Shown here in pieces: positions 1 to 64,000 of a stretch of DNA of 64,000 bases. The first letter of the stretch is position 1, and every line of letters begins with the position of its first letter. The position numbers and the translations under genes are program-made. This DNA is from Devosia sp. XK-2 (GTDB lineage Bacteria; Pseudomonadota; Alphaproteobacteria; Rhizobiales; Devosiaceae), in the NCBI RefSeq assembly GCF_037113415.1, contig NZ_CP146608.1, positions 3,505,001 to 3,569,000 on the forward strand. Reading direction: 5' to 3'. The notes under the pieces were generated by a model, which did not search any database, was not told the DNA's origin, and worked only from the letters and a program-made list of their open reading frames with translations.

Positions 1-70
1 GCGCCGGACGGATATCAAGGCGCGTCTGCAATGCGCCGGGCGCGTCCTTGGCAATCATCGCATAAAGCAT
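1..70 (-). CDS. YciI family protein, N-terminal fragment cut by the window edge
   Basis: Only the first 23 codons are visible, reading MLYAMIAKDAPGALQTRLDI and onward. The start MLYAMIAKD followed by a short hydrophilic helix is characteristic of YciI/YCII-domain proteins, small dimeric proteins of roughly 95-100 residues with a ferredoxin-like fold. Their cellular role is mostly unknown. The gene starts 4 bp after the stop codon of gpsA on the same strand, so it is the distal gene of a tsaD-gpsA-yciI operon, an arrangement I recall as common in Rhizobiales. The family call rests on the first 20 residues and on context. Confidence 0.7.
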   Translation of the reverse strand, partial: MLYAMIAKDAPGALQTRLDIRPA

Positions 71-73
71 GTT

Positions 74-1060
74 TCAGGCTTCCCTTTTGAGCGGGCGGGA
101 CATCAATCCCGCAACAATAGCTGCAATATCCGCCTTGCCGGCAACTACGGCATCGACCGCGTCGATCAGCGGTGCATCGATCCCCAGACTCTTGGCCAGC
201 GCCGCCGCAACCGGTGCGGTGGCCACGCCCTCAGCCAGCTTGGCACCGGACGCGACAATATCGTGGGTGGCCCGGCCGGCGCCCAGCGCCATGCCGAATT
301 GATAGTTTCGCGATTGCACCGAAGTGCAGGTCAAGGCCAGATCGCCCAGCCCGGCAAGCCCAGTCAGCGTATGGGCCGAGCCGCCCATGGCGGTGACCAC
401 CCGCGCCATTTCCGCATAGCCTCGCGCTATCAATGCAGCGCGCGCCGATGCCCCCAAACTGGCGCCGTCCACGGCGCCGCAGGCCAGAGCATAGACATTT
501 TTGAGCGCGCCGGCGATCTCCACCCCGATCCGGTCATCAGCCGCATAGGGCCGGAAACTGGGACCGGCCAGCGCCGCTGCGAGATCCGAAGTATCGCTGG
601 CATCGTCCCCTGCCAACGTCACCGCCGTCGGCCGACCGGCCGCAACATCGGCCGCAAAACTGGGACCGGACAGCACATAGGGTATGGCCTCTGGCGCCAT
701 ATCGAGGAGAATCTCGCTCTGTCGCGCCAGCGTGCCAGTCTCCAACCCCTTGGCCGACAGCACGACCGGCCTGCCCGCCAGCAGATCGGGTTCGAGGCCA
801 GAGAGCAATGTGCGCGTCGATTGCGCCGGCACTGCCAGGATAACAATATCGGCCGGGTCCAATCGATCCGTCGCCACAATATCGGGGAGCAGGCCCTGCC
901 CCGGCAATGCCGATGCGTTGACATGATCCCTATTGATGGCCTGAGCCTGCTCGGCGGTGCGGACCACCAGCCTGGTTTGCCGCCCGGCCATGGCAGCCGC
1001 CTGCGCCAGGGCCGTACCCCAGGCGCCGCCGCCGATCACCGCTGTGGTTTCAAGCCGCAT
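74..1060 (-). CDS. gpsA: NAD(P)-dependent glycerol-3-phosphate dehydrogenase
   Basis: Reduces dihydroxyacetone phosphate to sn-glycerol 3-phosphate in the cytosol, supplying the backbone for phospholipid synthesis. The 328-residue length is normal for the family. The N-terminal Rossmann motif [10 protein letters not shown] is at about residues 10-19. The family signature [17 protein letters not shown] lies near residue 130. The segment [16 protein letters not shown], near residue 185, contains the conserved catalytic lysine. [14 protein letters not shown] near residue 240 is the typical C-terminal helical-domain motif. The start codon overlaps the end of tsaD by 11 bp, so the two genes are translationally coupled. 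All key residues that I can check are present. Confidence 0.97.
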
Positions 1061-2129
1061 CTGCTCCCACCTTCATGCCGGGTGCATCGAGCGGCCAGCG
1101 CGGCCGCGCTTCGACCGCCAGCCCGTCGACCGCGCCCAGCGCTAGCCGTTCGGCCCCTGCCCAGGCCACCATGGCACCATTATCGGTGCAAAGGCCAATC
1201 GGTGGCACGACAAGCCTTGCGCCCATCTCCGCGGTCACGGTCTGCAGCGCTCCAGCAATAGCCCGATTGGCCGCCACGCCACCCGCCACCACCAATTGTG
1301 GCGCAGCCTCCGGCAATTCCGCTCCGAACCGCTCCAGCGCCTGGCGCGCACGCACCGCGATAATCTCGGTCACCGCCGCCTGAAAGCTGGCAGCGATATC
1401 GGCCACATCCTGGTCGCTCAAAGGCGCCAGCGCCTCGGCCTGCAGCCGCACGGCCGTTTTGAGCCCGGAAAAGGAAAAGTCCAACCGCTGCTCGCGCAGG
1501 AGCGGACGCGGAAATTTGAAGCGGCCGGCATCGCCAGATTGTGCGATTTTCTCCACTGCAGGTCCGCCGGGATGCCCCAGGCTCAAGAGCTTGGCGACCT
1601 TGTCGAAAGCTTCGCCCAAAGCGTCGTCGATGGTCCCGCCCCAGCGCTCGTAATCGCCCACGCCGCGCACCAGCACGAACTGGCTGTGTCCGCCCGACAC
1701 CAGCAGCATGAGATAAGGAAATTGCACGTGATCGGTCAGCCGCGCGGTCAACGCATGGCCTTCGAGGTGATTGACGGCAATCAACGGCTTGTAGAGCGAC
1801 GCGGCCAGCGCCTTGCCCGTGGTCAATCCCACCAGCACGCCGCCGATCAGCCCGGGCCCAGCCGTTGCCGCAATCGCGTCGACCTCGCCCAGCGCAATCC
1901 CGGCCTCGTCCGCTGCCTGAGCGATAATGTGGTCAAGCCATTCCACATGGGCCCGCGCCGCCAGTTCCGGCACCACCCCGCCAAAGGCGGCATGCTCATC
2001 GAGCTGGGACCGCACCACATTGGAACGAATTGTGCCCCGGCCCGATTGATCCCGTACGACCACCGCCGCGGCGGTTTCGTCGCAGCTGGTTTCGATACCC
2101 AGGATGATGGCTTGTGCTTGCCCGGTCAC
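1050..2129 (-). CDS. tsaD: tRNA N6-adenosine threonylcarbamoyltransferase TsaD
   Basis: Transfers the threonylcarbamoyl group from TC-AMP to A37 of tRNAs reading ANN codons, working with TsaB and TsaE (t6A synthesis). At 359 residues it has the bacterial length. The ASKHA-fold start [10 protein letters not shown] (residues 11-20), the metal-binding HLEGH (121-125) and the SGGHSQ motif (145-150) are all visible. Near the C-terminus [11 protein letters not shown] and a [12 protein letters not shown] segment complete the signature. It is the first gene of the minus-strand operon that continues into gpsA and the YciI gene. It diverges from hemC across a 55-bp gap that must hold both promoters. 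The start is the only plausible one before the divergent gene. Confidence 0.97.
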
Positions 2130-2184
2130 GACGAACTGGTCTACTCCAAAATGAGCCTATCGCGTACACTAGGACTGCCTGATT

Positions 2185-3123
2185 ATGCAATCGCCCACCC
2201 CCTTCGCCCGAATTGGAACGCGTGGCAGCCCGCTGGCGCTGGCCCAGGCCAATCTGGTGCGCGATCTGCTCTCTAAGGCCCATGGCGTGGCCAAGGATCG
2301 TATTGAGATTGAAGTGTTTTCAACCGGCGGCGACCGCAGCCAGAAAGAAAATACCACTCTCGCCGATATCGGCGGCAAGGGCGTTTTCACCAAGGAAATC
2401 GACGAGGCGCTGCTGAGCGGACGCATCGATATCGGCGTGCATTCGAGCAAGGACGTGGCCACCGGTCTACCCGACGGCATTGTCCTGGCCGCCTTTCTGG
2501 AGCGCGAGGACGTGCGCGACGCCTTCATCTCGGTATCGGTCAAGGGCATCGACAACCTTCCCCAGGGCGCGCGTTTCGGTACGTCTTCGATCAGGCGGGC
2601 GGCTCAGGCATTGCGCCTGCGCCCCGACCTGCGCATCGTGCCCTTCCGGGGTAATGTGCATACACGCCTGCAAAAGCTGCTCGACGGGGTGGCCGACGCG
2701 ACGCTGCTGGCCATGGCCGGCCTCAACCGGCTCGGCGAAGGCCATCGCGCCACCACCATTCTCGATCCCCAGGACTTTATGCCGGCACCGGCCCAGGGCG
2801 CTATCGGCCTGGCCATCCGGCAGGGTGACACGCACAGTGCGGAGATCATCGCCCCGCTCGACCACGCCGCAACACATATGGCCATCGCCGCCGAGCGCAC
2901 TATGCTCAGCGTGCTCGATGGCTCCTGCCGCACCCCGGTCGGTGCGCTGACCACAAGGGAAAACGGTGTGCTCACCCTCAAGGGCGAAATCCTCAGCCTT
3001 GACGGCCAGACCAGTTTTCGCGCGGCAGCCAGCGGCGATGATCCGGTGGCACTGGGCGCGGCGGTGGGGCGCGATCTTCTGGACCAGGCCGGCCCGGACT
3101 GGCTCGGCCAATGGGCAAAATGA
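2185..3123 (+). CDS. hemC: Porphobilinogen deaminase (hydroxymethylbilane synthase)
   Basis: Polymerises four porphobilinogen molecules to hydroxymethylbilane in tetrapyrrole synthesis. The 312-residue protein shows the N-terminal IGTRGSPLALAQA motif, the HSSKDV segment and GTSSIRRAAQ, which contribute to the active site. The invariant cysteine carrying the dipyrromethane cofactor is in LDGSCRTPVGA, near residue 248. It is the first gene of a plus-strand run hemC-hemD-Mic60-like-hemY. Its stop codon overlaps the hemD start. Divergence from tsaD is a common alphaproteobacterial arrangement. Confidence 0.97.
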   Translation: MQSPTPFARIGTRGSPLALAQANLVRDLLSKAHGVAKDRIEIEVFSTGGDRSQKENTTLADIGGKGVFTKEIDEALLSGRIDIGVHSSKDVATGLPDGIVLAAFLEREDVRDAFISVSVKGIDNLPQGARFGTSSIRRAAQALRLRPDLRIVPFRGNVHTRLQKLLDGVADATLLAMAGLNRLGEGHRATTILDPQDFMPAPAQGAIGLAIRQGDTHSAEIIAPLDHAATHMAIAAERTMLSVLDGSCRTPVGALTTRENGVLTLKGEILSLDGQTSFRAAASGDDPVALGAAVGRDLLDQAGPDWLGQWAK

Positions 3124-3854
3124 TGCGTATGCTGATCACCCGGCCCGAGCCGGAGGCGCAGGCGACACGGGAGCGGCTGGCCGCGCTCGAGATCGAGGCC
3201 GATATTGCCCCGCTGATGAGCCGTCAGACGCTTCACGCCCATCTGCCGCCGCCCCAAGGCTTCGCGGCCCTGGCCTTGACCAGCACCAATGCCCTGCGGG
3301 CCCTGTCCGAACTGGCCCCGCTCGAGCCGGTGCTCGACAAACCGGTCTTCGCCGTGGGCGACCGCACCGCCCATGAGGCGCGGCAATTGGGATTTACCAA
3401 GGTCACCGCCGCCCAAGGCACACTTGATTCGCTGGCAACGATCATCGCCCTGGCCCGGCTCGATGGCCCCGTACTCTATCCCTCAGCCAAACATCTCAGC
3501 GGCGATCTGGCCCATGCCCTTGCCCCTTATGGCCTGATGGTGGTGACTGTTCCGGTCTATGAAATGGTCGCCGAGACCGATCTGTCCGAGGCGATCTGTC
3601 GCGACCTGGCCGCCAACATCTTTGCCGCCGCCCTCTTTTATTCCCGCCGCACGGCGGAGATTTTCTGTGCCCTGGCCGCCCCGGCCATTGCCGAGCCCCA
3701 GCGGCGCAATCTGCCCGTCATCTGCCTGTCGGAAAATGTTGCAGCGCCGCTGCTCGAACATCATTTCACTCGTGTTCTTCTGGCCGACCATCCCAGCGAA
3801 GAAGCAATGATGACGCTGGCGCTGGCTTTTGCCCGCGAGCAAACTGGGCCATGA
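3120..3854 (+). CDS. hemD: Uroporphyrinogen-III synthase
   Basis: Cyclises hydroxymethylbilane with inversion of ring D to give uroporphyrinogen III. HemD proteins diverge strongly in sequence. Recognition here comes from the start MLITRPEPEAQATRERL, the bilobed alpha/beta pattern, the TSTNALRAL and LYPSAKHLSGDLA segments, and the position directly after hemC. I chose the ATG at 3120 because it forms an ATGA overlap with the hemC stop. An in-frame ATG three codons upstream (3111) is also possible. About 244 residues is normal. The next gene follows after 25 bp. Confidence 0.93.
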   Translation: MMRMLITRPEPEAQATRERLAALEIEADIAPLMSRQTLHAHLPPPQGFAALALTSTNALRALSELAPLEPVLDKPVFAVGDRTAHEARQLGFTKVTAAQGTLDSLATIIALARLDGPVLYPSAKHLSGDLAHALAPYGLMVVTVPVYEMVAETDLSEAICRDLAANIFAAALFYSRRTAEIFCALAAPAIAEPQRRNLPVICLSENVAAPLLEHHFTRVLLADHPSEEAMMTLALAFAREQTGP

Positions 3855-3879
3855 TCGGAGCAAAGCACAAGGAAGCGCC

Positions 3880-5100
3880 ATGGCTGACACTACCGGCAAG
3901 CAAACGCCCCAAACCGATCCCAAAGCAGATGCGGGCGCCACTGGCACCGCTGCCGGAAAGTCCGGGGCCGTAAAGCCGCCTGTATTGGAAGGAACGGCCA
4001 AAGCCGCTCCTGGCGCCAAGCCAGCTGATTCGACCCGGTCGGCCAATCCCTCAAGCAAAACCGAGCGCCCCTCCACCGCGCCCGGTGAAACGTCCCAGGC
4101 CTCGAGCGCCGGCAGGGCTTGGCTGGCGGGCCTTTTGGGCGGGGTGATTGGGCTGGGGGCAGCCTATGGCCTGGCCTGGTATGGGCTATGGCCTGCATCC
4201 CCACAACTGCCGCCGCCGGCCGATCCGCGCCTCAGCCAGTTCGCCACCGCCATTCCTGAACTCGAAACAGTGACTGGCACCGTGCAGGACGAGCTCTCCA
4301 CTCTGAGCAATCGCGTCGCAGCGCTTGAAACCGCGGAAAGCGACCAACCATCCGCACCCGACCTGTCCGGCCTGGCGAGCGCCGAGGACTTGGCCGCCCT
4401 GGCGGCGCGGATCGACAATATCTCCAGCCAGGGGCCCGATACCGCGGCGGTCGAGAGCCTTGCCGCCATAGAAGACGAACTGACCGCCCTGCGCACCAGC
4501 TCGGCCCAGACAAGTGCCCTTCTGGCCGAGGCGCGCGCCGAAATCGCCGCCCTGACCGAAAGTGCCGATACAAGCGATGATACGAACCTGGCAACAGCCC
4601 GTCTGCCGCTGATTTTCTCCTCCCTCGAAAGCGCCTTTGCGGCTGGCCGGCCCTTTGAAACCGAATTGGCCGCCTTGCGCCGGGCACAGCCCGATCTGCT
4701 GGTGCCCGAGGCCATTGCCGGTCAGGCTGCGACGGGCCTGCCCCAGCCCGACGCCGTGCAAAATCGCTTTGCCGCGGTCCTGCCCGACATGCTGGCCGGC
4801 CGCCCTGCCGATGCCGACGCCAACTGGCAGGACGCGGCGACCGACTGGTTCCGGGGCCTGGTCGCCATGAGACCGACCGGCGCTGTGGAGGGCACCAGTC
4901 CCGACGCCATCATTGCACGGCTGGAAACAGCCATTGCCGCCCGCGATTTCGTCACCGCAGAGGCCGAATTGAACGCCTTGCCCGAGCCCATGCGAGCCGC
5001 CGCAGGAAACATTGCCAGCGACATTGCCCAATTGGCCGCCGCAGAGGTCTTTCTCACCCAATTGCGGCAAAACGCCCTGACCGGGGAGAACGGCGCATGA
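3880..5100 (+). CDS. Mitofilin/Mic60-like inner-membrane protein (COG4223 type)
   Basis: Alphaproteobacterial homologues of mitochondrial Mic60 lie between haem genes and are known to shape intracytoplasmic membranes and contact outer-membrane partners. This 406-residue protein has the matching layout. A disordered Ala/Pro/Thr-rich cytoplasmic N-terminus covers residues 1-78, with one transmembrane segment at about 81-104 (AWLAGLLGGVIGLGAAYGLA). A predicted periplasmic coiled coil runs from about 118 to 230, and a helical C-terminal domain from about 240 to the end. The start at 3880 follows an AAGGAAG ribosome site; an in-frame ATG at 3829 lies inside hemD and is unlikely. The last four bases overlap hemY. 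The assignment rests on layout and synteny, because the sequence itself is low-complexity. Confidence 0.75.
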   Translation: MADTTGKQTPQTDPKADAGATGTAAGKSGAVKPPVLEGTAKAAPGAKPADSTRSANPSSKTERPSTAPGETSQASSAGRAWLAGLLGGVIGLGAAYGLAWYGLWPASPQLPPPADPRLSQFATAIPELETVTGTVQDELSTLSNRVAALETAESDQPSAPDLSGLASAEDLAALAARIDNISSQGPDTAAVESLAAIEDELTALRTSSAQTSALLAEARAEIAALTESADTSDDTNLATARLPLIFSSLESAFAAGRPFETELAALRRAQPDLLVPEAIAGQAATGLPQPDAVQNRFAAVLPDMLAGRPADADANWQDAATDWFRGLVAMRPTGAVEGTSPDAIIARLETAIAARDFVTAEAELNALPEPMRAAAGNIASDIAQLAAAEVFLTQLRQNALTGENGA

Positions 5101-6482
5101 TCCGTCTCGCCTCCTGGATCATCGGCAGCCTGGTCATCGCCGGCATTGCCGCCTGGATCATCGCCCTGCCCGGCACATTGACCCTTGAATTGGCCGGCTA
5201 CCGCATGCAGCCTCGCCTGGGCACCGCGGTTGTCATTCTTCTGGTGGCTGCAGCCCTGGTCATTGCCGCCTGGGCTATTGCCCGTCGTGTCATTGGCGCG
5301 CCAAAGGCCATGGCCAGGCGCCGTGCGGCGCGGCGGCGCGAACAGGGCGTCGATGCCCTCTCCGATGCCGTTATCGCCCTGCAGGCCGGCGATCCGGCCC
5401 GCGCCCGTATCATGGCCCGCGAGGCCCAGGCGCGCCTGCCCGACAATGGCGCGGCCAAGCTGCTTGAAGCACGCGCCGATCTGGCGCTGGGGGACATGCC
5501 CGCCGCCCGCGAACATTACCGGGCGTTGATCGCCAGCGAGAAAACTGCCGTCGCCGCCCTGACCGGCCTCTATGATCAGGCCCGCGCCCAGAACCGGCCC
5601 GATGCCGCCCTGACCTTTGCCCGCAAGACCTTGTCACTGGCTCCCGAAACGGCCTGGGCAGGCGAGGCTGTGTTCAACGATCTGGCCCGCCGCGGCCAAT
5701 GGGCCGAAGCGGTTGGCATGGTCAATGCAGAGCCCAACGCGACCCGCGAACAAAAGGCCAGAAAGCGCCGCCGCCAGGCCGTCATCGAAACGGCGAGAGC
5801 CCGGGAGACTGAGACCAGCCAGCCCAATGCAGCACTCGATCACGCCCTGACCGCGCTCAAATTATTACCAGATTTCGTGCCGGCCGCGCTGATCGCGGCG
5901 CGCATCTATTCCAATCGTGGCGAGGTGCGGCGAGCGCAAAGCCTGCTGCGCCGCATCTGGCGGGCCACCGGTCACCCCGATATTGCCGCGCTCTATGCCC
6001 ATTCCCAGCCGGGTGCCTCGGCCGTCGACCGCCTGAAGCGTCTTGGCGAAATCGTCGAAATGCCGCCCCCGCACCGCGCTGCCGGCATGGCGATGGCCCG
6101 GGCGGCCATTGACGCCTATGATTGGCCACGCGCCCGCGACGCGCTGGCCGCCTTTGCCGGCAGCGACGCCACCCAGGGCGTTGCCAGCCTCATGGCCGAA
6201 ATCGAGGAGGGGCAGAACGGGGACCAGGGGAAAGCCCGCGAATGGCTGGCCCGGGCCGTTCGAGCGCCGCGCGACCCGGCCTGGACCGCCGATGGCATTG
6301 TCAGCGACGAATGGGAGCCCGTTTCTCCGGTGACCGGGCGCCTGGACGCCTTTGAATGGAAAGTGCCCGTGGCCAGCACCGCGCGCCCACAGGTTACCCC
6401 TTCCCCCGCCGCCGAAGCAGCCACGGCGCTCTTGCCGACCGAACAATCCTTGCCCCTTGCGTCGACCGAAAACGCCCAGTAA
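5097..6482 (+). CDS. hemY: Haem biosynthesis-associated TPR protein HemY
   Basis: HemY of proteobacteria is an inner-membrane protein with two N-terminal transmembrane helices and a cytoplasmic tetratricopeptide-repeat domain. It is linked to late haem synthesis and is not the Bacillus oxidase of the same name. Here residues 5-25 (LASWIIGSLVIAGIAAWIIA) and about 40-63 are hydrophobic. A basic region RRRAARRREQG follows, then helical TPR-like repeats rich in Ala, Arg and Leu to about residue 400. The C-terminal 50 residues are low-complexity. The start overlaps the Mic60-like stop by 4 bp (ATGA). Length 461 fits the family. It ends the haem operon, 37 bp before a tRNA gene. Confidence 0.88.
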   Translation: MIRLASWIIGSLVIAGIAAWIIALPGTLTLELAGYRMQPRLGTAVVILLVAAALVIAAWAIARRVIGAPKAMARRRAARRREQGVDALSDAVIALQAGDPARARIMAREAQARLPDNGAAKLLEARADLALGDMPAAREHYRALIASEKTAVAALTGLYDQARAQNRPDAALTFARKTLSLAPETAWAGEAVFNDLARRGQWAEAVGMVNAEPNATREQKARKRRRQAVIETARARETETSQPNAALDHALTALKLLPDFVPAALIAARIYSNRGEVRRAQSLLRRIWRATGHPDIAALYAHSQPGASAVDRLKRLGEIVEMPPPHRAAGMAMARAAIDAYDWPRARDALAAFAGSDATQGVASLMAEIEEGQNGDQGKAREWLARAVRAPRDPAWTADGIVSDEWEPVSPVTGRLDAFEWKVPVASTARPQVTPSPAAEAATALLPTEQSLPLASTENAQ

Positions 6483-6519
6483 AAGACCCGCCATCTAGCC
6501 GGGGCAGAGCCCCTGGAAC

Positions 6520-6595
6520 GCCGCAGTAGCTCAGTTGGTAGAGCACGTCATTCGTAATGATGGGGTCGGGGGTTCGAGTCCCTTCTGCGGCACCA
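6520..6595 (+). tRNA. tRNA-Thr (anticodon CGT)
   Basis: The 76-nt sequence folds as a full cloverleaf. The acceptor stem is GCCGCAG paired with CTGCGGC, and the D-arm is GCTCAGTTGGTAGAGC. The anticodon stem CGTCA/TGATG encloses the loop TTCGTAA with anticodon CGT, which reads the Thr codon ACG. The T-arm contains TTCGAGT. The CCA end is encoded. Two G-U pairs in the T stem and one in the anticodon stem are acceptable. No integrase or duplicated 3' tRNA end is seen nearby, so it does not look like an occupied attachment site. Confidence 0.96.
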
Positions 6596-6660
6596 CAATT
6601 TCTCAAATCGCCGGCATTGGTGCCGACCGGACCAACCCGTGGTCCGGACCGCCTGCGGGT

Positions 6661-7446
6661 CTATTGCGCCGGCGCCCCGCCCTCCAAGGCGATGCGGGCG
6701 CTTTCAAAGGCATGCCGGGCCGAGGCGCGGACGCGCAGTTCCGCGCCCTGCGGCTTGCTGCCGGCGAAAAGATGCTGCCGTTCCTCGGCGGTTGAGAGAA
6801 AGAAGGGAAACCGCTGCGCCACGCGCGAGCGGATCGAATCCACGCTCGCGCCGTAAAGGGCGACCGGAAAATAGAGCCCGGGATAGGAGCGTTCCTCGGC
6901 GATCAGTTCCGAGCCAAAGACCCGCCGGTAAAATGCGCCATGCTCTGGCCGGACAATGGCAAGGCATTGGCTGACCCCGAAATAAACCGAGGCCATGGCC
7001 GCTATTCTCAGGGTCAGGAACGGCATGGTCGGATAGGCCAGCGAAGCGTCATGGTCGGCCGTGAACCGGCTGGGATCTATGAACGTCATGCCCTGGTCCA
7101 GCATGGGGCCGAGAATATCGGGGAATACCTTCATGCTGGGCGAACGCCGATGTTCGGCGGTCAGCAGATGCAGGCGGATAGAGCTGACCAGTTCGGATTT
7201 GATATAGACGCCAAAGCTCATGCCATTGGGCACATCGTCGAGGTCGTCGATACAGATTTCTTCCGGATTGTGATCCATGAAGCCTTCGCGCGTATAGGCG
7301 CGGTAGCGCAATTTGTAGATCGGGTCGTCAATTACGCCAGGATCGACGCGGGCATAACTCACCGAGTCAAGCACGTCCATCAACGTGCCCGAGAACCGTG
7401 ACGGTGTACCGGCACGGACTGCCGCTGCGCTGTCGGAATCGACCAT
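6661..7446 (-). CDS. FeeM-like N-acyl amino acid synthase domain protein
   Basis: The 261-residue protein has a GNAT-like acyltransferase layout resembling the FeeM/NasY N-acyl amino acid synthases and, more remotely, the LuxI family. After a variable N-terminus come YKLRYRAYTREGF, which resembles the VYxLRYxVY substrate-entry segment, then FGVYIKSELVSSIRLHLL and IDPSRFTADHD. LRIAAMASVYFGVSQCLAIVRPEHGAFYRRVFGS forms the acyl-binding half. Known FeeM proteins take long acyl chains from acyl-ACP to an amino acid; whether this one does is inference. It is monocistronic on the minus strand, and its upstream region carries a CtrA-type box. The C-terminal 40 residues are Ala/Arg-rich and probably not part of the fold. 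Confidence 0.72.
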   Translation of the reverse strand: MVDSDSAAAVRAGTPSRFSGTLMDVLDSVSYARVDPGVIDDPIYKLRYRAYTREGFMDHNPEEICIDDLDDVPNGMSFGVYIKSELVSSIRLHLLTAEHRRSPSMKVFPDILGPMLDQGMTFIDPSRFTADHDASLAYPTMPFLTLRIAAMASVYFGVSQCLAIVRPEHGAFYRRVFGSELIAEERSYPGLYFPVALYGASVDSIRSRVAQRFPFFLSTAEERQHLFAGSKPQGAELRVRASARHAFESARIALEGGAPAQ

Positions 7447-7482
7447 CTGCTTCTGCCGTCTACAAAAACCTGAGACTAGAGG

Positions 7483-7498
7483 TTAACAAAATATTAAC
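7483..7498 (-). promoter_or_regulatory. CtrA-type binding site (TTAA-N7-TTAAC)
   Basis: The sequence TTAACAAAATATTAAC matches the full consensus TTAA-N7-TTAAC of CtrA, the response regulator of the alphaproteobacterial cell cycle. It lies 37-52 bp upstream of the FeeM-like start codon, where a -35 element would be expected. A second related element, GTTAA-N6-TTAAC, lies at 7517-7532. The spacing of that second element is one base short of the consensus. The match is seen directly; control by CtrA is inferred. Confidence 0.55.
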
Positions 7499-7681
7499 AA
7501 AACCCAAAGGCGAAGCGTTAAATTTGGTTAACGGCAAAACCCGCGCCATGCCGCCTTCTCTTACCGGGCGGGCACGAGGGGTGATCAATCCTGTTTGCAG
7601 CGCGCAGTGGTGACGGTTTGCCCGGAGCCGGCGCAGGGCGCCCCCGGGACATGCCTGACGAGAAGTAGTTGAGCGGGTGCG

Positions 7682-9991
7682 CTAGTGTTTGGCGACCAGG
7701 CGATGTGGCTCGGCCACGGCGTGCCCCGGCCGATAGGACGCCAGGAGCAAGGACATGGCCTCATTGCTCAAGGGCGAACCATAAAGGAAGCCCTGCACAA
7801 GATCCGCCCCTGTCTGCTCCAATATCCGGGCCAGCTGCGCTTCAGTTTCCACGCCTTCCACGATGGTCTTGAGAGACAGGTCTTGGCCCAGCTGCGCCAC
7901 ATTGGCCAAAAGCCGCATCGCCTTGGGGTCGGTTTCGATATCGGTCAGGAAGCTCCGATCGATCTTGAGCTTGGTAAAGGGCATGGACCGCAGATAGCTC
8001 AATGACGAATAGCCCGTGCCGAAGTCGTCGAGCGCGATGCCCACGCCGCGCGCACGGAGAATGCGCAAGGCCGCGCTCGCCGCTTCCTGCTCTTCGATCA
8101 CCGCGGTCTCGGTTACCTCGATTTCGAGCCGGCCAGGCGGCAATCCGCTGTCCTTAAGAATATCGATGACCATCTTCTCGACCTGACCCGCGCGGAAATC
8201 TCGCGCCGATATATTGACGGCCACCGAGATATCGTCCGGCCAGGCGAGGCAATCGCGGGTGGCCATGGACAGAACCAGATGCGTCAGGTCGGTGATCATG
8301 CCGGTTTCTTCGGCAATCGGAATGAATTCGGCCGGCGAAATGTTTCCGCGCGTCGGATGGGTCCACCGGGCGAGCGCCTCGCAGCCCACGATCCGGTTCT
8401 GGCGCGGATCGATCACCGGCTGATAGACCAGGCGCAATTGGCGTTCATCGATGGCCCGGCGCAGATCGGCCTTGAGCTGCTGACGCTGCTGATATTCAGT
8501 GTCCATGCGGTCGTGGAAAAAGACCACCCGCCCCTTGCCACCGGACTTGGCCTCGTAAAGCGCCAGATCCGCCTTGATCATCAGGTCCTCAAGGTCAAGA
8601 TCGGTTTCGCTCGATGTAACCGCACCAATGCTGATGCTGACATCAACATGCCTGCCGGGAAGATCAAAGCCCGCCCCCGTGCTGCGCAGCAGGCGCTGTG
8701 CATGGTCCTGGCTATCCTCAAAACTGGTGGCTCCCGGATAGAAGGCCACGAATTCGTCGCCCCCCAGCCGCGCGCATATGGCATCGGGGCCCAGGGCTTC
8801 CCGCAGTCTTTTGCCCATGGCCACCAGCAATTGATCGCCGGCCATATGCCCCATTGTGTCGTTGACGTGTTTGAAATCGTCGAGGTCGATGACAAGCAGC
8901 GCAGCATGTCCGCTCATCTGGCCGCTCCGGCGCTCCTCCAGCGCCTCGGCCACCTGCTCGACAAAATAGGCGCGATTGGGCAATTCGGTCAGCGCGTCAT
9001 AACGCGCCATATAGCTGATCCGCTCCTCGGTGACGATTCGATCGGAAATGTTCTCAAGCAGCAATACCGCCTTGTCGTCCCGCGAGGAGACGGTGACTTC
9101 ATAATAGCGGCCGGGCGCCGAAATGAGCAGCATCTTGCCGGTCGAACTGCCCTCGATCAGGCGGCTGAGCTGCTTATAGGCGTCCTGCGACATATGTCCG
9201 GTACGCACCAATTCGCTGCATAATGTGCTGAATGGCCGGTCGAGCCATGAATCGGGATCGCGGCGGTCAAAGGCGTCCAGGGCACGGGCATTGACCACTT
9301 CGATGATCCCGTGCCGGTCGATCATCAATAGGCCATGTTCGAGCGTGTCCAGCGCCGCATCCAGCTGATTGGCCAGCGCGGCGGCGTTGAGCCGGCCATG
9401 TACGGCATGCAGCAGGATCTTCCGCGAATTGCCGGCAATCGTTCTAAGGCTGATGAAGAAAGGCAGCAAAAGCAGGGTGAGCAAGGCATAGTAGATATTG
9501 CCCACCAGCAGCAGGCCCAGAACCAGCGGCCCGGCGATCAGCAGTACCTGGGTTGTCATGAGCCGGTCGATGGCGAAATTGCGCTGGGCGGGGCCGACCA
9601 GCACCGATACCGAGACGCAGGCAGCGGTCAGCTCGGCAAAGGCATCGTCGACGATCCAGAAGCTGACCATGCACCATATACCATAGAGCAGGGCAATGAT
9701 GGCCGCGCCTATGGTTGCCCGCTTTTCCCACCATTGGGCCATTTGCACGTCGTCATCGGCCAGATCGACCTTGTCGAAAGCCCGCATGTCCAGATAGCGC
9801 AAAACGCCCACAACCACGAAAAGCCCGGCAATGACCGCCAGAAGTGTCGATTCCGCCTCCAGCGAAGCCACAAGGGCGGCCAGTGCCGACCCGAACGCAC
9901 CCAGAAGCATGGAGAGGCGGTCGGCATAGAGCGAGCGGATCATCGAAACGTAATCGACGGGCGGCAGGATTTTATGCGCGGCCTCAAACAT
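7682..9991 (-). CDS. Membrane-bound GGDEF-EAL cyclic-di-GMP protein with PAS-like domain
   Basis: About 769 residues. The N-terminal ~175 residues hold several hydrophobic helices in a MASE-like sensor that I cannot name more precisely. A PAS-like segment follows (ALDTLEHGLLMIDRHGIIEV). Then comes a GGDEF domain with intact active site RLGGDEFVAFYPG, and an EAL domain with CEALARW and DDFGTGYSSLSYLRSMPF. The inhibitory RxxD site is absent before GGDEF (GPDAICARL), so product inhibition is not expected. EAL catalytic motifs look intact, so either activity is possible. The start at 9991 (MFEAAHKIL) is preferred; an in-frame ATG at 10030 also exists. No operon partner. Confidence 0.92.
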   Translation of the reverse strand: MFEAAHKILPPVDYVSMIRSLYADRLSMLLGAFGSALAALVASLEAESTLLAVIAGLFVVVGVLRYLDMRAFDKVDLADDDVQMAQWWEKRATIGAAIIALLYGIWCMVSFWIVDDAFAELTAACVSVSVLVGPAQRNFAIDRLMTTQVLLIAGPLVLGLLLVGNIYYALLTLLLLPFFISLRTIAGNSRKILLHAVHGRLNAAALANQLDAALDTLEHGLLMIDRHGIIEVVNARALDAFDRRDPDSWLDRPFSTLCSELVRTGHMSQDAYKQLSRLIEGSSTGKMLLISAPGRYYEVTVSSRDDKAVLLLENISDRIVTEERISYMARYDALTELPNRAYFVEQVAEALEERRSGQMSGHAALLVIDLDDFKHVNDTMGHMAGDQLLVAMGKRLREALGPDAICARLGGDEFVAFYPGATSFEDSQDHAQRLLRSTGAGFDLPGRHVDVSISIGAVTSSETDLDLEDLMIKADLALYEAKSGGKGRVVFFHDRMDTEYQQRQQLKADLRRAIDERQLRLVYQPVIDPRQNRIVGCEALARWTHPTRGNISPAEFIPIAEETGMITDLTHLVLSMATRDCLAWPDDISVAVNISARDFRAGQVEKMVIDILKDSGLPPGRLEIEVTETAVIEEQEAASAALRILRARGVGIALDDFGTGYSSLSYLRSMPFTKLKIDRSFLTDIETDPKAMRLLANVAQLGQDLSLKTIVEGVETEAQLARILEQTGADLVQGFLYGSPLSNEAMSLLLASYRPGHAVAEPHRLVAKH

Positions 9992-10243
9992 GTCCGGCGC
10001 CCCGCTGCGGCGCGGCGCGCAAAAAAGCACAATCCGGCCCTATGGGCCAGTTTGGCGGGAGCGTCCAGCTATGGAGCTTGTGGGGCATGAGCGCGTTGTC
10101 TGAACTACAGCGGTTTGGACCAAGCAGACGCTTTGTGCGGTTAAGATGACGTTTCAGTGAGCCGCAGGGGCAAGCGCGAGGGAAGTTTTCCTGTCGGAAA
10201 GGTAAACCCGACATTAATCATGATCAAATGTGAGGAGACAGTA

Positions 10244-10534
10244 ATGGTGGAAAAACTGAGCAATGCCGAGCGAGAGGCGGAATTGGCCAGGCTCGACAAC
10301 TGGATCTATGAGCCGGGCCAGGACGCGATCGGCCGCGATTTCCGGTTCAAGGATTTTTCCGAGGCCTTCGCCTTCATGGCCAGGGTGGCCCTCTTGGCCG
10401 AAAAAAGCGGGCACCACCCCGACTGGTCCAATGTCTATAACCGGGTTTCGATCCACCTCTCGACCCATGATGCCGGAGGTTTGAGCCAGAAGGATATCAC
10501 CATGGCCCGCCAGATCGATGCCCTAATGACCTGA
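10244..10534 (+). CDS. phhB: 4a-hydroxytetrahydrobiopterin (pterin-4a-carbinolamine) dehydratase
   Basis: Dehydrates the 4a-carbinolamine of the pterin cofactor, as formed by phenylalanine hydroxylase, and belongs to the DCoH/PhhB family. The 96-residue protein has the signature [19 protein letters not shown], containing the HHPxW motif, then the further conserved His and Asp in [14 protein letters not shown] chose ATG 10244 because GAGGAG lies just upstream. The in-frame ATG at 10157 would add a 29-residue tail absent from the family. No hydroxylase gene is in this window, so the partner is unknown. The gene converges on dnaE2 with a 16-bp gap. Confidence 0.93.
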
Positions 10535-10550
10535 AACGGGCAGGGTAGAT

Positions 10551-13500
10551 CTAATGAAAATTGCGGCCGCTGGGCATGGCCGCATAGGCGCGGCGGCGCG
10601 CCAGTTCCGCCTCCGTTGCGGCCTGCCGCTCCCGGCCCCGAGGGGCCGGCGGCCCGGCCTTGCCCTCATCGGCCCGGGCCACCACGGCATCCCCGATATC
10701 CTTGCCATCAGCCAGATCGAGCAGATGCGGGGTCAGATCTTCCATATCCTGGGCAATGACATGGATGACCCCCTTTTCGGATTGCACCTTGCCGCGCACC
10801 GCCAATAGGCGGCTCGACAGCAATGTTTTGCGCATCTTGTCATCGGCAAAAAGCTTGGGCCAGACCACCACATTGGCCACCCCGGTCTCATCCTCCAGGG
10901 TCGCAAAAATCACCCCGCTGGCTGTGCCCGGGCGCTGCCGCACCAGCACCAGCCCGGCCACTTCCACCACGATTTCATTGGCGACATGGACAAGATTTTC
11001 GGCCCTGGTGGTTCCGCGCGCCATCAGCATGGGCCTGAGGAACTGGACGGGATGCCCCTTGAGCGAGAGGGACAGCGTCGCATAATCATGGATCACCTCT
11101 TCGCCCGGCTTCATCATGGGCAGGCCGGGCTCTGCATCGGCTCTATCGGATGAAGGGGAGCCCGACAGGGCAAAAAGCGGCAGGGTTTCGGCTCCATACG
11201 TGCCCAGCAAACCCTTTACCGCCCAGAGCGCGTCACGGCGATTGAGCCCCATGGACGCAAAACCATCGGCCCGAGCCAGTTTTTCGAGGCTGGCAATAGA
11301 TACCCTGGTGCGCAGCCACAGATCCCGGACGGACGTGTAGCCTGCGCCCCGCGCCGCAACGATCCGTTCAATGTCTTTTTCTGCCAACCCCTCCACCCGG
11401 CGCAGCCCCAGGCGCACGGCATGGCGCGTCCAGACATGATCCACCATCGGACGATGCCGGGGCCAGATATGGTCTTTCACTTCCCGTTCGCTTGTCTCCA
11501 GCGTCGATTCGAGCAGCGAGTGGTTCACATCGGCCGGCCGCACTTCGACCCCATGCTCGGTGGCGTCGCGCACCAACTGGCTGGGCGCATAAAATCCCAT
11601 GGGTTGGGAATTGAGCAAAGCGCACAGGAACACATCGGGATAATGGCATTTGAGCCAGCAGGAGGCATAGACCAATAGGGCAAAGCTCGCCGCATGGCTT
11701 TCGGGAAAGCCATATTCGGCGAACCCCTCGATCTGGGAGAAACAGCGCTCTGCAAATTCGCGGCTATAGGCCTTTTTCGGATTGTTCATCATGCCTGTGA
11801 TGAAGCGTTGCCTGAAAATGCCGATCCGGCCGGTCCGGCGCCATGCCGCCATGGCCCGGCGCAATTGATCGGCTTCGCCCGGCGTAAAGCCGGCGCCGAT
11901 AATGGCCATTTGCATGGCCTGCTCCTGGAAGAGCGGAATGCCAAGCGTCTTTTCCAGCACCCTGTCGAGCGGATCGTCCGGATCGGCCTGCCATGGATCT
12001 ATCCCATCCCGGCGCTTGAGATAGGGATGCACCATGCCACCCTGAATCGGGCCGGGCCGGACAATGGCGACTTCAATGACCAGATCATAGAAAATCCGCG
12101 GCTTGAGGCGCGGCAGCATGCTCATCTGCGCCCGGCTTTCGATCTGGAACACCCCGATCGTATCGGCGCGGTGGGTCATCTCGTAGATCGGCTTGGCCTG
12201 TTCGGGATAATCGAATTCCTCGCTCTGCAATTCCGCCAGTTTCACCTTGTGTTTGTAATGCGTCTCCATCAGGTCAAAAGCCCGCCTGAGGCAGGTCAGC
12301 ATGCCCAGCGCCAGCACATCGACCTTGAGGATTTTCAAGGCATCGATATCGTCCTTGTTCCACTCGATAATGGTGCGGCTATCCATGGCCGACTTGCCGA
12401 TCGGCACCAGGCTTTCCAGCGAATCCCGGGTGATCACGAAACCGCCGACATGTTGGGAGAGGTGACGCGGAAAGCCGCGCAGCACTTTGACCACCTCGAA
12501 CATCTGCGCCATGACCGGGTCATCCGGGTTGAGCCCCAGGCTTTCCAGGTCACGCAGATCAAGCGAGCTGCCCCATCCCCAATGCAATTGGTTAAAGGCC
12601 GTTATGGTGTCGTCCGAAACGCCGAACACCTTGGCCGTTTCCCGAATGGCGCTGCGGGAGCGGTAGGAGATGACATTGGCGGTCAGCCCGGTGCGTTTGC
12701 CACCATATTTCTGATAGATATACTGCATCACCTCTTCGCGCCGCTCATGCTCGAAATCGACATCGATATCGGGCGGCTCGTCGCGCTCGGTGGAAATGAA
12801 GCGGCCAAAGACCAGATTGGCCTTGCGCGGATCGACCTCGGTGATTTCGAGACAGAAACAGACCGTGGAATTGGCGGCCGAGCCACGCCCCTGGCACAGG
12901 ATGCCCCGCTCATAGCGGGCAAAATGCACAATGTCGTGCACGGTCAGGAAATAGGCGGCATAATTCTTCTCGTCGATAAGTTTGAGCTCATTGGCAATCG
13001 TGGTGGCGATGCCCTCTGGAACCCCCTCCGGAAAGCGCCTTGCCGCGCCGGCCCAGGTGAGCCGCGCCAGCGTTTCCTGAGCCGTTTCACCATTGCCGAT
13101 GGTTTCTTCGGGGTAATTATATTCGAGCTGGCTGAGCGAAAAGCCGATGCGCTCGACAAAGGCCCCGGTCTGGGCGATGGCATCGGGATATTCGGCAAAG
13201 AGCCGCGCCATCTCGCCGGGCGATTTCAGATATCGTTCGGCATTGGCCGAAAGCCGGAAACCGGCATCGTTCAGCGTTGCATGTTCGCGAATACAGGTGA
13301 CCACATCGAGCACCATGCGCCGGTTCGGCTCATGATAGGCGACATCATTGCTGGCGATCATTCTGGCACTGTGGCGCCGCGCCATCTGGTCGACGCGATT
13401 GAGACGAGCCCGATCCTCGCCATCCAGACGCGCCACACCGGCCACCCAGACCCTGCCCGGCGCCGCCATGCTCAGGCGCGCCAGCGCCGCCTCGCTCAAC

Positions 13501-14006
13501 CCCCAATCCTTCTCATAGGGCATCAGAATGAAGAGCTGGCCGGCCGAAAAATCCTCGTTCGATCCCGCTTCTCCAGGTTCGGCACTGCCGAAAAGATCGC
13601 TGAAATAGAGCGTCGGTTTGCCCTTCTCGCCGCGGCGATTGCCCAAGGTCAGCAATTTACACAAGCGCCCGTAAGCAGCCCGATCGGTCGGATAGGCGAC
13701 AAGGTCGGGCGTACCATCGGCAAAACACAGCCTGACCCCGACAAGATAGCGGAAACCGGGGTGAATCTGGTGATTGTCGCGCGCCGCCACATAGCCGCGC
13801 ACCACGCCGGCAAAGCTGTTGCGGTCGCACAAACCCAGCCCATTCATACCCAGATGCATGGCGCCCAGAACCAGCTCTTCAGGATGCGAACCCGAGCGCA
13901 AGAAGGAGAAATTGCTGGTGGTGACCAGTTCGGCAAAATCTGTGGCCGGGCCAATGGACTGGCCTTGTCCAATGGGCCTGGGCGGCAAGGAAACGACATT
14001 GCTCAT
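10551..14006 (-). CDS. dnaE2: Error-prone DNA polymerase DnaE2 (ImuC)
   Basis: Second C-family DNA polymerase alpha subunit, responsible for damage-induced mutagenesis together with ImuA and ImuB. At about 1151 residues it has the usual DnaE2 length. An N-terminal PHP domain begins FAELVTTSNFSFLRSGSHPEEL, followed by palm-domain motifs such as PPDIDVDFEHERREEV, the VIRPGPIQGGMVHPYLKRR region, and LFQEQAMQMAIIGAGFT. A C-terminal OB-fold (GLVLVRQRPGTASGVIFATLEDETG) completes it. The start MSNVV at 14006 overlaps imuB by 4 bp; an in-frame ATG at 14030 lies further into imuB. It is the last gene of the LexA-controlled operon. Confidence 0.96.
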   Translation of the reverse strand: MSNVVSLPPRPIGQGQSIGPATDFAELVTTSNFSFLRSGSHPEELVLGAMHLGMNGLGLCDRNSFAGVVRGYVAARDNHQIHPGFRYLVGVRLCFADGTPDLVAYPTDRAAYGRLCKLLTLGNRRGEKGKPTLYFSDLFGSAEPGEAGSNEDFSAGQLFILMPYEKDWGLSEAALARLSMAAPGRVWVAGVARLDGEDRARLNRVDQMARRHSARMIASNDVAYHEPNRRMVLDVVTCIREHATLNDAGFRLSANAERYLKSPGEMARLFAEYPDAIAQTGAFVERIGFSLSQLEYNYPEETIGNGETAQETLARLTWAGAARRFPEGVPEGIATTIANELKLIDEKNYAAYFLTVHDIVHFARYERGILCQGRGSAANSTVCFCLEITEVDPRKANLVFGRFISTERDEPPDIDVDFEHERREEVMQYIYQKYGGKRTGLTANVISYRSRSAIRETAKVFGVSDDTITAFNQLHWGWGSSLDLRDLESLGLNPDDPVMAQMFEVVKVLRGFPRHLSQHVGGFVITRDSLESLVPIGKSAMDSRTIIEWNKDDIDALKILKVDVLALGMLTCLRRAFDLMETHYKHKVKLAELQSEEFDYPEQAKPIYEMTHRADTIGVFQIESRAQMSMLPRLKPRIFYDLVIEVAIVRPGPIQGGMVHPYLKRRDGIDPWQADPDDPLDRVLEKTLGIPLFQEQAMQMAIIGAGFTPGEADQLRRAMAAWRRTGRIGIFRQRFITGMMNNPKKAYSREFAERCFSQIEGFAEYGFPESHAASFALLVYASCWLKCHYPDVFLCALLNSQPMGFYAPSQLVRDATEHGVEVRPADVNHSLLESTLETSEREVKDHIWPRHRPMVDHVWTRHAVRLGLRRVEGLAEKDIERIVAARGAGYTSVRDLWLRTRVSIASLEKLARADGFASMGLNRRDALWAVKGLLGTYGAETLPLFALSGSPSSDRADAEPGLPMMKPGEEVIHDYATLSLSLKGHPVQFLRPMLMARGTTRAENLVHVANEIVVEVAGLVLVRQRPGTASGVIFATLEDETGVANVVVWPKLFADDKMRKTLLSSRLLAVRGKVQSEKGVIHVIAQDMEDLTPHLLDLADGKDIGDAVVARADEGKAGPPAPRGRERQAATEAELARRRAYAAMPSGRNFH

Positions 14007-15661
14007 GAGAAGAACCCATGCAGATACCACAGGGCCGGCGCCCCGGGCCGGTGAAAGCCATGGCGGAACACCCAGAACCGGTGCCCCTCTCCGTCTTCGA
14101 CCAGGTAATAATCGCGCGTCACCGCCTCGGGATCATGCAATGGCAGATCGGGAACATGGGGGGCGGGTTTGTCGGCTTTGGCCGGTTTGGATATGTTTCC
14201 CTCCGCCGGGAAGGCCACGGAAAGAGCACCCTCATTGCGATCTTTAATAAGCTGCAACCTTTCCCCTGTCCGCCACCATTCGGGCCCCAATCGCTCCGGT
14301 CCGGCACCCTTGGTCAGCCGATAAGTCTGGCCACGCCAGATCATCGAAGCGGGCAGCCCATCGGGGACTTCGGCATTGATCCGGATCTGTTCGGGCGCTG
14401 GCAACAGGCGAAGCGGACGCCGCAAGGCCGGGTGATCAGATCCGGATCCGGCCTCAGCCACCATTGCCGGAACCAGGCGCGCGGCGCGTTCGGGGATATG
14501 GCTTTGCCGGAAATCGAGCTTGAGGACCGACATCGCGCCCAGCCGGCTCGCCAGCCGGTCGGCCAGGCGATCGAGATCGGCAGCGCCGGTCTCGGTTTCG
14601 AAGGCACCCAATTGCGCATTATCGAGCTGGTCGAGTGAACTGGCGGCCAGCCGTATAAGGTCAATGCCGAAACCGGGATCGTAATTCTCGGTCTCCAGCT
14701 TCTGCGCCCGATGCCGGAACAGGCTCGCAATATGTTCAGGATCGCGGGTCAGTCGGGCCGCATTGAGCGAAAGGGTCATGACCTTGTGGTCGACCCGATA
14801 GAGAAACAGGTGAAAACTCTGAGCGCCCAGTCCATGGCGTTCCAGATGCTCGCAAAGCTCTTTGGCCAGGTCACCGGCACTGGCCAGCACATCGTCAAGC
14901 TGGGAAATCGGCTCGGCAAAGCGCTGGTCGGCATAGTGATCCAGAACCGGCAGGCGCGGCACCATCCGCTCTTCTATTGCGCCATAGGCCTGGTCGAGCC
15001 GAACCAATAGCGATGCGCCGAAACGCGCCTGTAGCGGTTTGCGCGGCCGCTGCCGCACGTGTCCAATCCTTGTCAGCCCCATTTGGGTCAGGGCCGCGAC
15101 CTGGTCCTGCTCGAGCCGCAAGGCTGCCACGGGCAAAGCGTCGAGAACCATATCCATGGTCTCGGGCTGAAGAATCCGGCTCGTGGCAAAATGGCTGATA
15201 GCCCAGGCCGCCCCTATGGTCGGGGCAATAGAGCCCGAAACGCTGTAGCCCAGTTTCCGCAACCGCCCAATCAGCATGGTCAGCATGGCTTTTTCACCCC
15301 CGAACAGATGCGGCACGCCGGAAATATCGAGCATGAGATCGCCATAGGGGGCATGGTCGGTGAGGATTGCCACCAGGGGACTGGCATTGGAATGCCAGTC
15401 GGCCAGATCGGCAAAAGCGCTTTCCAGAAGCGGCCGATCGAGTTCTTTCATGATAATCCGCGGCATCAGCGCCCGGGCATCGGCCACGCTCTGGCCCACG
15501 CGCAGACCGCCGGCCGCCGCTTCCCGATCCACGGCCGCCAGCCGCAATCCACCCTTGACCCTTTCGTAAAGAGCCAGAGGATACACCAGCCCGGAATCAG
15601 CCCGCTTGAGATAATCCGTCGGCCAATCGGCTAGAAAGAGCGAGAGGAAGCGCCGTTCCAT
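14003..15661 (-). CDS. imuB: ImuB, Y-family DNA polymerase-like mutasome protein
   Basis: ImuB is a catalytically inactive Y-family polymerase paralogue that links DnaE2 to the beta clamp and to ImuA in translesion synthesis. The protein opens with MERRFLSLFLADWPTDYLKR, the usual degenerate start of this family; the DE carboxylate pair of true DinB enzymes is not evident. A thumb-like helix-hairpin-helix region contains LTQMGLTRIGHVRQRPR. The C-terminus has FRHGFHRPGAPALWYLHGFF, a typical ImuB tail. The start at 15661 is preferred; 15706 is an in-frame alternative. It overlaps imuA by 65 bp and dnaE2 by 4 bp, as expected for a coupled operon. Confidence 0.93.
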   Translation of the reverse strand: MERRFLSLFLADWPTDYLKRADSGLVYPLALYERVKGGLRLAAVDREAAAGGLRVGQSVADARALMPRIIMKELDRPLLESAFADLADWHSNASPLVAILTDHAPYGDLMLDISGVPHLFGGEKAMLTMLIGRLRKLGYSVSGSIAPTIGAAWAISHFATSRILQPETMDMVLDALPVAALRLEQDQVAALTQMGLTRIGHVRQRPRKPLQARFGASLLVRLDQAYGAIEERMVPRLPVLDHYADQRFAEPISQLDDVLASAGDLAKELCEHLERHGLGAQSFHLFLYRVDHKVMTLSLNAARLTRDPEHIASLFRHRAQKLETENYDPGFGIDLIRLAASSLDQLDNAQLGAFETETGAADLDRLADRLASRLGAMSVLKLDFRQSHIPERAARLVPAMVAEAGSGSDHPALRRPLRLLPAPEQIRINAEVPDGLPASMIWRGQTYRLTKGAGPERLGPEWWRTGERLQLIKDRNEGALSVAFPAEGNISKPAKADKPAPHVPDLPLHDPEAVTRDYYLVEDGEGHRFWVFRHGFHRPGAPALWYLHGFFS

Positions 15662-16400
15662 GCCGGCTTTCACGGCCGGGCTCAGCAGGCAGGGTTGCAA
15701 AGCCATTTGCGGTCCATTCCAGAAGAAATCGGGTTTGCTGGATAAGGCTGAGGCCTTTTTCCAAGGTCACGCTCCAGCGCGCCGCCCCAGGTGCACGCTC
15801 GTCAAACGGCTTGCGGCCCGAGCGTTGCGGCGTCAGGCACCAGCGCAGATGTGCCGCACTGGCTTCACGCCGGGTGCCATAGCGCAGGAGAAACAGCGAG
15901 GCCCCATTTTCGGCAGCCCTGAGGCTCAAGCGCCGGCTGGCCGTGAAATCGAGGGCCTCGGGCACACCGCCAATATCGGCGACAATGCCGGCAACCGCCC
16001 GGCAGGCCAGCGCCTCTTCGGCCACCCAGAGCAGCTCTTTCATCTCTTTGGCGCGCACGATCATCAAGCGGGACGGGTCAAAACCGAAAGACAATAGACC
16101 CGGGCCATAGGGCAGACCGAAAAACTGCGCATCACGCTCAAGCTGCAGATAGAGTACCGCCACGCGTTTTTCCGTCAGCAGGGTTCCGGCCTGCCCCAGC
16201 GCAAAACCCAGACTGGCGCCACCATTGCGCACCGCATCGGTGAAGACCTCCTGCACCAACCCACCCGAAAAGCGCGGAAAGCCAGCCTCGGGCGCCGCAA
16301 CCGATTGTGTTCGGGCCTCAGCCAGAGCCGGTTTGCGCTCAATATCGGCAATGATGTCCCGCAGCGCGACGAGGCGCTGTTGGCGGTTCTGGGTCTGCAT
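15597..16400 (-). CDS. imuA: ImuA mutasome protein (RecA-like fold)
   Basis: First gene of the imuA-imuB-dnaE2 cassette. ImuA is a RecA/SulA-related protein that is needed for DnaE2-dependent mutagenesis. This 267-residue protein has the family features GGLVQEVFTDAVRNGGASLGFALG, near residue 45, and VAVLYLQLERDAQFFGLPYGPGL in the middle. FLLRYGTRREASAAHLRWCL follows towards the C-terminus. A classical Walker A lysine-threonine motif is not obvious, which is usual for ImuA. A LexA operator lies only 18-32 bp upstream of the start, so it must overlap the promoter and repress the whole operon until DNA damage. Confidence 0.93.
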   Translation of the reverse strand: MQTQNRQQRLVALRDIIADIERKPALAEARTQSVAAPEAGFPRFSGGLVQEVFTDAVRNGGASLGFALGQAGTLLTEKRVAVLYLQLERDAQFFGLPYGPGLLSFGFDPSRLMIVRAKEMKELLWVAEEALACRAVAGIVADIGGVPEALDFTASRRLSLRAAENGASLFLLRYGTRREASAAHLRWCLTPQRSGRKPFDERAPGAARWSVTLEKGLSLIQQTRFLLEWTANGFATLPAEPGRESRHGTALPLALSSRLADGLSQAG

Positions 16401-16417
16401 GATGCTATGCGCTATAC

Positions 16418-16432
16418 GAACAAAACAAGAAC
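16418..16432 (-). promoter_or_regulatory. LexA box (GAAC-N7-GAAC) upstream of imuA
   Basis: The sequence GAACAAAACAAGAAC is a perfect match to the direct-repeat LexA operator of Alphaproteobacteria, GTTC-N7-GTTC read on the opposite strand. Its position 18-32 bp ahead of the imuA start suits promoter occlusion. The same operator type is known from other alphaproteobacterial imu cassettes. The site itself is seen directly; regulation is inferred. Confidence 0.88.
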
Positions 16433-16632
16433 ATTTAGACTCCGAATCTTTCAGGAGTCGAGTCCCTTTTGCGTCATGCGGTGTGGCGGGACTGCATCAA
16501 CCCGGTCAAGACCGCGTGAGAGCGGTATGAACCCCATTGAGCCGGCACCACATATGGCTAAGTCTTGCTTCGTCCGCCTCCCGGCGCGCCCAAACCTGCA
16601 ATTTCCACCGACCCCGAGGAAGGCCGACCGCC

Positions 16633-17091
16633 ATGTTCGAGGCCCTGACCCGTTTGTTTGCAAAGCCCGAGGCACCAGCCGGCCTGAACGATCCCAAGCT
16701 GGCCGTGGCCGCTTTGCTGGTCCATCTGGCCGCGGTCGATGGCACCATGCAGGATGAAGAACGTGCGGCCATCCGCGGCGCCCTGATGGATCACTACGAT
16801 CTCGATGAAACCGCCGTGGACAAACTGATCCAGGAAGCGGCCAGGCGCGATGCCGAGGCGGTGGATTTCTATAAGTTCACCAGCGGCCTCATCCAGCTTG
16901 AAATGGACGACCGCATCGAGATCATCCGCATGATGTGGACCGTGGTTTTTGCCGACAGGCAAAACCACGAACTGGAGGACAATATGGTCTGGCGCATTGC
17001 CGAACTGATCGGCGTATCCAGCCGCGACCGCACCATATTGCGCAACCAGATCCGTGGCCGCGCGGCCGAAGCGGAGTCCGAGGAAGGCTAA
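16633..17091 (+). CDS. TerB-family tellurite-resistance-like protein
   Basis: 152-residue all-helical protein of the TerB/TerB-like superfamily. The core reads LAVAALLVHLAAVDGTMQDE, followed by RMMWTVVFADRQNHELEDNMVW. The paired acidic-helix motifs (VDGTMQDEE and ADRQNHELED) resemble the metal-binding or interaction helices of TerB. Stand-alone TerB proteins are widespread in Alphaproteobacteria and do not by themselves give tellurite resistance; there is no ter operon here. The start at 16633 follows GAGGAAGG and the family N-terminus begins here. An upstream in-frame ATG at 16537 would add a tail unlike the family. The stop codon region overlaps the convergent gene by 4 bp. Confidence 0.85.
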   Translation: MFEALTRLFAKPEAPAGLNDPKLAVAALLVHLAAVDGTMQDEERAAIRGALMDHYDLDETAVDKLIQEAARRDAEAVDFYKFTSGLIQLEMDDRIEIIRMMWTVVFADRQNHELEDNMVWRIAELIGVSSRDRTILRNQIRGRAAEAESEEG

Positions 17092-17663
17092 TAGGCCTCG
17101 AATCTGCCGATAATTTCGACTTCGTCATTGGCGCAATCGAAAGTCCCCGCCTTGTCAGCCGCTTGCCGCGCCAGCTCATTGGCATTTGCATTGGCGCGCG
17201 CATCCACATAGGCGATATGGCAGCTATTGCCGTCCTGGATCTGGCTGACCACCAGCACCTGTCCATAATTCTCGCCGGTTTCAGGGTGAGCCGTGTGATA
17301 GCGCACAATGGTGGCAATCGGGAACCAGCGGCCAAGCGCATTGGACAACCGCCATTCGAGCTTGCTTCCCAGCGAATTGAAGGGTGGCAGGGTCTGAAAG
17401 CCCACGCTGTTCTCATCCGCATCAAAGCCATAGCTGAGCGAAAATCTGAGATCACCTTCCTCGACCAGCAGGGGATAGCCCCTATAGCCGGGACAGGCCC
17501 AGCTGGCGCCGAAATCGTCGGCCTCGAGGATCAGACACTGGTTGAGATCAAGATCGGTATAGGCGCTGGTAAAGCCCGATTGCGCTTGCGCCGGGGTCGC
17601 CGCCAACGCCAAAACGCAAAGGGCAGGAGGCGCAACAAGATTGCGGATGACAGGCGCACGCAT
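17088..17663 (-). CDS. Secreted protein of unknown function
   Basis: I do not recognise the family. From the ATG at 17663 the protein begins with basic residues (MRAPVIRN), a hydrophobic stretch and the ATPAQAQ signal-peptidase-I type site, so it is predicted to be periplasmic. The mature part of about 165 residues contains four cysteines (NQCLI, WACPG, NSCHI, FDCAN), which could form two disulphides. It also has many acidic and aromatic residues. The segment ACPGYRGYPLLVEEGDLRFSL resembles other alphaproteobacterial secreted proteins annotated as hypothetical. An in-frame ATG eight codons upstream is possible. It is convergent with the TerB gene and divergent from the uspA gene. Confidence 0.7.
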   Translation of the reverse strand: MRAPVIRNLVAPPALCVLALAATPAQAQSGFTSAYTDLDLNQCLILEADDFGASWACPGYRGYPLLVEEGDLRFSLSYGFDADENSVGFQTLPPFNSLGSKLEWRLSNALGRWFPIATIVRYHTAHPETGENYGQVLVVSQIQDGNSCHIAYVDARANANANELARQAADKAGTFDCANDEVEIIGRFEAY

Positions 17664-17695
17664 TGAGCTAATCTCCCTGGCCGACAAGCGTTTTC

Positions 17696-17709
17696 ATGAT
17701 CGAAATCAA
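17696..17709 (+). promoter_or_regulatory. FNR/FixK-type box upstream of the universal stress gene
   Basis: ATGAT-CGAA-ATCAA matches nine of ten positions of the TTGAT-N4-ATCAA consensus bound by FNR/FixK/FnrL proteins. Its centre is about 54 bp upstream of the ATG. A -10-like TAGTAT at 17734-17739 would place the transcription start near 17745, close to 41.5 bp from the box centre, the class II activator geometry. The sequence match is direct; oxygen control is inferred. Confidence 0.5.
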
Positions 17710-17756
17710 ATCGTCACCATCATGGCGCCGACATAGTATGAGGGCAAGGAGACACG

Positions 17757-18209
17757 ATGATGTTCAAGAACCTGCTGATCGCCACGGACGGATCCGAGCT
17801 TGGCAATAAGGCCCTCGACATCGCGCTCGAGCTGGCCCGGCTCCACGGCGCGAGCCTGATCATTCTGACCGCGACCGATCCGGTTGCCACGGGCATCGGC
17901 TCTGGTGGCTTCGGCACCATTGATGCCGGCCCCATCCTGGCGCGACTGGAAGAAGCCTATGCCAGCGAGGCCGCCAATCTGCTCGCTGCGGCGCGCCACA
18001 AGGCCCAGGCCGCGGGCATTTCCGCGCAAACCCTGCACCTGCCGCGCCATCGCCCCGCCGACGGCATTCTGGAAACCGCGGCCCAGAAAGGCACCGATCT
18101 CATCGTCATGGGCTCGCATGGCCGGCGCGGCCTGGCGCGCCTATTGCTGGGCAGCCAGGCCACCGAAGTCCTGGCCCGTGCCACCATTCCAGTGCTGATC
18201 GTCAAATAA
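17757..18209 (+). CDS. Universal stress protein (UspA family)
   Basis: Single-domain universal stress protein of 150 residues with the expected start FKNLLIATDGSELGNKAL. It also carries the ATP-binding signature GSHGRRGLARLLLGSQATEVL (a G-x2-G-x9-G-S/T pattern), ending in the conserved strand IPVLIVK. Such proteins accumulate under starvation, low oxygen or other stress and may bind ATP. Two start codons are adjacent (17757 and 17760). The AAGGAG at 17746 is better spaced for the second, so the first Met may be absent. An FNR-type box upstream suggests induction when oxygen is low. The gene stands alone. Confidence 0.92.
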   Translation: MMFKNLLIATDGSELGNKALDIALELARLHGASLIILTATDPVATGIGSGGFGTIDAGPILARLEEAYASEAANLLAAARHKAQAAGISAQTLHLPRHRPADGILETAAQKGTDLIVMGSHGRRGLARLLLGSQATEVLARATIPVLIVK

Positions 18210-18308
18210 AGCAGGGCTGCTGCGGCCGTTTGTGCCTTGCCTTTGCCAGCCATTGCGGGCAGAACCGCCGCACTCCTGGACCCCCTCCATGAACGGCGAC
18301 TGAACCAA

Positions 18309-18839
18309 ATGAATATCGACGCGATCCCCACCGGCAAGAACCCGCCCGACGAGCTCAACGTCATCATCGAAGTGCCGCTTGGCGGCGAACCGATCAAGTA
18401 TGAAATCGACAAGGATTCGGGCGCGCTGTTCGTCGACCGCTTCCTCTATACGCCCATGCGCTATCCGGGCAATTACGGCTTCGTGCCCCATACCCTGTGC
18501 GGCGATGGCGATCCGCTCGACGTGATCGTGATGAATTCGCGCCCGCTGGTGCCCGGCGCCGTGGTGCGCAGCCGCCCGGTCGGCGTGCTGTTCATGGAAG
18601 ACGATGGCGGCCAGGACGAAAAGATCATCGCCGTGCCCGTCTCCAAGCTCACGCGCATGTATGACAATATCCAGGATATTGGCGACATGCCCGAAATCCA
18701 GCTCGAGCGCGTCAAGCACTTCTTCACCCATTACAAGGACCTCGAGCCCGGCAAATGGGCCCGCATCGACCGCATTGGCGGCATCGACGAGGCCCGCAAG
18801 GTGATCCTTGATTCGATCGCATTGGCCAAGAAGGGCTAA
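18309..18839 (+). CDS. ppa: Inorganic pyrophosphatase, soluble family I
   Basis: Hydrolyses pyrophosphate to phosphate in the cytosol, driving biosynthetic reactions forward. The 176-residue length is typical of bacterial family I enzymes. Active-site residues appear in [20 protein letters not shown], in the signature DGDPLDVIV (metal-binding aspartates), and in [11 protein letters not shown]-like and [13 protein letters not shown] segments. I chose [11 protein letters not shown] at 18309; the in-frame ATG at 18237 would add 24 unrelated residues. A strong terminator follows the gene. A membrane H+-pumping pyrophosphatase (hppA) is encoded 5 kb away, so PPi can be either hydrolysed or used for proton pumping. 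Confidence 0.96.
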
Positions 18840-18873
18840 GACCGAGATCGAAGGCTTTTTCGATCCAATTGCG

Positions 18874-18921
18874 GCCCTCGGCGTTGTAGGAATGGATTTT
18901 CCGCAATGCCGAGGGCTTTTT
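18874..18921 (+). terminator. Rho-independent terminator after ppa
   Basis: GCCCTCGGC (18874-18882) pairs perfectly with GCCGAGGGC (18908-18916), followed by TTTTT. The loop of 25 bases is long for a terminator. The 3' arm contains GAGGG, which is also the only candidate ribosome site for the next gene starting at 18923, so the element may act on both genes. Confidence 0.75.
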
Positions 18922-18922
18922 C

Positions 18923-20302
18923 ATGAAATCTGTTGCCATCCTGACCGCTGCTCTTCTGGCTGCACCCGCTCTGGCACAGGAGGCCGCCATGCCCTCGGAT
19001 GGCGAAATCGCCCAGATTCTTTCGGACCGTATCGGTCGTGATCAGGCCAATGTCGGCATTGCCGTGGCCGTGATCGAAAACGGGGAAACCCGCTTCGTCT
19101 CGCACGGCACACTCACGCTCGACGGCGCAGAGCCGATTACCGAACACACCATTTTCGAGGCCGGCTCAATCACCAAGGTCTTTACCAATCTGGCTTTGGC
19201 GCAATTGGTCAATGACCGCAAAATCGAGCTCGACGCACCTATAATCAACTATCTGCCGGAGGGCTTTGTGCTGCCAGATGCACCGGGCCGCGCCATCACC
19301 GCCTTCGATCTGGCCACCCACAGCGCTTCCCTCTCCGGCCTGCCTCCAGACCTGTTGGCTGGCGAGACCGACAATCCCTATTCCGGCTATGGCGTGGAAG
19401 GTCTGCAAGCATGGCTGGCCGACTACACCCTGCCCCGGCCCGTCGGCGAAAGCTTTGAATACAACAATGCCGGGACCACGCTGCTTGGTCTTGCCATAGC
19501 GCATGTGAGTGGCACTGACTTTAGCAATGTGATCAGTGAAAACATCCTTGCGCCGCTCGGCATGACTGAAACCAGCCTCGAATTGACGGGCACGGCCCCG
19601 CCCGAGGCGCTGGCCTCTGGTCACAACGGCGCGCGAGAACCGACCTCGAACTGGGATTTCGATGCCTTTGCCCCAGCCGGCGCGCTGCTTACCTCCAGCA
19701 GCGATCTCATCAAGTTCATAGGCGCCGCCAGCGGCCAGATCCCGTCCGAGCTCGAACCGGCCATCAACACCATGCTGGCGCGCACCAGGCCGGTCGAAGA
19801 AGGCACTTCAATCGGGCTGGGCTGGTTCATCACCACGACAGGACAGGGAGAGATCGTCTGGCACAATGGCATGACCGGCGGCTATTCGAGCTTTGCGGGA
19901 TTCGACCGCACGAGCGGCAATGGCGTTGTTGTGCTCACCAATATGGCGGCCCAATTGGGCGTCAACGACATTGGTATGCATATCCTCAATCCGGCCATTC
20001 CATTAAACGAACAGCCCAGGCTGCGCACCAGTGTTGAAATCGATCCCGCGCTCTTCGATGATTATGTCGGTGAATATGTGCTGGCGCCCGGCGCGGTGAT
20101 TACCGTCACCACGCAAGACGGAAAACTCTTCGCCCAGTTGACGGGTCAGGACGCTTTCGAGATTTTCCCGGAAAGCGAAACCCAGTTTTTCTACAAGGTA
20201 ACGGACGCGCAGATCACCTTTGACGTCAATAATGGCGACGTCAAATCCCTGATCCTGCACCAGAACGGACAGAATATACCGGCGCTGAAACTGGTGGAGT
20301 GA
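18923..20302 (+). CDS. Serine hydrolase, class C beta-lactamase/penicillin-binding fold
   Basis: 459-residue exported protein with a signal peptide (MKSVAILTAALLAAPALAQ). The three active-site motifs of the beta-lactamase superfamily are present: SITK (Ser-x-x-Lys) in EAGSITKVFTNLALAQ, YNN in FEYNNAGTTLL, and HNG in WHNGMTGGYSSF. The C-terminal ~100 residues form a separate beta-rich domain (VGEYVLAPGAVITVTTQDGK), as in DD-peptidase/esterase-like members. The family includes AmpC, EstB esterases and D-amino-acid peptidases, so substrate cannot be assigned. The start codon follows immediately on the ppa terminator stem; its translation may depend on that structure. Confidence 0.88.
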   Translation: MKSVAILTAALLAAPALAQEAAMPSDGEIAQILSDRIGRDQANVGIAVAVIENGETRFVSHGTLTLDGAEPITEHTIFEAGSITKVFTNLALAQLVNDRKIELDAPIINYLPEGFVLPDAPGRAITAFDLATHSASLSGLPPDLLAGETDNPYSGYGVEGLQAWLADYTLPRPVGESFEYNNAGTTLLGLAIAHVSGTDFSNVISENILAPLGMTETSLELTGTAPPEALASGHNGAREPTSNWDFDAFAPAGALLTSSSDLIKFIGAASGQIPSELEPAINTMLARTRPVEEGTSIGLGWFITTTGQGEIVWHNGMTGGYSSFAGFDRTSGNGVVVLTNMAAQLGVNDIGMHILNPAIPLNEQPRLRTSVEIDPALFDDYVGEYVLAPGAVITVTTQDGKLFAQLTGQDAFEIFPESETQFFYKVTDAQITFDVNNGDVKSLILHQNGQNIPALKLVE

Positions 20303-20402
20303 ACACTTCTGGGGTCACTCAATGATCGGTCCTCGCTCAGCTCTTTGAGGAAACATTGGCCACCCCCACATTTGCGTAAACCAATATCCGGCGACAACGC
20401 TG

Positions 20403-20423
20403 CCCTCAGGCTCGACCCGAGGG
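20403..20423. repeat. Single imperfect copy of the CTCGGG palindromic repeat
   Basis: CCCTCAGGCTCGACCCGAGGG is a degenerate copy of the palindrome found at 22320, 22660, 38619, 38670 and 61671. It lies in a 238-bp gap between the serine hydrolase and the DUF3445 gene, in which I see no gene. It is a solitary copy. Confidence 0.6.
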
Positions 20424-20540
20424 CGCACGCGCTTGCAGACTCACACAAGCAGCTCAATGCCAGCGGCAAAAGAGCAAGTGGGGCCACCTGTCAGGTCGGG
20501 GCCCATTGCCAAGGCGCTATGAGCGCTTTCATATGCCGCC

Positions 20541-21452
20541 ATGACGCCCCTGCCCTATGACCTTTCCGCCCGCCTGTTCCGGATCGGCACCAGGCCGCTC
20601 GACCCGGCAGATTGGCTCGAACCCGACGCCGCCATGGCCGCACAATTGGCGGAAAAGGCAAAGCTCCTTAAAGAACGAAAAGACGCTGTCTTTGAGGAAT
20701 TGGCAGGCAGCCGCAAGGCGCAGGCCGAACTGCTGGCCCTGCTGGCCGACCATCTTCCAAGGCATTTTCCGGAACTATGGCGCCATAGCAGCACCGGAAT
20801 CGAAGTCATTCCGACCAATGAGACGATTGATCTCACAGGTCCTGGAAGCCCGCTGCTGATCGCTACAAAACTGGTGCAGGATGACCTGCTTATTCTCCAG
20901 CGCGACGAAACAGGCTGGCGCCTGAGCGCGGCAAGCCTCTGCTTTCCCTCCTCCTGGGTGCTGAGCGAGAAAATGGGGAAGGTGCTGGCCGACATCCATG
21001 CGCCTGTTCCAGGCTTCGGCCCCGGCACGCGGCAGGCCGAGGTGATGGCGCGCATGTTCGACGCCATGCGGGTCGAAACGCCGATGATCCGCTGGAACTT
21101 TTCGCTCTATGGCGATGACCGTTTGTTTCATCCCGATATGTCGGGACCACACGATAGTCGCTTCGGGGCGGGCGAGCGGGCAGACCCGGTCTACCTGAGG
21201 GTCGAGCGGCAGACCCTGCGCAAATTGCCCGAAACCGGAGCGATTGCCTTCACGATCCGCATTTCCGTGCACCCGTTGGAGCGGCTGGAAGCGCATGAAG
21301 ATGCGACGCAGATTGCGGCTTCCCTCATCGACCAGATCGAAGCGCTCACGCCCGAACAGCTCGATTACAAGGGGCTGACGCGGGAGAAGAACCGGGTAGT
21401 GACGAGGCTGACAGAACTGGCCGGTCGCGGATCCGCTTCCCTTCTCCCCTGA
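20541..21452 (+). CDS. DUF3445 protein, haem-dependent oxidative N-demethylase-like
   Basis: 303 residues. DUF3445 members include the alpha subunit of HODM, a haem enzyme that oxidatively demethylates dimethylamine with a PAS-like haem-binding fold. Supporting segments are LVQDDLLILQRDETGWRL, ASLCFPSSWVLSEKMGK, IHAPVPGFGPGT, and RWNFSLYGDDRLFHPD. YLRVERQTLRKLPETGAIAF and FTIRISVHPLE follow near the C-terminus. No reductase or ferredoxin partner genes flank it, so this could be a stand-alone member whose substrate is unknown. It is translated from the first ATG after a 238-bp gap. The gene ends 3' in an inverted pair of intergenic repeats. Confidence 0.82.
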   Translation: MTPLPYDLSARLFRIGTRPLDPADWLEPDAAMAAQLAEKAKLLKERKDAVFEELAGSRKAQAELLALLADHLPRHFPELWRHSSTGIEVIPTNETIDLTGPGSPLLIATKLVQDDLLILQRDETGWRLSAASLCFPSSWVLSEKMGKVLADIHAPVPGFGPGTRQAEVMARMFDAMRVETPMIRWNFSLYGDDRLFHPDMSGPHDSRFGAGERADPVYLRVERQTLRKLPETGAIAFTIRISVHPLERLEAHEDATQIAASLIDQIEALTPEQLDYKGLTREKNRVVTRLTELAGRGSASLLP

Positions 21453-21552
21453 GGGGAGAGGGTCAGGGTGAGGGGTTCGGCGCCGGGGATAGCTGCGAAA
21501 CTGAACCCCTCATCCGGCCCTTCGGGCCACCTTCTCCCCTCAGGGGAGAAGG
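21441..21552. repeat. Inverted pair of CTTCTCCCC-type intergenic palindromes
   Basis: The left copy (from 21441) contains CTCCCCTGAGGGGAG. The right copy contains GGCCCTTCGGGCC (21516-21528) and then CTTCTCCCCTCAGGGGAGAAG (21531-21551). The reverse complement of the right copy aligns with the left, so the pair faces itself across a ~50-bp spacer. The same element occurs singly at 36815. This is a repetitive palindrome common in Rhizobiales genomes. It lies between convergent genes and may also stop transcription. Confidence 0.75.
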
Positions 21553-21581
21553 GATACAGGAGCCGCATATCGAATTGCGAA

Positions 21582-22139
21582 CTACGCCGCCCGCTTCCGA
21601 TAGACCTGCACCACATTGCCCTTTGAGGTGACATCGCAACGGACCAGTTCCAGCCGCGTGGTCGGATCGCCCGGCTCGAACAGATGCCGGCCCTCACCTG
21701 CAACCACCGGATGGGTGATGAGCGAAAGCTCGTCCATCAACCCGGCAAAAAGCAATTGCCGCACCAGCGAAATGCCGCCCATGGCCGCAATCTCGCCGCC
21801 CGGCTGGGACTTCAGACCGCGAACAAAGTCCACCACATCGCCCTCGATAAGGGACGAATTGGACCATTGCGCCATGTCACCCGTTTTCAGCGTGTTCGAG
21901 GCCACATATTTGGGCACGTCATTGATGAACTGGGCGAAATCCAGGTCCTGCTCGGCATTGGGCCAATAACCCGCCCATTCCGCCCAGCCGACCCGGCCCA
22001 TGAGCACGGTGTCGACCTGGTTCTGCACCCCGGTCAGCATTTCCCCGAGCTCATCGTCGAAACTGTCGAACTGGAACTTGAACGGGTCCTCGACCACCCC
22101 ATCGACGGAATGAAAAAGACCGGCTGTCACTTTACGCAT
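21582..22139 (-). CDS. Dihydrofolate reductase-like (RibD C-terminal domain) protein
   Basis: 185-residue stand-alone member of the dihydrofolate reductase/RibD-C superfamily, NADPH-binding oxidoreductases of mostly unknown substrate. The pattern is standard. MRKVTAGLFHSVDGVVEDP holds the first strand, and DTVLMGRVGWAEWAGYWP contains the GRxTxE-like segment. KYVASNTLKTGDMAQW and EIAAMGGISLVRQLLFAGL follow (GG nucleotide loop), ending LSLITHPVVAGEGRHLF. It is not a biosynthetic FolA and not a bifunctional RibD. It is the only gene on its strand here, between two repeat-rich gaps. Confidence 0.88.
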   Translation of the reverse strand: MRKVTAGLFHSVDGVVEDPFKFQFDSFDDELGEMLTGVQNQVDTVLMGRVGWAEWAGYWPNAEQDLDFAQFINDVPKYVASNTLKTGDMAQWSNSSLIEGDVVDFVRGLKSQPGGEIAAMGGISLVRQLLFAGLMDELSLITHPVVAGEGRHLFEPGDPTTRLELVRCDVTSKGNVVQVYRKRAA

Positions 22140-22300
22140 TTTTTACGATTTCCCTCTGGTTCCGGACGGCACTATGCCGCCCGTTTCGCTTAGGCGACGA
22201 GGGAGGGGCGAGGGGTTCGACATTTTTTGTTTTGCGGTTTGCGACACGACGCCGGCTGAGTTGGACCTGCCGTGGCCCAACCCACTTTCCACCCGACCAA

Positions 22301-22352
22301 CCCCACCTACCGCGCGTCACCCTCGGGCCTGACCCGAGGGTTCTGCACTTCA
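22301..22352. repeat. Left inverted repeat framing the GIY-YIG gene
   Basis: Contains the palindrome CCCTCGGGCCTGACCCGAGGG at 22320-22340, flanked outside by CCCCACC...CGTCA and inside by TTCTGCACTTCA. The inner end runs into the stop codon of the GIY-YIG gene (22350-22352). The right-hand copy at 22648-22697 is its reverse complement with few changes, including the outer and inner flanks. Confidence 0.85.
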
Positions 22353-22637
22353 CTTGGCGATGTCATCCCAGAGATCCCGCCACTCGGGATTATGTTCCTC
22401 GATCAGCGCGTGCTTCCATCGGCTGTACCAACGCTTGAGTGAGGTCTCGCGTTGAATGGCCATGCCTATCTCGCCAAACTGCTCGAAATAGACGAGCTGC
22501 TTGATATTGTAGGTCTTGGTGTATCCGGCAATCAGCCCTTCGCGATGCTCATAAACACGACGCAATAGGTTATTGGTGACACCAATATAGGTGCGCCCAC
22601 GCCGCATATCGGCAAGGATGTAAACAAAGCCGCCCAT
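22350..22637 (-). CDS. GIY-YIG nuclease-family protein
   Basis: 95-residue single-domain GIY-YIG protein. VYI (residues 5-7) and YIG (17-19) form the signature strands. The LLRRVYEHREG segment supplies the conserved Arg and His, E64 in IQRETSLKRW is the catalytic metal-binding glutamate, and NPEWRDL closes the domain. Related small proteins are annotated as endonuclease or excinuclease-like, with unknown targets. The gene is framed almost exactly by inverted copies of a dispersed palindrome, with the stop codon inside the left copy and the start 11 bp from the right copy. This suggests that gene and repeats form a unit. The ribosome site is weak. Confidence 0.9.
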   Translation of the reverse strand: MGGFVYILADMRRGRTYIGVTNNLLRRVYEHREGLIAGYTKTYNIKQLVYFEQFGEIGMAIQRETSLKRWYSRWKHALIEEHNPEWRDLWDDIAK

Positions 22638-22647
22638 GCCGGCATCT

Positions 22648-22697
22648 TGAAGTACAGACCCCTCGGGTCAAGCCCGAGGGTGACGGCCGGTGGGGGT
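22648..22697. repeat. Right inverted repeat framing the GIY-YIG gene
   Basis: Contains CCCTCGGGTCAAGCCCGAGGG at 22660-22680 with inner flank TGAAGTACAGA and outer flank TGACGGCCGGTGGGGG. Read as reverse complement it matches the left copy over roughly 45-50 bp with a few substitutions and a short indel. This includes the parts outside the palindrome, so the two are arms of one structure and not chance neighbours. Confidence 0.85.
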
Positions 22698-22736
22698 TTC
22701 ATTCTCGGTAGATCAAACATCAGCAAGGCAAGGTTG

Positions 22737-23579
22737 TCAGTAACCAAGGTCCAATTCGTCCCCGAAAGCGTCGTGCAGTTGGAGGCTAGACATATACTTT
22801 TCGCGCATGCCAGCGTAAATCTGACCATAAATTTGCTTCATACAGCTAATTGAGCGTTCTAGATATTCCGCATCGATCACCGCCTGTTCTTCGACTGCAC
22901 CGCGTGCCTTTGCGCCGACCTTACCTAGGTATATCTCGTTAATTTTGCCGTCGCCGTGAACATGCAGGTCACGGGTGGCTTTAATCTCCACAAAATTCTC
23001 CCAAGTGCCGTTATCGAAGGAGAAGCCCCAGATACTCCGAGTGTATTTTTCGTATTTGGCAGGCGTCGCATACATCGCTTCTCTCGTTCTTTCTGCCGCT
23101 TTTCGCGATATGGCTTTTTTCAAGCTTCCCAGTTGTATGAGATCGCGAAGATCAACTTGAACGGTCTTTTCCCCATCATCTGGCGTGCCTGCCGGAGAAA
23201 TAAGCACCTTCTGAGGAAACGCGCGCATCACCCTGGCCAAATTTCGAGAAATGTATTCCTCCGTCAGCGAAACGGCGAAAACCAAAGATTGTATGTACTC
23301 TCTCCTTCGAATTCTTTCATCCATAAGTAGAAGTAAATCTTCACGCCTTCTGGAAATTCTAGCAGTCTTTCCCTTAGAGGTTGGCGCCGTCAGGTGCACC
23401 CGCTCTGACTTTGTCTTAGAAACCTCCTTTCTCAGTTCGCTCAATCCACGAACTGACATAACAGCCTCGATGTACAGATCGTTTATTTTTCGAACTTGTT
23501 TTTGATGATCTCGCCGAAGAAGATCGTAGTTTAGCTGACCTTTGAATGTATTGGCTTTATTCACTCGATCGGATCCCAT
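22737..23579 (-). CDS. Orphan protein with a HEPN-like RNase motif
   Basis: 280 residues from the ATG at 23579; an in-frame ATG at 23630 would lie upstream of the probable hppA terminator hairpin (23587-23607). It is mostly helical and charged, with a basic, coiled N-terminal half (residues 20-115). I do not recognise the whole family. Near the C-terminus the segment FVEIKATRDLHVHGDG, then KINEIYLGKVG, closely resembles the R-x4-H motif and following DGxxNxxYL of RiboL-PSP/MAE-type HEPN RNases. R203 and H208 would be catalytic. Base composition is visibly more AT-rich than the neighbours, suggesting transfer. No toxin-antitoxin partner is obvious; the next gene downstream is the GIY-YIG cassette. 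Confidence 0.6.
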   Translation of the reverse strand: MGSDRVNKANTFKGQLNYDLLRRDHQKQVRKINDLYIEAVMSVRGLSELRKEVSKTKSERVHLTAPTSKGKTARISRRREDLLLLMDERIRRREYIQSLVFAVSLTEEYISRNLARVMRAFPQKVLISPAGTPDDGEKTVQVDLRDLIQLGSLKKAISRKAAERTREAMYATPAKYEKYTRSIWGFSFDNGTWENFVEIKATRDLHVHGDGKINEIYLGKVGAKARGAVEEQAVIDAEYLERSISCMKQIYGQIYAGMREKYMSSLQLHDAFGDELDLGY

Positions 23580-23635
23580 GAAATCGCCCGGAGTTTCGCC
23601 CCGGGCCTCTTCACGTCGTAGTTGAGGCAAATGCC

Positions 23636-25750
23636 TTACATCCCCATGCGCGCCAGCACCGCGAGCAGCAACAGGGCCACGATATTGGTGATCTTGATCA
23701 TCGGGTTGACGGCGGGACCCGCCGTGTCCTTGTAGGGGTCGCCGACGGTGTCGCCGGTGACCGAGGCCTTGTGCGCGTCGCTGCCCTTGTGGTGGGTGAC
23801 GCCATGGCTATCGGTAAAACCGTCCTCAAAGCTCTTTTTGGCATTGTCCCAGGCGCCGCCGCCCGCCGTCATCGAGATGGCGACGAAAAGGCCGGTGACG
23901 ATGACGCCCATGAGCATGGCGCCAAGCGAGGAGAAGGCATTGGCCTGGCCGGCAATCCAGAGGATGACGAGATAGACCACGATGGGTGAGAGCACCGGCA
24001 ACAGGCTCGGCACGATCATTTCCTTGATCGCGGCCTTGGTGAGCATATCGACGGCGCGGCCATAATCGGGCTTGTCGGTGCCGGCCATAATGCCCGGCTT
24101 TTCCTTGAATTGACGCCTGACTTCCACCACCACCGACTGGGCGGCACGGCCCACGGCCGTCATCGACATGCCGCCAAAGAGGAATGGCAGCAGCCCACCG
24201 AAGAGGAGGCCCACCACCACGTAAGGATTGGCGAGGTCGAAGCTGACGGTGAGGTCGGTGAAATAGTGCTTCAAATCCTCGGTATAGGCCGCGAACAGCA
24301 CCAGCGCCCCGAGGCCCGCCGAACCAATGGCATAGCCCTTGGTGACGGCCTTGGTTGTATTGCCGACCGCATCGAGCGCATCGGTATTGTGCCGGACGCT
24401 GTCATCAAGCCCTGCCATTTCGGCAATGCCGCCAGCATTATCCGTGACCGGACCGAAGGCGTCGAGCGCCACGATGATACCGGCCAGGGCCAGCATGGTG
24501 GCAACGGCCACCGCAATGCCGAAGAGCCCGGCCAGCGAATAGGTGACGATAATGCCGGCAATGATGGTGATGGCGGGAAGCGCCGTCGATTCCAGCGACA
24601 CGGCCAGGCCCTGGATGACATTGGTGCCGTGACCCGTCACCGAGGCTTCGGCAATCGAGTTCACCGGGCGCCGATTGGTGCCGGTGTAATATTCGGTGAT
24701 GACGATGATGAGCCCGGTAATGACCAGACCCACCACGCCGCACCAGAACAGCGACCAGGGGGTGAAGGTTTTCGAGGCGGTTTCAATGGCGACGTTCATA
24801 TCGCCGAACATCAGCCAGAGCACCGGCAGGAGCGCCACGAGCGAGAGCACACCGGTGGCGATGACGCCCTTATAGAGCGCCCCCATAATGTTGTTGTCCG
24901 AGCCGAGCTTGACGAAATAGGTGCCGATGATCGAGGTGACGACACAGGCCCCGCCAATGGCGAGCGGCAGCACCATGCCGATGAGCTTGAACGCATCGGG
25001 TAGGATGATGGCGGCCAGCACCATGGTGGCGACAATGGTCACCACATAGGTTTCAAACAGATCCGCCGCCATGCCGGCACAGTCCCCGACATTGTCGCCC
25101 ACATTGTCGGCGATTGTTGCGGGATTGCGCGGATCGTCCTCAGGAATGCCGGCCTCGACCTTGCCCACCATATCGCCGCCCACATCGGCACCCTTGGTGA
25201 AGATGCCACCGCCAAGACGGGCGAAGATGGAAATCAGCGAGGCACCGAAGCTCAGAGCAACCAGGGAATCGATGACGGTGCGGCTGGTGGGTTCAAACCC
25301 CATGCCGGTCAACACGATGAAATAGAGCGTGACGCCGAGCAGGCCCAGCCCCGCCACCAGCATGCCGGTGACCGCGCCCGACTTGAAGGCCAGGTCCAGC
25401 CCCTTGCCCAGCGAGCCGATTGCCGCCTGGGCTACCCGCACATTGGCGCGGACCGACACATTCATGCCGATGAAACCGGCTGCGCCCGAGAGCACCGCGC
25501 CGACGAGAAAGCCGATGGCTGCATAGATGCCCAGAAGAAAATAGGCGGCGACGAGGATGACCACGCCCACAATGGCGATGGTGGTATATTGCCGCTTGAG
25601 ATAGGCCGATGCGCCCTCCCGCACGGCGGCCGAGATTTCCTGCATGCGCGCCGACCCCGCATCGGCCTTGAGCAGGCCCTGGGTGGTCACCACGCCATAG
25701 ACGATAGAGAGGCCACCGCACACAACGATCAGCCAAAGTGCCAGATCCAT
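23636..25750 (-). CDS. hppA: Membrane-bound proton-translocating pyrophosphatase
   Basis: Couples pyrophosphate hydrolysis to proton pumping across the membrane. 704 residues with about 16 transmembrane helices. Substrate-binding loops are intact: [38 protein letters not shown] and [12 protein letters not shown], with C-terminal [20 protein letters not shown]. The motif [10 protein letters not shown] carries Lys at the position where K+-dependent enzymes have Ala (GNTTAA), so this should be a K+-independent H+ pump. The ribosome site GAGGGA upstream of the ATG can pair with CCCTC in a hairpin at 25758-25781. It is followed downstream by the HEPN-like gene. Confidence 0.97.
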
Positions 25751-25911
25751 AAGAAGTCCCTCGAAAAATTTCCTCCGAGGGCCCGCGCCGGTCCCGGCCG
25801 GGTCTTTAACGCCCGGTCCAATCCCCGCCCTCCATCGGGCCCCCTCTGGAACCGGAGCTTAGCGGGAATAATGGGTTAAGCAATGGTGATTGCGCTATTT
25901 TGTCGCGCCGG

Positions 25912-26232
25912 CTAGCCGGCAAGCGCCGTCAGACGCGCCAGCAGGTCAGGAGAAGTGCGGTCAATGGCAAGCGTCTTGAAGCGGCTGGTTTCCCCGCTGA
26001 CCAGGCTGATCGAGGATTTGGAGACGCCGAGCGCCTTGGCCAAAAGCGCGATGACCGCGGCATTGGCGCGGCCCTTGTCGGGCACTGCGGTAACGCGGAC
26101 GCGCAGCACCACCGAACCATCATCGCGACTTTCGGCGCCGTCAATCGCGTCGCGCCCGGCATTGGGCGTGACGCGGAGATAAAGCGTGAGGCCACTATCG
26201 GTGGGCCGCGCGAAACCGGGCCAATCGGCCAA
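25912..26232 (-). CDS. DUF167 family protein (YggU-like)
   Basis: 106 residues; the small alpha/beta DUF167/YggU fold, of unknown function. Typical elements are LTLYLRVTPNAGRDAIDG, VVLRVRVTAVPDKGRANAAV, and ALLAKALGVSKSSISLVSGE, ending with TSRFKTLAID. The basic KGxAN segment is the family hallmark. The start is 5 bp after the stop codon of the YggT gene on the same strand. YggT-YggU pairing is conserved across proteobacteria and supports both calls. Confidence 0.92.
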   Translation of the reverse strand: MADWPGFARPTDSGLTLYLRVTPNAGRDAIDGAESRDDGSVVLRVRVTAVPDKGRANAAVIALLAKALGVSKSSISLVSGETSRFKTLAIDRTSPDLLARLTALAG

Positions 26233-26237
26233 AATGG

Positions 26238-26540
26238 CTAGATCCCGGCACGGAGAACCGCTGGGTAGAGATAATAGCCGATGATCGACTGGATGAAGAA
26301 GATCAGAAGGAAGGCAATCAGCGGGCTGAGATCGAGGCCGGAAAAATTGGGCATGAAGCGGCGAATGGGCCTGAGCACCGGTTCGGTGAGCTGATTGAGC
26401 ACCTGCCAGACCGTGGCGACGAACTGATTGCGCGTATTAATGACATTGAACGAGATCAACCAGCTCATGATGATCATGATGAGCAGGACCCACCAATAGA
26501 GCTGGAGCAGGATCAGAATGATGTCGAGAACGGCGCGCAT
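26238..26540 (-). CDS. YggT family integral membrane protein
   Basis: 100-residue protein with two hydrophobic segments. The first, LDIILILLQLYWWVLLIMIIM, is near the N-terminus, and the second, LIAFLLIFFIQSIIGYYLYP, near the C-terminus. They are joined by the diagnostic loop LNQLTEPVLRPIRRFMP. YggT proteins are linked to osmotic or potassium homeostasis and to cell-division or SepF-like roles in some bacteria; the role here is not known. It is operonic with the downstream DUF167 gene. Confidence 0.92.
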   Translation of the reverse strand: MRAVLDIILILLQLYWWVLLIMIIMSWLISFNVINTRNQFVATVWQVLNQLTEPVLRPIRRFMPNFSGLDLSPLIAFLLIFFIQSIIGYYLYPAVLRAGI

Positions 26541-26918
26541 CTGCGTCTCCGGAACAAAGGGTCAGAATTATCTAGTGGCTGTGCGCCCTTGGGGCAAGTG
26601 CATGCGGGGCAAAGGGGAAAAGAGCCTGCCAATCGAGCATAGCTCTCTTGGCCTTCCCGCCTAATTTGGTCCATTGGAGCAAACTTGCCTATGGGGCAAG
26701 ACAGAAAGGGCCCTGCACCAAAAACGCGATGCAGGGCCCGAATGACTGACCGCCCGGTACGCAGAACTCTTCTAGCCGGGCCCGCTCACAAGTGCACAAA
26801 GCGTGCCAGTTTGCCGCGCCCGGAAAACCGGGATCAAAGATTAAACTATTGTGAATATTCGCATTTTGCGTCGATCACGGCTGACGCAAATTGCAAGAGG
26901 CATGCAGAATGCGAAAGC
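26541..26918. other. 378-bp gene-free gap between yggT and the DedA gene
   Basis: No coding sequence is supported. The gap contains two stem-loops: a strong one at 26708-26739 (listed separately) and a smaller CCCGG-AAAA-CCGGG near 26818-26832. An AT-rich patch around 26840-26880 could hold a promoter. The end next to yggT should carry the promoter of the yggT-DUF167 operon. The hairpins make a small RNA or a terminator for the DedA transcript possible. Confidence 0.6.
26708..26739 (-). terminator. Strong hairpin, possible terminator on the minus strand
   Basis: GGGCCCTGCA (26708-26717) pairs perfectly with TGCAGGGCCC (26730-26739), with a 12-base loop. Read on the minus strand it is followed by TTTCTGTCTT, a weak T-rich tail. 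It lies 180 bp beyond the stop of the DedA gene. It could end the DedA transcript or a separate small RNA. Confidence 0.5.
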
Positions 26919-27527
26919 CTAATCCGTCGCCCTTGTCGGCCGCCAGGTGATCACCCGGAACAGATAGATCAGCACCACCGCCGCCAGCACCACATAGCTG
27001 AGCGGATCGAGCACCACCTCGATCAGCTCATAATGCTCATGCAGGATATAGCCGGCCAGGGTGAGGAAGGTGTTCCAGACCAGCGCGCCGGCGGTCGACG
27101 CCAGGAGGAACAGCGGCAGCGGCATGGCGGCGAGCCCCGCGGGGATGGAAATCAGCGTGCGAATAATGGGCATCAATCGGCCAAACAACACGATAATGGG
27201 CCCGTAGCGGCGGAAAAACGCCACCGCGACGTCGATTTCTTCCGCATTCATGGTCATGAGCCGTCCATAGCGGTCCGCCAGCCAGCGCACGCGCGCGAGC
27301 CCAAAAAGGCGGCCGACGAAATACCAGGGCAACATGCCAACGACCGCGCCCAAGGTCGCGGTGGCGAGGACACCCGCCAGGTTGAGATCGCCATTGGCGG
27401 CGGCAAAGCCGGCAAAGGGAATGATGAGTTCGGACGGAATGGGCGGAAAGATCGATTCCGCCAGCATGACCAGGAATATGCCGACATAGCCGAGATCGGT
27501 GATGATCTGGATGATCCATTCGGTCAT
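26919..27527 (-). CDS. DedA family membrane protein
   Basis: 202-residue DedA/SNARE-associated family protein. DedA proteins are membrane transporters or lipid flippases for undecaprenyl phosphate and related lipids, with roles in membrane homeostasis. The pattern includes ITDLGYVGIFLVMLAESIFPP and IPSELIIPFAGFAA, with the conserved Glu and Pro of the re-entrant loop. FFRRYGPIIVLFGRLMPIIRTLISIPAG carries the conserved Arg residues, and further membrane helices follow. I chose ATG 27527; an upstream in-frame extension to 27671 is encoded by intergenic palindromic repeats and is not real protein. Confidence 0.93.
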   Translation of the reverse strand: MTEWIIQIITDLGYVGIFLVMLAESIFPPIPSELIIPFAGFAAANGDLNLAGVLATATLGAVVGMLPWYFVGRLFGLARVRWLADRYGRLMTMNAEEIDVAVAFFRRYGPIIVLFGRLMPIIRTLISIPAGLAAMPLPLFLLASTAGALVWNTFLTLAGYILHEHYELIEVVLDPLSYVVLAAVVLIYLFRVITWRPTRATD

Positions 27528-27560
27528 GGCTTGGCCACCGCCTTCTCGCTCGCGGCTCCA

Positions 27561-27662
27561 CCCCACCCTCATTCCCTCCCCATCAAGGGGAGGGAGGCGC
27601 AGGCATCGGCCTATCGGTTCCATCGTCTCCCTCCCCTTGTGGGGAGGGACCAAGGGTGGGGG
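27561..27662. repeat. Inverted pair of CTCCCC-type intergenic palindromes
   Basis: The left copy (27561-27597) runs from CCCCACCCTC to CCTCCCCATCAAGGGGAGG. The right copy (27627-27662) contains CTCCCCTTGTGGGGAG and ends GGGTGGGGG. The right copy read in reverse complement matches the left, so they form an inverted doublet with about 30 bp between. It occupies the gap between typA and the DedA gene. Confidence 0.75.
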
Positions 27663-27684
27663 TATCGGCAAACGCCGACTGACG

Positions 27685-29499
27685 TCAAGCCGACTTGGCG
27701 GCGCGGCTCATGCGCTTGCGATCATTGGGATCGAGCCAGATCTTGCGCAGGCGGATCGATTTGGGCGTCACCTCGACATATTCGTCTTCGGCGATATAGC
27801 CCAGCGATTGTTCCAGGGTCAGCTTTTTCGGCGTGGTCAGGCGCACCGCTTCGTCCTTGGAGGTGGTGCGGATATTGGTGAGCTGCTTGCCCTTGAGCGC
27901 GTTCACTTCGAGATCGTTCTCTCGATTGTGCTCGCCAATGATCATGCCTTCATAGATGTCGACGCCGGCATCGATCAGCATGGCGCCACGATCTTCGAGG
28001 TTCCACAAGGCATAGGCCACAGACTGGCCCGTGCCATTGGAGATCAGCACACCGGTGCGACGACCCGGCAGGTCGCCCTTATAGGGCACAAAGGAGTGGA
28101 ACAGGCGGTTGAAGATGGCGGTACCGCGGGTGTCCGAAAGGAGTTCGGGCTGGTAGCCGATCAGCGCGCGGGTGGGCACCAGCAGCTTGATGCGGGTACG
28201 GCCAACGCCGGAGGGACGCATATCGGTCAATTCGCCCTTGCGCTCGGTGAGCTTCTGCACCACGGCGCCGGTGAATTCGTCATCCACGTCGATGATGACT
28301 TCCTCGACCGGTTCCATGCGGACGCCGTTCTCTTCCTTGAACAGCACTTTGGGGCGTCCAATGGTCAGCTCGAACCCTTCGCGGCGCATATTTTCAATCA
28401 GGACGGCGAGTTGCAATTCACCACGGCCGGCCACGTCAAAGCTGTCATTGTCGTCGCCAGGCGTGACGCGGATGGCCACATTGCCCTCGGCTTCGCGCAT
28501 CAGCCGCTCGCGAATGACGCGGGACTGCACCTTGTCGCCCTCGCGGCCAGCCAACGGTCCGTCATTGATGCGGAAAGTCACCGAGAGGGTCGGCGGATCA
28601 ATCGGCTTGGCGGTAATCGGCTCGGAAACCGCAGGCGAACAGATAGTGTCGGCCACGGTCGAGGTTTCCAGACCTGCAATGGCGACGATGTCGCCCGCTT
28701 CGCCGATATCAATCGGCGCGCGTTCAAGGCCGCGGAAAGCCAGAACCTTGGAAACACGACCCTTTTCCACTTCCTTGCCCTCGCGATTGAGCGTGTGGAT
28801 CGGGTCGCCCGCCTTGACCGAACCAGAGGCAATGCGGCCGGTCAGAATGCGGCCCAAGAACGGATTGCGCTCGATGGTGGTAACCAGCATGCGGAAAGCG
28901 CCCTCTTCCACCTGCGGCTCGGGCACATGTTCCACGACCTTGTCGAGCAGCGGCGCCAGGGTTTCCTTGGGGCCGGCGGGGTCTTCGGCCATCCAGCCCT
29001 GCTTGGCCGAGCCGTAGAGCACCGGAAAATCGAGCTGCTCGGAGGTGGCATCGAGCGCGACGAACAGGTCAAAGACCTCATCGAGCACTTCCAGATGCCG
29101 CTCGTCGGACTTGTCGATCTTATTGATGGCAACGATGGGCCTCAGGCCCTGTGCCAGCGCCTTGCCGAGAACGAACTTGGTCTGCGGCATGGGGCCTTCC
29201 GCCGCATCGACCAGGATCACCACGCCATCGACCATGGACAGGATACGCTCCACTTCGCCGCCAAAGTCGGCGTGGCCGGGCGTGTCCACGATATTGATGC
29301 GGGTGTCCTTCCACATCAGCGAAGTCACTTTGGCCAGAATGGTAATGCCGCGCTCGCGCTCGATATCATTGCTGTCCATGGCGCGTTCTTCGACGCGTTC
29401 ATTCTCGCGGAACGAACCGGACTGCTTGAGCAGCACGTCGATCAGCGTGGTCTTGCCATGGTCAACGTGAGCGATGATGGCGATATTGCGCAGGGACAT
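27685..29499 (-). CDS. typA: Ribosome-associated translational GTPase TypA/BipA
   Basis: Translational GTPase that binds the 70S ribosome and is needed for 50S assembly and stress growth, especially at low temperature. About 604 residues, the family length. G motifs are intact: [10 protein letters not shown] (G1), [14 protein letters not shown] (G3) and NKIDK (G4). The C-terminal BipA-specific domain ([16 protein letters not shown], followed by [10 protein letters not shown]) is present. I chose ATG 29499 ([17 protein letters not shown]) because the family starts here. The in-frame region to 29676 encodes no conserved sequence. A 220-bp gap separates it from the VOC gene. Confidence 0.97.
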
Positions 29500-29675
29500 A
29501 TGTGGGTCAGGCCTCTTTGGCATGATCCCAATACCTTGGGCCGCGATAAGGGCGGCGACAAACGACTGAACCATGCAGGAATAAACACGGCACCCGGTCC
29601 GGAGGAAACCCGGTTTGGGCGCATTTGGCGCTGCCTTACAGGAGAACGGTGTTTTCCACAAGCGCAGGAGACGCA

Positions 29676-29700
29676 AGGCGGGGTTGCGAACACCCCGCCT
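29676..29700. terminator. Nine-bp perfect hairpin between typA and the VOC gene
   Basis: AGGCGGGGT (29676-29684) pairs with ACCCCGCCT (29692-29700) around a 7-base loop. There is no T run on either strand, so it may be a Rho-dependent or processing element at the 3' end of the sigma-VOC transcript. The rest of the 221-bp gap shows no gene. Confidence 0.4.
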
Positions 29701-29720
29701 CCGCCACGTAGCGGCGCTGA

Positions 29721-30104
29721 CTACTTCAACGATCGCGGCAAGTCCCCGGACTGCCAGAGCCCCAGACCAAAGCCGTCCGGATCCAGAAAATCGGCGCTCC
29801 AGCCGCCCGGCGCCTCGGAAACCGGGGTCACGATATTGACGCCCTGCAGGGCTAGGCCGGCCACCACATCGTCAATCCCGCCCTCTTCGAGTTCGAAGAC
29901 AATGGCCGGGCTTTCGCCCCGCCTTGCATCCATCTGAAAGAAAATGAGGTCAGGGCCGTTCTCGATACGGGCCTGCAGCCAGTAGGGTTCGGCGCCCTCT
30001 TGGCGCTCAAGCGCGAGCCCCAACGTTTCGGCGTAGAAGGCTTCGGTGCGGGCAATATCGCTGACATAGAAAACGATGCTGACATTTTTCGGCTTGAGTT
30101 TCAT
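29721..30104 (-). CDS. VOC-superfamily (glyoxalase/dioxygenase-like) protein
   Basis: 127 residues. The start VSIVFYVSDIARTEAFYAETLGL is the typical VOC-fold opening (strand then helix). It is followed by LIFFQMDARRGESPAIVFELE and the closing strand FLDPDGFGLGLWQ with the conserved DPDG turn. The family ranges from glyoxalases to dioxygenases and antibiotic-binding proteins; without all metal ligands checked I do not assign a reaction. It lies 30 bp downstream of an ECF-like sigma factor on the same strand and is probably its co-transcribed partner. Confidence 0.85.
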   Translation of the reverse strand: MKLKPKNVSIVFYVSDIARTEAFYAETLGLALERQEGAEPYWLQARIENGPDLIFFQMDARRGESPAIVFELEEGGIDDVVAGLALQGVNIVTPVSEAPGGWSADFLDPDGFGLGLWQSGDLPRSLK

Positions 30105-30134
30105 GGCGAGGTCCTTTCCGGTTTCGACATGAGC

Positions 30135-30731
30135 CTATTGCCGCCGGTCTGGATTTTGTGAGCGGCGCAGGAGAAATAAATGTCCGTCCGGGTCATGGCT
30201 GGCAAAGCGGCCGCCATGGCGGATCAAGGCCGGCAGGAGAGCATCGCGAATGCGGCCATAGGCAAGGTCCAGATGCAGCCCCGCCAATTCGTGCGGCGCC
30301 GCCAGGCCCTTGGCCACCAGATGGCGCTTGAGCGCAGAGACACGCTGCCGCAAGGCGGTATCGGGCAGATTGAGCAGATAAGAGATCTCGCGCCTATTGT
30401 GTCCGGTCAGAACCAGCGCCGCGAGGCTTCGGAGCGCCGGGGGTAACCCCGCCAATATCTCGGCCACGGGCACCTCATCGACCGGTGCCGCGCTCTGCCC
30501 GGCTTGCCAAAGGCTTTCGCGACGCGCGCGCCGCCGCGCGGCCCGCATATGCATGCGCGCCTTGTTGCGCACCACCACGCCAAGCCAGCGTGCGGTGCCG
30601 GCATCGGCAAGATCGATCCGGCCCTGTTCCACGGCCACCACCATGGCCTCCTGGACAAGGTCCTCGGCGTGATCCGCACCGGCTTCGCGACGGGCTATGG
30701 CGAGCAGACTGGCATGGAGCTCAATGCGCAT
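30135..30731 (-). CDS. ECF-type RNA polymerase sigma factor
   Basis: 198 residues. Sigma region 2 is represented by HAEDLVQEAMVVAVEQGRID and WLGVVVRNKARMHMR. Region 4 is represented by LPPALRSLAALVLTGHNRRE, then ISYLLNLPDTALRQRVSALKRHL. A short linker joins them. Beyond region 4 there is an unusual ~60-residue C-terminal extension ending HDPDGHLFLLRRSQNPDRR. There is no anti-sigma gene nearby; instead a VOC-fold protein follows. Extended ECF sigma factors without a classical anti-sigma exist, and the tail may take over the regulatory role. This is inference. It starts at the only available ATG, 43 bp from the end of the next GGDEF-EAL gene. Confidence 0.82.
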   Translation of the reverse strand: MRIELHASLLAIARREAGADHAEDLVQEAMVVAVEQGRIDLADAGTARWLGVVVRNKARMHMRAARRRARRESLWQAGQSAAPVDEVPVAEILAGLPPALRSLAALVLTGHNRREISYLLNLPDTALRQRVSALKRHLVAKGLAAPHELAGLHLDLAYGRIRDALLPALIRHGGRFASHDPDGHLFLLRRSQNPDRRQ

Positions 30732-30773
30732 GGCTGGACAGTGCCAGTGGCGGCAAGGCCCGGCAAGCGGGTT

Positions 30774-32900
30774 TCAGGATGCTTTGCGGTGGACGTTGAT
30801 CTTGGCTGTTTCCGAATGCAAGAGATTGGCCAGAGTGCTGGGCTGCAGCGGTGGAGAGAACAGGAAGCCCTGCACCTCCGAAACCCCCTGCTCACGCACC
30901 ATGGCCAGCTGTTCTTCGGTCTCCACGCCCTCGGCTGTGGTCGACATGCCCAGCGATTGCCCCAATCCGATCACCGCCCTGATAATGGCCTGACTGTCCA
31001 CGCGGCTGGTCAGGTCGCGCATGAAGGAGCGGTCAATCTTGATCTTGTCGAAGGGGAAAGAGCGCAGATAGCTCAGGGAGGAATAGCCGGTGCCAAAATC
31101 GTCCATGGAAATACGCACGCCCATGCTGCGCAATTCATGCAGCGCGCTAATCGTGCTCTCGCTATCGGCCAGAAGCAGGCTTTCGGTGATTTCGAGCTCC
31201 AACCGGGTGGGCTCCAATTGCGCCTCGGTCAAAGCAGCCCGGACCTGCCCCACCAGATCCTTGTGTCGGAACTGGACGGGCGAAAGATTGACCGCCACCC
31301 GCACATCCGCCGGCCAGGCGGCGGCCGTCTTGCAGGCCTCGTGCAGCACCCACTCCCCGATGGGCACGATCAACCCGGTTTCTTCGGCCACCGGAATGAA
31401 CTCGGCCGGCGAGACCGTGCGGTCGTCGTGATCCCAGCGCAGCAGCGCCTCGACACAGGTGACGCAGTTTTCCTCCAGCCCGAGCAGCGGCTGGTACATC
31501 AGCCGCAATTCCCCGCGCTGCATGGCCAATCGCAGGCCGGCCTCGATGGAGCGGCGCTGCTGCAATTCCGCATCCATGCCGGTTTCGAAGAAATGATAGG
31601 TGGATCGTCCCTCGGACTTGGCCTTGTAGAGGGCAAGGTCGGCATTCTTGACCAATTGGTCGGTGGTAATGCCATCGCCCGGACCGACCGCAATACCTAC
31701 CGAGACGCCGATCTCGATCTGCTGCCCGCCAATATTCATCGGCGTCCGCATGGCCTTGACGATACGGTCCGCCACCTTGGCCGCCTGATCGATGCTGTCG
31801 ATGGGCCGCAGCAGCAGGGCAAATTCGTCGCCGCCCAGCCGGGCCAGGAGATCGGTTTCCCGCGTCGTACCCCATAGACGCACTGCGGCCTGCTTGATCA
31901 CCTCATCGCCCACCGCATGACCAAGCGTGTCGTTGACGGCCTTGAAATGATCAAGGTCAATATAGAGCACCGCGGCCTTTTCCCCGCGTTTGAGCGCGGC
32001 TTCGGCCCGCGCCATCTGTTCGAGAAACTCGATCCGGTTGGGCAGGTCGGTTAGGGCATCATGCCGCGCCAGATGCTGAATGCGCGCTTCGGCCTGGCGC
32101 TGCTCGGTAATGTCCTCATGGGTGGAGACCCAGCCGCCATCCTTCATGGGATGGTGCTGCATCAGAATGGTGCGGTTGCTCAACTCATGGATATTCTTGC
32201 CATATTCGCGTCGGGCGATCACGTCGCGGCGCCAATTGATATAGTCTTCCTTGGTGCCGCCGGTCGACATACCGATATCGAACAGATGGGCAAGGATGTC
32301 TTCGAGCTGGGTGCCGGGCTTGAGCAATTGGATGGGCAGATTGTAAATGCGCGCATAGGGCTCGTTGCAGATCACCAACCGCCCGCGCGCATCCATCATG
32401 CAAAGGCCGATCGAGATATTGTTGACGGCAGCGTCCAGCCGGATGTTCTGCCGCTCCAGCTCCAGCTTACGCTTCTGCTGGCTTTCGGATCGGGCGATCT
32501 CGTCGGTCACGTCCTCATGCGTGACCACCCAACCCAATTGCTCGGAATAGACATGGGCCGTCTCGATAATGCGCCCGCCATGCACCACTTCCTGGGCCTT
32601 GTGGCGCGCACCGCCGCGATTGGCCAGCAATTGGCTGGTATAATGTTCGTAAAAGGCTTCGGGGCCCTCACCGGGATGGTTGCCCAGCCGCGCGGACAGA
32701 TGCACCACATCTTCCAGCGTCATCCCGCGATGGATGGCATCCTCAGAAAATCCGTAAAAGTCGCGATAATGCTTGTTCCACATGACGAGGCGGAACTGGG
32801 GCGACCAGACGCAAAAGCCATAGGGAATGCTTTCCAGCGCTGCATCAAGCAGCAGCTTTTCAGCCACTTCCCCCAGATTGTCCGCATCATCCGCGCGCAT
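30774..32900 (-). CDS. Double-PAS GGDEF-EAL cyclic-di-GMP protein, soluble
   Basis: About 708 residues with no transmembrane helices. Two PAS domains (ALESIPYGFCVWSPQFRLVM, residues ~20-130, and AVNNISIGLCMMDARGRLVI, ~150-260) precede a GGDEF domain. Its active site is RLGGDEFALLL and it has an intact inhibitory I-site RETD five residues upstream. A C-terminal EAL domain follows, with CVEALLRWDHD and DDFGTGYSSLSYLRSFPF, both intact. Unlike the protein at 7682 it can sense product by its I-site. I chose the ATG at 32900 because GGGAGG lies 4 bp upstream; an in-frame ATG at 32924 lacks such a site. The gene is divergent from no regulator and is likely monocistronic. Confidence 0.94.
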   Translation of the reverse strand: MRADDADNLGEVAEKLLLDAALESIPYGFCVWSPQFRLVMWNKHYRDFYGFSEDAIHRGMTLEDVVHLSARLGNHPGEGPEAFYEHYTSQLLANRGGARHKAQEVVHGGRIIETAHVYSEQLGWVVTHEDVTDEIARSESQQKRKLELERQNIRLDAAVNNISIGLCMMDARGRLVICNEPYARIYNLPIQLLKPGTQLEDILAHLFDIGMSTGGTKEDYINWRRDVIARREYGKNIHELSNRTILMQHHPMKDGGWVSTHEDITEQRQAEARIQHLARHDALTDLPNRIEFLEQMARAEAALKRGEKAAVLYIDLDHFKAVNDTLGHAVGDEVIKQAAVRLWGTTRETDLLARLGGDEFALLLRPIDSIDQAAKVADRIVKAMRTPMNIGGQQIEIGVSVGIAVGPGDGITTDQLVKNADLALYKAKSEGRSTYHFFETGMDAELQQRRSIEAGLRLAMQRGELRLMYQPLLGLEENCVTCVEALLRWDHDDRTVSPAEFIPVAEETGLIVPIGEWVLHEACKTAAAWPADVRVAVNLSPVQFRHKDLVGQVRAALTEAQLEPTRLELEITESLLLADSESTISALHELRSMGVRISMDDFGTGYSSLSYLRSFPFDKIKIDRSFMRDLTSRVDSQAIIRAVIGLGQSLGMSTTAEGVETEEQLAMVREQGVSEVQGFLFSPPLQPSTLANLLHSETAKINVHRKAS

Positions 32901-32969
32901 CGAACCTCCCGTCCAAAAGCCCAATTCACGACGCTGCGCGAACGGTAATGAGACCGGCTTAACGCGGGA

Positions 32970-33260
32970 TTAAACCGGTACGTCCGAATCGAGTCGCGGG
33001 ACAATTCGTGAAAGGGCCGCCTCGGGCGACAATATGCCCATATCGAGCCGCAGGTCATAATCGGTTTCGGCATGCACCGCCACCTGCCAGCGGCGCACCG
33101 GCTCGGGAATGCCGAGCAGGAGGGCGTCAGGCAGACTGGCATTGAACCTGTCCACGCCCCAATTGATCCAGGTTCCGGGGACATTGGCCTGAATGGTGCG
33201 GGCCAAGGTCGACTTGCCCGAGCGGGGCGCCCCATTGAGAATGACGATGCGCCCGGCCAT
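32970..33260 (-). pseudogene. Chloramphenicol phosphotransferase-like kinase, internally deleted
   Basis: The 96-residue reading frame keeps both ends of a CPT-family protein (normally ~180-200 residues). The P-loop GAPRSGKST (residues 10-18) and WGVDRFNASLP are N-terminal features; the Asp in GVD corresponds to the CPT general base. PEPVRRWQVAVHAETDYDLR and LDMGILSPEAALSRI are the family's C-terminal segment. They are joined directly at about residues 45-53, so roughly 90 central residues are missing, in frame. A good ribosome site (GGAGGGG) precedes the start. It is probably non-functional as a kinase, though a small folded remnant is not excluded. Confidence 0.72.
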
Positions 33261-33274
33261 GCTGCCCCTCCATG

Positions 33275-33301
33275 AAAAAGAGGCGGGCCCGAGCCCGCCT
33301 C
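33275..33301 (-). terminator. Rho-independent terminator of argG
   Basis: On the minus strand GAGGCGGGC pairs perfectly with GCCCGCCTC around a TCGG tetraloop, followed by TTTTT. It lies 11 bp beyond the argG stop codon and directly before the CPT-like remnant, so it separates the two transcripts. Confidence 0.9.
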
Positions 33302-33311
33302 GTCAGGATGA

Positions 33312-34535
33312 TCAGCCCTTCGCCTTCTTGTTGCGCGCGGCCCAGGTCTTCAACCGCAATCCATTGAGGCGGATAAAGCCTTCGGCATCCTTGTGGTCAT
33401 AGGCGACCGCACCTTCTTCGAAAGTGACGAGGTCTTCCGAATAAAGGCTATAGGGCGAAGTGCGCGCCACCACATTGGCCGAGCCCTTATAGAGCTTGAC
33501 CGTAACTTCGCCGGCGACGAATTCCTGGCTCTTGTCGATCAGCGCCTGCAGCATTTCGCGCTCGGGCGAGAACCAGAAGCCATTATAGATCAGCTCGGCA
33601 TATTTGGGCATGATCTCGTCCTTGAGATGGGCCGCGCCGCGATCGAGCGTGATCGATTCAATGCCGCGATGGGCATGCCAAAGCACTGTGCCGCCGGGCG
33701 TTTCATAGACCCCGCGCGACTTCATGCCCACAAAGCGGTTCTCGACCAGGTCGAGCCGCCCCACACCATGCTTGCCGCCCAACTCGTTGAGCTTTTCGAG
33801 CAGGCTTGCCGGCGACAGCTTGACGCCATTGACCGAGACGGCATCGCCCTTTTCAAAGCCGATTTTGACATATTCAGGCGTGTCGGGCGCCTGTTCGGGA
33901 TCGACGGTGCGCTGATAGACATAGTCGGGAGCCTCGACGCCCGGATCTTCGAGCACGCGGCCCTCGGACGAGGTGTGCAACAGATTGGCATCGACCGAGA
34001 ACGGTGCTTCGCCGCGCTTGTCCTTGGCGATCGGGATCTGGTTGGCTTCGGCATATTCGAGCAGCCTTGTGCGGCTGCGCAAATCCCATTCGCGCCAGGG
34101 CGCGATGACCTTGATGGAGGGATCGAGCGCATTGGCCGTCAATTCGAAACGGACCTGGTCATTGCCCTTGCCCGTAGCGCCATGGGAAATGGCGTCGGCC
34201 CCGGTTTCCTGGGCAATTTCCACCAGCCGCTTGGAAATCAGCGGCCGGGCAATCGAGGTGCCGAGCAGATAAAGGCCTTCATACATGGCGTTGGCGCGGA
34301 ACATCGGGAAGACGAAATCGGCAACGAATTCCTCGCGCAGATCCTCGATGCGGATGTCCTTGATGCCGAACATTTCCGCCTTTTTGCGCGCCGGCTCCAG
34401 CTCTTCGCCCTGGCCCAGATCGGCGGTGAAGGTCACCACCTCGCAATTATAGGTTTCCTGCAGCCATTTCAGGATGATGGAGGTGTCCAGCCCGCCCGAA
34501 TAGGCCAGGACGACCTTCTTGATGTCATTTGCCAT
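33312..34535 (-). CDS. argG: Argininosuccinate synthase
   Basis: Condenses citrulline and aspartate with ATP to give argininosuccinate, the penultimate step of arginine synthesis. 407 residues. The PP-loop [15 protein letters not shown] is at residues 10-24. [22 protein letters not shown] and [15 protein letters not shown] are diagnostic substrate-binding segments. It ends [12 protein letters not shown]. It is transcribed divergently from an Lrp/AsnC regulator across a gap containing a perfect 15-bp palindrome, so regulation by amino-acid supply is likely. It has a strong terminator. Confidence 0.97.
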
Positions 34536-34592
34536 GATGTGTTCCCAAAGGATCTGATGATGACAGGATAAGCTCTCAATCGCGCAATGAAC

Positions 34593-34607
34593 TTGCGATC
34601 ATCGCAA
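34593..34607. promoter_or_regulatory. Perfect 15-bp palindrome between argG and the lrp-type gene
   Basis: TTGCGAT-C-ATCGCAA is a perfect inverted repeat with one central base, located 58 bp from the argG start and about 56 bp from the regulator start. Lrp-family proteins bind such 13-15-bp palindromes in divergent promoters, often of their own gene. An imperfect related pair (GCGCAAT ... ATTGGCGC) surrounds it. Binding by the neighbouring regulator is inferred. Confidence 0.6.
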
Positions 34608-34662
34608 TATTGGCGCAGTTTGTAGCATATCATGCCAAACACAGAAGAATGTGAAGCGGAAA

Positions 34663-35127
34663 ATGCCAGAAATGCTCGACGCCATCGACCGCCGGATTTT
34701 GCGAGCATTGCAGCGCAATGGCCGCATGTCCAATGTGGAATTGGCCAATGCCGTGGGCCTGTCGCCCTCCCCCTGCCTGCGGCGCGTGAAGTTGCTCGAG
34801 GAAAAAGGCGTTATCGACCAGTATGTTGCGGTGCTCAACGGGCCCAAGCTCGGGCTCGGGCTCACGGTTTTTGCGCGCATCTGGTTCAAGACCCAGGACG
34901 CCGAAACCACCCACCAGTTTGCCGAGACTGTGCGAAAATTTCCCGAAGTGGCAGAGTGTTACCTCACCACCGGAGAATGCGACGCCATCATGCGGATCGT
35001 CACCACGGACCTGCACGCCTATTGGCGGTTTCAATCGGACTATCTAATGCGCATCCCGAGCGTGCAAAGCGTCAAGACCGATGTGCCCATGGAAACGATC
35101 AAGGCCGGACGCGAACTCCCGGTGTGA
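34663..35127 (+). CDS. Lrp/AsnC-family transcriptional regulator
   Basis: 154 residues. The N-terminal winged helix-turn-helix is LDAIDRRILRALQRNGRMSN, followed by VELANAVGLSPSPCLRRVKLLEEKGVI, and the C-terminal RAM effector domain is LTVFARIWFKTQD ... ECYLTTGECDAIMRIVTTD. Lrp proteins form octamers that respond to amino acids. The ligand cannot be predicted from sequence. It is divergent from argG and just upstream of a LysE exporter gene, which may be part of its regulon. The start could also be a GTG at 34651 (MKRK); the ATG at 34663 matches the family start. Confidence 0.93.
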   Translation: MPEMLDAIDRRILRALQRNGRMSNVELANAVGLSPSPCLRRVKLLEEKGVIDQYVAVLNGPKLGLGLTVFARIWFKTQDAETTHQFAETVRKFPEVAECYLTTGECDAIMRIVTTDLHAYWRFQSDYLMRIPSVQSVKTDVPMETIKAGRELPV

Positions 35128-35218
35128 GGCCAGGCCCCCGTCAATGAACAGGTTCTGAACGCCCTACCCGGGCGCGCCGAAAAATGCGATGGTCCGGCGA
35201 CCCATTCCGAGACCAGTT

Positions 35219-35866
35219 ATGCCAGTGTTCGTCCCCGATCTGCCCGTCCTTCTCGCCTTCGCGCTGGCGACAGTGGTTCTTGCCATCACGCCGGGACCGG
35301 ACATGGCCCTGCAGATGAGCCGTGCCATCAATTACGGACGGGCGCATGGCCTGGCCGCCATGTTCGGGGCCATGGCCGGCATATTGGTCCATACCATGCT
35401 GGTGGCCTTCGGCATTTCCATTCTGATCATCGCCGCCCCGCCCCTGTTCCTGGCGCTCAAGATCGCGGGCGCGATCTACCTCTTGTGGCTGGCCTATCAG
35501 GCGGTCGTGCATGGCGGCGGCTTGCGCCTTTCCGAAGCCGCCAGGAAGACGCCGACCCTGCGTCAGAGTTTTATGACCGGGATTGGCATCAACCTGCTCA
35601 ATCCCAAGGTCGTTCTGTTTTTCGTGACCTTCCTGCCCCAATTCGTCGACGCCCATGACCCCGCCGCCACCGGCAAGCTGATTTTTCTCGGCCTCGAATT
35701 TGTGGCCCTTTCCATTCCGCTGGGTATCGTCACAGTGCTGCTGGCCGAGAGGCTGGCGGCCCTGTTTCGCTCTAGCAAGTGGGTGGAAAAGGCGCTCAAC
35801 TGGAGCTTTGCCGCCATTTTTGCCGCCTTTGCGGCAACCATCCTGACGGCACAGGCGCGGCACTGA
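35219..35866 (+). CDS. LysE-family translocator (amino acid or small-molecule exporter)
   Basis: 215 residues with about six transmembrane segments in the RhtB/LysE pattern. The first helix LLAFALATVVLAITPGPDMA carries the conserved PGPD. A glycine-rich second helix and SFMTGIGINLLNPKVVLFFV follow, with the family NLLNPKxxLFF motif, and then a final helix pair. The family exports basic or neutral amino acids, homoserine lactone and similar compounds. Its position after an Lrp-type regulator fits an amino-acid exporter, but substrate is unassigned. I took the ATG at 35219; 35189 is an in-frame alternative. Confidence 0.92.
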   Translation: MPVFVPDLPVLLAFALATVVLAITPGPDMALQMSRAINYGRAHGLAAMFGAMAGILVHTMLVAFGISILIIAAPPLFLALKIAGAIYLLWLAYQAVVHGGGLRLSEAARKTPTLRQSFMTGIGINLLNPKVVLFFVTFLPQFVDAHDPAATGKLIFLGLEFVALSIPLGIVTVLLAERLAALFRSSKWVEKALNWSFAAIFAAFAATILTAQARH

Positions 35867-35951
35867 TAACTATGGATCAAGCCCCTCGCATGGCTCAGGG
35901 CGTTCATTGCTCAATTCGTGCCACTGGCACGAATTGCCCCGGAGGGTCGCA

Positions 35952-36800
35952 ATGAACTATCGCCACGCCTTTCACGCCGGCAATTTCGCCGATGTGGTCA
36001 AGCACGTCATCCTGACCCGCATCCTCGCCTATCTCATGAAGAAGGACGCCGCCTTCCGGGTGATCGACACCCATGCGGGCCTTGGCATTTATGACCTTTT
36101 CGGCGACCAGGCCGAAAAGACCGGCGAATGGCAGGACGGGATCGGCCGGCTGATTCACGTGAAACCACCCACCGACGTGGCCCAACTGCTGGCGCCCTAT
36201 CTCGACGCCGTCCGGGCGCAGAACCCGGACGGAACGCTGCGTTACTATCCCGGCTCGCCCTTCATCACCCGACACATGCTGCGCGAGCAGGACCGGCTGA
36301 TGGCCTTCGAACTCCATCCGATCGATGCTGACCGGCTGAAAGAAAACTTTGCCGGCGATTTTCAGACCCGCGTGACCCAGCTCGACGCTTGGGACATTTT
36401 TGGCACCCATTTGCCGCCCAAGGAAAAGCGCGGCCTGGTGCTGGTCGACCCACCCTTTGAGGAAAAGGGCGAGTTTTCCCGCATGGTGCAAAGCCTCGAA
36501 AAAGGCCATAAACGCTGGCCGGGCGGCACCTATGCCTATTGGTATCCGATCAAGGAACCGGGCGAGGTCGATGCCTATGTCAAAGCGCTCAAAAAGACCG
36601 GCATCCCAAAAATCCTCAGGCTCGAACTGACCATCCGCGCGCCTTCGACGCCACCACGCCTGCACGGCACTGGCATGGTGGTGATCAACCCGCCTTTCGT
36701 GCTGGAACAGGAGATGCGCGTACTGCTGCCGTTTCTGGCGGAACTACTCAGCGACGAGGGGCGCGGCAAGTGGAGCGTCGATTGGGTGGCGGGGGAGTAA
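35952..36800 (+). CDS. rlmJ: 23S rRNA (adenine(2030)-N6)-methyltransferase RlmJ
   Basis: 282 residues. The start MNYRHAFHAGNFADVVKHV is invariant in RlmJ. IDTHAGLGIYDL lies near the SAM site, and the catalytic DPPFE motif is in LVLVDPPFEEKGEF. This enzyme methylates A2030 of 23S rRNA before subunit assembly. The ribosome site CGGAGGG precedes the ATG at 35952. The tail LSDEGRGKWSVDWVAGE is normal. A palindromic repeat follows the stop codon. Confidence 0.95.
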   Translation: MNYRHAFHAGNFADVVKHVILTRILAYLMKKDAAFRVIDTHAGLGIYDLFGDQAEKTGEWQDGIGRLIHVKPPTDVAQLLAPYLDAVRAQNPDGTLRYYPGSPFITRHMLREQDRLMAFELHPIDADRLKENFAGDFQTRVTQLDAWDIFGTHLPPKEKRGLVLVDPPFEEKGEFSRMVQSLEKGHKRWPGGTYAYWYPIKEPGEVDAYVKALKKTGIPKILRLELTIRAPSTPPRLHGTGMVVINPPFVLEQEMRVLLPFLAELLSDEGRGKWSVDWVAGE

Positions 36801-36814
36801 TACCCACCGGCCTG

Positions 36815-36864
36815 CCCCCTCATCCGCCCTTCGGGCACCTTCTCCCACAAGGGGAGAAGGGGGA
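36815..36864. repeat. Single CTTCTCCCC-type intergenic palindrome
   Basis: CCGCCCTTCGGGC followed by CCTTCTCCCACAAGGGGAGAAGG, the same element as at 21500-21552. It lies between the convergent rlmJ and VOC genes and can form a hairpin. It is present once here, whereas the other sites carry two inverted copies. Confidence 0.75.
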
Positions 36865-36876
36865 GCGAGCAATCCG

Positions 36877-37281
36877 CTAGGGTTCGAGCGTTCGTTCGCA
36901 GAACCGCAACAGGTACCCATCCGGATCCTGCACACAGAATTGCCGCTGGAGGACGTCGCGTTCATCGACCCGATAGGATTTGGTCTCAACCGGCATGAAG
37001 AGCTGGACACCCGCAGCGTCCAGGCGTTCAAGGATCGGCTCCAGCGCCACGACCTCAATTTGCAGATTGAGCCCGCGGCCAAACGGACGCGCCAATTCGG
37101 CAGTGCGCCAGTCCCGGCCTATGCCGATCTGGTCCAGCATGATCTCGGCGCCGTCCAGACAAAGATAGGCAAAGCCTTCTTCTTCCCGCGCGTAGCGCAC
37201 CGAGAAACCGAGCAGATCGCAATAAAAATGGCGACTTGCGGCAATATCGGATACCGAAAGCTCAGGGACCAGCGCCACCAT
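36877..37281 (-). CDS. VOC-superfamily protein, bleomycin-resistance-like
   Basis: 134 residues. VPELSVSDIAASRHFYCDLLGF opens the fold and YLCLDGAEIMLDQIGIGRDW resembles the bleomycin-binding protein subfamily. FCVQDPDGYLLRFCERT closes it. Bleomycin-type proteins lack metal and act by sequestering drugs; whether this one does is not shown. Its start overlaps the rlmN stop by one base, so it is co-transcribed with rlmN. Confidence 0.85.
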   Translation of the reverse strand: MVALVPELSVSDIAASRHFYCDLLGFSVRYAREEEGFAYLCLDGAEIMLDQIGIGRDWRTAELARPFGRGLNLQIEVVALEPILERLDAAGVQLFMPVETKSYRVDERDVLQRQFCVQDPDGYLLRFCERTLEP

Positions 37282-38489
37282 CAGAGCGCCAGCAGCGCGT
37301 CCCGGTCTTTTTTGGTCATCCGTTCGCTCTCGCTCTTGAGCTGCCCGCAGGCGGCGAAGATGTCGCGGCCGCGCGGGGTGCGGACGGGCGAGGCATAGCC
37401 GGCCTTGTTGACGATATCGGCAAAGCGCTCGATGCGCGAGGATGGCGAGGTGCCATAGTTCGAACCCGGCCAGGGATTGAACGGGATGAGGTTGATCTTG
37501 GCGGGAATGCCGGCCAAGAGCCGCACCAGTTCGCGCGCTTCGGCATCAGAGTCATTGATGCCATCGAGCATGACATATTCGAAGGTGATGCGGCGAGCGT
37601 TGGAGAGGCCCGGATAATTCTTGCAGGCTTCGAGCAGCTCCTTGAGCGGCCATTTCTTGTTGATCGGCACCAGCACATCGCGCAGATCGTCGCGCACGGC
37701 ATGGAGCGAAATGGCCAGCATGACATCGATCTCGCGCCCGGTCGGCTCGATATAGGGCACGACACCGGAAGTGGAGAGCGTAATGCGACGCTTGGAAATG
37801 GACATGCCATCGCCGGCCGAGGCGATGAGCAAAGCCTGTTTGACATTGTCGTAATTATAGAGCGGCTCGCCCATGCCCATCATCACGATATTGGTGATGG
37901 CGCGGGTTTCGCCGCCCGGCACCAGGCCTCCGTCGTCAGGGCGCGAACCGCCAGGGAAATCACCCAGACGCTCGCGCGCCATCAGGATCTGTCCCAGGAT
38001 TTCGCCGGCGGTGAGATTGCGGACGAGCTTTTGCGTGCCGGTATGGCAAAAGGAACAGGTGAGCGTGCACCCGACTTGTGAAGAGACGCAAAGTGTCCCG
38101 CGGTCGCTTTCCGGGATATAGACGGTTTCGACCTCGACCGCCGGCATATGGGGATTGGCCGGATCGCGGAAGCGGAAGAGCCATTTGCGCGTGCCGTCGA
38201 CTGAAACCTGCTCGGTGACGATTTCCGGCCGGTCGAGATTGAAGGTTTCACTGAGCTTCTGGCGGACCGGCTTGGCCACATTGGTCATGCGGTCGAAATC
38301 GGTGACGCCGTTGACATAGAGCCAGTTCCAGAGCTGGGAGGCGCGCATGCGCCCTTCCTTTTCCGAAACAACCTCATGGCTGACCAGCGTTTCCGCCAGG
38401 CCGGCCTTGGACAAGCCGATCAGCGACGGCCGCGCCGTGGACGCCGGGCGGATAGCGGTCGAATGGTCAAGGTTCAGCGCAAGGCTCAT
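37281..38489 (-). CDS. rlmN: Dual-specificity rRNA/tRNA (adenine-C2)-methyltransferase RlmN
   Basis: Radical-SAM enzyme that methylates C2 of A2503 in 23S rRNA and A37 in some tRNAs. About 402 residues. The radical-SAM cysteines are in [15 protein letters not shown] (C-x3-C-x2-C). [17 protein letters not shown] is the family's second signature, and the C-terminal region [10 protein letters not shown] carries the cysteine needed for catalysis. The start could be ATG 38498 or 38489; I chose the latter. It is co-transcribed with the overlapping VOC gene. Confidence 0.97.
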
Positions 38490-38617
38490 GGCGGGCACGG
38501 GGGGCTCAACAGATGCGGGAAGTGCGCGCCTTTAGCACAGGCAGGTGGAAAGCGCAAAGTCACGCTGGCGGGAGGCGGGGATGCGGTGAGGGCAGAACGA
38601 TCAAAGTAGCCCGGGCC

Positions 38618-38691
38618 GCCCTCGGACTTGATCCGAGGGCCACTCGGATCTGGTGCGAACCTTGAAAGGTCCTCGGGTCAGGCCCGAGGAC
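38618..38691. repeat. Inverted doublet of the CTCGGG palindromic repeat
   Basis: Two copies of the palindrome framing the GIY-YIG gene: CCCTCGGACTTGATCCGAGGG at 38619-38639 and TCCTCGGGTCAGGCCCGAGGA at 38670-38690. The second is in opposite orientation, as judged from the asymmetric central bases. A 30-bp spacer lies between them. This resembles REPIN-like doublets. It sits in the gap between rlmN and the first IalB gene. Confidence 0.75.
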
Positions 38692-38712
38692 GGGACCGTG
38701 AGTGTTGAAAAA

Positions 38713-39219
38713 TCAGCACTCGGCGCCAATAGCCTGTTGGGCGGCGGTAGCACCGGACAGCGAATAGGATTGCACGACCTGCGTGCCATCGGCAGCGGTA
38801 CCGGTGATGGAAATGCTCGAACCGGCACGGATGGCGGCGGCCAGATTGGCCGACTGGGCGCTGTCATCGAGCCAGGCCGCATCGTTCTGGGTAAAGAGCG
38901 TGAAATTCTGGCCCCCGACATTGGCCGTGGCTGTGGAACCGGTCTGGAACGTATAGCCGGCCACCACATTGAACTCGTTCACCACATCTTCGCCGGGGCG
39001 GTTGGTGATATAGAGATAGGCCTCGCCATAGCCGCTCGGGGTCGGCTCGGTGCTTTTGGGCCTGGTCATGGCAAAGCAGACCGTGCCGCCGCCATCATCG
39101 GCCGCATAGCTCGACCAGTCTCGGAAATCGCCCAGAACCCGCGCCGACTGCGCCTCGGCCGGCAAAATGGCCGACAGCGTCGTGACAAGGGCAAGCGCGA
39201 GAGCGGAAATTCGGATCAT
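38713..39219 (-). CDS. Invasion-associated locus B (IalB) family secreted protein
   Basis: 168 residues with a signal peptide (MIRISALALALVTTLSAILPAEAQS). The mature part matches the IalB layout: VLGDFRDWSSYAADDGGGTVCF (short strand and Cys), NEFNVVAGYTFQ, and AWLDDSAQSANLAAAIRAGS. The closing YSLSGATAAQQAIGAEC carries a second Cys. IalB was first described in Bartonella invasion, but the family is widespread in non-pathogenic Rhizobiales, so a virulence role should not be inferred. A possible alternate ATG is at 39234. A paralogue follows upstream at 39463. Confidence 0.85.
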   Translation of the reverse strand: MIRISALALALVTTLSAILPAEAQSARVLGDFRDWSSYAADDGGGTVCFAMTRPKSTEPTPSGYGEAYLYITNRPGEDVVNEFNVVAGYTFQTGSTATANVGGQNFTLFTQNDAAWLDDSAQSANLAAAIRAGSSISITGTAADGTQVVQSYSLSGATAAQQAIGAEC

Positions 39220-39234
39220 CGGGTCTTTTACCAT

Positions 39235-39340
39235 TAGAGCATCGCGCGAAAAAGTGGGTACCGGTTTTCCGCGAAAAACGATGCGACTACAAACAGATAG
39301 AGCAAACGTCCCGATTCCGTCGGGACGCATTTTGCTCTAG
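39235..39340. repeat. Rhizobiales-type compound palindrome
   Basis: GAGCATCGCGCGAAAA ... TTTTCCGCGAAAAACGATGCG (39235-39285) is an imperfect inverted repeat that contains AAAGTGGGTACCGGTTTTCC, a dispersed element common in Rhizobiales genomes. A second hairpin follows at 39298-39339: TAGAGCAAA paired with TTTGCTCTA around CGTCCCG ... CGGGACG. The whole unit lies upstream of the first IalB gene. Confidence 0.7.
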
Positions 39341-39462
39341 CAGAACCGGGCAAGGGGCTTTTTGCCCGATGCCCAGTTAGGGTGTTTGGGGGCGTCTCGG
39401 CAAGTCCCCGATCCGCACCATGACCGGGTGGGGAAAAGCGGCCCGTCTTTGGCTCCTATGCC

Positions 39463-39984
39463 TTACTGGCAGGCCGCATCGATGGCATTCATCGCCGCGG
39501 TGGCGCCGGAAAGGGAATAGGTATCGACCGTATCGGTGCCGCGCTGGCTGGTGCCGCGCACCACAAGCTGATTGCCGGCCTTGAAGGCGGCGACAAATCC
39601 GGGCTCATCGCTGCTCGAGGCCAGCCAGGCCGTCGAACCGCGGGCGGCCATGACATAGCTCTTGCCATCGACCGAGGCCGAGGCCTTGGCATCGCTGGTA
39701 TTATAGGGGTAGCCGATCTGGGTCTGGACCTCGTTTTTCGAGCCCATGCCCTTGCGGTGCACGATCAGGAACTTGACCGGGTCGCGGTTGACGCCTGTGG
39801 GTTCGCTGCGCTGCGGCTCCCCAATGATAAAACAGAGCTGACCGCTCTGATCGCTCGCCGTATAGGCGGACCAGGCGTTGAACGTGCCCAGCTCGGTGGC
39901 CTGCTGGGCCTGAGCGGCCGGGGCCAGAGCCATGACCGTTGCCACCGCGAGCCCAAGGATGAGGCCACCGGTTTTCGTCGTCAT
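39463..39984 (-). CDS. Invasion-associated locus B (IalB) family secreted protein, paralogue
   Basis: 173 residues starting at the ATG preceded by GAGGAAG (39984). A signal peptide (MTTKTGGLILGLAVATVMALAPAAQA) is followed by GTFNAWSAYTASDQSGQLCF, then FLIVHRKGMGSKNEVQTQIG, a KASASVDGKSYVM strand, and YSLSGATAAMNAIDAAC. The Cys pair matches the IalB family. It is a diverged tandem paralogue of the gene at 38713, and they share orientation. The gap between them holds the compound palindrome. Confidence 0.87.
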   Translation of the reverse strand: MTTKTGGLILGLAVATVMALAPAAQAQQATELGTFNAWSAYTASDQSGQLCFIIGEPQRSEPTGVNRDPVKFLIVHRKGMGSKNEVQTQIGYPYNTSDAKASASVDGKSYVMAARGSTAWLASSSDEPGFVAAFKAGNQLVVRGTSQRGTDTVDTYSLSGATAAMNAIDAACQ

Positions 39985-40213
39985 CGCCAATTCTTCCTCT
40001 TGTTTTGCTGGTGTTCGTGGGGGCGTTCTGTCCGCCCAATGTGCCCCGAACATGGTTACCAAGGTGTCAAAAACCTCTCGGCCCCCGCCGCGCCGTTCGG
40101 CATTTGCTTCAAATGAAAGCCAAAGGCGGCGGGAATGGGGCACGATTTGCCCCGCGCCTCCCGGTCTGCCCGCTTAGGGTTAAGCCAATCCTAACAAGAG
40201 CGTGATCCGTCCC

Positions 40214-40753
40214 TCACGCCGCCAGCGGGTAGCTTTGTTCCACAAGATAGGGACCGCCCCCAACCGAATCCCGGCTGGAAAACAGCACGAACCGCGCCGG
40301 CACGAAACTGAGCGGTTCGAATCGGGCCGCCTCTGCGAGAAAGCGCGCCACATCCTCGGCCGTGGTGCCGCGCAAGCGCGCCAGCGATACATGCGGCACG
40401 AATTTGCGCCCCTCGGGCGGCAGGCCCGCCCTTTGCAACACCCGCTCATGGGCCGCCTGCAGCCGGTTGAGCGCTTCCGATGGCTCCACCCCTGCATAAA
40501 GCGCGCGCGGCTTGTCGCCGCCAAACGTGCCCAGATGCGTGAGCCGGATGGGGAATTGCAGCGAATTGGACAGCCGGTCGAGACTATCGACCACCTCATC
40601 GGCCGTATTGCCATCGACATCGCCGATAAAGCGCAGGGTGATGTGATAATTGTCCGGATCGATCCAGCGGGCGCCGGAAAGGCCGCCCCGCTTGAGCGAG
40701 AGGGCAAATCCCACCTCGGCGGGGATTTCGAGGCCGGTAAAGAGCCGGGGCAT
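40214..40753 (-). CDS. thpR: RNA 2',3'-cyclic phosphodiesterase (ThpR/LigT)
   Basis: 179 residues of the 2H phosphoesterase superfamily with two HxTx-type motifs. The first, HITL, is in WIDPDNYHITLRFIGDVDG, and the second, HVSL, is in FVPHVSLARLRGTT. Members open 2',3'-cyclic phosphates on RNA ends. The start MPRLFTGLEIPAEVGFAL at 40753 is the family start; the in-frame upstream ATG at 40858 is not. It is divergent from the Bax-inhibitor gene with a 204-bp gap in which I see no further gene. Confidence 0.92.
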   Translation of the reverse strand: MPRLFTGLEIPAEVGFALSLKRGGLSGARWIDPDNYHITLRFIGDVDGNTADEVVDSLDRLSNSLQFPIRLTHLGTFGGDKPRALYAGVEPSEALNRLQAAHERVLQRAGLPPEGRKFVPHVSLARLRGTTAEDVARFLAEAARFEPLSFVPARFVLFSSRDSVGGGPYLVEQSYPLAA

Positions 40754-40957
40754 GATGTGCCTCCCTGGCAAGTGTCCGCGCGATTCGTCACTCGACCCTA
40801 ACACAATCGCTTTATTGGGCCAGTCCCAGTGTCGCACGCGTCCGATTATCCTTGTCAATCAAGGATTGGCTCCCCATATTCCGAGCCAAGTGGCAACGCC
40901 AATTGCCCCCGGCGGTGACAAGACCGCATATGCGTTATTTGGAAAGGGAACCAAAGA

Positions 40958-41683
40958 ATGGCTGAATATGACCGTCAGACCCTCGGTGCGCGGGCCGGCT
41001 CGGCCTTGGCCATCGACGAGGGCCTTCGCAGCTATATGCTGCGTGTCTACAATTATATGGGCCTCGGCCTGGTGGTAACGGGCCTGGTGGCCTTTTTCAC
41101 CAGCCAGTGGGCCATGTCGAGCCAGGCGAACGCCGAGCTGCTTTATGGCAGCCCGCTGGCCTGGGTGATCATGCTCTCGCCGCTGGCCTTCGTGCTGGTC
41201 TTGAGCTTCGGCATCAACAAGCTGTCCGTGGGCGCGTCCCAGGCGATCTTCTGGGCCTTCGCGGCCGTGATGGGCCTGTCGCTGTCGTCCATCTTCCTGG
41301 TCTATACCGGCGCTTCGATCGCCAAGGTGTTCTTCATCACCGCCGCCACTTTCGGCGCGATGAGCCTTTACGGCTATACCACCAAGCGCGACCTGACCGG
41401 CATGGGCAACTTCCTGATGATGGGCCTGATCGGCATCATCATCGCCTCGATCGTGAACATCTTCCTTGGCTCGTCCATGCTCGATTTCGCGATCTCGGTG
41501 CTGGGCGTGCTGATCTTTACCGGTCTGACCGCCTATGACACCCAGAAGATCAAGGAAAGCTATTCGGAAGCCTATGGTGCCGACGTAATGGCCAAGAATG
41601 CCATTATGGGTGCGCTCTCGCTCTATCTCGACTTCATCAACCTCTTCCTGATGCTGCTCCGCCTGTTCGGCAATCGCGAGTAG
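40958..41683 (+). CDS. Bax inhibitor-1/YccA family membrane protein
   Basis: 241 residues with seven hydrophobic segments after a hydrophilic N-terminus (EYDRQTLGARAGSALAIDEGL). The last two helices contain IFTGLTAYDTQKIKE and LYLDFINLFLMLLRLFG, diagnostic of TMBIM/BI-1 proteins; the conserved Asp pair that gates the calcium leak in relatives is partly visible (AYDTQK, YLDF). Bacterial members act as membrane quality-control or ion-leak proteins. The start has GGGAA nearby (AAAGGGAACC). A strong terminator follows. Confidence 0.93.
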   Translation: MAEYDRQTLGARAGSALAIDEGLRSYMLRVYNYMGLGLVVTGLVAFFTSQWAMSSQANAELLYGSPLAWVIMLSPLAFVLVLSFGINKLSVGASQAIFWAFAAVMGLSLSSIFLVYTGASIAKVFFITAATFGAMSLYGYTTKRDLTGMGNFLMMGLIGIIIASIVNIFLGSSMLDFAISVLGVLIFTGLTAYDTQKIKESYSEAYGADVMAKNAIMGALSLYLDFINLFLMLLRLFGNRE

Positions 41684-41734
41684 CAATCAAGGCCTTGATC
41701 ATAAGATCAAGGAATTTGGTTGGACGAAAATGGG

Positions 41735-41769
41735 GACCGCGGCTTACAACAGCCGCGGTCTTTTGTTTT
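41735..41769 (+). terminator. Rho-independent terminator of the Bax-inhibitor gene
   Basis: GACCGCGGCT (41735-41744) pairs perfectly with AGCCGCGGTC (41751-41760) around a 6-base loop, followed by TTTTGTTTT. A smaller hairpin (CCTTGATC ... GATCAAGG, 41692-41711) lies just before it. Both suit transcription stop after 41683. Confidence 0.93.
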
Positions 41770-41834
41770 GTCCTCGTTTTGCCGCGTTTCCGAACCGCAA
41801 AACCGTTACCACTTTTGCTCGAAACGCTCTCGCC

Positions 41835-42335
41835 ATGTCCGACTATCTGCTGCGCCCCTTTTCCTGGTCCGATGTCCCCGCGATCACGGCGATCTATCGT
41901 CACTATGTCTATCATTCGGTGGCGACCTTCGATCTCGACGCGCCGGGCGAAACCTTCTTCGCCGAGAAATTCGGCCATATGCTCGAACTGGGCCATCCCA
42001 TCGTCATCGCCCAGGGCCAGGACGGGGCCGTGCTGGGCTATTCCTATGCCTCGGTCTATCGGCCGCGCCCGGCCTATCGCTTCACCTGCGAGAACTCGGT
42101 CTATTGCGCGCCCGATGCCCAGGGCCGGGGCCTGGGACGAGCGATGATGGAGGCTGTGATCGAGCAATCGCGCGCCTTCGGCTTCAAGCAGATGATCGCC
42201 GTCATCACCGCCGAAGGCACCGGTTCAATCCGCCTGCATGAAAAGCTCGGCTTCCGCCATATCGGCCTGCACGAAAAGCTCGGCTTCAAATTCGACCGCT
42301 GGCTCGACATCGTCCATATGCAAAAGGCGCTTTAG
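41835..42335 (+). CDS. GNAT N-acetyltransferase, phosphinothricin acetyltransferase-like
   Basis: 166 residues. LRPFSWSDVPAITAIYRHYV begins the fold. FTCENSVYCAPDAQGRGLGRAMM carries the acetyl-CoA-binding QGRGLG loop, and IAVITAEGTGSIRLHEKLGF is the typical MnaT/PAT helix. LDIVHMQKAL ends it. Enzymes of this group acetylate methionine sulfoximine, phosphinothricin or amino-acid analogues. I chose ATG 41835 (MSDYLLRPF). It converges on the Imm5-like gene with a 20-bp gap. Confidence 0.93.
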   Translation: MSDYLLRPFSWSDVPAITAIYRHYVYHSVATFDLDAPGETFFAEKFGHMLELGHPIVIAQGQDGAVLGYSYASVYRPRPAYRFTCENSVYCAPDAQGRGLGRAMMEAVIEQSRAFGFKQMIAVITAEGTGSIRLHEKLGFRHIGLHEKLGFKFDRWLDIVHMQKAL

Positions 42336-42355
42336 GCCGCAGCCGGCGCGCCGCG

Positions 42356-42883
42356 TCAGGCGAGCCGGGCCTGCAGGCGCCCGATGATCCGCTTCATTTG
42401 CCCTGAAGCCAGGAGCCCGGGCCCCAATGGCCCGGACCGGTCCGTACCGATCGCGGGTAAAGTGCGCAGCGCCATGCGCATATCGGCCGTCACCTGCCCC
42501 AGCTGCCAATCGATCTCGACATCGACAAGGTGGGGTTGGTCGGGTGCGGCAAGGCTGATCGCCTTGACGGCATAGGCCGCCGCACCCAAAGCATGCGCGC
42601 CCATGTGACAGACCGCTGAGGCCTGGCCGGCCGATCGGGCGGCCGCCGCTGCCGCCGGAGACACGCCGCGCGCCGCGCTCCCGCCACCAAACCTGGCCCG
42701 AATTTCAGTCGCCGTATCGAGCGCGCCGCGGGCATAGGCCCTTGCCCGGGCAATGGCGGCGCGGGGGCGATCATCGTCGGGCTTTTCGGCCTCGAATATC
42801 CAAAGCACCCGTTCCGCACAGGCGGCGGCCCAATCCGCGACAAGGCGGCGATCGGCTTCGCTGAGCGTTTGCACCGAGATCAT
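42356..42883 (-). CDS. Imm5-like putative immunity-domain protein
   Basis: 175 residues, all helical and alanine-rich. The opening LVADWAAACAERVLWIFEAE and KPDDDRPRAAIARARAYARG match the Imm-5-like fold. QASAVCHMGAHALGAAAYAVKAI is the second diagnostic helix. Imm5-like proteins were named from polymorphic toxin neighbourhoods, but most genomic copies, like this one, have no adjacent toxin, and their role is unknown. It follows a GNAT gene by 19 bp on the same strand. The ATG at 42883 is preceded by a weak GGA site. Confidence 0.72.
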   Translation of the reverse strand: MISVQTLSEADRRLVADWAAACAERVLWIFEAEKPDDDRPRAAIARARAYARGALDTATEIRARFGGGSAARGVSPAAAAAARSAGQASAVCHMGAHALGAAAYAVKAISLAAPDQPHLVDVEIDWQLGQVTADMRMALRTLPAIGTDRSGPLGPGLLASGQMKRIIGRLQARLA

Positions 42884-42902
42884 GATAAATCCTTGGCCAA
42901 GG

Positions 42903-43376
42903 TCAGGCCGACCGATCCAACATCTTATGCATGGCAAAGCAGGCCGTGCTGCCATCGGGCAAGGCATCGAGCGACCAGCCCTGCGCGCGGTAAAAGGCTT
43001 TTGCGGTGGCCGTGGCCTTGAGCCGCCCCTCGGCAAAGCCGCGGGCGATGAGATCGGCCTCCATATGGGCGAGAAGGGCTTTGCTGATCCCGCGGAACCG
43101 GGCATCCGGCGCCACATAATTGAGGGCGATTTCGCCGGACGCAGTGGTGGCACCCACAGCCGCGATCTCCCCCTCCAGTTCGGCCACCACCATGAAAAAG
43201 CCCTCTCGCGCCAGCATGTCGGCAATGCCCGAAGGCGTCTTGTTGGCCGTCCATTCGGCAATCATCTGCGGATCGTCATGGTGGTCGGCATGGCAGAGCT
43301 GGGTGATCGAGGCGATCAGGACCTCGCTGATGGCCGGCACATCCTCCGCCCGCGCCGGACGGATGACAAGGCTCAC
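42903..43376 (-). CDS. GNAT-family N-acetyltransferase
   Basis: 157 residues from a GTG start at 43376, where GTGA overlaps the stop of the DUF2794 gene. The fold starts VIRPARAEDVPAISEVLIAS. IALNYVAPDARFRGISKALL is the acetyl-CoA segment (RFRGISKALL in place of the usual RGxGxG), and AKAFYRAQGWSLDALPDG ends it. Substrate unknown. It sits between DUF2794 and an Imm5-like gene in one operon. Confidence 0.9.
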   Translation of the reverse strand: MSLVIRPARAEDVPAISEVLIASITQLCHADHHDDPQMIAEWTANKTPSGIADMLAREGFFMVVAELEGEIAAVGATTASGEIALNYVAPDARFRGISKALLAHMEADLIARGFAEGRLKATATAKAFYRAQGWSLDALPDGSTACFAMHKMLDRSA

Positions 43377-43756
43377 CCCACCACCGCCAGATCGGGATCG
43401 AGCACCCGCAGCACTTGGGCCAGGTCGTGCCCGCGTTTCAGGATACGGCCCTGCTGATTGGTGACCATGAACTGGCCCTGGCGATTGCGCAATTTGGGGT
43501 TCTTCTCGACCACGAAAAGCGGGCGCTCCGAGACCCGCGCATAGATGGAAAACAGCGCCCTGTCCTTGAGGAAATCCATGGCATAATCGCGCCATTCGCC
43601 CTGGCCCACCTTGCGGCCGTAAACGGCCAGGATCTGCATCAGCTCCCTGCGGTCGAAAGCCACGATGGGCTGCACAGGCCGGTTGGGCTGGCTGGCAGGC
43701 TCGCCCACATGCACCAGCGCCAGATTGGCCTGACTATCCTTGGAAGAACCCTGCAC
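43373..43756 (-). CDS. DUF2794 domain protein
   Basis: 127 residues. The core FDRRELMQILAVYGRKVGQG, followed by EWRDYAMDFLKDRALFSIYA, and ILKRGHDLAQVLRVLDPDL at the C-terminus, match the alphaproteobacterial DUF2794 family. No function is known. The long N-terminal ~25 residues are polar and variable. The GTGA overlap with the GNAT gene indicates co-transcription. Upstream lies a 267-bp gap with strong plus-strand hairpins. Confidence 0.9.
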   Translation of the reverse strand: MQGSSKDSQANLALVHVGEPASQPNRPVQPIVAFDRRELMQILAVYGRKVGQGEWRDYAMDFLKDRALFSIYARVSERPLFVVEKNPKLRNRQGQFMVTNQQGRILKRGHDLAQVLRVLDPDLAVVG

Positions 43757-43889
43757 GCCGCCTCAATGCCTTGTCATCGCATGGTCATGATCGGCGCATT
43801 CGCGGGGCTTGGCAAGGGGCACAAAATTCCCCAATTCGGCCATGATTTGTCCCTGACACCGCCCCATTGCGTCAGCATCGTTCAAACAT

Positions 43890-44012
43890 TGCCTCCAGTG
43901 GCTGGCAATCGGGCCGACCGAGCCCCCAAACCAGAAGGCCCGATTGCCAGCCTCCCATTTGAGTTGACTCCAAGTCAGTTGCCCGCTCCCGCCCCCGGAG
44001 CGGGCATTTTTG
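43890..44012 (+). ncRNA. Candidate structured small RNA with terminator
   Basis: Within the 267-bp gap between DUF2794 and DUF1223, both on the minus strand, the plus strand has two features. A perfect 16-bp inverted repeat (43900-43915 with 43937-43952, GGCTGGCAATCGGGCC and its complement) encloses a 21-base loop. A nine-bp hairpin (43981-43989 with 43997-44005, GCCCGCTCC and complement) is followed by ATTTTTGT. The second has a good T-tract only on the plus strand, where no protein gene ends. The 28-base linker contains CCTCCC, an anti-Shine-Dalgarno-like motif seen in many small RNAs. No promoter was convincingly identified. Confidence 0.55.
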
Positions 44013-44023
44013 TCTCCGGGCCG

Positions 44024-44761
44024 TCAGAAACTATAGGCGGCAGCACCCAGGATCGGCCCGGGCAGGCCATTGCGCTCGGGCTGGATGAGGATGGCCACGC
44101 CGCCATTGTCGCCGTCCTGGAACTGGTCGAGCGGCAGTTTGATTTCCGCGCCTTCGGTGGCTTCCCACACGCCCACAACCTGCCGATTGACCACGACCTG
44201 GGTATAGACCATGGATTTTCCGGCATTTTCGCCCTTCTCGATGGCCACATCGGCCCGATCGAGATAGCGGACCAGCCAGATCGAAGCATCTTCCAGCGCC
44301 GCATCGGCCGGCACCGACAGCTTGAGCATATCGCCATGGGCCGTGAGCGAGATCTCGAGCGGCAATTGCGCCGAGGCCACGGCATCATAGACCTCGTCGC
44401 GCCGCGAGCCGACAACACCCTCGGCGCCATTGATGACCATTTGCGGGGTGAAGATACGCGACGACCCCCAGCTTTTGGCATAGCCGCGCTGACGGTCCGA
44501 AAAACCTTTGTCGCCAAAGGTATCTTCCCAGCCGATATAGTCCCAATAGTCCACGTGATAGGCCAGGGCCAACAGGTCGTCCCGGTCGGCAAGGCTGGTC
44601 AGCAGCGCATCGGCGGGTGGACAGGAAGCGCAACCCTGGCTGGTAAAGAGCTCCACCACCGCCTTGGGGTTGAGGCGCACCGATTGGGCGCCGGCTGACC
44701 CCACGAGGGCCAGTCCCATAAATATGCCGATAATGCATCCCGAGAAGCGGCGAAAATTCAT
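44024..44761 (-). CDS. DUF1223 secreted thioredoxin-like protein
   Basis: 245 residues with an N-terminal signal sequence (MNFRRFSGCIIGIFMGLALVGSAGAQS). The thioredoxin-like motif ELFTSQGCASCPPADALL contains C-x2-C. AYHVDYWDYIGWEDTFGD and QMVINGAEGVVGSRRDEV are further family motifs. DUF1223 proteins are periplasmic and probably redox-active; function unknown. ATG 44761 gives the expected signal peptide; an in-frame ATG at 44860 would add 33 residues. It lies downstream of acnA on the same strand, separated by a terminator. Confidence 0.9.
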   Translation of the reverse strand: MNFRRFSGCIIGIFMGLALVGSAGAQSVRLNPKAVVELFTSQGCASCPPADALLTSLADRDDLLALAYHVDYWDYIGWEDTFGDKGFSDRQRGYAKSWGSSRIFTPQMVINGAEGVVGSRRDEVYDAVASAQLPLEISLTAHGDMLKLSVPADAALEDASIWLVRYLDRADVAIEKGENAGKSMVYTQVVVNRQVVGVWEATEGAEIKLPLDQFQDGDNGGVAILIQPERNGLPGPILGAAAYSF

Positions 44762-44829
44762 GGGCGCTGTTGTAGGCCGCAGCCCTGGCAATTGCCTAGT
44801 CAAAAGCGGGTGAGGGCACGATTTGGGCC

Positions 44830-44861
44830 AAAAAAAGATGGCGACCACCGGGGCCGCCATC
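44830..44861 (-). terminator. Rho-independent terminator of acnA
   Basis: On the minus strand GATGGCG pairs with CGCCATC around an 11-base loop, directly followed by TTTTTTT. It lies 28 bp beyond the acnA stop codon. Confidence 0.9.
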
Positions 44862-44889
44862 CTTAGATGCAGATTAATGTGAGCAGTGC

Positions 44890-47643
44890 TTACGCCGCCA
44901 CCAGGCTCCGCAACACATAGTGCAGGATGCCGCCATTCTTGAAATAGTCCAGCTCATTGGCGGTATCGATGCGGCAGCGGGTTTCGACATTGAGCACTTC
45001 GCCGTTTGGCCGGGTGATCTTGACCTTGACCATGGCGCGCGGCTCGATGCTCTCGACGCCGACAATATCGACGGTCTCGCTGCCATCGAGACCCAGGCTC
45101 TGCCAGCTCTCGCCATCCTTGAACTGCAGCGGAATGACGCCCATGCCGACCAGGTTGGAGCGGTGAATTCGCTCAAAGCTCTGCGCGATGACCGCCTTGA
45201 CGCCCAGAAGGTTGGTGCCCTTGGCCGCCCAGTCGCGCGAGGAGCCGGTGCCATATTCCTTGCCGGCAAAGATCACCAGTGGCGTGCCCTTTTTCTGATA
45301 GGCCATGGCCGCATCATAGATCGGCATCTGCTCGCCCGACGGGCCCTTGGTGAAGCCGCCCTCGACCCCATCGAGCATCATGTTCTTGATGCGGATATTG
45401 GCAAAGGTGCCGCGCATCATCACCTCGTGATTGCCGCGGCGGGCGCCATAGGAGTTGAAATCCTTTGGAGCCACCTGCCGCTCGGTCAGGTACTGACCAG
45501 CCGGGGTTGCCGGCTTGAACGAACCGGCCGGCGAAATGTGGTCGGTGGTGATCGAATCGAGGAACAGCGCCAGGACGCGGGCCGAGACCACATCGGTCAC
45601 CGGCTTGGGTTCCATGGTCAGGTCTTCGAAATAGGGCGGATTCTGCACATAGGTGGACGACGAGTTCCAGCCATAGGTCTCACCGCCTTCCACGGCGATG
45701 GACTGCCAGTGCGTGTCACCCTTGAACACGTCCGAATAGCGCGAGCGGAACATGTCGGCATGGACGTGCTGACGCACGATCTCGGCCACTTCGTGATTGG
45801 TGGGCCAGATATCCTTGAGATAGACCGGCTTGCCATCCTTGCCCGTACCGAGCGGCTCGGTGGTGATATCGACATTGAGCGTGCCGAGCAGCGCATAGGC
45901 CACAACCAGCGGCGGCGAGGCCAGGTAGTTGGCGCGGACATCGGGGTTCACGCGACCCTCGAAATTGCGGTTGCCCGACAAGACCGAGGCGGCCACCAGC
46001 TTGTGCTCATTGATGCAATCGGAAATGGCCTGCGGCAGCGGGCCCGAATTGCCGATACAGGTGGTGCAGCCATAGCCCACCAGGTTAAAGCCGATGGCGT
46101 CGAGATCGTCCTGCAGGCCCGCAGCGGTCAGGTAATCGGTGACCACCTGCGATCCGGGTGCCAGCGAGGTCTTGACCCAGGGCTTGGAATTAAGGCCCAG
46201 CGCCCGCGCCTTGCGGGCAACCAGCCCGGCCGCCACCAGCACCGAGGGGTTCGAGGTATTGGTGCACGAGGTAATGGCCGCGATCACCACCGAACCATCG
46301 TCGATATGATAATCGGTGCCTGTGACCGGGAAGGCGGCTTCTTCGGGAATGTCGTCGACGCCAGTGGCGCCTTCATCGACATAGCGCGCCTCACCATTGC
46401 TGTCGGGCAGGCGGGTGCGCTCGGCACGGCCACCGGCCAGTTCGGGCAGCGCCTTGGCAAAGGTCGAAGTCACATCCTTGAGGGCAACACGGTCCTGCGG
46501 ACGCTTGGGGCCCGAAAGCGAGGGCACGACGGTGGAGAGATCGAGCTCCAGGGTCGAAGTGAAGACCGGATCGGGGCTGTCCGAAGTGCGGAACATGCCC
46601 TGGGCCTTGGAATAGGCCTCGACCAGGGCCACGCGATCGGGGTCGCGGCCGGTCGTGGTGAGGAATTTGAGCGTATCGGCGTCGACCGGGAAATAGCCAC
46701 AGGTGGCGCCATATTCGGGCGCCATATTGGCGATGGTCGCCTGGTCTTCGAGGCTGAGATAATCAAGGCCCGGGCCGTAGAATTCGACGAATTTGCCGAC
46801 CACGCCCTTCTTGCGCAGCATTTCGGTGACGGTCAGCACCAGGTCAGTGGCGGTAATGCCTTCATTGATCTTGCCGGTAAGCTTGAAGCCCACAACTTCG
46901 GGGATCAGCATGGTGATCGGCTGGCCCAACATGGCCGCTTCGGCCTCGATGCCGCCCACACCCCAGCCGAGCACGGCCAGGCCATTGACCATGGTGGTGT
47001 GCGAGTCGGTGCCCACCAGGGTGTCGGGATAGGCGACGGTCTCGCCATTTTCTGTCTTGGTCCAGACGGTCTGGGCCAGATATTCCAGGTTCACCTGGTG
47101 GCAAATGCCGGTGCCGGGCGGCACGACGCGGAAATTGTCGAATGCAGACTGGCCCCAGCGCAGGAATTCATAGCGCTCGCCATTGCGCTCATATTCGAGC
47201 TCGACATTCTGGTTGAACGCCAAAGGCGTACCATAGCTGTCCACCATGACCGAATGGTCGATGACCAGGTCAACCGGCACCAGCGGATTGATCTTTTGCG
47301 GATTGGCACCGAGCTTGGCCGTGGCGTCGCGCATGGCGGCAAGATCCACCACGGCGGGCACGCCGGTAAAGTCCTGCATCAGCACGCGCGCCGGACGATA
47401 GGAAATTTCATGTTCGCTGGTGCGCGACACCAGCCATGCCGCCACCGCTTCGATATCGGCCTTGGTCACAGTGCGATTGTCTTCAAAGCGCAGCAGGTTT
47501 TCCAGCACCACCTTCATCGAACCGGGCAGCTTGGAGACGCCGGCAAGGCCGTTCTTTTCGGCCTCGACAATGGAATAATAGGTATAGGTCTTGCCGCCGA
47601 CCGTGAGCGTCGACTTGGATTTGAAGCTGTCTATCTGTGTCAC
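44890..47643 (-). CDS. acnA: Aconitate hydratase A
   Basis: Interconverts citrate and isocitrate in the TCA cycle with a [4Fe-4S] cluster. The 917-residue protein has the monomeric AcnA/IRP1 layout. The cluster cysteines are in [11 protein letters not shown] and [35 protein letters not shown] is the substrate and hinge motif, and [20 protein letters not shown] lies in the swivel domain 4. It is transcribed divergently from ccmA across 159 bp, and it has its own terminator. Synteny with ccmABCDG is typical for Rhizobiales. Confidence 0.98.
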
Positions 47644-47802
47644 GATGCTCCGCCCTTCTTGCTGCTGTTGCGCGGGATTGTCCGGGGCTTGGGGCCGAAG
47701 AAAAATCCGCGCTTTTCTGGAATGAATCCAATCTCTCAGGGCTTATAGTCAATCACATAGGCCCTTGCCAGTCGTACCATTGGTTCAATACGAGATGGGG
47801 CC

Positions 47803-48429
47803 ATGACGCAAAGGCAAGTCCAGCACCCGATAATTCTCAAGACTGAGGCGCTTGCCTGCGGTCGGGGCGAGACAATTCTTGCCCGCGATCTCGATCTCGA
47901 GGTGCCGGCCGGGACCGGGCTGCTGCTGCGCGGCCCCAATGGCGCGGGTAAATCCACCCTGCTGCTGACCCTGGCCGGTCTGCTTGCACCGCTTGGCGGT
48001 CATATTCATTTTGAGGGTGCAGGCCCTGACGATGGGCCCCTGATGCACCATTGCGGACATCGCAACGCCGTGCGGCCGCGCTTGAGCGTCCTCCAGACGC
48101 TGCGCTTCTGGGCCGAGATCAATGGCACGGGCCAAGTGCCGTGCGAAGCCGCGCTCGACCGCGTGGGCCTCGGCCGGACAGCCCATCTCGATGCCGGCTA
48201 TCTTTCTGCCGGCCAACAGCGCCGCCTGGTTTTGGCGCGCCTATTGGTGTCGCCCCGCCCGGTCTGGCTGCTCGACGAGCCCAGCGCCGCTCTCGACACC
48301 CAGGGCCAGGCCTTGCTGGCAAAGCTGCTGACCGAACATTTCGCGGCCGGTGGGCTGGCGGTCATCGCCACCCATGACGATATCGCCCTGCCCCAATTGA
48401 CCACCCTCAATCTGGGAGCCCCGGCATGA
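47803..48429 (+). CDS. ccmA: Haem exporter ATP-binding protein CcmA
   Basis: ATPase of the CcmABCD complex, which releases holo-CcmE during cytochrome c maturation. 208 residues with Walker A GPNGAGKST in LRGPNGAGKSTLLLTLAGLL, the ABC signature SAGQQRRLVLARLL, Walker B VWLLDEPSAALD, and the switch His in VIATHDDI. It is the first gene of ccmABCDG, and it overlaps ccmB by 4 bp. Confidence 0.96.
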   Translation: MTQRQVQHPIILKTEALACGRGETILARDLDLEVPAGTGLLLRGPNGAGKSTLLLTLAGLLAPLGGHIHFEGAGPDDGPLMHHCGHRNAVRPRLSVLQTLRFWAEINGTGQVPCEAALDRVGLGRTAHLDAGYLSAGQQRRLVLARLLVSPRPVWLLDEPSAALDTQGQALLAKLLTEHFAAGGLAVIATHDDIALPQLTTLNLGAPA

Positions 48430-49091
48430 GCGGCTTTCTTGGCGTCCTCAAGCGCGACTTGCGCCTGAGCCTGGCCGGCGGCGGCGAGGTGATGACGCTG
48501 GTGCTGTTCTTCATCATTGTCGGCGCCATCGTCCCCTTCGCCGTCGGCCCGGACCGGCTGCTGCTGGCCCGCATCGCCCCCGGCATCATCTGGATCGCGG
48601 CATTCCTGGCCATGCTGCTGGGCCTTGACCGCCTGTTCCGGCCCGACCGCGACGACGGCACCCTGGCGCTCTACCGGCTGGCCGACATGTCCATGGCCAG
48701 CGCAGTTGCCGCAAAAGTGATCGCCCATTGGCTGACCGCCGCCCTGCCCCTGATCCTCGCATCGCCCTTTCTGGCCATGATCCTGGCCATGGACGGCCCG
48801 ACCTTTGCCCGCACCCTATTGTCGCTGTTGATCGGCACACCGGCCCTGGCCGCCTTCGGCACCTTCGGAGCCGCCATAACCGTGGCCGTGCGGCGCGGCG
48901 GGCTGCTCGCGCCCATCCTCATCGCGCCGCTTTGCGTGCCGGTGCTGATCTTCGGGGTTGGCGCCATCGCGCCTCTTGGCGGGCCCGACCAGGCGACAAA
49001 TGCCATGCTCCTGCTTGCGGCACTCAGTCTCATGGCCTGCGCCCTGTCTCCCTTTGCCGCCGCACTTGCGATAGACTGGGGAGAAGAGTAG
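48426..49091 (+). CDS. ccmB: Haem exporter permease CcmB
   Basis: Membrane partner of CcmA. 221 residues with six hydrophobic segments. LGVLKRDLRLSLAGGGEVMT and DDGTLALYRLADMSMASAVAAK are the family segments after the start. The C-terminus ends in LLLAALSLMACALSPFAAALAI. It overlaps ccmA by 4 bp and leaves a 9-bp gap to ccmC. Confidence 0.95.
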   Translation: MSGFLGVLKRDLRLSLAGGGEVMTLVLFFIIVGAIVPFAVGPDRLLLARIAPGIIWIAAFLAMLLGLDRLFRPDRDDGTLALYRLADMSMASAVAAKVIAHWLTAALPLILASPFLAMILAMDGPTFARTLLSLLIGTPALAAFGTFGAAITVAVRRGGLLAPILIAPLCVPVLIFGVGAIAPLGGPDQATNAMLLLAALSLMACALSPFAAALAIDWGEE

Positions 49092-49100
49092 AGCGCGCCC

Positions 49101-49871
49101 ATGAATCTAGACGGCACTGATGACATCCCCAAACTGAGCTGGTGGAACCGGCTGGCCCATCCCGGCCAGTTCATGGGCTGGACCCGGCCGCTGATCTGGC
49201 CGCTGGTGGCTGTCACAGCAGTGCTGTTCCTGCTGGGCCTGTGGTTCGCCTTCTTCAATTCGCCCGCCGACTACCAGATGGGCGATACGGTGCGCATCAT
49301 GTATGTGCATGTGCCCACCGCCTGGCTCAGCCAGTTCGTCTATGCCGCCATGGCGGTTTCGGCGCTGGGCACGCTGGTCTGGCGGCACCCGCTGGCCGAT
49401 GTGTCGATGAAAGCCGCCGCGCCCCTGGGCGCCGCCTTTACCGCTATGGCGCTGTTTACCGGCTCCATGTGGGGCCGCCCGACCTGGGGCACGTTCTGGG
49501 AATGGGACGGGCGCATGACCTCGACGCTCATCCTGCTTTTTATCTATCTGGGGATCATCGCCCTGTGGCGCGCCTTCGATGATCAATTGCGGGCCGCGCG
49601 TATTGTCGCGGTCTTCACCCTTGTCGGCGCGGTCAATGTGCCCATCATCAAATTCTCGGTCGATTGGTGGTCGACGCTGCACCAGCCCGCCAGCGTCTTC
49701 CGCCCGGACGGGCCAACCATGCCGGCCTCCCTGCTGACGCCGCTTTTCATCATGTTCTTTGCCTTCACCCTGCTTTTCGTCACCCTGCAATTGGTGGCCA
49801 TGCATACCGAAATCCGCCGGCGCCGCCTGGTGACGCTTGAGCGCCGCGCCGCACGTGGAGAGGCCGCATGA
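49101..49871 (+). CDS. ccmC: Haem-handling protein CcmC
   Basis: Inner-membrane protein that presents haem to CcmE. 256 residues and six transmembrane helices. The tryptophan-rich periplasmic loop (WGRPTWGTFWEWDGRMT) carries the WGTxW haem-handling motif. The histidine ligands are in VHVPTAWLSQF and DWWSTLHQPAS. The stop codon overlaps the ccmD start (ATGA). Confidence 0.96.
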   Translation: MNLDGTDDIPKLSWWNRLAHPGQFMGWTRPLIWPLVAVTAVLFLLGLWFAFFNSPADYQMGDTVRIMYVHVPTAWLSQFVYAAMAVSALGTLVWRHPLADVSMKAAAPLGAAFTAMALFTGSMWGRPTWGTFWEWDGRMTSTLILLFIYLGIIALWRAFDDQLRAARIVAVFTLVGAVNVPIIKFSVDWWSTLHQPASVFRPDGPTMPASLLTPLFIMFFAFTLLFVTLQLVAMHTEIRRRRLVTLERRAARGEAA

Positions 49872-50014
49872 TCGCGCTGGGGGAACATGCCCAATTCATC
49901 ATCGCCGCCTATGCCGGCATATTTCTCGGCCTGGCGCTGCTGATCGGCTGGATCGTTTTCGATGCAAGGCGGGTCAAGGCGCGGCTGGAAACACTCGGGG
50001 ACAAACGCGGCTGA
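49868..50014 (+). CDS. ccmD: Small haem exporter subunit CcmD
   Basis: 48 residues: MIALGEHAQFIIAAYAGIFL and a single transmembrane helix (residues ~9-30), then a short basic tail FDARRVKARLETLGDKRG. CcmD bridges CcmC and CcmE and allows release of holo-CcmE. Its size, topology and position between ccmC and ccmG identify it. Start overlaps ccmC by 4 bp (ATGA); its stop is shared with the start of ccmG (TGATG). Confidence 0.93.
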   Translation: MIALGEHAQFIIAAYAGIFLGLALLIGWIVFDARRVKARLETLGDKRG

Positions 50015-50547
50015 TGCGCTATGTCCTTTTTGCCCTGCCCCTGATCCTCTTGGTGGCGCTGGTCTCGGTTTTCGCCTTTTCGATCGATCGCGATGCGAGC
50101 CTGGTCCGCTCGGTGTTGATCGACAAGCCGGCCCCGGCCTTCGACCTCCCGCCGGTCGAGGGCCTGGATGTGCCCGGTTTCGACACTGCCGCGCTTGAAG
50201 GCGAAGTCACCGTGGTCAATGTCTTTGCCTCCTGGTGCATTCCCTGCCGCGACGAGCATCCCCTGCTCGAAGCGCTCAAGGCCGAGACCGGCGTGCGCCT
50301 GTTCGGCATCAATCATTCCGACGCGCCGGAAAACGCCCGGGCATTCCTGGCCGAATTGGGCAATCCCTATGACGCTGTGGGGGCCGACCGCGATCGCCGC
50401 GTTTCCATCGACTGGGGTGTCTATGGCGTCCCCGAGACCTTTCTGGTCGATGCCGAGGGGGTCATCACCTATAAGCATGTCGGCCCTTTGACGCCTTCGG
50501 CTATTGAAACCGAACTGCTTCCCGCCCTAGAACGGGCCCGGAGCTGA
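50014..50547 (+). CDS. ccmG: Periplasmic thiol:disulfide oxidoreductase CcmG (DsbE)
   Basis: Membrane-anchored thioredoxin-fold protein that reduces the apocytochrome c haem-binding cysteines. 177 residues. An N-terminal anchor (YVLFALPLILLVALVSVFAF) is followed by the catalytic motif ASWCIPCRDEHPLLEAL (WC-x2-C). The cis-proline loop is VYGVPETFLVDAEGVI. It is translated by TGATG overlap with ccmD. No ccmE, ccmF or ccmH genes follow in this window, so they are encoded elsewhere, as in other Rhizobiales. Confidence 0.95.
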   Translation: MRYVLFALPLILLVALVSVFAFSIDRDASLVRSVLIDKPAPAFDLPPVEGLDVPGFDTAALEGEVTVVNVFASWCIPCRDEHPLLEALKAETGVRLFGINHSDAPENARAFLAELGNPYDAVGADRDRRVSIDWGVYGVPETFLVDAEGVITYKHVGPLTPSAIETELLPALERARS

Positions 50548-50618
50548 GCCATTCAGGCTCCGTTCATCTTGTCTGCAGCATTCTGCGGGCGTTATCGCAT
50601 TCCCGACCAGAGAGCCGC

Positions 50619-50765
50619 ATGCTGCATCGAGTTCTGACCCATTTGCGCCATCAGCCGCTGATCACCCGCATCGAATATGTGCTGATTGCCGCCATTGTTA
50701 CCGTGGTCACGACTTTTGCAGTCTCCGCCGCCGGCTACAATATCACCGATTTCTTCCCCGGCTGA
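50619..50765 (+). CDS. Small Flp-pilin-like peptide
   Basis: A 48-residue open frame, MLHRVLTHLRHQPLITRIEY followed by VLIAAIVTVVTTFAVSAAGY and NITDFFPG. The pattern TRIEYVLIAAIVTVV resembles the processing and hydrophobic stretch of Flp/Fap type IVb pilins (xAIEYGLIAA). An AGAGAG-type ribosome site is upstream. There are no tad genes nearby. It could be a diverged single pilin or an unrelated small membrane peptide. The match depends on one motif. Confidence 0.5.
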   Translation: MLHRVLTHLRHQPLITRIEYVLIAAIVTVVTTFAVSAAGYNITDFFPG

Positions 50766-50779
50766 CGAAACCCGGGTCT

Positions 50780-50998
50780 CTAGAAGTCGCTGGTCAGGCC
50801 CTTGATTTCCCAATCGCCATAACGCACCGGTTCCAGCCCGCCGCGGCCGCCTTTTTCCCTGGGGGCCATGGCGGTCGCCGCATCGATCTGCTGCCGCCGG
50901 GCCTCGGCTTCGGCCAGGGCACGCTGCGCCGCCGGGCTCAGGGCCTTTTCCTCTTGGGCCGTGTCAGGCTCCGGTGAACTCTTCTCCTGCTCGCTCAT
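50780..50998 (-). CDS. DUF1674 protein, SDHAF4-type succinate dehydrogenase assembly factor
   Basis: 72 residues. The C-terminal GGRGGLEPVRYGDWEIKGLT and final SDF match the DUF1674 motif (GPEPTRYGDWExKGxxSDF). In eukaryotes that motif defines SDHAF4, which stabilises flavinylated SdhA. The N-terminus is acidic and disordered. I chose the ATG at 50998, preceded by GGAAGAG; 51010 is an alternative. It lies divergent from htpX, far from any sdh gene in this window. Confidence 0.85.
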   Translation of the reverse strand: MSEQEKSSPEPDTAQEEKALSPAAQRALAEAEARRQQIDAATAMAPREKGGRGGLEPVRYGDWEIKGLTSDF

Positions 50999-51093
50999 GC
51001 TCTCTTCCATGACAAATTGGTCACCCTGCTTGCACCGAACCGCTCGGCGCACAACATAGTTGCTCAACGCTTCCAACCCAAGGGTTCGAAACA

Positions 51094-52077
51094 ATGTTCA
51101 ATACGCTGCGCACCTTTGTCCTTCTGGCGGCAATGACGGCGCTGTTCATGGTGGTGGGCTATTTCATCGGCGGCACCGGCGGCATGATGATTGCCCTGGT
51201 TTTCGCCGCTGCGACTAACCTCTTCGCCTATTGGAATTCGGACAAGATGGTTCTGCGCATGCAGAACGCCGTGCCGGTCGAACGCAGCCGCGCACCCGAG
51301 CTTTATGACATGGTCGATGTGCTTTCGAGGCGCGCCGGCCTGCCGACCCCCAAAGTCTATGTCATCGAAACCGACCAGCCCAATGCCTTTGCCACGGGAC
51401 GCGACCCCAATAATGCGGCCGTGGCCGTATCGTCGGGCCTGCTGCGCCAGCTCGATACGCGCGAAGTGGCGGGCGTGGTCGCCCACGAGCTGGCCCATAT
51501 CAAACACCGCGACACCCTGACCATGACCATCACCGCCACCCTGGCCGGTGCCATTTCGGCCCTGGCCCAGTTTGGCCTGTTCTTTGGCGGCGGCAATAAT
51601 CGCGACAACCCGCTGGGCGGCATTGGCGCTTTGCTCATGGTATTCCTGGCCCCGCTGGCCGCCATGCTGGTGCAGATGGCCGTGAGCCGCACCCGCGAAT
51701 ATGAAGCCGACCGGCACGGCGCCGAGATTTCCGGCGACCCGCTGGCCCTGGCGTCGGCGCTCAACAAGATCGCCACCCTGGCCGGACGCCAGGTCAATGT
51801 CGCGGCCGAGCGCAATCCCGCCATGGCGCATATGTATATCGTCAATCCCCTGAGCGGGCAGCGCATGGACAATCTGTTTTCCACCCATCCGGACACCGGC
51901 AATCGCATTGCCGCGCTGCAAAGGCTTGCCGCCGGCATGCCTGTGGACGATAAGGGCGCCAGGCCCCAGCGCCGCCCACGGCCCGCTGCACCGCGCAGCA
52001 CCAGTGGTGGTGGCTGGCGCGTGCCGACCGCCGGACGTTCCGAAGATCAGGACCGCTCCCGCGGGCCCTGGGGATAG
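51094..52077 (+). CDS. htpX: Membrane zinc metalloprotease HtpX
   Basis: Integral membrane protease for quality control of membrane proteins. 327 residues. Two N-terminal helices are followed by the zinc motif [14 protein letters not shown] (HExxH) and two further hydrophobic segments. The third ligand Glu is in [15 protein letters not shown]. The C-terminal ~50 residues are Pro/Arg/Ser-rich and ungrouped. It is followed by rsmB on the same strand after 42 bp. Confidence 0.96.
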
Positions 52078-52119
52078 AGCAACGCCTCTCAGGCGTCTGC
52101 AAGAGACTGAGTTGACGAA

Positions 52120-53421
52120 TTGGCGCAACGCACCGAACCGGCGGGCCTCAAGCTTCGCCTTGCTGCCGCTCAGCGGCTGAAAGCCGTCCTGGCCTACGAT
52201 CATTTTACGCCCCTTGATGCCGGCGACCTGGCCGATGGCCGGGACCGCGCGCTGGCCAACCGGCTGATCACCACGGCCCTGCGCCGCCATGGACAGATCA
52301 ATGACGTGCTGGCCGATCTTTTGGAAAAAGGCCTGCCGCCCCGTTCTGGCAGCTTTGAAGCGGTGTTGCGCCTCTCGCTGGCCCAATTGATTTTCCTGCC
52401 CGATCTGGGCGCGCATAGCGCCCTGTTCCTGGCCGTCGAAGCCGTCAAACGCGACAACAAGGCCCGGCATCTCAGCGGCCTGATGAATGCCGTGCTGCGC
52501 CGGGCCCAGGCCAATTCGGCCCGCTACGGCCTGATGGACAATGCCCGATTGCTGCCCGACCCTTTCCTCGCGGGCTGGACCGCGGCCTATGGCGCCGACG
52601 CCGTCGCTCAGTTTGCCCAGGCCCTGATCGAGGGCGCGCCGCTGGACCTGACATTGCGCGACGAGGATGCCGATTTGATCGACGCGCTTAATGCCGAGCC
52701 GGTTCTGGTCGATAGCGTTCGCCTCGAAAGCCGCGACCGGCCCGTGGAGGCCCTGCCCGGCTTTGCCGAGGGCCGCTGGTGGGTGCAGGATGCCGCCTCG
52801 GCCATACCGGCGCGCCTCATGGGCCTCGCGCCCGGCCAGACCGTGCTTGATCTATGTGCCGCGCCCGGCGGCAAGACCGCCCAATTGATCAAGGCCGGCT
52901 ATAAGGTCACCGCCTTGGACAACGACACCGGCCGGCTTGAACGGCTGAAACAGAATATGGCCCGGCTCGGCTATGCGCCCAGGATCATGGAGGCCGATGC
53001 GGCCAATTACGACCCGGCATCGCCCTTTGATGGTGTGCTTCTGGACGCCCCCTGTTCGGCCACCGGCACCTTTCGCCGGCATCCCGAGGTGCTGTGGAGC
53101 CGCAATACGCGCGATATTGCCGGCCGCGTCCGCCTGCAGCAGGCGCTTTTGGCCAATGCCTTCCGGTGCCTGGCCCCTGGTGGCACCCTGATCTATTGCG
53201 TCTGCTCACTTGAGCCTGCCGAGGGTGAAGACCAGGTGTCCTGGATCCTTGATGCCCTGCCCGGCCTCGAGCTCTGGCCCATCGAACCCAAGGACATGGC
53301 CGGACTGGAACAGGCCGTGACCGACAAAGGCCTGGTGCGCACCCACCCTGCCATGACCCCCGGCACCGGAAATGCGGGGATGGACGGGTTCTTCGTGGCG
53401 CGGTTCCGGCGAACACGCTAA
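52120..53421 (+). CDS. rsmB: 16S rRNA (cytosine967-C5)-methyltransferase RsmB
   Basis: 433 residues. N-terminal NusB-like domain (LAQLIFLPDLGAHSALFLAVE, then AVKRDNKARHLSGLMNAVLRR) and C-terminal SAM-methyltransferase. LDLCAAPGGKTAQLI is the SAM loop, the catalytic motif is LLDAPCSATGTFRRHPEV, and IYCVCSLEPAEGEDQV carries the active-site cysteine. The start is TTG at 52120; an in-frame stop lies three codons upstream and no ATG is better. Confidence 0.95.
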   Translation: MAQRTEPAGLKLRLAAAQRLKAVLAYDHFTPLDAGDLADGRDRALANRLITTALRRHGQINDVLADLLEKGLPPRSGSFEAVLRLSLAQLIFLPDLGAHSALFLAVEAVKRDNKARHLSGLMNAVLRRAQANSARYGLMDNARLLPDPFLAGWTAAYGADAVAQFAQALIEGAPLDLTLRDEDADLIDALNAEPVLVDSVRLESRDRPVEALPGFAEGRWWVQDAASAIPARLMGLAPGQTVLDLCAAPGGKTAQLIKAGYKVTALDNDTGRLERLKQNMARLGYAPRIMEADAANYDPASPFDGVLLDAPCSATGTFRRHPEVLWSRNTRDIAGRVRLQQALLANAFRCLAPGGTLIYCVCSLEPAEGEDQVSWILDALPGLELWPIEPKDMAGLEQAVTDKGLVRTHPAMTPGTGNAGMDGFFVARFRRTR

Positions 53422-53530
53422 GGGCTTTGGTAACAGGCAACCGGCATCATTGGCCGGCGAGGACTCTTCGAGTGATTTTGGTCAAGCATAGGGCAGTGGC
53501 TTGCTCCCCGGACATGGGGAGAAGGCGGCG

Positions 53531-55141
53531 ATGAGCGGACGGCTGATAACGGCCGGGCGCCGCTTTGCGCTCGACCTTGCCGACAGCGTGGTGACCATGC
53601 CCATGCTGCGCTGGACCTGGCGCGGCCAGACCGATCATGCCTATGCCGGCGACCTTCCCGATTTCCGCCCCGCCGACCGCCAGGCCGTGCGCGAAATGAT
53701 GTCGGGCCGTTACCTGCTCGCATCCAAACTGTTCGAAACCGGCGGCGCCTCGCCCTTCTCGCTGGATGTGGACCACCCCGACTGGTGGAACAATCTGCAT
53801 AGCTTTTCCTGGTTGCGGCATTTCCGCGATGTGCGCGACCCCGGCGAGAAGCTGTTTGCCCGCACCCTGGTACTGGACTGGATCGGCCGCGAGGGCCAAT
53901 TCGAGGCCGATAGCTGGACCCTGACGCTGACCGCTCAACGCGTGCTCAACTGGCTACGCCACCTCACCCTGGTGCTGGATGGCGCAACCCCCGACCAGAC
54001 CCGCACCATCCAGCGCAGCCTGGGCACCCAGGTGCAAAGCCTGCGCATCCGCGGTGCGCTTGCCGCGGACCCGATCGAGGCCCTCTTTGCCGCCATTGGC
54101 CTGCTGGGTGCCGAATTGTGCAATCTGGTCGATGTGCCCGATATCGACACCAATGTCGCCCGGCTCGAAGCCTTGCTCGGCCAGCAACTCGATAGCGACG
54201 GCCTGCATTTCTCGCGCAATCCGCGCCAGCAATTGGCCCTGCTCGTGGAGCTGGCAAGCCTGCGGCGGGCCGTGGGGCGCCATGGCAGCCCCGCCATGGC
54301 CGAATTGGCCAATCGCATCGACCGCATGCATGAGGCGCTCGACGCCCTGACCCTCTCGAGCGGCGAGCCTGTCTACTTTAACGGTTGCGGCCAGGTGCCC
54401 CACGACATTCTGGTGGCGGTGCAGGCCAATGGGCCATCGGCCTCGCGGCGCTCCCGGCTGGTGGGCGGCTATGGCATTGTGCGCGACGGACAGACCGTGG
54501 TGATTGCCGATAGCGGGGCAAGGCCGCCACCGGGCTTTGATGCCGAGGCGCATGATGGGGCCTTGGCCTTCGAATTCGCCCATGGCAGCGAACTGGTTGT
54601 CGGCAGTTGTGGTCCTGCGCCGTCCGACATGCCCGAAAGCCGCGATCTCTTTCGCCAGACCATAGCCCATTCCGCACCCACCTTAGATGCCGAAGGCCCG
54701 GATCACAAAGCCGCACGCGCCGGCACGCCGGCCATGACCCTGGACAGCGGCGAAAACATGCTGACCCTGACCAGCGCCGGCTATGCCGCCCATTATGGCG
54801 CCGAGATCGAACGCCGGCTGACCCTTTTGTCGGAGGGCACGACTTTGGTCGGACAGGACAGGATCGTTCCAACCGGCACCCCGCAGGGCCTGCTCTCGCT
54901 GCGTTTTCACCTGGCGCCGGGGGTCAAGGTGCGCCGCACCACCGGCGAAGGCATTGCCCGGCTCGTCCTGCCCAATGGCGTCACCTGGAGCTTTCTTTGG
55001 GAAGGCGCGCAATTCCGAGAAGAGGATAGCGTGCGCCAGTCTGCCTATCTTGGCTTTCACCGCACCCGGCAATTGGTGCTGGAAACCGATATCGCCAGCG
55101 ACACCGAAGTGGCCTGGATTTTCACCCTCGAGCAGCAATAG
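53531..55141 (+). CDS. Heparinase II/III-family protein
   Basis: 536 residues. The N-terminal alpha/alpha toroid is represented by [21 protein letters not shown] and [20 protein letters not shown]. The C-terminal beta-sandwich heparinase domain is [22 protein letters not shown] and [23 protein letters not shown]. Family members are polysaccharide lyases. In this syntenic position, upstream of purH, alphaproteobacteria carry a conserved copy of unknown substrate. I chose the ATG at 53531, preceded by GGGGAGAAGG. Confidence 0.9.
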
Positions 55142-55244
55142 CGCGGTCAAATCGCGCCAAGAGGCCCTAAAGCGATTGGCCTTTGGCCCATCTCGTGCTA
55201 GCGGACGCGCGAAATTCCTCCTTCACCAGCGCGAGACAGATCTC

Positions 55245-56828
55245 ATGGGCAAGACGGTAAGTGTCGGTCGGGCACTGCTTTCGGTATTCGACAAGTCCGG
55301 CATGGCCGACTTTGCCAAGGGGCTCGCAGAGGCCGGGGTAGAACTGGTCTCCACCGGCGGCACCCATAAGCTGATCAGCGAGGCCGGATTGCCGGTGCGC
55401 GATATTTCCGACCTGACCGGCTTTCCCGAAATGATGGATGGCCGCGTCAAGACCCTGCATCCCAAGGTGCATGGCGGCCTGCTTTCGGTGCGCGACAATC
55501 CGGCCCATAAGGCCTCGATGGACGAGCATGACATCGGCCCCATCGATCTGGTCGCCGTTAATCTCTATCCCTTTGAAAAGACCGTCGCCTCCGGCGCCTC
55601 CTATGACGAGATCATCGAGAATATCGATATCGGCGGTCCGGCCATGGTGCGTTCGGCAGCCAAGAACCATGCTTTCGTGACCGTGGTGGTCGATCCCGCT
55701 GACTATCCGGCGATCCTTGAGGCGATCAAATCGGGCGGCATTCCCTTTGACATGCGCCAGCGCCTCGCCGCCAAGGCCTATGCCCGCACCGCCGCCTATG
55801 ACAGCGCCATTTCGAGCTGGTTCGCCCGCGAGATCGACTTTGCCGATGTCAATTATCGCAGCTTTGCCGGCACTTTGAGCGAAGTCATGCGCTATGGCGA
55901 AAACCCGCATCAATGGGCCGCCTTCTATAAAACCGGCGAGAACCGTCCCGGCGTCGCCACCGCGACCCAGGTGCAGGGCAAGACGCTCTCCTACAACAAT
56001 ATCAACGATACCGACGCCGCCTTCGAACTGGTCTCCGAATTCGATCCGGCCGAAACCGCCGCCGTCGCCATCATCAAGCACGCCAATCCCTGTGGCGTGG
56101 CTGTGGCCGGTGATCTCAAGACCGCCTATATCAAGGCGCTGCGCACCGACCCGGTCTCCGCCTTTGGTGGCATTGTCGCCACCAATCGCGAGATCGACGC
56201 GGACACCGCGACCGAGATCGTCAAGGTCTTCACCGAGGTGATCGTCGCGCCCTCTGCCACGCAGGAAGCCCAGGACATCATTGCCGCCAAGAAGAACCTC
56301 AGGCTGCTGCTGACCGGCGGGGTCGCCGATCCCAAGGCCGACGGCTTGATGGTCAAATCGGTCGCCGGGGGTCTGCTCGTTCAGGGCCGCGATAACCGCA
56401 ATGTCGATGATTGCGAGCTCAAGGTCGTGACCAAGCGCCAGCCGACCGAACAGGAACTGGTCGACCTCAAACTGGCCGCGAAAGTGGCCAAGCACGTCAA
56501 GTCCAATGCCATTATCTATGTCAAGGACGGCGCCACCGCTGGTATCGGCGCCGGGCAGATGTCCCGCGTGGATTCAGCCCGCGTTGCCCATCGCAAATCG
56601 ATCGATGCCGCCCAGGCGGCCGGTATCGAGGGCGCCTTGACGCAAGGATCGGTCGTGGCCTCGGATGCCTTCTTCCCCTTTGCCGACGGGCTCGAAGCCC
56701 TGGTTGCGGCCGGCGCCACCGCCGTCATCCAGCCGGGCGGCTCGATGCGCGACGAGGAAGTCATTGCCGCCGCCGATGCTGCCGGTATCGCCATGGTCAT
56801 GACCGGGATGCGCCATTTCCGGCACTGA
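55245..56828 (+). CDS. purH: Bifunctional AICAR formyltransferase/IMP cyclohydrolase
   Basis: Catalyses the last two steps of IMP synthesis. 527 residues. The N-terminal IMP cyclohydrolase has [18 protein letters not shown] and [20 protein letters not shown]. The C-terminal AICAR transformylase has [18 protein letters not shown], and [21 protein letters not shown], followed by [10 protein letters not shown]. The ATG at 55245 gives the family N-terminus; the frame is open upstream but not conserved. Confidence 0.97.
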
Positions 56829-56939
56829 CGGCCATGCCCGGCTGCATTACCAAAATGTAATTACCAGCCAACCCGGAAGGTAAGGGCTTCTTGATAACGT
56901 TGTGCCATGGTCCCTCTGCCGCTCCGCCTCTGGAGCGGT

Positions 56940-58316
56940 ATGGAACAGGTTGCAATGCGTTTGCGGATACCCAGCGATCTCAATGGTTTGTTGCAGGCCG
57001 GGCTTTTGCGCTCGGTCGGGTCATTGGGCATCAAGGTCGCGACGGCGGGCCTGACCTATCTCACCTATGTGGTGCTTTCGCGCACCCAGACCAGCGACGA
57101 ATATGGGCATTTTGCCTTCGGACTGGCGCTGGCCACCGTGCTGGCCATCCTGGCCGGGGCCGGCCAGCCCATGGCCATTTTGCGGCTCTGGGCCGAGCGC
57201 CGCAGTAAAGGCGACGAAACGGGCGCCCGCCAGGCCGTGGCGGCCGGCTCGACCATTACTATCGGCGCGGGCCTCCTCGTTTCGCTGCTGCTCTGCCTGG
57301 CCGCGCTGGCCTATCAGCCTTTCCTGGCCCCTGGCGACAGCGTCAGCCAGTTCTTTGGCGCCGCCTTTCTGATCCTGCCATTGGCCTTGTCGGAATATAA
57401 TTCATCGGTTTTGCGGGCCCAGGGATCGCTCTGGACCGCCCTTCTGCCGCGCGACATCTTCTGGCGCCTGGCCCTGCCAGCGGCCGTTCTGGGGCTTTTT
57501 GCCATGGGCATCGTGCTCAGCGGACCCGATGCCCTGGCGCTCTCAGCGGCATTATTGCTCGGCGTTCTGGGTCTGCAAATGCTGGCGGCAGCACGCCGCC
57601 TCTATACGATCTGGCCGGCGCGCCGGCCGGCGCCCGTCATAGCGCATTGGCGCCAATGGGGCGGGCTGAGCGGATGGCTGCTGCTCGGCGCCCTGATCGA
57701 GACGGCCGCGCTCAATGCCGATGTCATCCTGATCGGGCTCATGCTCGACATTGAAAGCTCGGGGCTTTACTTCAACGCCTTCCGCACTGCCGGATTGATG
57801 ACCCTTTTTACCTTCGCCATCGAACTGGTCATCGCGCCCATGGTCGCCGAGCATTTTCACGCCGGGAACATGCGCAAGGCGCAGGCCATCACCGCCCTAT
57901 GCGCCTGGGCGGGCTTTGCCTTTTCGCTGGTGGTGTTTGCCGCCTTCAGTTTTTTCGGCACCGACATTCTGGGCCTGTTCGGCCCCGCCTATGCCGATGG
58001 CTGGCTGATCCTGATCCTGCTCTCTTTCGGTCTGCTCTTTGATGCCATTACCGGCCCCTCCAAGATCGTGATGATGATGACCGGGCATGAGCGGCCCTAT
58101 GTCGTTATCTTCGGCACCATTATGGGCCTGGGCTTTCTGCTGCAGATTGTGGCGATCCCGGTCTTCGGCCTGGTCGGCGCTGCCACCATCAATATGGGAT
58201 CGCGCGTCATCGCCCAGCTCAGCATTGCCCTGTGGTGCCGCTATAGCATCGGGCTCGACACCAGTCTTGTCGGTGTCCTGTCTATCCGGCATCTGCGCGA
58301 CGCACCCGCCGCCTGA
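56940..58316 (+). CDS. Oligosaccharide flippase/MOP-superfamily exporter
   Basis: 458 residues and about 12-14 hydrophobic helices, in the polysaccharide-biosynthesis (Wzx-type) branch of the MOP superfamily. LRSVGSLGIKVATAGLTYLT is the first helix, and LILLSFGLLFDAITGPSKIVMMMTG in the later half is a recognisable segment. It probably moves lipid-linked sugars or related lipids across the inner membrane. It starts at ATG 56940 after a GGAG site; 56907 and 56955 are in-frame alternatives. No glycosyltransferase genes are adjacent. Confidence 0.85.
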   Translation: MEQVAMRLRIPSDLNGLLQAGLLRSVGSLGIKVATAGLTYLTYVVLSRTQTSDEYGHFAFGLALATVLAILAGAGQPMAILRLWAERRSKGDETGARQAVAAGSTITIGAGLLVSLLLCLAALAYQPFLAPGDSVSQFFGAAFLILPLALSEYNSSVLRAQGSLWTALLPRDIFWRLALPAAVLGLFAMGIVLSGPDALALSAALLLGVLGLQMLAAARRLYTIWPARRPAPVIAHWRQWGGLSGWLLLGALIETAALNADVILIGLMLDIESSGLYFNAFRTAGLMTLFTFAIELVIAPMVAEHFHAGNMRKAQAITALCAWAGFAFSLVVFAAFSFFGTDILGLFGPAYADGWLILILLSFGLLFDAITGPSKIVMMMTGHERPYVVIFGTIMGLGFLLQIVAIPVFGLVGAATINMGSRVIAQLSIALWCRYSIGLDTSLVGVLSIRHLRDAPAA

Positions 58317-58426
58317 CCCCCGCCGCCAACGAGCCGTACCCATGAGTACGGTTGTGCTTGACCCTGGCCCCGGCTTGGGCTTAGAACCACTCCAATCTTT
58401 CATTCCTGCCCCAGGAACCTACGGAT

Positions 58427-59833
58427 ATGACCAAGGCCCGCACGCTCTACGACAAGATCTGGGACGACCATCTGGTCCAGAACAATGAGGACGGCACGAG
58501 CCTTCTTTATATTGACCGGCACCTGGTTCACGAAGTGACCAGCCCCCAGGCTTTTGAAGGCCTGAGGATGAATAATCGCAAGGTGCGCCACCCCGAGCGC
58601 ACCCTGGCCGTGGTCGACCACAATGTGCCCACCACCGACCGTTCGTTGCCCAATCCGGACCCGGAAAGCGCCATCCAGATTGCCGCTTTGGCCGAGAACA
58701 CCAAGCATTTCGGCATCGAATATTACGACCCGTTCGATAATCGCCAGGGCATTGTGCACATCGTCGGCCCCGAACAGGGCTTCACCCTGCCCGGCATGAC
58801 CATTGTCTGCGGCGACAGCCATACCTCGACCCACGGTGCCTTTGGCGCTCTCGCCCACGGCATCGGCACCTCGGAAGTCGAACACGTTCTGGCTACCCAG
58901 ACTCTGATCCAGCAAAAGGCCAAGAACATGCTGGTGCGTGTCGATGGTCAATTGCCCCAAGGCGTCACCGCCAAGGACATTATCCTGGCCATTATCGGTG
59001 AAATCGGCACTGCCGGCGGCACCGGCCATGTCATCGAATTTGCCGGCGAAGCCATTCGCTCCCTCTCGATGGAAGGCCGCATGACGGTCTGCAACATGAC
59101 CATTGAAGGCGGCGCCCGCGCCGGCCTCATCGCCCCGGACGAGAAGACCTTTGCTTATGTCAAGGATCGGCCCCGCGCGCCCACCGGCAAGGCCTGGGAC
59201 ATGGCGCTCGACTATTGGAAGACGCTCCATACCGACGAGGGCGCCCATTACGACAAGGTTGTGGTGCTCGATGCCGCCAATCTGCCGCCCATCGTGTCCT
59301 GGGGCTCTTCGCCCGAAGACGTCATCTCGGTCCAGGGCGCGGTGCCCAATCCGGACGACATTGCCGACGAGACCAAGCGTGCCTCCAAATGGCGGGCCCT
59401 GGACTATATGGGTTTGAAACCCGGTACCCCGATCACCGATATCAAGCTCGACCGCGTCTTTATCGGCTCCTGCACCAATGGCCGTATCGAAGACCTGCGC
59501 GCCGCCGCCGCCGTGATCAAGGACCGCAAGGTCGCCGACTACGTCAATGCCATGGTGGTGCCCGGTTCGGGCTTGGTGAAGGCCCAGGCCGAAGCCGAAG
59601 GCCTCGATGTGATCTTCAAGAATGCCGGTTTTGAATGGCGTGAGCCGGGCTGCTCCATGTGCCTGGCCATGAACCCGGACAAATTGGCCCCGGGCGAGCG
59701 CTGTGCCTCGACATCGAACCGCAATTTCGAAGGCCGCCAAGGCTTTAAGGGCCGCACCCATCTGGTGTCGCCCGCCATGGCCGCCGCAGCCGCCATTGCC
59801 GGTCACTTCGTCGATATCCGCGAGTGGCAGTAA
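58427..59833 (+). CDS. leuC: 3-isopropylmalate dehydratase, large subunit
   Basis: Second step of leucine synthesis with LeuD; an aconitase-family enzyme with a [4Fe-4S] cluster. 468 residues. [41 protein letters not shown] and the cluster motif [17 protein letters not shown] are all intact. leuD and leuB are not in this window. Its last codons overlap the GTG of the next gene. Confidence 0.97.
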
Positions 59834-60258
59834 AAAAGACAGACTGGTCGGGGCTCCCTGCCCCGACCCTGGACGATATCGAGGCTCTGGCAAGCGCGGC
59901 ACTCCGCGCCCTGCCGGAGCCTTTCGCGTCTCTGGCCGCGGACGTCACCTGCGCGGTAGCCGAATTTGCCGAGGATGACGTGCTCGAAGGCTTCGGCATG
60001 GAAAGCCCGTTTGAGCTGATGGGCCTGTTTTCGGGCATTGGCATGACCGAAGACGGCGCCACGCCGCAAACTGGGCAATTGCCCAATACCGTCTTTCTTT
60101 ATCGACGCGCCATTCTCGATTATTGGGCCGAGCATGACGAGAACACGCTGGGTGAAATCGTCACCCATGTACTGATCCACGAACTGGGGCACCATTTCGG
60201 CTTTTCCGATGAAGACATGGAAGCCATTGAGGCGGCAGCACAATATGCCGACGACTAG
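59824..60258 (+). CDS. Zincin-like metallopeptidase family protein
   Basis: 144 residues with [18 protein letters not shown], an HExxHxxGxxD zinc motif, in the C-terminal half. [12 protein letters not shown] and [12 protein letters not shown] precede it. Small proteins with this layout (DUF1025-type) are widespread, with unknown substrates. Translation starts at a GTG that overlaps the leuC stop codon. Confidence 0.9.
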
Positions 60259-60335
60259 AATTCCACTCCGGGGCCATAAGCCAAGCTTGCGTTAACGAGC
60301 TGCCTTTATTCTGCCCCCGATAAGGAGTGGACGCC

Positions 60336-61640
60336 TTGGCTCGGATCGATGTGTTCTCATTTGGGGTCGCGGTGCCGGCTTTGCTGCTGGCAGCCGGCTT
60401 CCTGGTCGCCTATGCGATCAATCGCAGGCTGACAACCTTCCGTTGGTGGGCGGCCAGCTTTGCGCTATTGGCTATTGCGCTGACCACCGCCACCCTGCGC
60501 TTCGAGGGCCCCTCCCACTGGATCAAATGCCTGAGCTGGGCCACGTTCTATGCCGCGGCCTGTATCACCGCCCTGGGTCTTTTCCGGGAAGGCGCCACCC
60601 GCACCAATCCCACCTTGCCCATATTGGCCGGCGGCGCACTCTATGTCGCCCTGGCCACGGCGTTGATCGCCACGGCAGCGCCACCGCATTGGTGGTTCCT
60701 CCTGGGCCCCGTGCCCACATTGGTCTTCATGGCCTGGTCCATCGTGCCGGTCCTGCAGGCCCGGGCCTGGCCCTATGGACTGGCCTTGGGCGCCGGCATG
60801 GCGGTCATCGCCATACGCGCGCTCTGGTTCGCCAATGATCTGATGCGCATGGGGCCACCACCCCATATCGGGCTGCGCGGCACACTGGCGGCCGGCGCAC
60901 CCTTGCCGGCGCGGATCCCGCTCGGCCCCGGCCGGGGTCCGGGGCCAGTGCCGGGCGCGGATACCTTGCTCAATTTCAGGCCACCCCCGGGCGATCATCC
61001 GCCAGTGGGAGAGCCATTGACCATCGCCCTGATCACCATTGCCGCCCTGTTGGGCCTGGCCGTGGCCCTGGTGCTGCGCGACCTTCTGGTGCGCATCAGC
61101 CACATGCATGAGCGTTCGACCACCGACGCCATGACCGGTCTGCTGAATCGCGCCACATTCGAGGAAAAGGCCCACGAATTGCTGGCCTCGGCCCTGCACC
61201 AGCCCGTTTGCGCCGTGCTTTTGGATATCGACCACTTCAAGCGCATAAACGATACCTGCGGCCACCTGGCGGGCGACAAGGTCATTGCCCGACTGGGCGA
61301 GCTGATCGCGGACAATACCGGACCGACGGCGCTGGCCGGCCGCATTGGCGGCGAAGAATTCGCTATCCTCCTCAAAGGCCACAATCTCTCCGCCGCCCGA
61401 CTCTATGCCGAGGCGATCCGCACCCGCTTTTCTGCCTCCGATCTGGGCGATGAAATCGGGTGGGTCGTCACCCTGAGCGCCGGCATTGCCGCGCGCGACG
61501 GCAATGAATCGCTGGCCGCGCTCATGTCCCGGGCCGACAAGGCCCTCTATGCCGCAAAGGCCCGCGGGCGCAACCAGGTGGCGGTGGCGGCCGACACGGC
61601 GGAAAGGCAATTGCGGCGCAGTCTGGCCGCGGCCGGCTAG
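60336..61640 (+). CDS. Membrane diguanylate cyclase with a proline/glycine-rich insert
   Basis: 434 residues. Six or seven hydrophobic helices form an N-terminal sensor (from FSFGVAVPALLLAAGFLVAY). Between the last two lies a ~55-residue Pro/Gly-rich stretch (GPPPHIGLRGTL, PLGPGRGPGPVPG and NFRPPPGDHPP). The C-terminal GGDEF domain has an intact RIGGEEFAILLKG active site but no RxxD inhibitory site. DAMTGLLNRATFEEKA starts the domain. I chose the TTG at 60336 because AAGGAG at 60322-60327 is correctly spaced; a GTG at 60327 would overlap that site. Confidence 0.9.
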   Translation: MARIDVFSFGVAVPALLLAAGFLVAYAINRRLTTFRWWAASFALLAIALTTATLRFEGPSHWIKCLSWATFYAAACITALGLFREGATRTNPTLPILAGGALYVALATALIATAAPPHWWFLLGPVPTLVFMAWSIVPVLQARAWPYGLALGAGMAVIAIRALWFANDLMRMGPPPHIGLRGTLAAGAPLPARIPLGPGRGPGPVPGADTLLNFRPPPGDHPPVGEPLTIALITIAALLGLAVALVLRDLLVRISHMHERSTTDAMTGLLNRATFEEKAHELLASALHQPVCAVLLDIDHFKRINDTCGHLAGDKVIARLGELIADNTGPTALAGRIGGEEFAILLKGHNLSAARLYAEAIRTRFSASDLGDEIGWVVTLSAGIAARDGNESLAALMSRADKALYAAKARGRNQVAVAADTAERQLRRSLAAAG

Positions 61641-61670
61641 CGCGTTTCAAGCTAAAGCAACGGGTCTACC

Positions 61671-61691
61671 CCTCGGGGCTTTGACCCGAGG
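61671..61691. repeat. Single CTCGGG-type palindromic repeat
   Basis: CCTCGGGGCTTTGACCCGAGG, a slightly lengthened copy of the palindrome that frames the GIY-YIG gene. It lies in the 124-bp gap between the diguanylate cyclase and a hypothetical gene, where I see no other feature. Confidence 0.7.
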
Positions 61692-61764
61692 ATTGAACCC
61701 GCAATGAAACACGGGCTCGAAGCAATGTCAGCGTTTCAACGAAACGGCGCAACGCTCTTGGCCC

Positions 61765-62067
61765 CTATTCGTCGCGCTCGACGAAGCTGAACTCGGCCTC
61801 ATTGCCGCCGGAGGGGTCGTCGGACACCATCAGGGCCAGATTGCCCTGGTCCAGGGCCGCAAACCATTCCTCCCAGCTCACCAGTTGGAAACCGCCGATC
61901 CTGTCGGGTCCTTCATTGCCAAGGGAATTCAGGCTCGCCTGCCCGAAGGACAATTGCAGCACCGTGCGCGTCTTGCTGCCATCGGGAACGTCCATCAATA
62001 CGGGATTGCCGCCGCGCGCGATCACCCATTCGCGAATGGCCTCTCGATCTGTCAGGACTTTGGACAT
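61765..62067 (-). CDS. Small hypothetical protein
   Basis: 100 residues, MSKVLTDREAIREWVIARGG, then NPVLMDVPDGSKTRTVLQLS. It is acidic, soluble and without signal or membrane segments. The C-terminal half has WEEWFAALDQGNLALMVSDD. I do not recognise the family. It is coded opposite to the surrounding genes, with 80 bp before DUF4893. Confidence 0.65.
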   Translation of the reverse strand: MSKVLTDREAIREWVIARGGNPVLMDVPDGSKTRTVLQLSFGQASLNSLGNEGPDRIGGFQLVSWEEWFAALDQGNLALMVSDDPSGGNEAEFSFVERDE

Positions 62068-62147
62068 CTATGCCTCCATATTCGCTCTGCTTGAGAAAGC
62101 GCTATTGCCGTGCAAGGTTCCTTGATCTGGAACAAGAGAGCCCCGCA

Positions 62148-62747
62148 ATGCGCAAAGTCCCCTTCCGTATCCTCGCCACAGTGTTGGCCGGACTTGCCGC
62201 CCAGTCCCAGCTTGCGCCTTTTGCCTGCGAAGTTCCAGCGCAGGCAGCCATCAGCCCCTTCGACGGGGATCGCATGACCGGGTTCGAGACCGCGCGCTAT
62301 CGCGGACTTGCCGAGGCGCTGCTGGCGGACAATGCCGCAGACCGGCAGGCCGTTTCGGCGCTGTTCAGCGCTGGCGAAACACCCATCGCCAGCCTTCCCG
62401 ACGGCCAATATGATTGCCGCACCATCAAGCTGGGCGGACTGCTCCCTTTGACCGCCTATGCCTATTTCGACTGCGCGGTTTCGCACCAGGGCGCCGTGAT
62501 CGAGAAACTGACCGGTTCGCAGCGCTTTAAGGGCGATTTGCTGCCCTCCGATGGCGGCGCGCTCTTTTATCGGGGTGCGCTGCATTATGGCGATGAGCAG
62601 CCCATGGCCTATGACGCAGAGGACGAGCGCAGCCAGGTTGGCTGCCTTTACAAGGTCAGCGGCAAGCCGGTGCGCTACCGGCTCGAATTGCCCTTTCCGC
62701 GCTTTGAATCCACCCATGACGTCATCGAGCTGGTTCCGGCCCGCTAA
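62148..62747 (+). CDS. DUF4893 secreted protein
   Basis: 199 residues with an N-terminal signal (MRKVPFRILATVLAGLAAQS). DGQYDCRTIKLGGLLPLTAY, YAYFDCAVSHQGAVIEKLTG and FYRGALHYGDEQPMAY are DUF4893-type segments. Cysteines in YDCRT and FDCAV, and in GCLYKV, are conserved in the visible pattern. The function is unknown. It directly precedes rimM with a 61-bp gap. Confidence 0.82.
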   Translation: MRKVPFRILATVLAGLAAQSQLAPFACEVPAQAAISPFDGDRMTGFETARYRGLAEALLADNAADRQAVSALFSAGETPIASLPDGQYDCRTIKLGGLLPLTAYAYFDCAVSHQGAVIEKLTGSQRFKGDLLPSDGGALFYRGALHYGDEQPMAYDAEDERSQVGCLYKVSGKPVRYRLELPFPRFESTHDVIELVPAR

Positions 62748-62808
62748 CAAGGGTTTGCGCCCGATGCGGGCGCTGCTATGGAGCCATATAGGCAATAAGA
62801 GAAGGTCG

Positions 62809-63345
62809 ATGGCAGACAAACCATCCCCCGTTTTACTGGGCACGATCGGCGCCGCGCATGGCATCAAGGGCGAGGTGCGGATCAACTCGCACACCCAGGA
62901 CCCTGAGGCCATCGCCCATTATGGACCGCTCGCGACCAACCGGCCGGGCCTGACCGTCACCATCGAGGCTGCGCGCCTCAACAAGAATGTGCTGATCGCC
63001 CGTCTCAAGGGTATTGGCGACCGCAATGCCGCCGAGGCCCTCAATGGTGTGGCGCTGTATGTCGAGCGCGACCAATTGCCCGAAATCGAGGACGAGGACG
63101 ATTTCTATCACGCCGACCTGATCGGGCTCGATGCCCAGCTCGATAGCGGCGTTTCCATCGGCGCGGTCAGCGCCATTTACGACCATGGCGCGGGCGACAT
63201 TCTGGAAGTGCGCGATCCGCTTTCCGGCGACACCTTTCTTTACCCATTCACCAAGGCCGTTGTGCCCGATATCCGCCTCGCCGATGGCTATCTGGTCATC
63301 GTGCCGCCGCTCGATGCAGAACCGGGCGAGGAAGAACCGGACTGA
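62809..63345 (+). CDS. rimM: Ribosome maturation factor RimM
   Basis: 16S rRNA-processing protein for the 30S head. 178 residues. [20 protein letters not shown] is the N-terminal RimM domain; [20 protein letters not shown], then DILEVRD, and [13 protein letters not shown], form the PRC barrel. It starts at ATG 62809, preceded by AGAGAAGG. Its stop overlaps trmD (TGATG). rpsP, usually just upstream, is absent. Confidence 0.96.
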
Positions 63346-64000
63346 TGTTCTCGGCCGATATCATCACGCTCTTTCCCGAGCTGTTTCCCGGGCCCCTGGG
63401 CGCCTCGGTCTTGGGTCGCGGGCTCAATGACGGGCTCTGGTCCCTGCGCGCCACCCAATTGCGCGACTTTGCCACCGACCGCCATCGCACCGTGGACGAC
63501 ACCCCTTCGGGCGGCGGCGCTGGCATGGTGCTCAAGCCCGACATTCTGGCCAAGGCCATTGACGCCGTCGCTCCGGCAAACGATCCACGCCCCCGCATCC
63601 TGATGTCGCCGCGGGGCCGGCCGTTGACCCAGCAGCGCGCGCACGAATTGGCGCTAGGGCCGGGCGCGGTCATCGTCTGCGGCCGCTTCGAGGGCGTGGA
63701 CCAGCGCGTCATCGATGCCCGCAATCTCGAAGAAATTTCTATCGGCGATTATGTGCTCGCCGGCGGGGAAGTAGCAGCCATGGTGCTGCTCGAGGCCGTA
63801 ATACGCCTCATTCCCGGCGTGTTGGGCGCCCTCGATAGCCGCGACGAAGAAAGCTTTGAAAATGGGCTGCTCGAATATCCGCAATATACGCGGCCACAGA
63901 ATTTCGAAGGTCTCGAAATCCCCCCCGTTCTGGTTTCTGGGGATCATGGCAAGATCGCCAAATGGCGGCACGAGCAGTCGTTGGAACTGACGCGGGCGCG
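63345..64000 (+). CDS. trmD: tRNA (guanine37-N1)-methyltransferase TrmD, cut by the window edge
   Basis: The first 218 codons are visible. [40 protein letters not shown], and [20 protein letters not shown] are family motifs. [20 protein letters not shown] is the SAM knot region. It methylates G37 in tRNAs reading CNN codons and prevents frameshifting. The start overlaps the rimM stop; the 3' end continues beyond the window. Confidence 0.96.

Follow-up and report, generated by a model that had tools for sequence, protein, structure and literature searches.

The hairpins closest to those considered here are the CGTC REPs (Di Nocera, De Gregorio and Rocco 2013, PMC3733652). According to that study, they consist of a CGTC or TGTC tag, a stem of 8-9 bp, which in the different families almost invariably begins with AT, a loop of 4-5 nt and a CCA tail, and they form doublets with the tags on the outside. 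They include dRS3 of Neisseria and RPE-4 and RPE-6 of Rickettsia conorii, predominate in the Alphaproteobacteria, and are also found in Neisseria, in Rickettsia and in four other phyla; the hosts named include Azospirillum lipoferum, Novosphingobium aromaticivorans, Sinorhizobium meliloti and the Neisseriae. The study concludes that CGTC REPs apparently have no dedicated transposase and leaves the question open. The other closely similar system is the RAYT/REPtron, whose enzyme cuts REP DNA in single-stranded form at its tag.

We analysed a 64,000-nucleotide stretch of the genome of Devosia sp. XK-2 (3.80 Mb, single contig), in which a short GIY-YIG nuclease gene is framed by inverted hairpins. 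This whole stretch is here called the window, and its relevant features are the following.

20402..20424, single imperfect hairpin with a related core sequence
21582..22139, minus strand, RibD C-terminal-domain protein (Pfam PF01872), left neighbour outside the element, adjoining the site in element-free relatives
22300..22697, putative whole element of about 0.4 kb with approximate ends, based on BLAST homology with the second genomic copy and with the orthologous copy in genome G068
22300..22352, left terminal inverted repeat on the 3' side of the gene, its inner part overlapping the stop codon; parts: outer ACCCCACCTACCG, CGTCA tag 22315-22319, hairpin 22319-22341
22350..22637, minus strand, gene of the 95-aa GIY-YIG nuclease (PF01541, 51.6 bits), the coordinates including the stop codon
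22648..22697, right terminal inverted repeat on the 5' side of the gene; parts: hairpin 22659-22681, TGACG tag 22681-22685, outer GCCGGTGGGG
22737-23630, minus strand, 297-aa ORF adjoining the element, toward the H+-pyrophosphatase gene
23636..25750, minus strand, H+-pyrophosphatase (Pfam PF03030), right neighbour outside the element, adjoining the site in relatives
38618..38691, gene-less inverted doublet of subtype B with a GGCCA-like inner flank, hairpins 38618-38640 and 38669-38691
61669..61693, single imperfect hairpin with a related core sequence

A sequence-only reading of the window had described the GIY-YIG gene as bracketed by inverted arms of about 50 bp, and this holds: the arms at 22306-22352 and 22648-22694 are 47 nt each, 87% complementary and spaced by 295 nt. 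As that reading also had it, the left arm contains the stop codon (22350-22352) and the right arm lies near the start codon, at a distance of 10 bp. Both arms contain the hairpin CCCTCGGG-5 nt-CCCGAGGG with CGTCA on the outer side, the left one (22319-22341) with a 9-bp stem and the right one (22660-22680) with an 8-bp stem, each with a 5-nt loop. The stems start with AC or CC, and there is no CCA tail at either hairpin. Judged by their sequence, the hairpins of the element are CGTC-tagged REPs or close variants of these. When the best inverted repeat between the 150-bp flanks was scored for all 373 window ORFs with a length of 60 aa or more, the majority of which are not real genes, the GIY-YIG gene obtained a score of 58 and the next best ORF 27. 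With a cut-off of 36, a single one of 3000 random window positions was retained, namely at the place of the GIY-YIG gene itself. At gathering scores, Rfam matched nothing in the window apart from a tRNA, and none of the PADLOC models matched. The adjoining 297-aa ORF has no Pfam or NCBIfam match, and no DNA match to it was found beside the orthologous element in G068.

The residues Y6, Y17, R27, H31, E64 and N83 of the nuclease are 99-100% conserved among 88 homologues, and we take the Tyr, Tyr, Arg, Glu and Asn of the GIY-YIG fold to be the catalytic residues. The gene is under purifying selection, with a median dN/dS of 0.13 for 154 pairs from 22 related genes. The structure model of the nuclease (pLDDT of 94.5) has UPF0213 (1zg2) as its top Foldseek match, followed by the catalytic domains of SLX1, UvrC and I-TevI, and the top matches with VIA-align are GIY-YIG folds with Z at most 7.2, so that the structure searches support the fold only. 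SLX1 acts together with SLX4, and by analogy its cutting of branched DNA would suit an enzyme that must recognise a hairpin or a cruciform. GIY-YIG enzymes act by hydrolysis, and neither strand joining nor covalent protein-DNA chemistry is known for them. At E 1e-5, a search of the phage collection gave no match to the nuclease, and its PHROG match is weak. The RAYT-type transposase PF01797 was not found in the window genome and is present in 3 of the 75 Devosia genomes.

One further homologue was detected in the genome, at 1899111-1899395, which is 83% identical, located at a different site and flanked by inverted hairpins at 1899069-1899087 and 1899404-1899422. The homology of the two genomic copies corresponds to window positions 22302-22697 and then stops abruptly, 17 and 16 bp beyond the hairpins. 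The consensus of 46 ends of close relatives is CACCCACCG-NN-CGTCA-hairpin, also written CACCCACCGNNCGTCA-hairpin, in which the CGTCA tag is conserved at 91-93% per base and conservation reaches background about 18-19 bp beyond the hairpin. In recent gene-less families (genomes G032 and G073), an extra 70-90 bp or so is common on each side beyond the hairpins, which makes the extent of the moving unit uncertain.

Some copies have lost the gene. At one locus of the window genome (L019, approximately 2233257-2233402), both element ends are joined with 9 bp between them and retain the sequence around the gene start and the last codons, and in a doublet at another locus of this genome (L289) both ends are retained, with unrelated sequence as the spacer. 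In G018, a full element lies next to an internally deleted one, two tandem elements, one with an in-frame TGA, are present in G023, and G032 contains a deleted form in five copies, one of which is cut at the right end. Three copies of another deleted form, with 98.8-99.3% identity, are found in G073, where two stretches contain N and an assembly effect is possible. In S. meliloti, a deleted form is located beside a full element, and no clear repeat of the CGTC-hairpin kind was seen in a 50-kb stretch of pSymB. The tags are outside in the window unit and in the deletion derivatives (L019, G018, G032 and G073). On these alignments, some of the gene-less doublets arose by deletion from the element that bears the gene, and to that extent the earlier suggestion that the doublets are non-autonomous forms is borne out; the doublet in the window itself is of another subtype. 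In addition, single hairpins tagged at both ends, GTCA-stem-loop-stem-TGAC, were observed at two loci in Devosia (L079 and L109) and one in Sinorhizobium K101 (L253, where one of the two tags is degenerate); they look like doublets that have lost their central part.

Repeat numbers in the genome were obtained by pattern searches, and the exact pattern CCTCGGGN{4,6}CCCGAGG occurs 33 times, compared with no occurrence of the reversed control. By their flanks, these 33 hairpins represent at least three subtypes, with about 9 belonging to the subtype of the gene and about 24 to others. The claim that the palindrome occurs four more times in the window can thus be kept in part: four further hairpins exist, but they are not all one repeat. 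A nuclease of the subtype of the window's doublet was found in relatives and was not detected in the window genome. Five of the 33 CCTCGGG hairpins (L007, L010, L011, L012 and L297) have a distinct flank, of the type gctCCTCGGGCYTCRACCCGAGGatcgg, and may be terminators or belong to a separate family.

Matches to the nuclease are carried by 55 of the 75 Devosia genomes, with 1-5 in each, and 110 of the 111 Devosia loci gathered could be used for a comparison of the 150 bp upstream with the 150 bp downstream. A score of at least 36 was reached at 76 of the 110 loci, and at 66 of 87 if only full-length genes are included, compared with 1 of 427 shifted positions along those loci; the loci are related by descent, and the shifted controls often land in coding DNA, where repeats are rarer. 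In other taxa, the same score was reached at 51 of 103 usable loci and at none of 387 shifted positions, again for loci related by descent; 80 of these loci came from named records of many phyla, being the best 80 of at least 547 relatives and with a few Devosia recurring among them, and 29 came from a Pseudomonadota sample. The expectation that homologues are flanked by inverted palindromes was hence confirmed both within and outside the genus. Scores were below 36 at 34 of the 110 Devosia loci and at 52 of the 103 other loci, several of which have a single hairpin or a degenerate pair. Mispaired flanks, with the upstream part of one gene and the downstream part of another, scored at least 36 in 41 of 327 cases, which is not a clean null because lineages share repeats.

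TGAC is present in both outward-read arms at 42 of the 51 flanked loci from other taxa and at 46 of the 76 flanked Devosia loci. Read from the gene outward, the hairpins of other taxa are mostly of the form TGGAT-stem-loop-stem-ATGACG, with the CCA tail inward and the CGTC tag outward, and a CCA-type tail was identified at 34 of the 51 flanked loci outside Devosia. In the plasmid collection, 8 of 12 named records, taken from 33 with a match, scored at least 36, and the framed examples include A. lipoferum, N. aromaticivorans, S. meliloti and Neisseria gonorrhoeae. At four loci, including L240 in A. lipoferum (the others being L085, L102 and L106), the gene is placed between two complete doublets rather than inside one. 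A plasmid of Planktothrix agardhii (p1, 17359-20613; L247) contains a cyanobacterial GIY-YIG gene among GTCATTCTGAGTGAAACGAAGAATCTC-type repeats, with an MmeI-type restriction gene on one side, the DISARM gene drmA on the other and an inverted-repeat score of 28. A distant, UPF0213-like GIY-YIG group in Devosia (L117, L119 and L121-L128), with 37-48% identity to the window protein, was considered as an unflanked control and dropped, as 7 of its 10 loci score at least 36 by flank alignment. These seven are framed by inverted repeats that are longer and have a long loop, CCTCATGGTGAGGTGC ... GCCTCGAACCACGAGG, and the hairpin pairing may extend to UPF0213-like proteins.

The window element is common to G068 and G067 and is missing next to this pair of neighbouring genes in G032, G054, G070, G073, G015, G033 and G019, where the replacement content varies. 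In A. lipoferum, the gene, with hairpin doublets on both sides, is located in a 617-bp interval between sufB and sufC, while the sufB-sufC gap is 55-129 bp in A. ramasamyi, A. oryzae, Azospirillum sp. B510 and A. thermophilum. The empty sites anticipated by the sequence-only reading therefore exist as element-free orthologous sites, but without a readable junction: no exact empty-site junction or target duplication was found in Azospirillum, Sinorhizobium, Sphingobium or Devosia because the intergenic DNA differs, whereas presence and absence as such are clear. At the site orthologous to that of the window, the GIY-YIG element is replaced by a DUF559 gene in G073 (L271, PF04480) and in G032 (L268, where the copy looks frame-broken). 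The DUF559 gene is bracketed by inverted copies of another palindrome, of the CCTCCCCC-ATCAA-GGGGGAGG type, and a similar palindrome forms an inverted doublet at 27573-27649 of the window. A DUF559 gene also lies under the sufB-sufC match in Sphingomonas parapaucimobilis, and DUF559 may be a further repeat-associated nuclease.

The hairpins differ between nuclease lineages, even within one genome. A Mantel test on 74 Devosia loci with flanking repeats gave an r of 0.67 between the identity of the proteins and the similarity of the repeats, compared with a maximum of 0.14 in 2000 permutations. Pairs at homologous sites were removed for a comparison by identity class, in which repeats were called similar if their similarity exceeded one half. 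Similar repeats were present in 97% of 99 pairs with at least 75% protein identity, in 77% of 116 pairs at 65-75%, in 49% of 222 at 55-65%, in 15% of 901 at 45-55%, in 7% of 914 at 35-45% and in 0% of 389 pairs below 35%. The pairing at non-homologous sites implies that the repeat follows the nuclease to new places, and the window's own lineage has 19 members in this comparison, at no fewer than 11 different sites.

In Devosia, the number of repeats of a type depends on the nuclease that matches it, in line with what had been proposed from the window. In 68 Devosia genomes that are at least 90% complete, with nucleases classified by the nearest exemplar protein, exemplars picked after the flanks were known and statistics that ignore phylogeny, the median number of A/B repeats was 48 in the 30 genomes with an A/B nuclease and 2.5 in the 38 without (p = 3e-8), that of C repeats was 80 in 17 genomes with the matching nuclease and 1 in 51 without (p = 4e-8), and that of D repeats was 55 in 11 genomes and 2 in 57 (p = 4e-4). 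For each of the three repeat types, the matching class gave the lowest p of six nuclease classes. Mismatched pairs are partly enriched too, for example repeat A/B with nuclease C (p = 1e-3), and the median number of A/B repeats with nuclease D is 81, above the 48 with the matching class. In the 17 nuclease-free Devosia genomes of at least 90% completeness, up to 16 A/B, 67 D and 96 C repeats remain, which means either that repeats persist without the gene or that the search misses diverged nucleases. An earlier count with a looser flank expression, which had pooled CCCCGGG with CCTCGGG (medians of 34.5, 14 and 2 in 36, 19 and 20 genomes, p = 6e-6), has been superseded.

The presence of the gene is also associated with repeats in a sample of 398 Pseudomonadota genomes, for which the pattern covers ATYCC-type CGTC REPs only and has one match in the window genome. 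With phylogeny ignored and at a strict cut-off (E 1e-9) that was set after the search, 42 of the 65 genomes that contain five or more CGTC-type hairpins had a homologue, compared with 60 of the 333 remaining genomes (odds ratio 8.3). At a loose cut-off of E 1e-3, and likewise ignoring phylogeny, these counts rose to 48 and 122, respectively (odds ratio 4.9). Thus, 23 of the 65 REP-rich genomes are without a strict match and 17 without even a loose one. In one well-sampled family, one or more hairpins were found in 17 of 18 gene carriers and in 18 of 56 others.

The frame, the co-variation of nuclease and repeat, the many unrelated sites, the deleted derivatives, the presence and absence at orthologous sites and the matched repeat numbers are established as far as genome comparison goes. 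We consider it likely that the 0.4-kb unit is an autonomous mobile element and that its nuclease mobilises the CGTC-tagged REP hairpins in a RAYT-like manner with other chemistry. This supports the idea, put forward in the sequence-only reading, of a GIY-YIG enzyme that spreads the repeat, with binding, cleavage and movement as the steps that we infer. The GIY-YIG nuclease would be the only protein of the element, the ends would be CGTC-tagged REP hairpins with the tag outward, and nuclease lineage and hairpin would form a matched pair. As the matched nuclease and hairpin change together, the simplest cause would be that the nuclease acts on its own hairpin. It would also act in trans on gene-less copies and thereby spread the unit with the gene as well as the REPs that are dispersed as doublets and singles. 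The nuclease would recognise the hairpin as a single strand or a cruciform and cut beside the CGTCA tag, and host replication or repair would then insert the released or copied unit elsewhere; since GIY-YIG enzymes are not known to join strands, the host would have to complete the move. The hairpin strand could be excised or copied and then repaired in at a new site, or the unit could spread by a homing-like cut and repair. Somewhat less firmly, we favour a broader view in which a large and ancient class of autonomous elements moves by way of DNA hairpins with no enzyme other than a GIY-YIG nuclease of 95-100 residues and with no transposase, and in which these nucleases gave rise to the dispersed CGTC-tagged palindromes of many bacterial phyla.

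Homing in the strict sense would mean that the nuclease cuts at or near a REP or at empty allelic sites and that recombinational repair through hairpin or flank homology copies the element, with spread to unrelated places as a rare accident. It has in its favour that phage and intron GIY-YIG enzymes are homing endonucleases, that there is a PHROG match, albeit weak, and that tandem and neighbouring copies exist and recent families share longer flanks. It remains an unlikely account, as the many non-homologous sites have only the hairpin and about 18 bp in common (46 ends), gene-less derivatives occur in several copies, and it is the repeats that match and not the flanks. The nuclease gene could instead be a passenger in REP doublets that are moved by a RAYT, another transposase or replication slippage and that enclosed it many times. 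REPs are intergenic and could enclose genes, and some repeats are abundant without a detected nuclease. Yet the matching of gene and repeat is lineage-specific at independent sites, copy numbers match, a RAYT-type transposase is limited to the three genomes mentioned above and no other of the 373 window ORFs is framed in this way, which makes passenger status quite improbable.

An even smaller chance is given to a host function, with the hairpins as terminators or mRNA stabilisers, or with the nuclease as a housekeeping enzyme that processes hairpins, and with the pair co-inherited and immobile. Such a function is difficult to reconcile with the patchy distribution of the gene among the Devosia genomes, its variable number of matches, its several unrelated sites, its absence at orthologous sites and the existence of gene-less copies, even though the hairpins are placed at the ends of the gene, purifying selection acts on the gene and, according to PMC3733652, REPs are in general located mostly downstream of coding regions.

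If the unit is indeed a mobile element driven by its nuclease, GIY-YIG proteins would be the missing mobiliser of the CGTC REPs, and a symbiosis between a repeat population and an enzyme, as in RAYT/REPIN systems, would have evolved at least twice with unrelated chemistry. Convergent with RAYT/REPIN, the nucleases would then represent a new class of enzymes in the mobile DNA of bacteria, and many proteins annotated as "GIY-YIG nuclease family protein" or "excinuclease ABC subunit C" would be enzymes of mobile elements. With a gene framed by CGTC REPs, matched lineages and gene-less offspring, a single protein and a single oligonucleotide are enough to test the question of the mobiliser. Full-text searches of an open-access library of published papers listed none that connects GIY-YIG with REPs, and the word GIY is absent from the accessible parts of PMC3733652, PMC6006769, PMC12306157 and PMC5082802.

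Compared with known systems, the element resembles insertion sequences and transposons in its terminal inverted repeats and its copies at unrelated sites. It shares the catalytic fold and, putatively, a selfish spread by DNA cutting with the free-standing GIY-YIG homing endonucleases (I-TevI and the phage seg type), but differs from these in its terminal hairpins, many unrelated sites and gene-less derivatives, and the sequence similarity is weak. UPF0213 (1zg2, 1ywl) and SLX1, of which the latter cuts branched DNA, provide the nearest solved folds, but are not described as mobile. The similarity to the CGTC REPs includes the unpaired CGTC tag, the sizes of stem and loop and the tag-outside doublets at GIY-YIG loci, and the same kind of hairpin frames the gene in host taxa named in PMC3733652. 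The Devosia hairpin differs in that it begins with C-G pairs rather than AT, and a candidate enzyme is framed here, whereas that study reports no dedicated transposase. Like the RAYT/REPtron/REPIN systems, the element consists of one small enzyme gene framed by tag-outward inverted REPs, with lineage-specific REPs, gene-less doublets and few enzyme copies per genome. The enzyme is however an IS200-type tyrosine transposase (PF01797) in the REPtron and contains PF01541 only in the element, the tag is GTAG in the former and CGTCA in the latter, and cutting at the tag by the GIY-YIG enzyme is a presumed counterpart of the cleavage by RAYT. By analogy, the element would thus work like a REPtron, although it departs from it in two defining features, the enzyme family and the tag.
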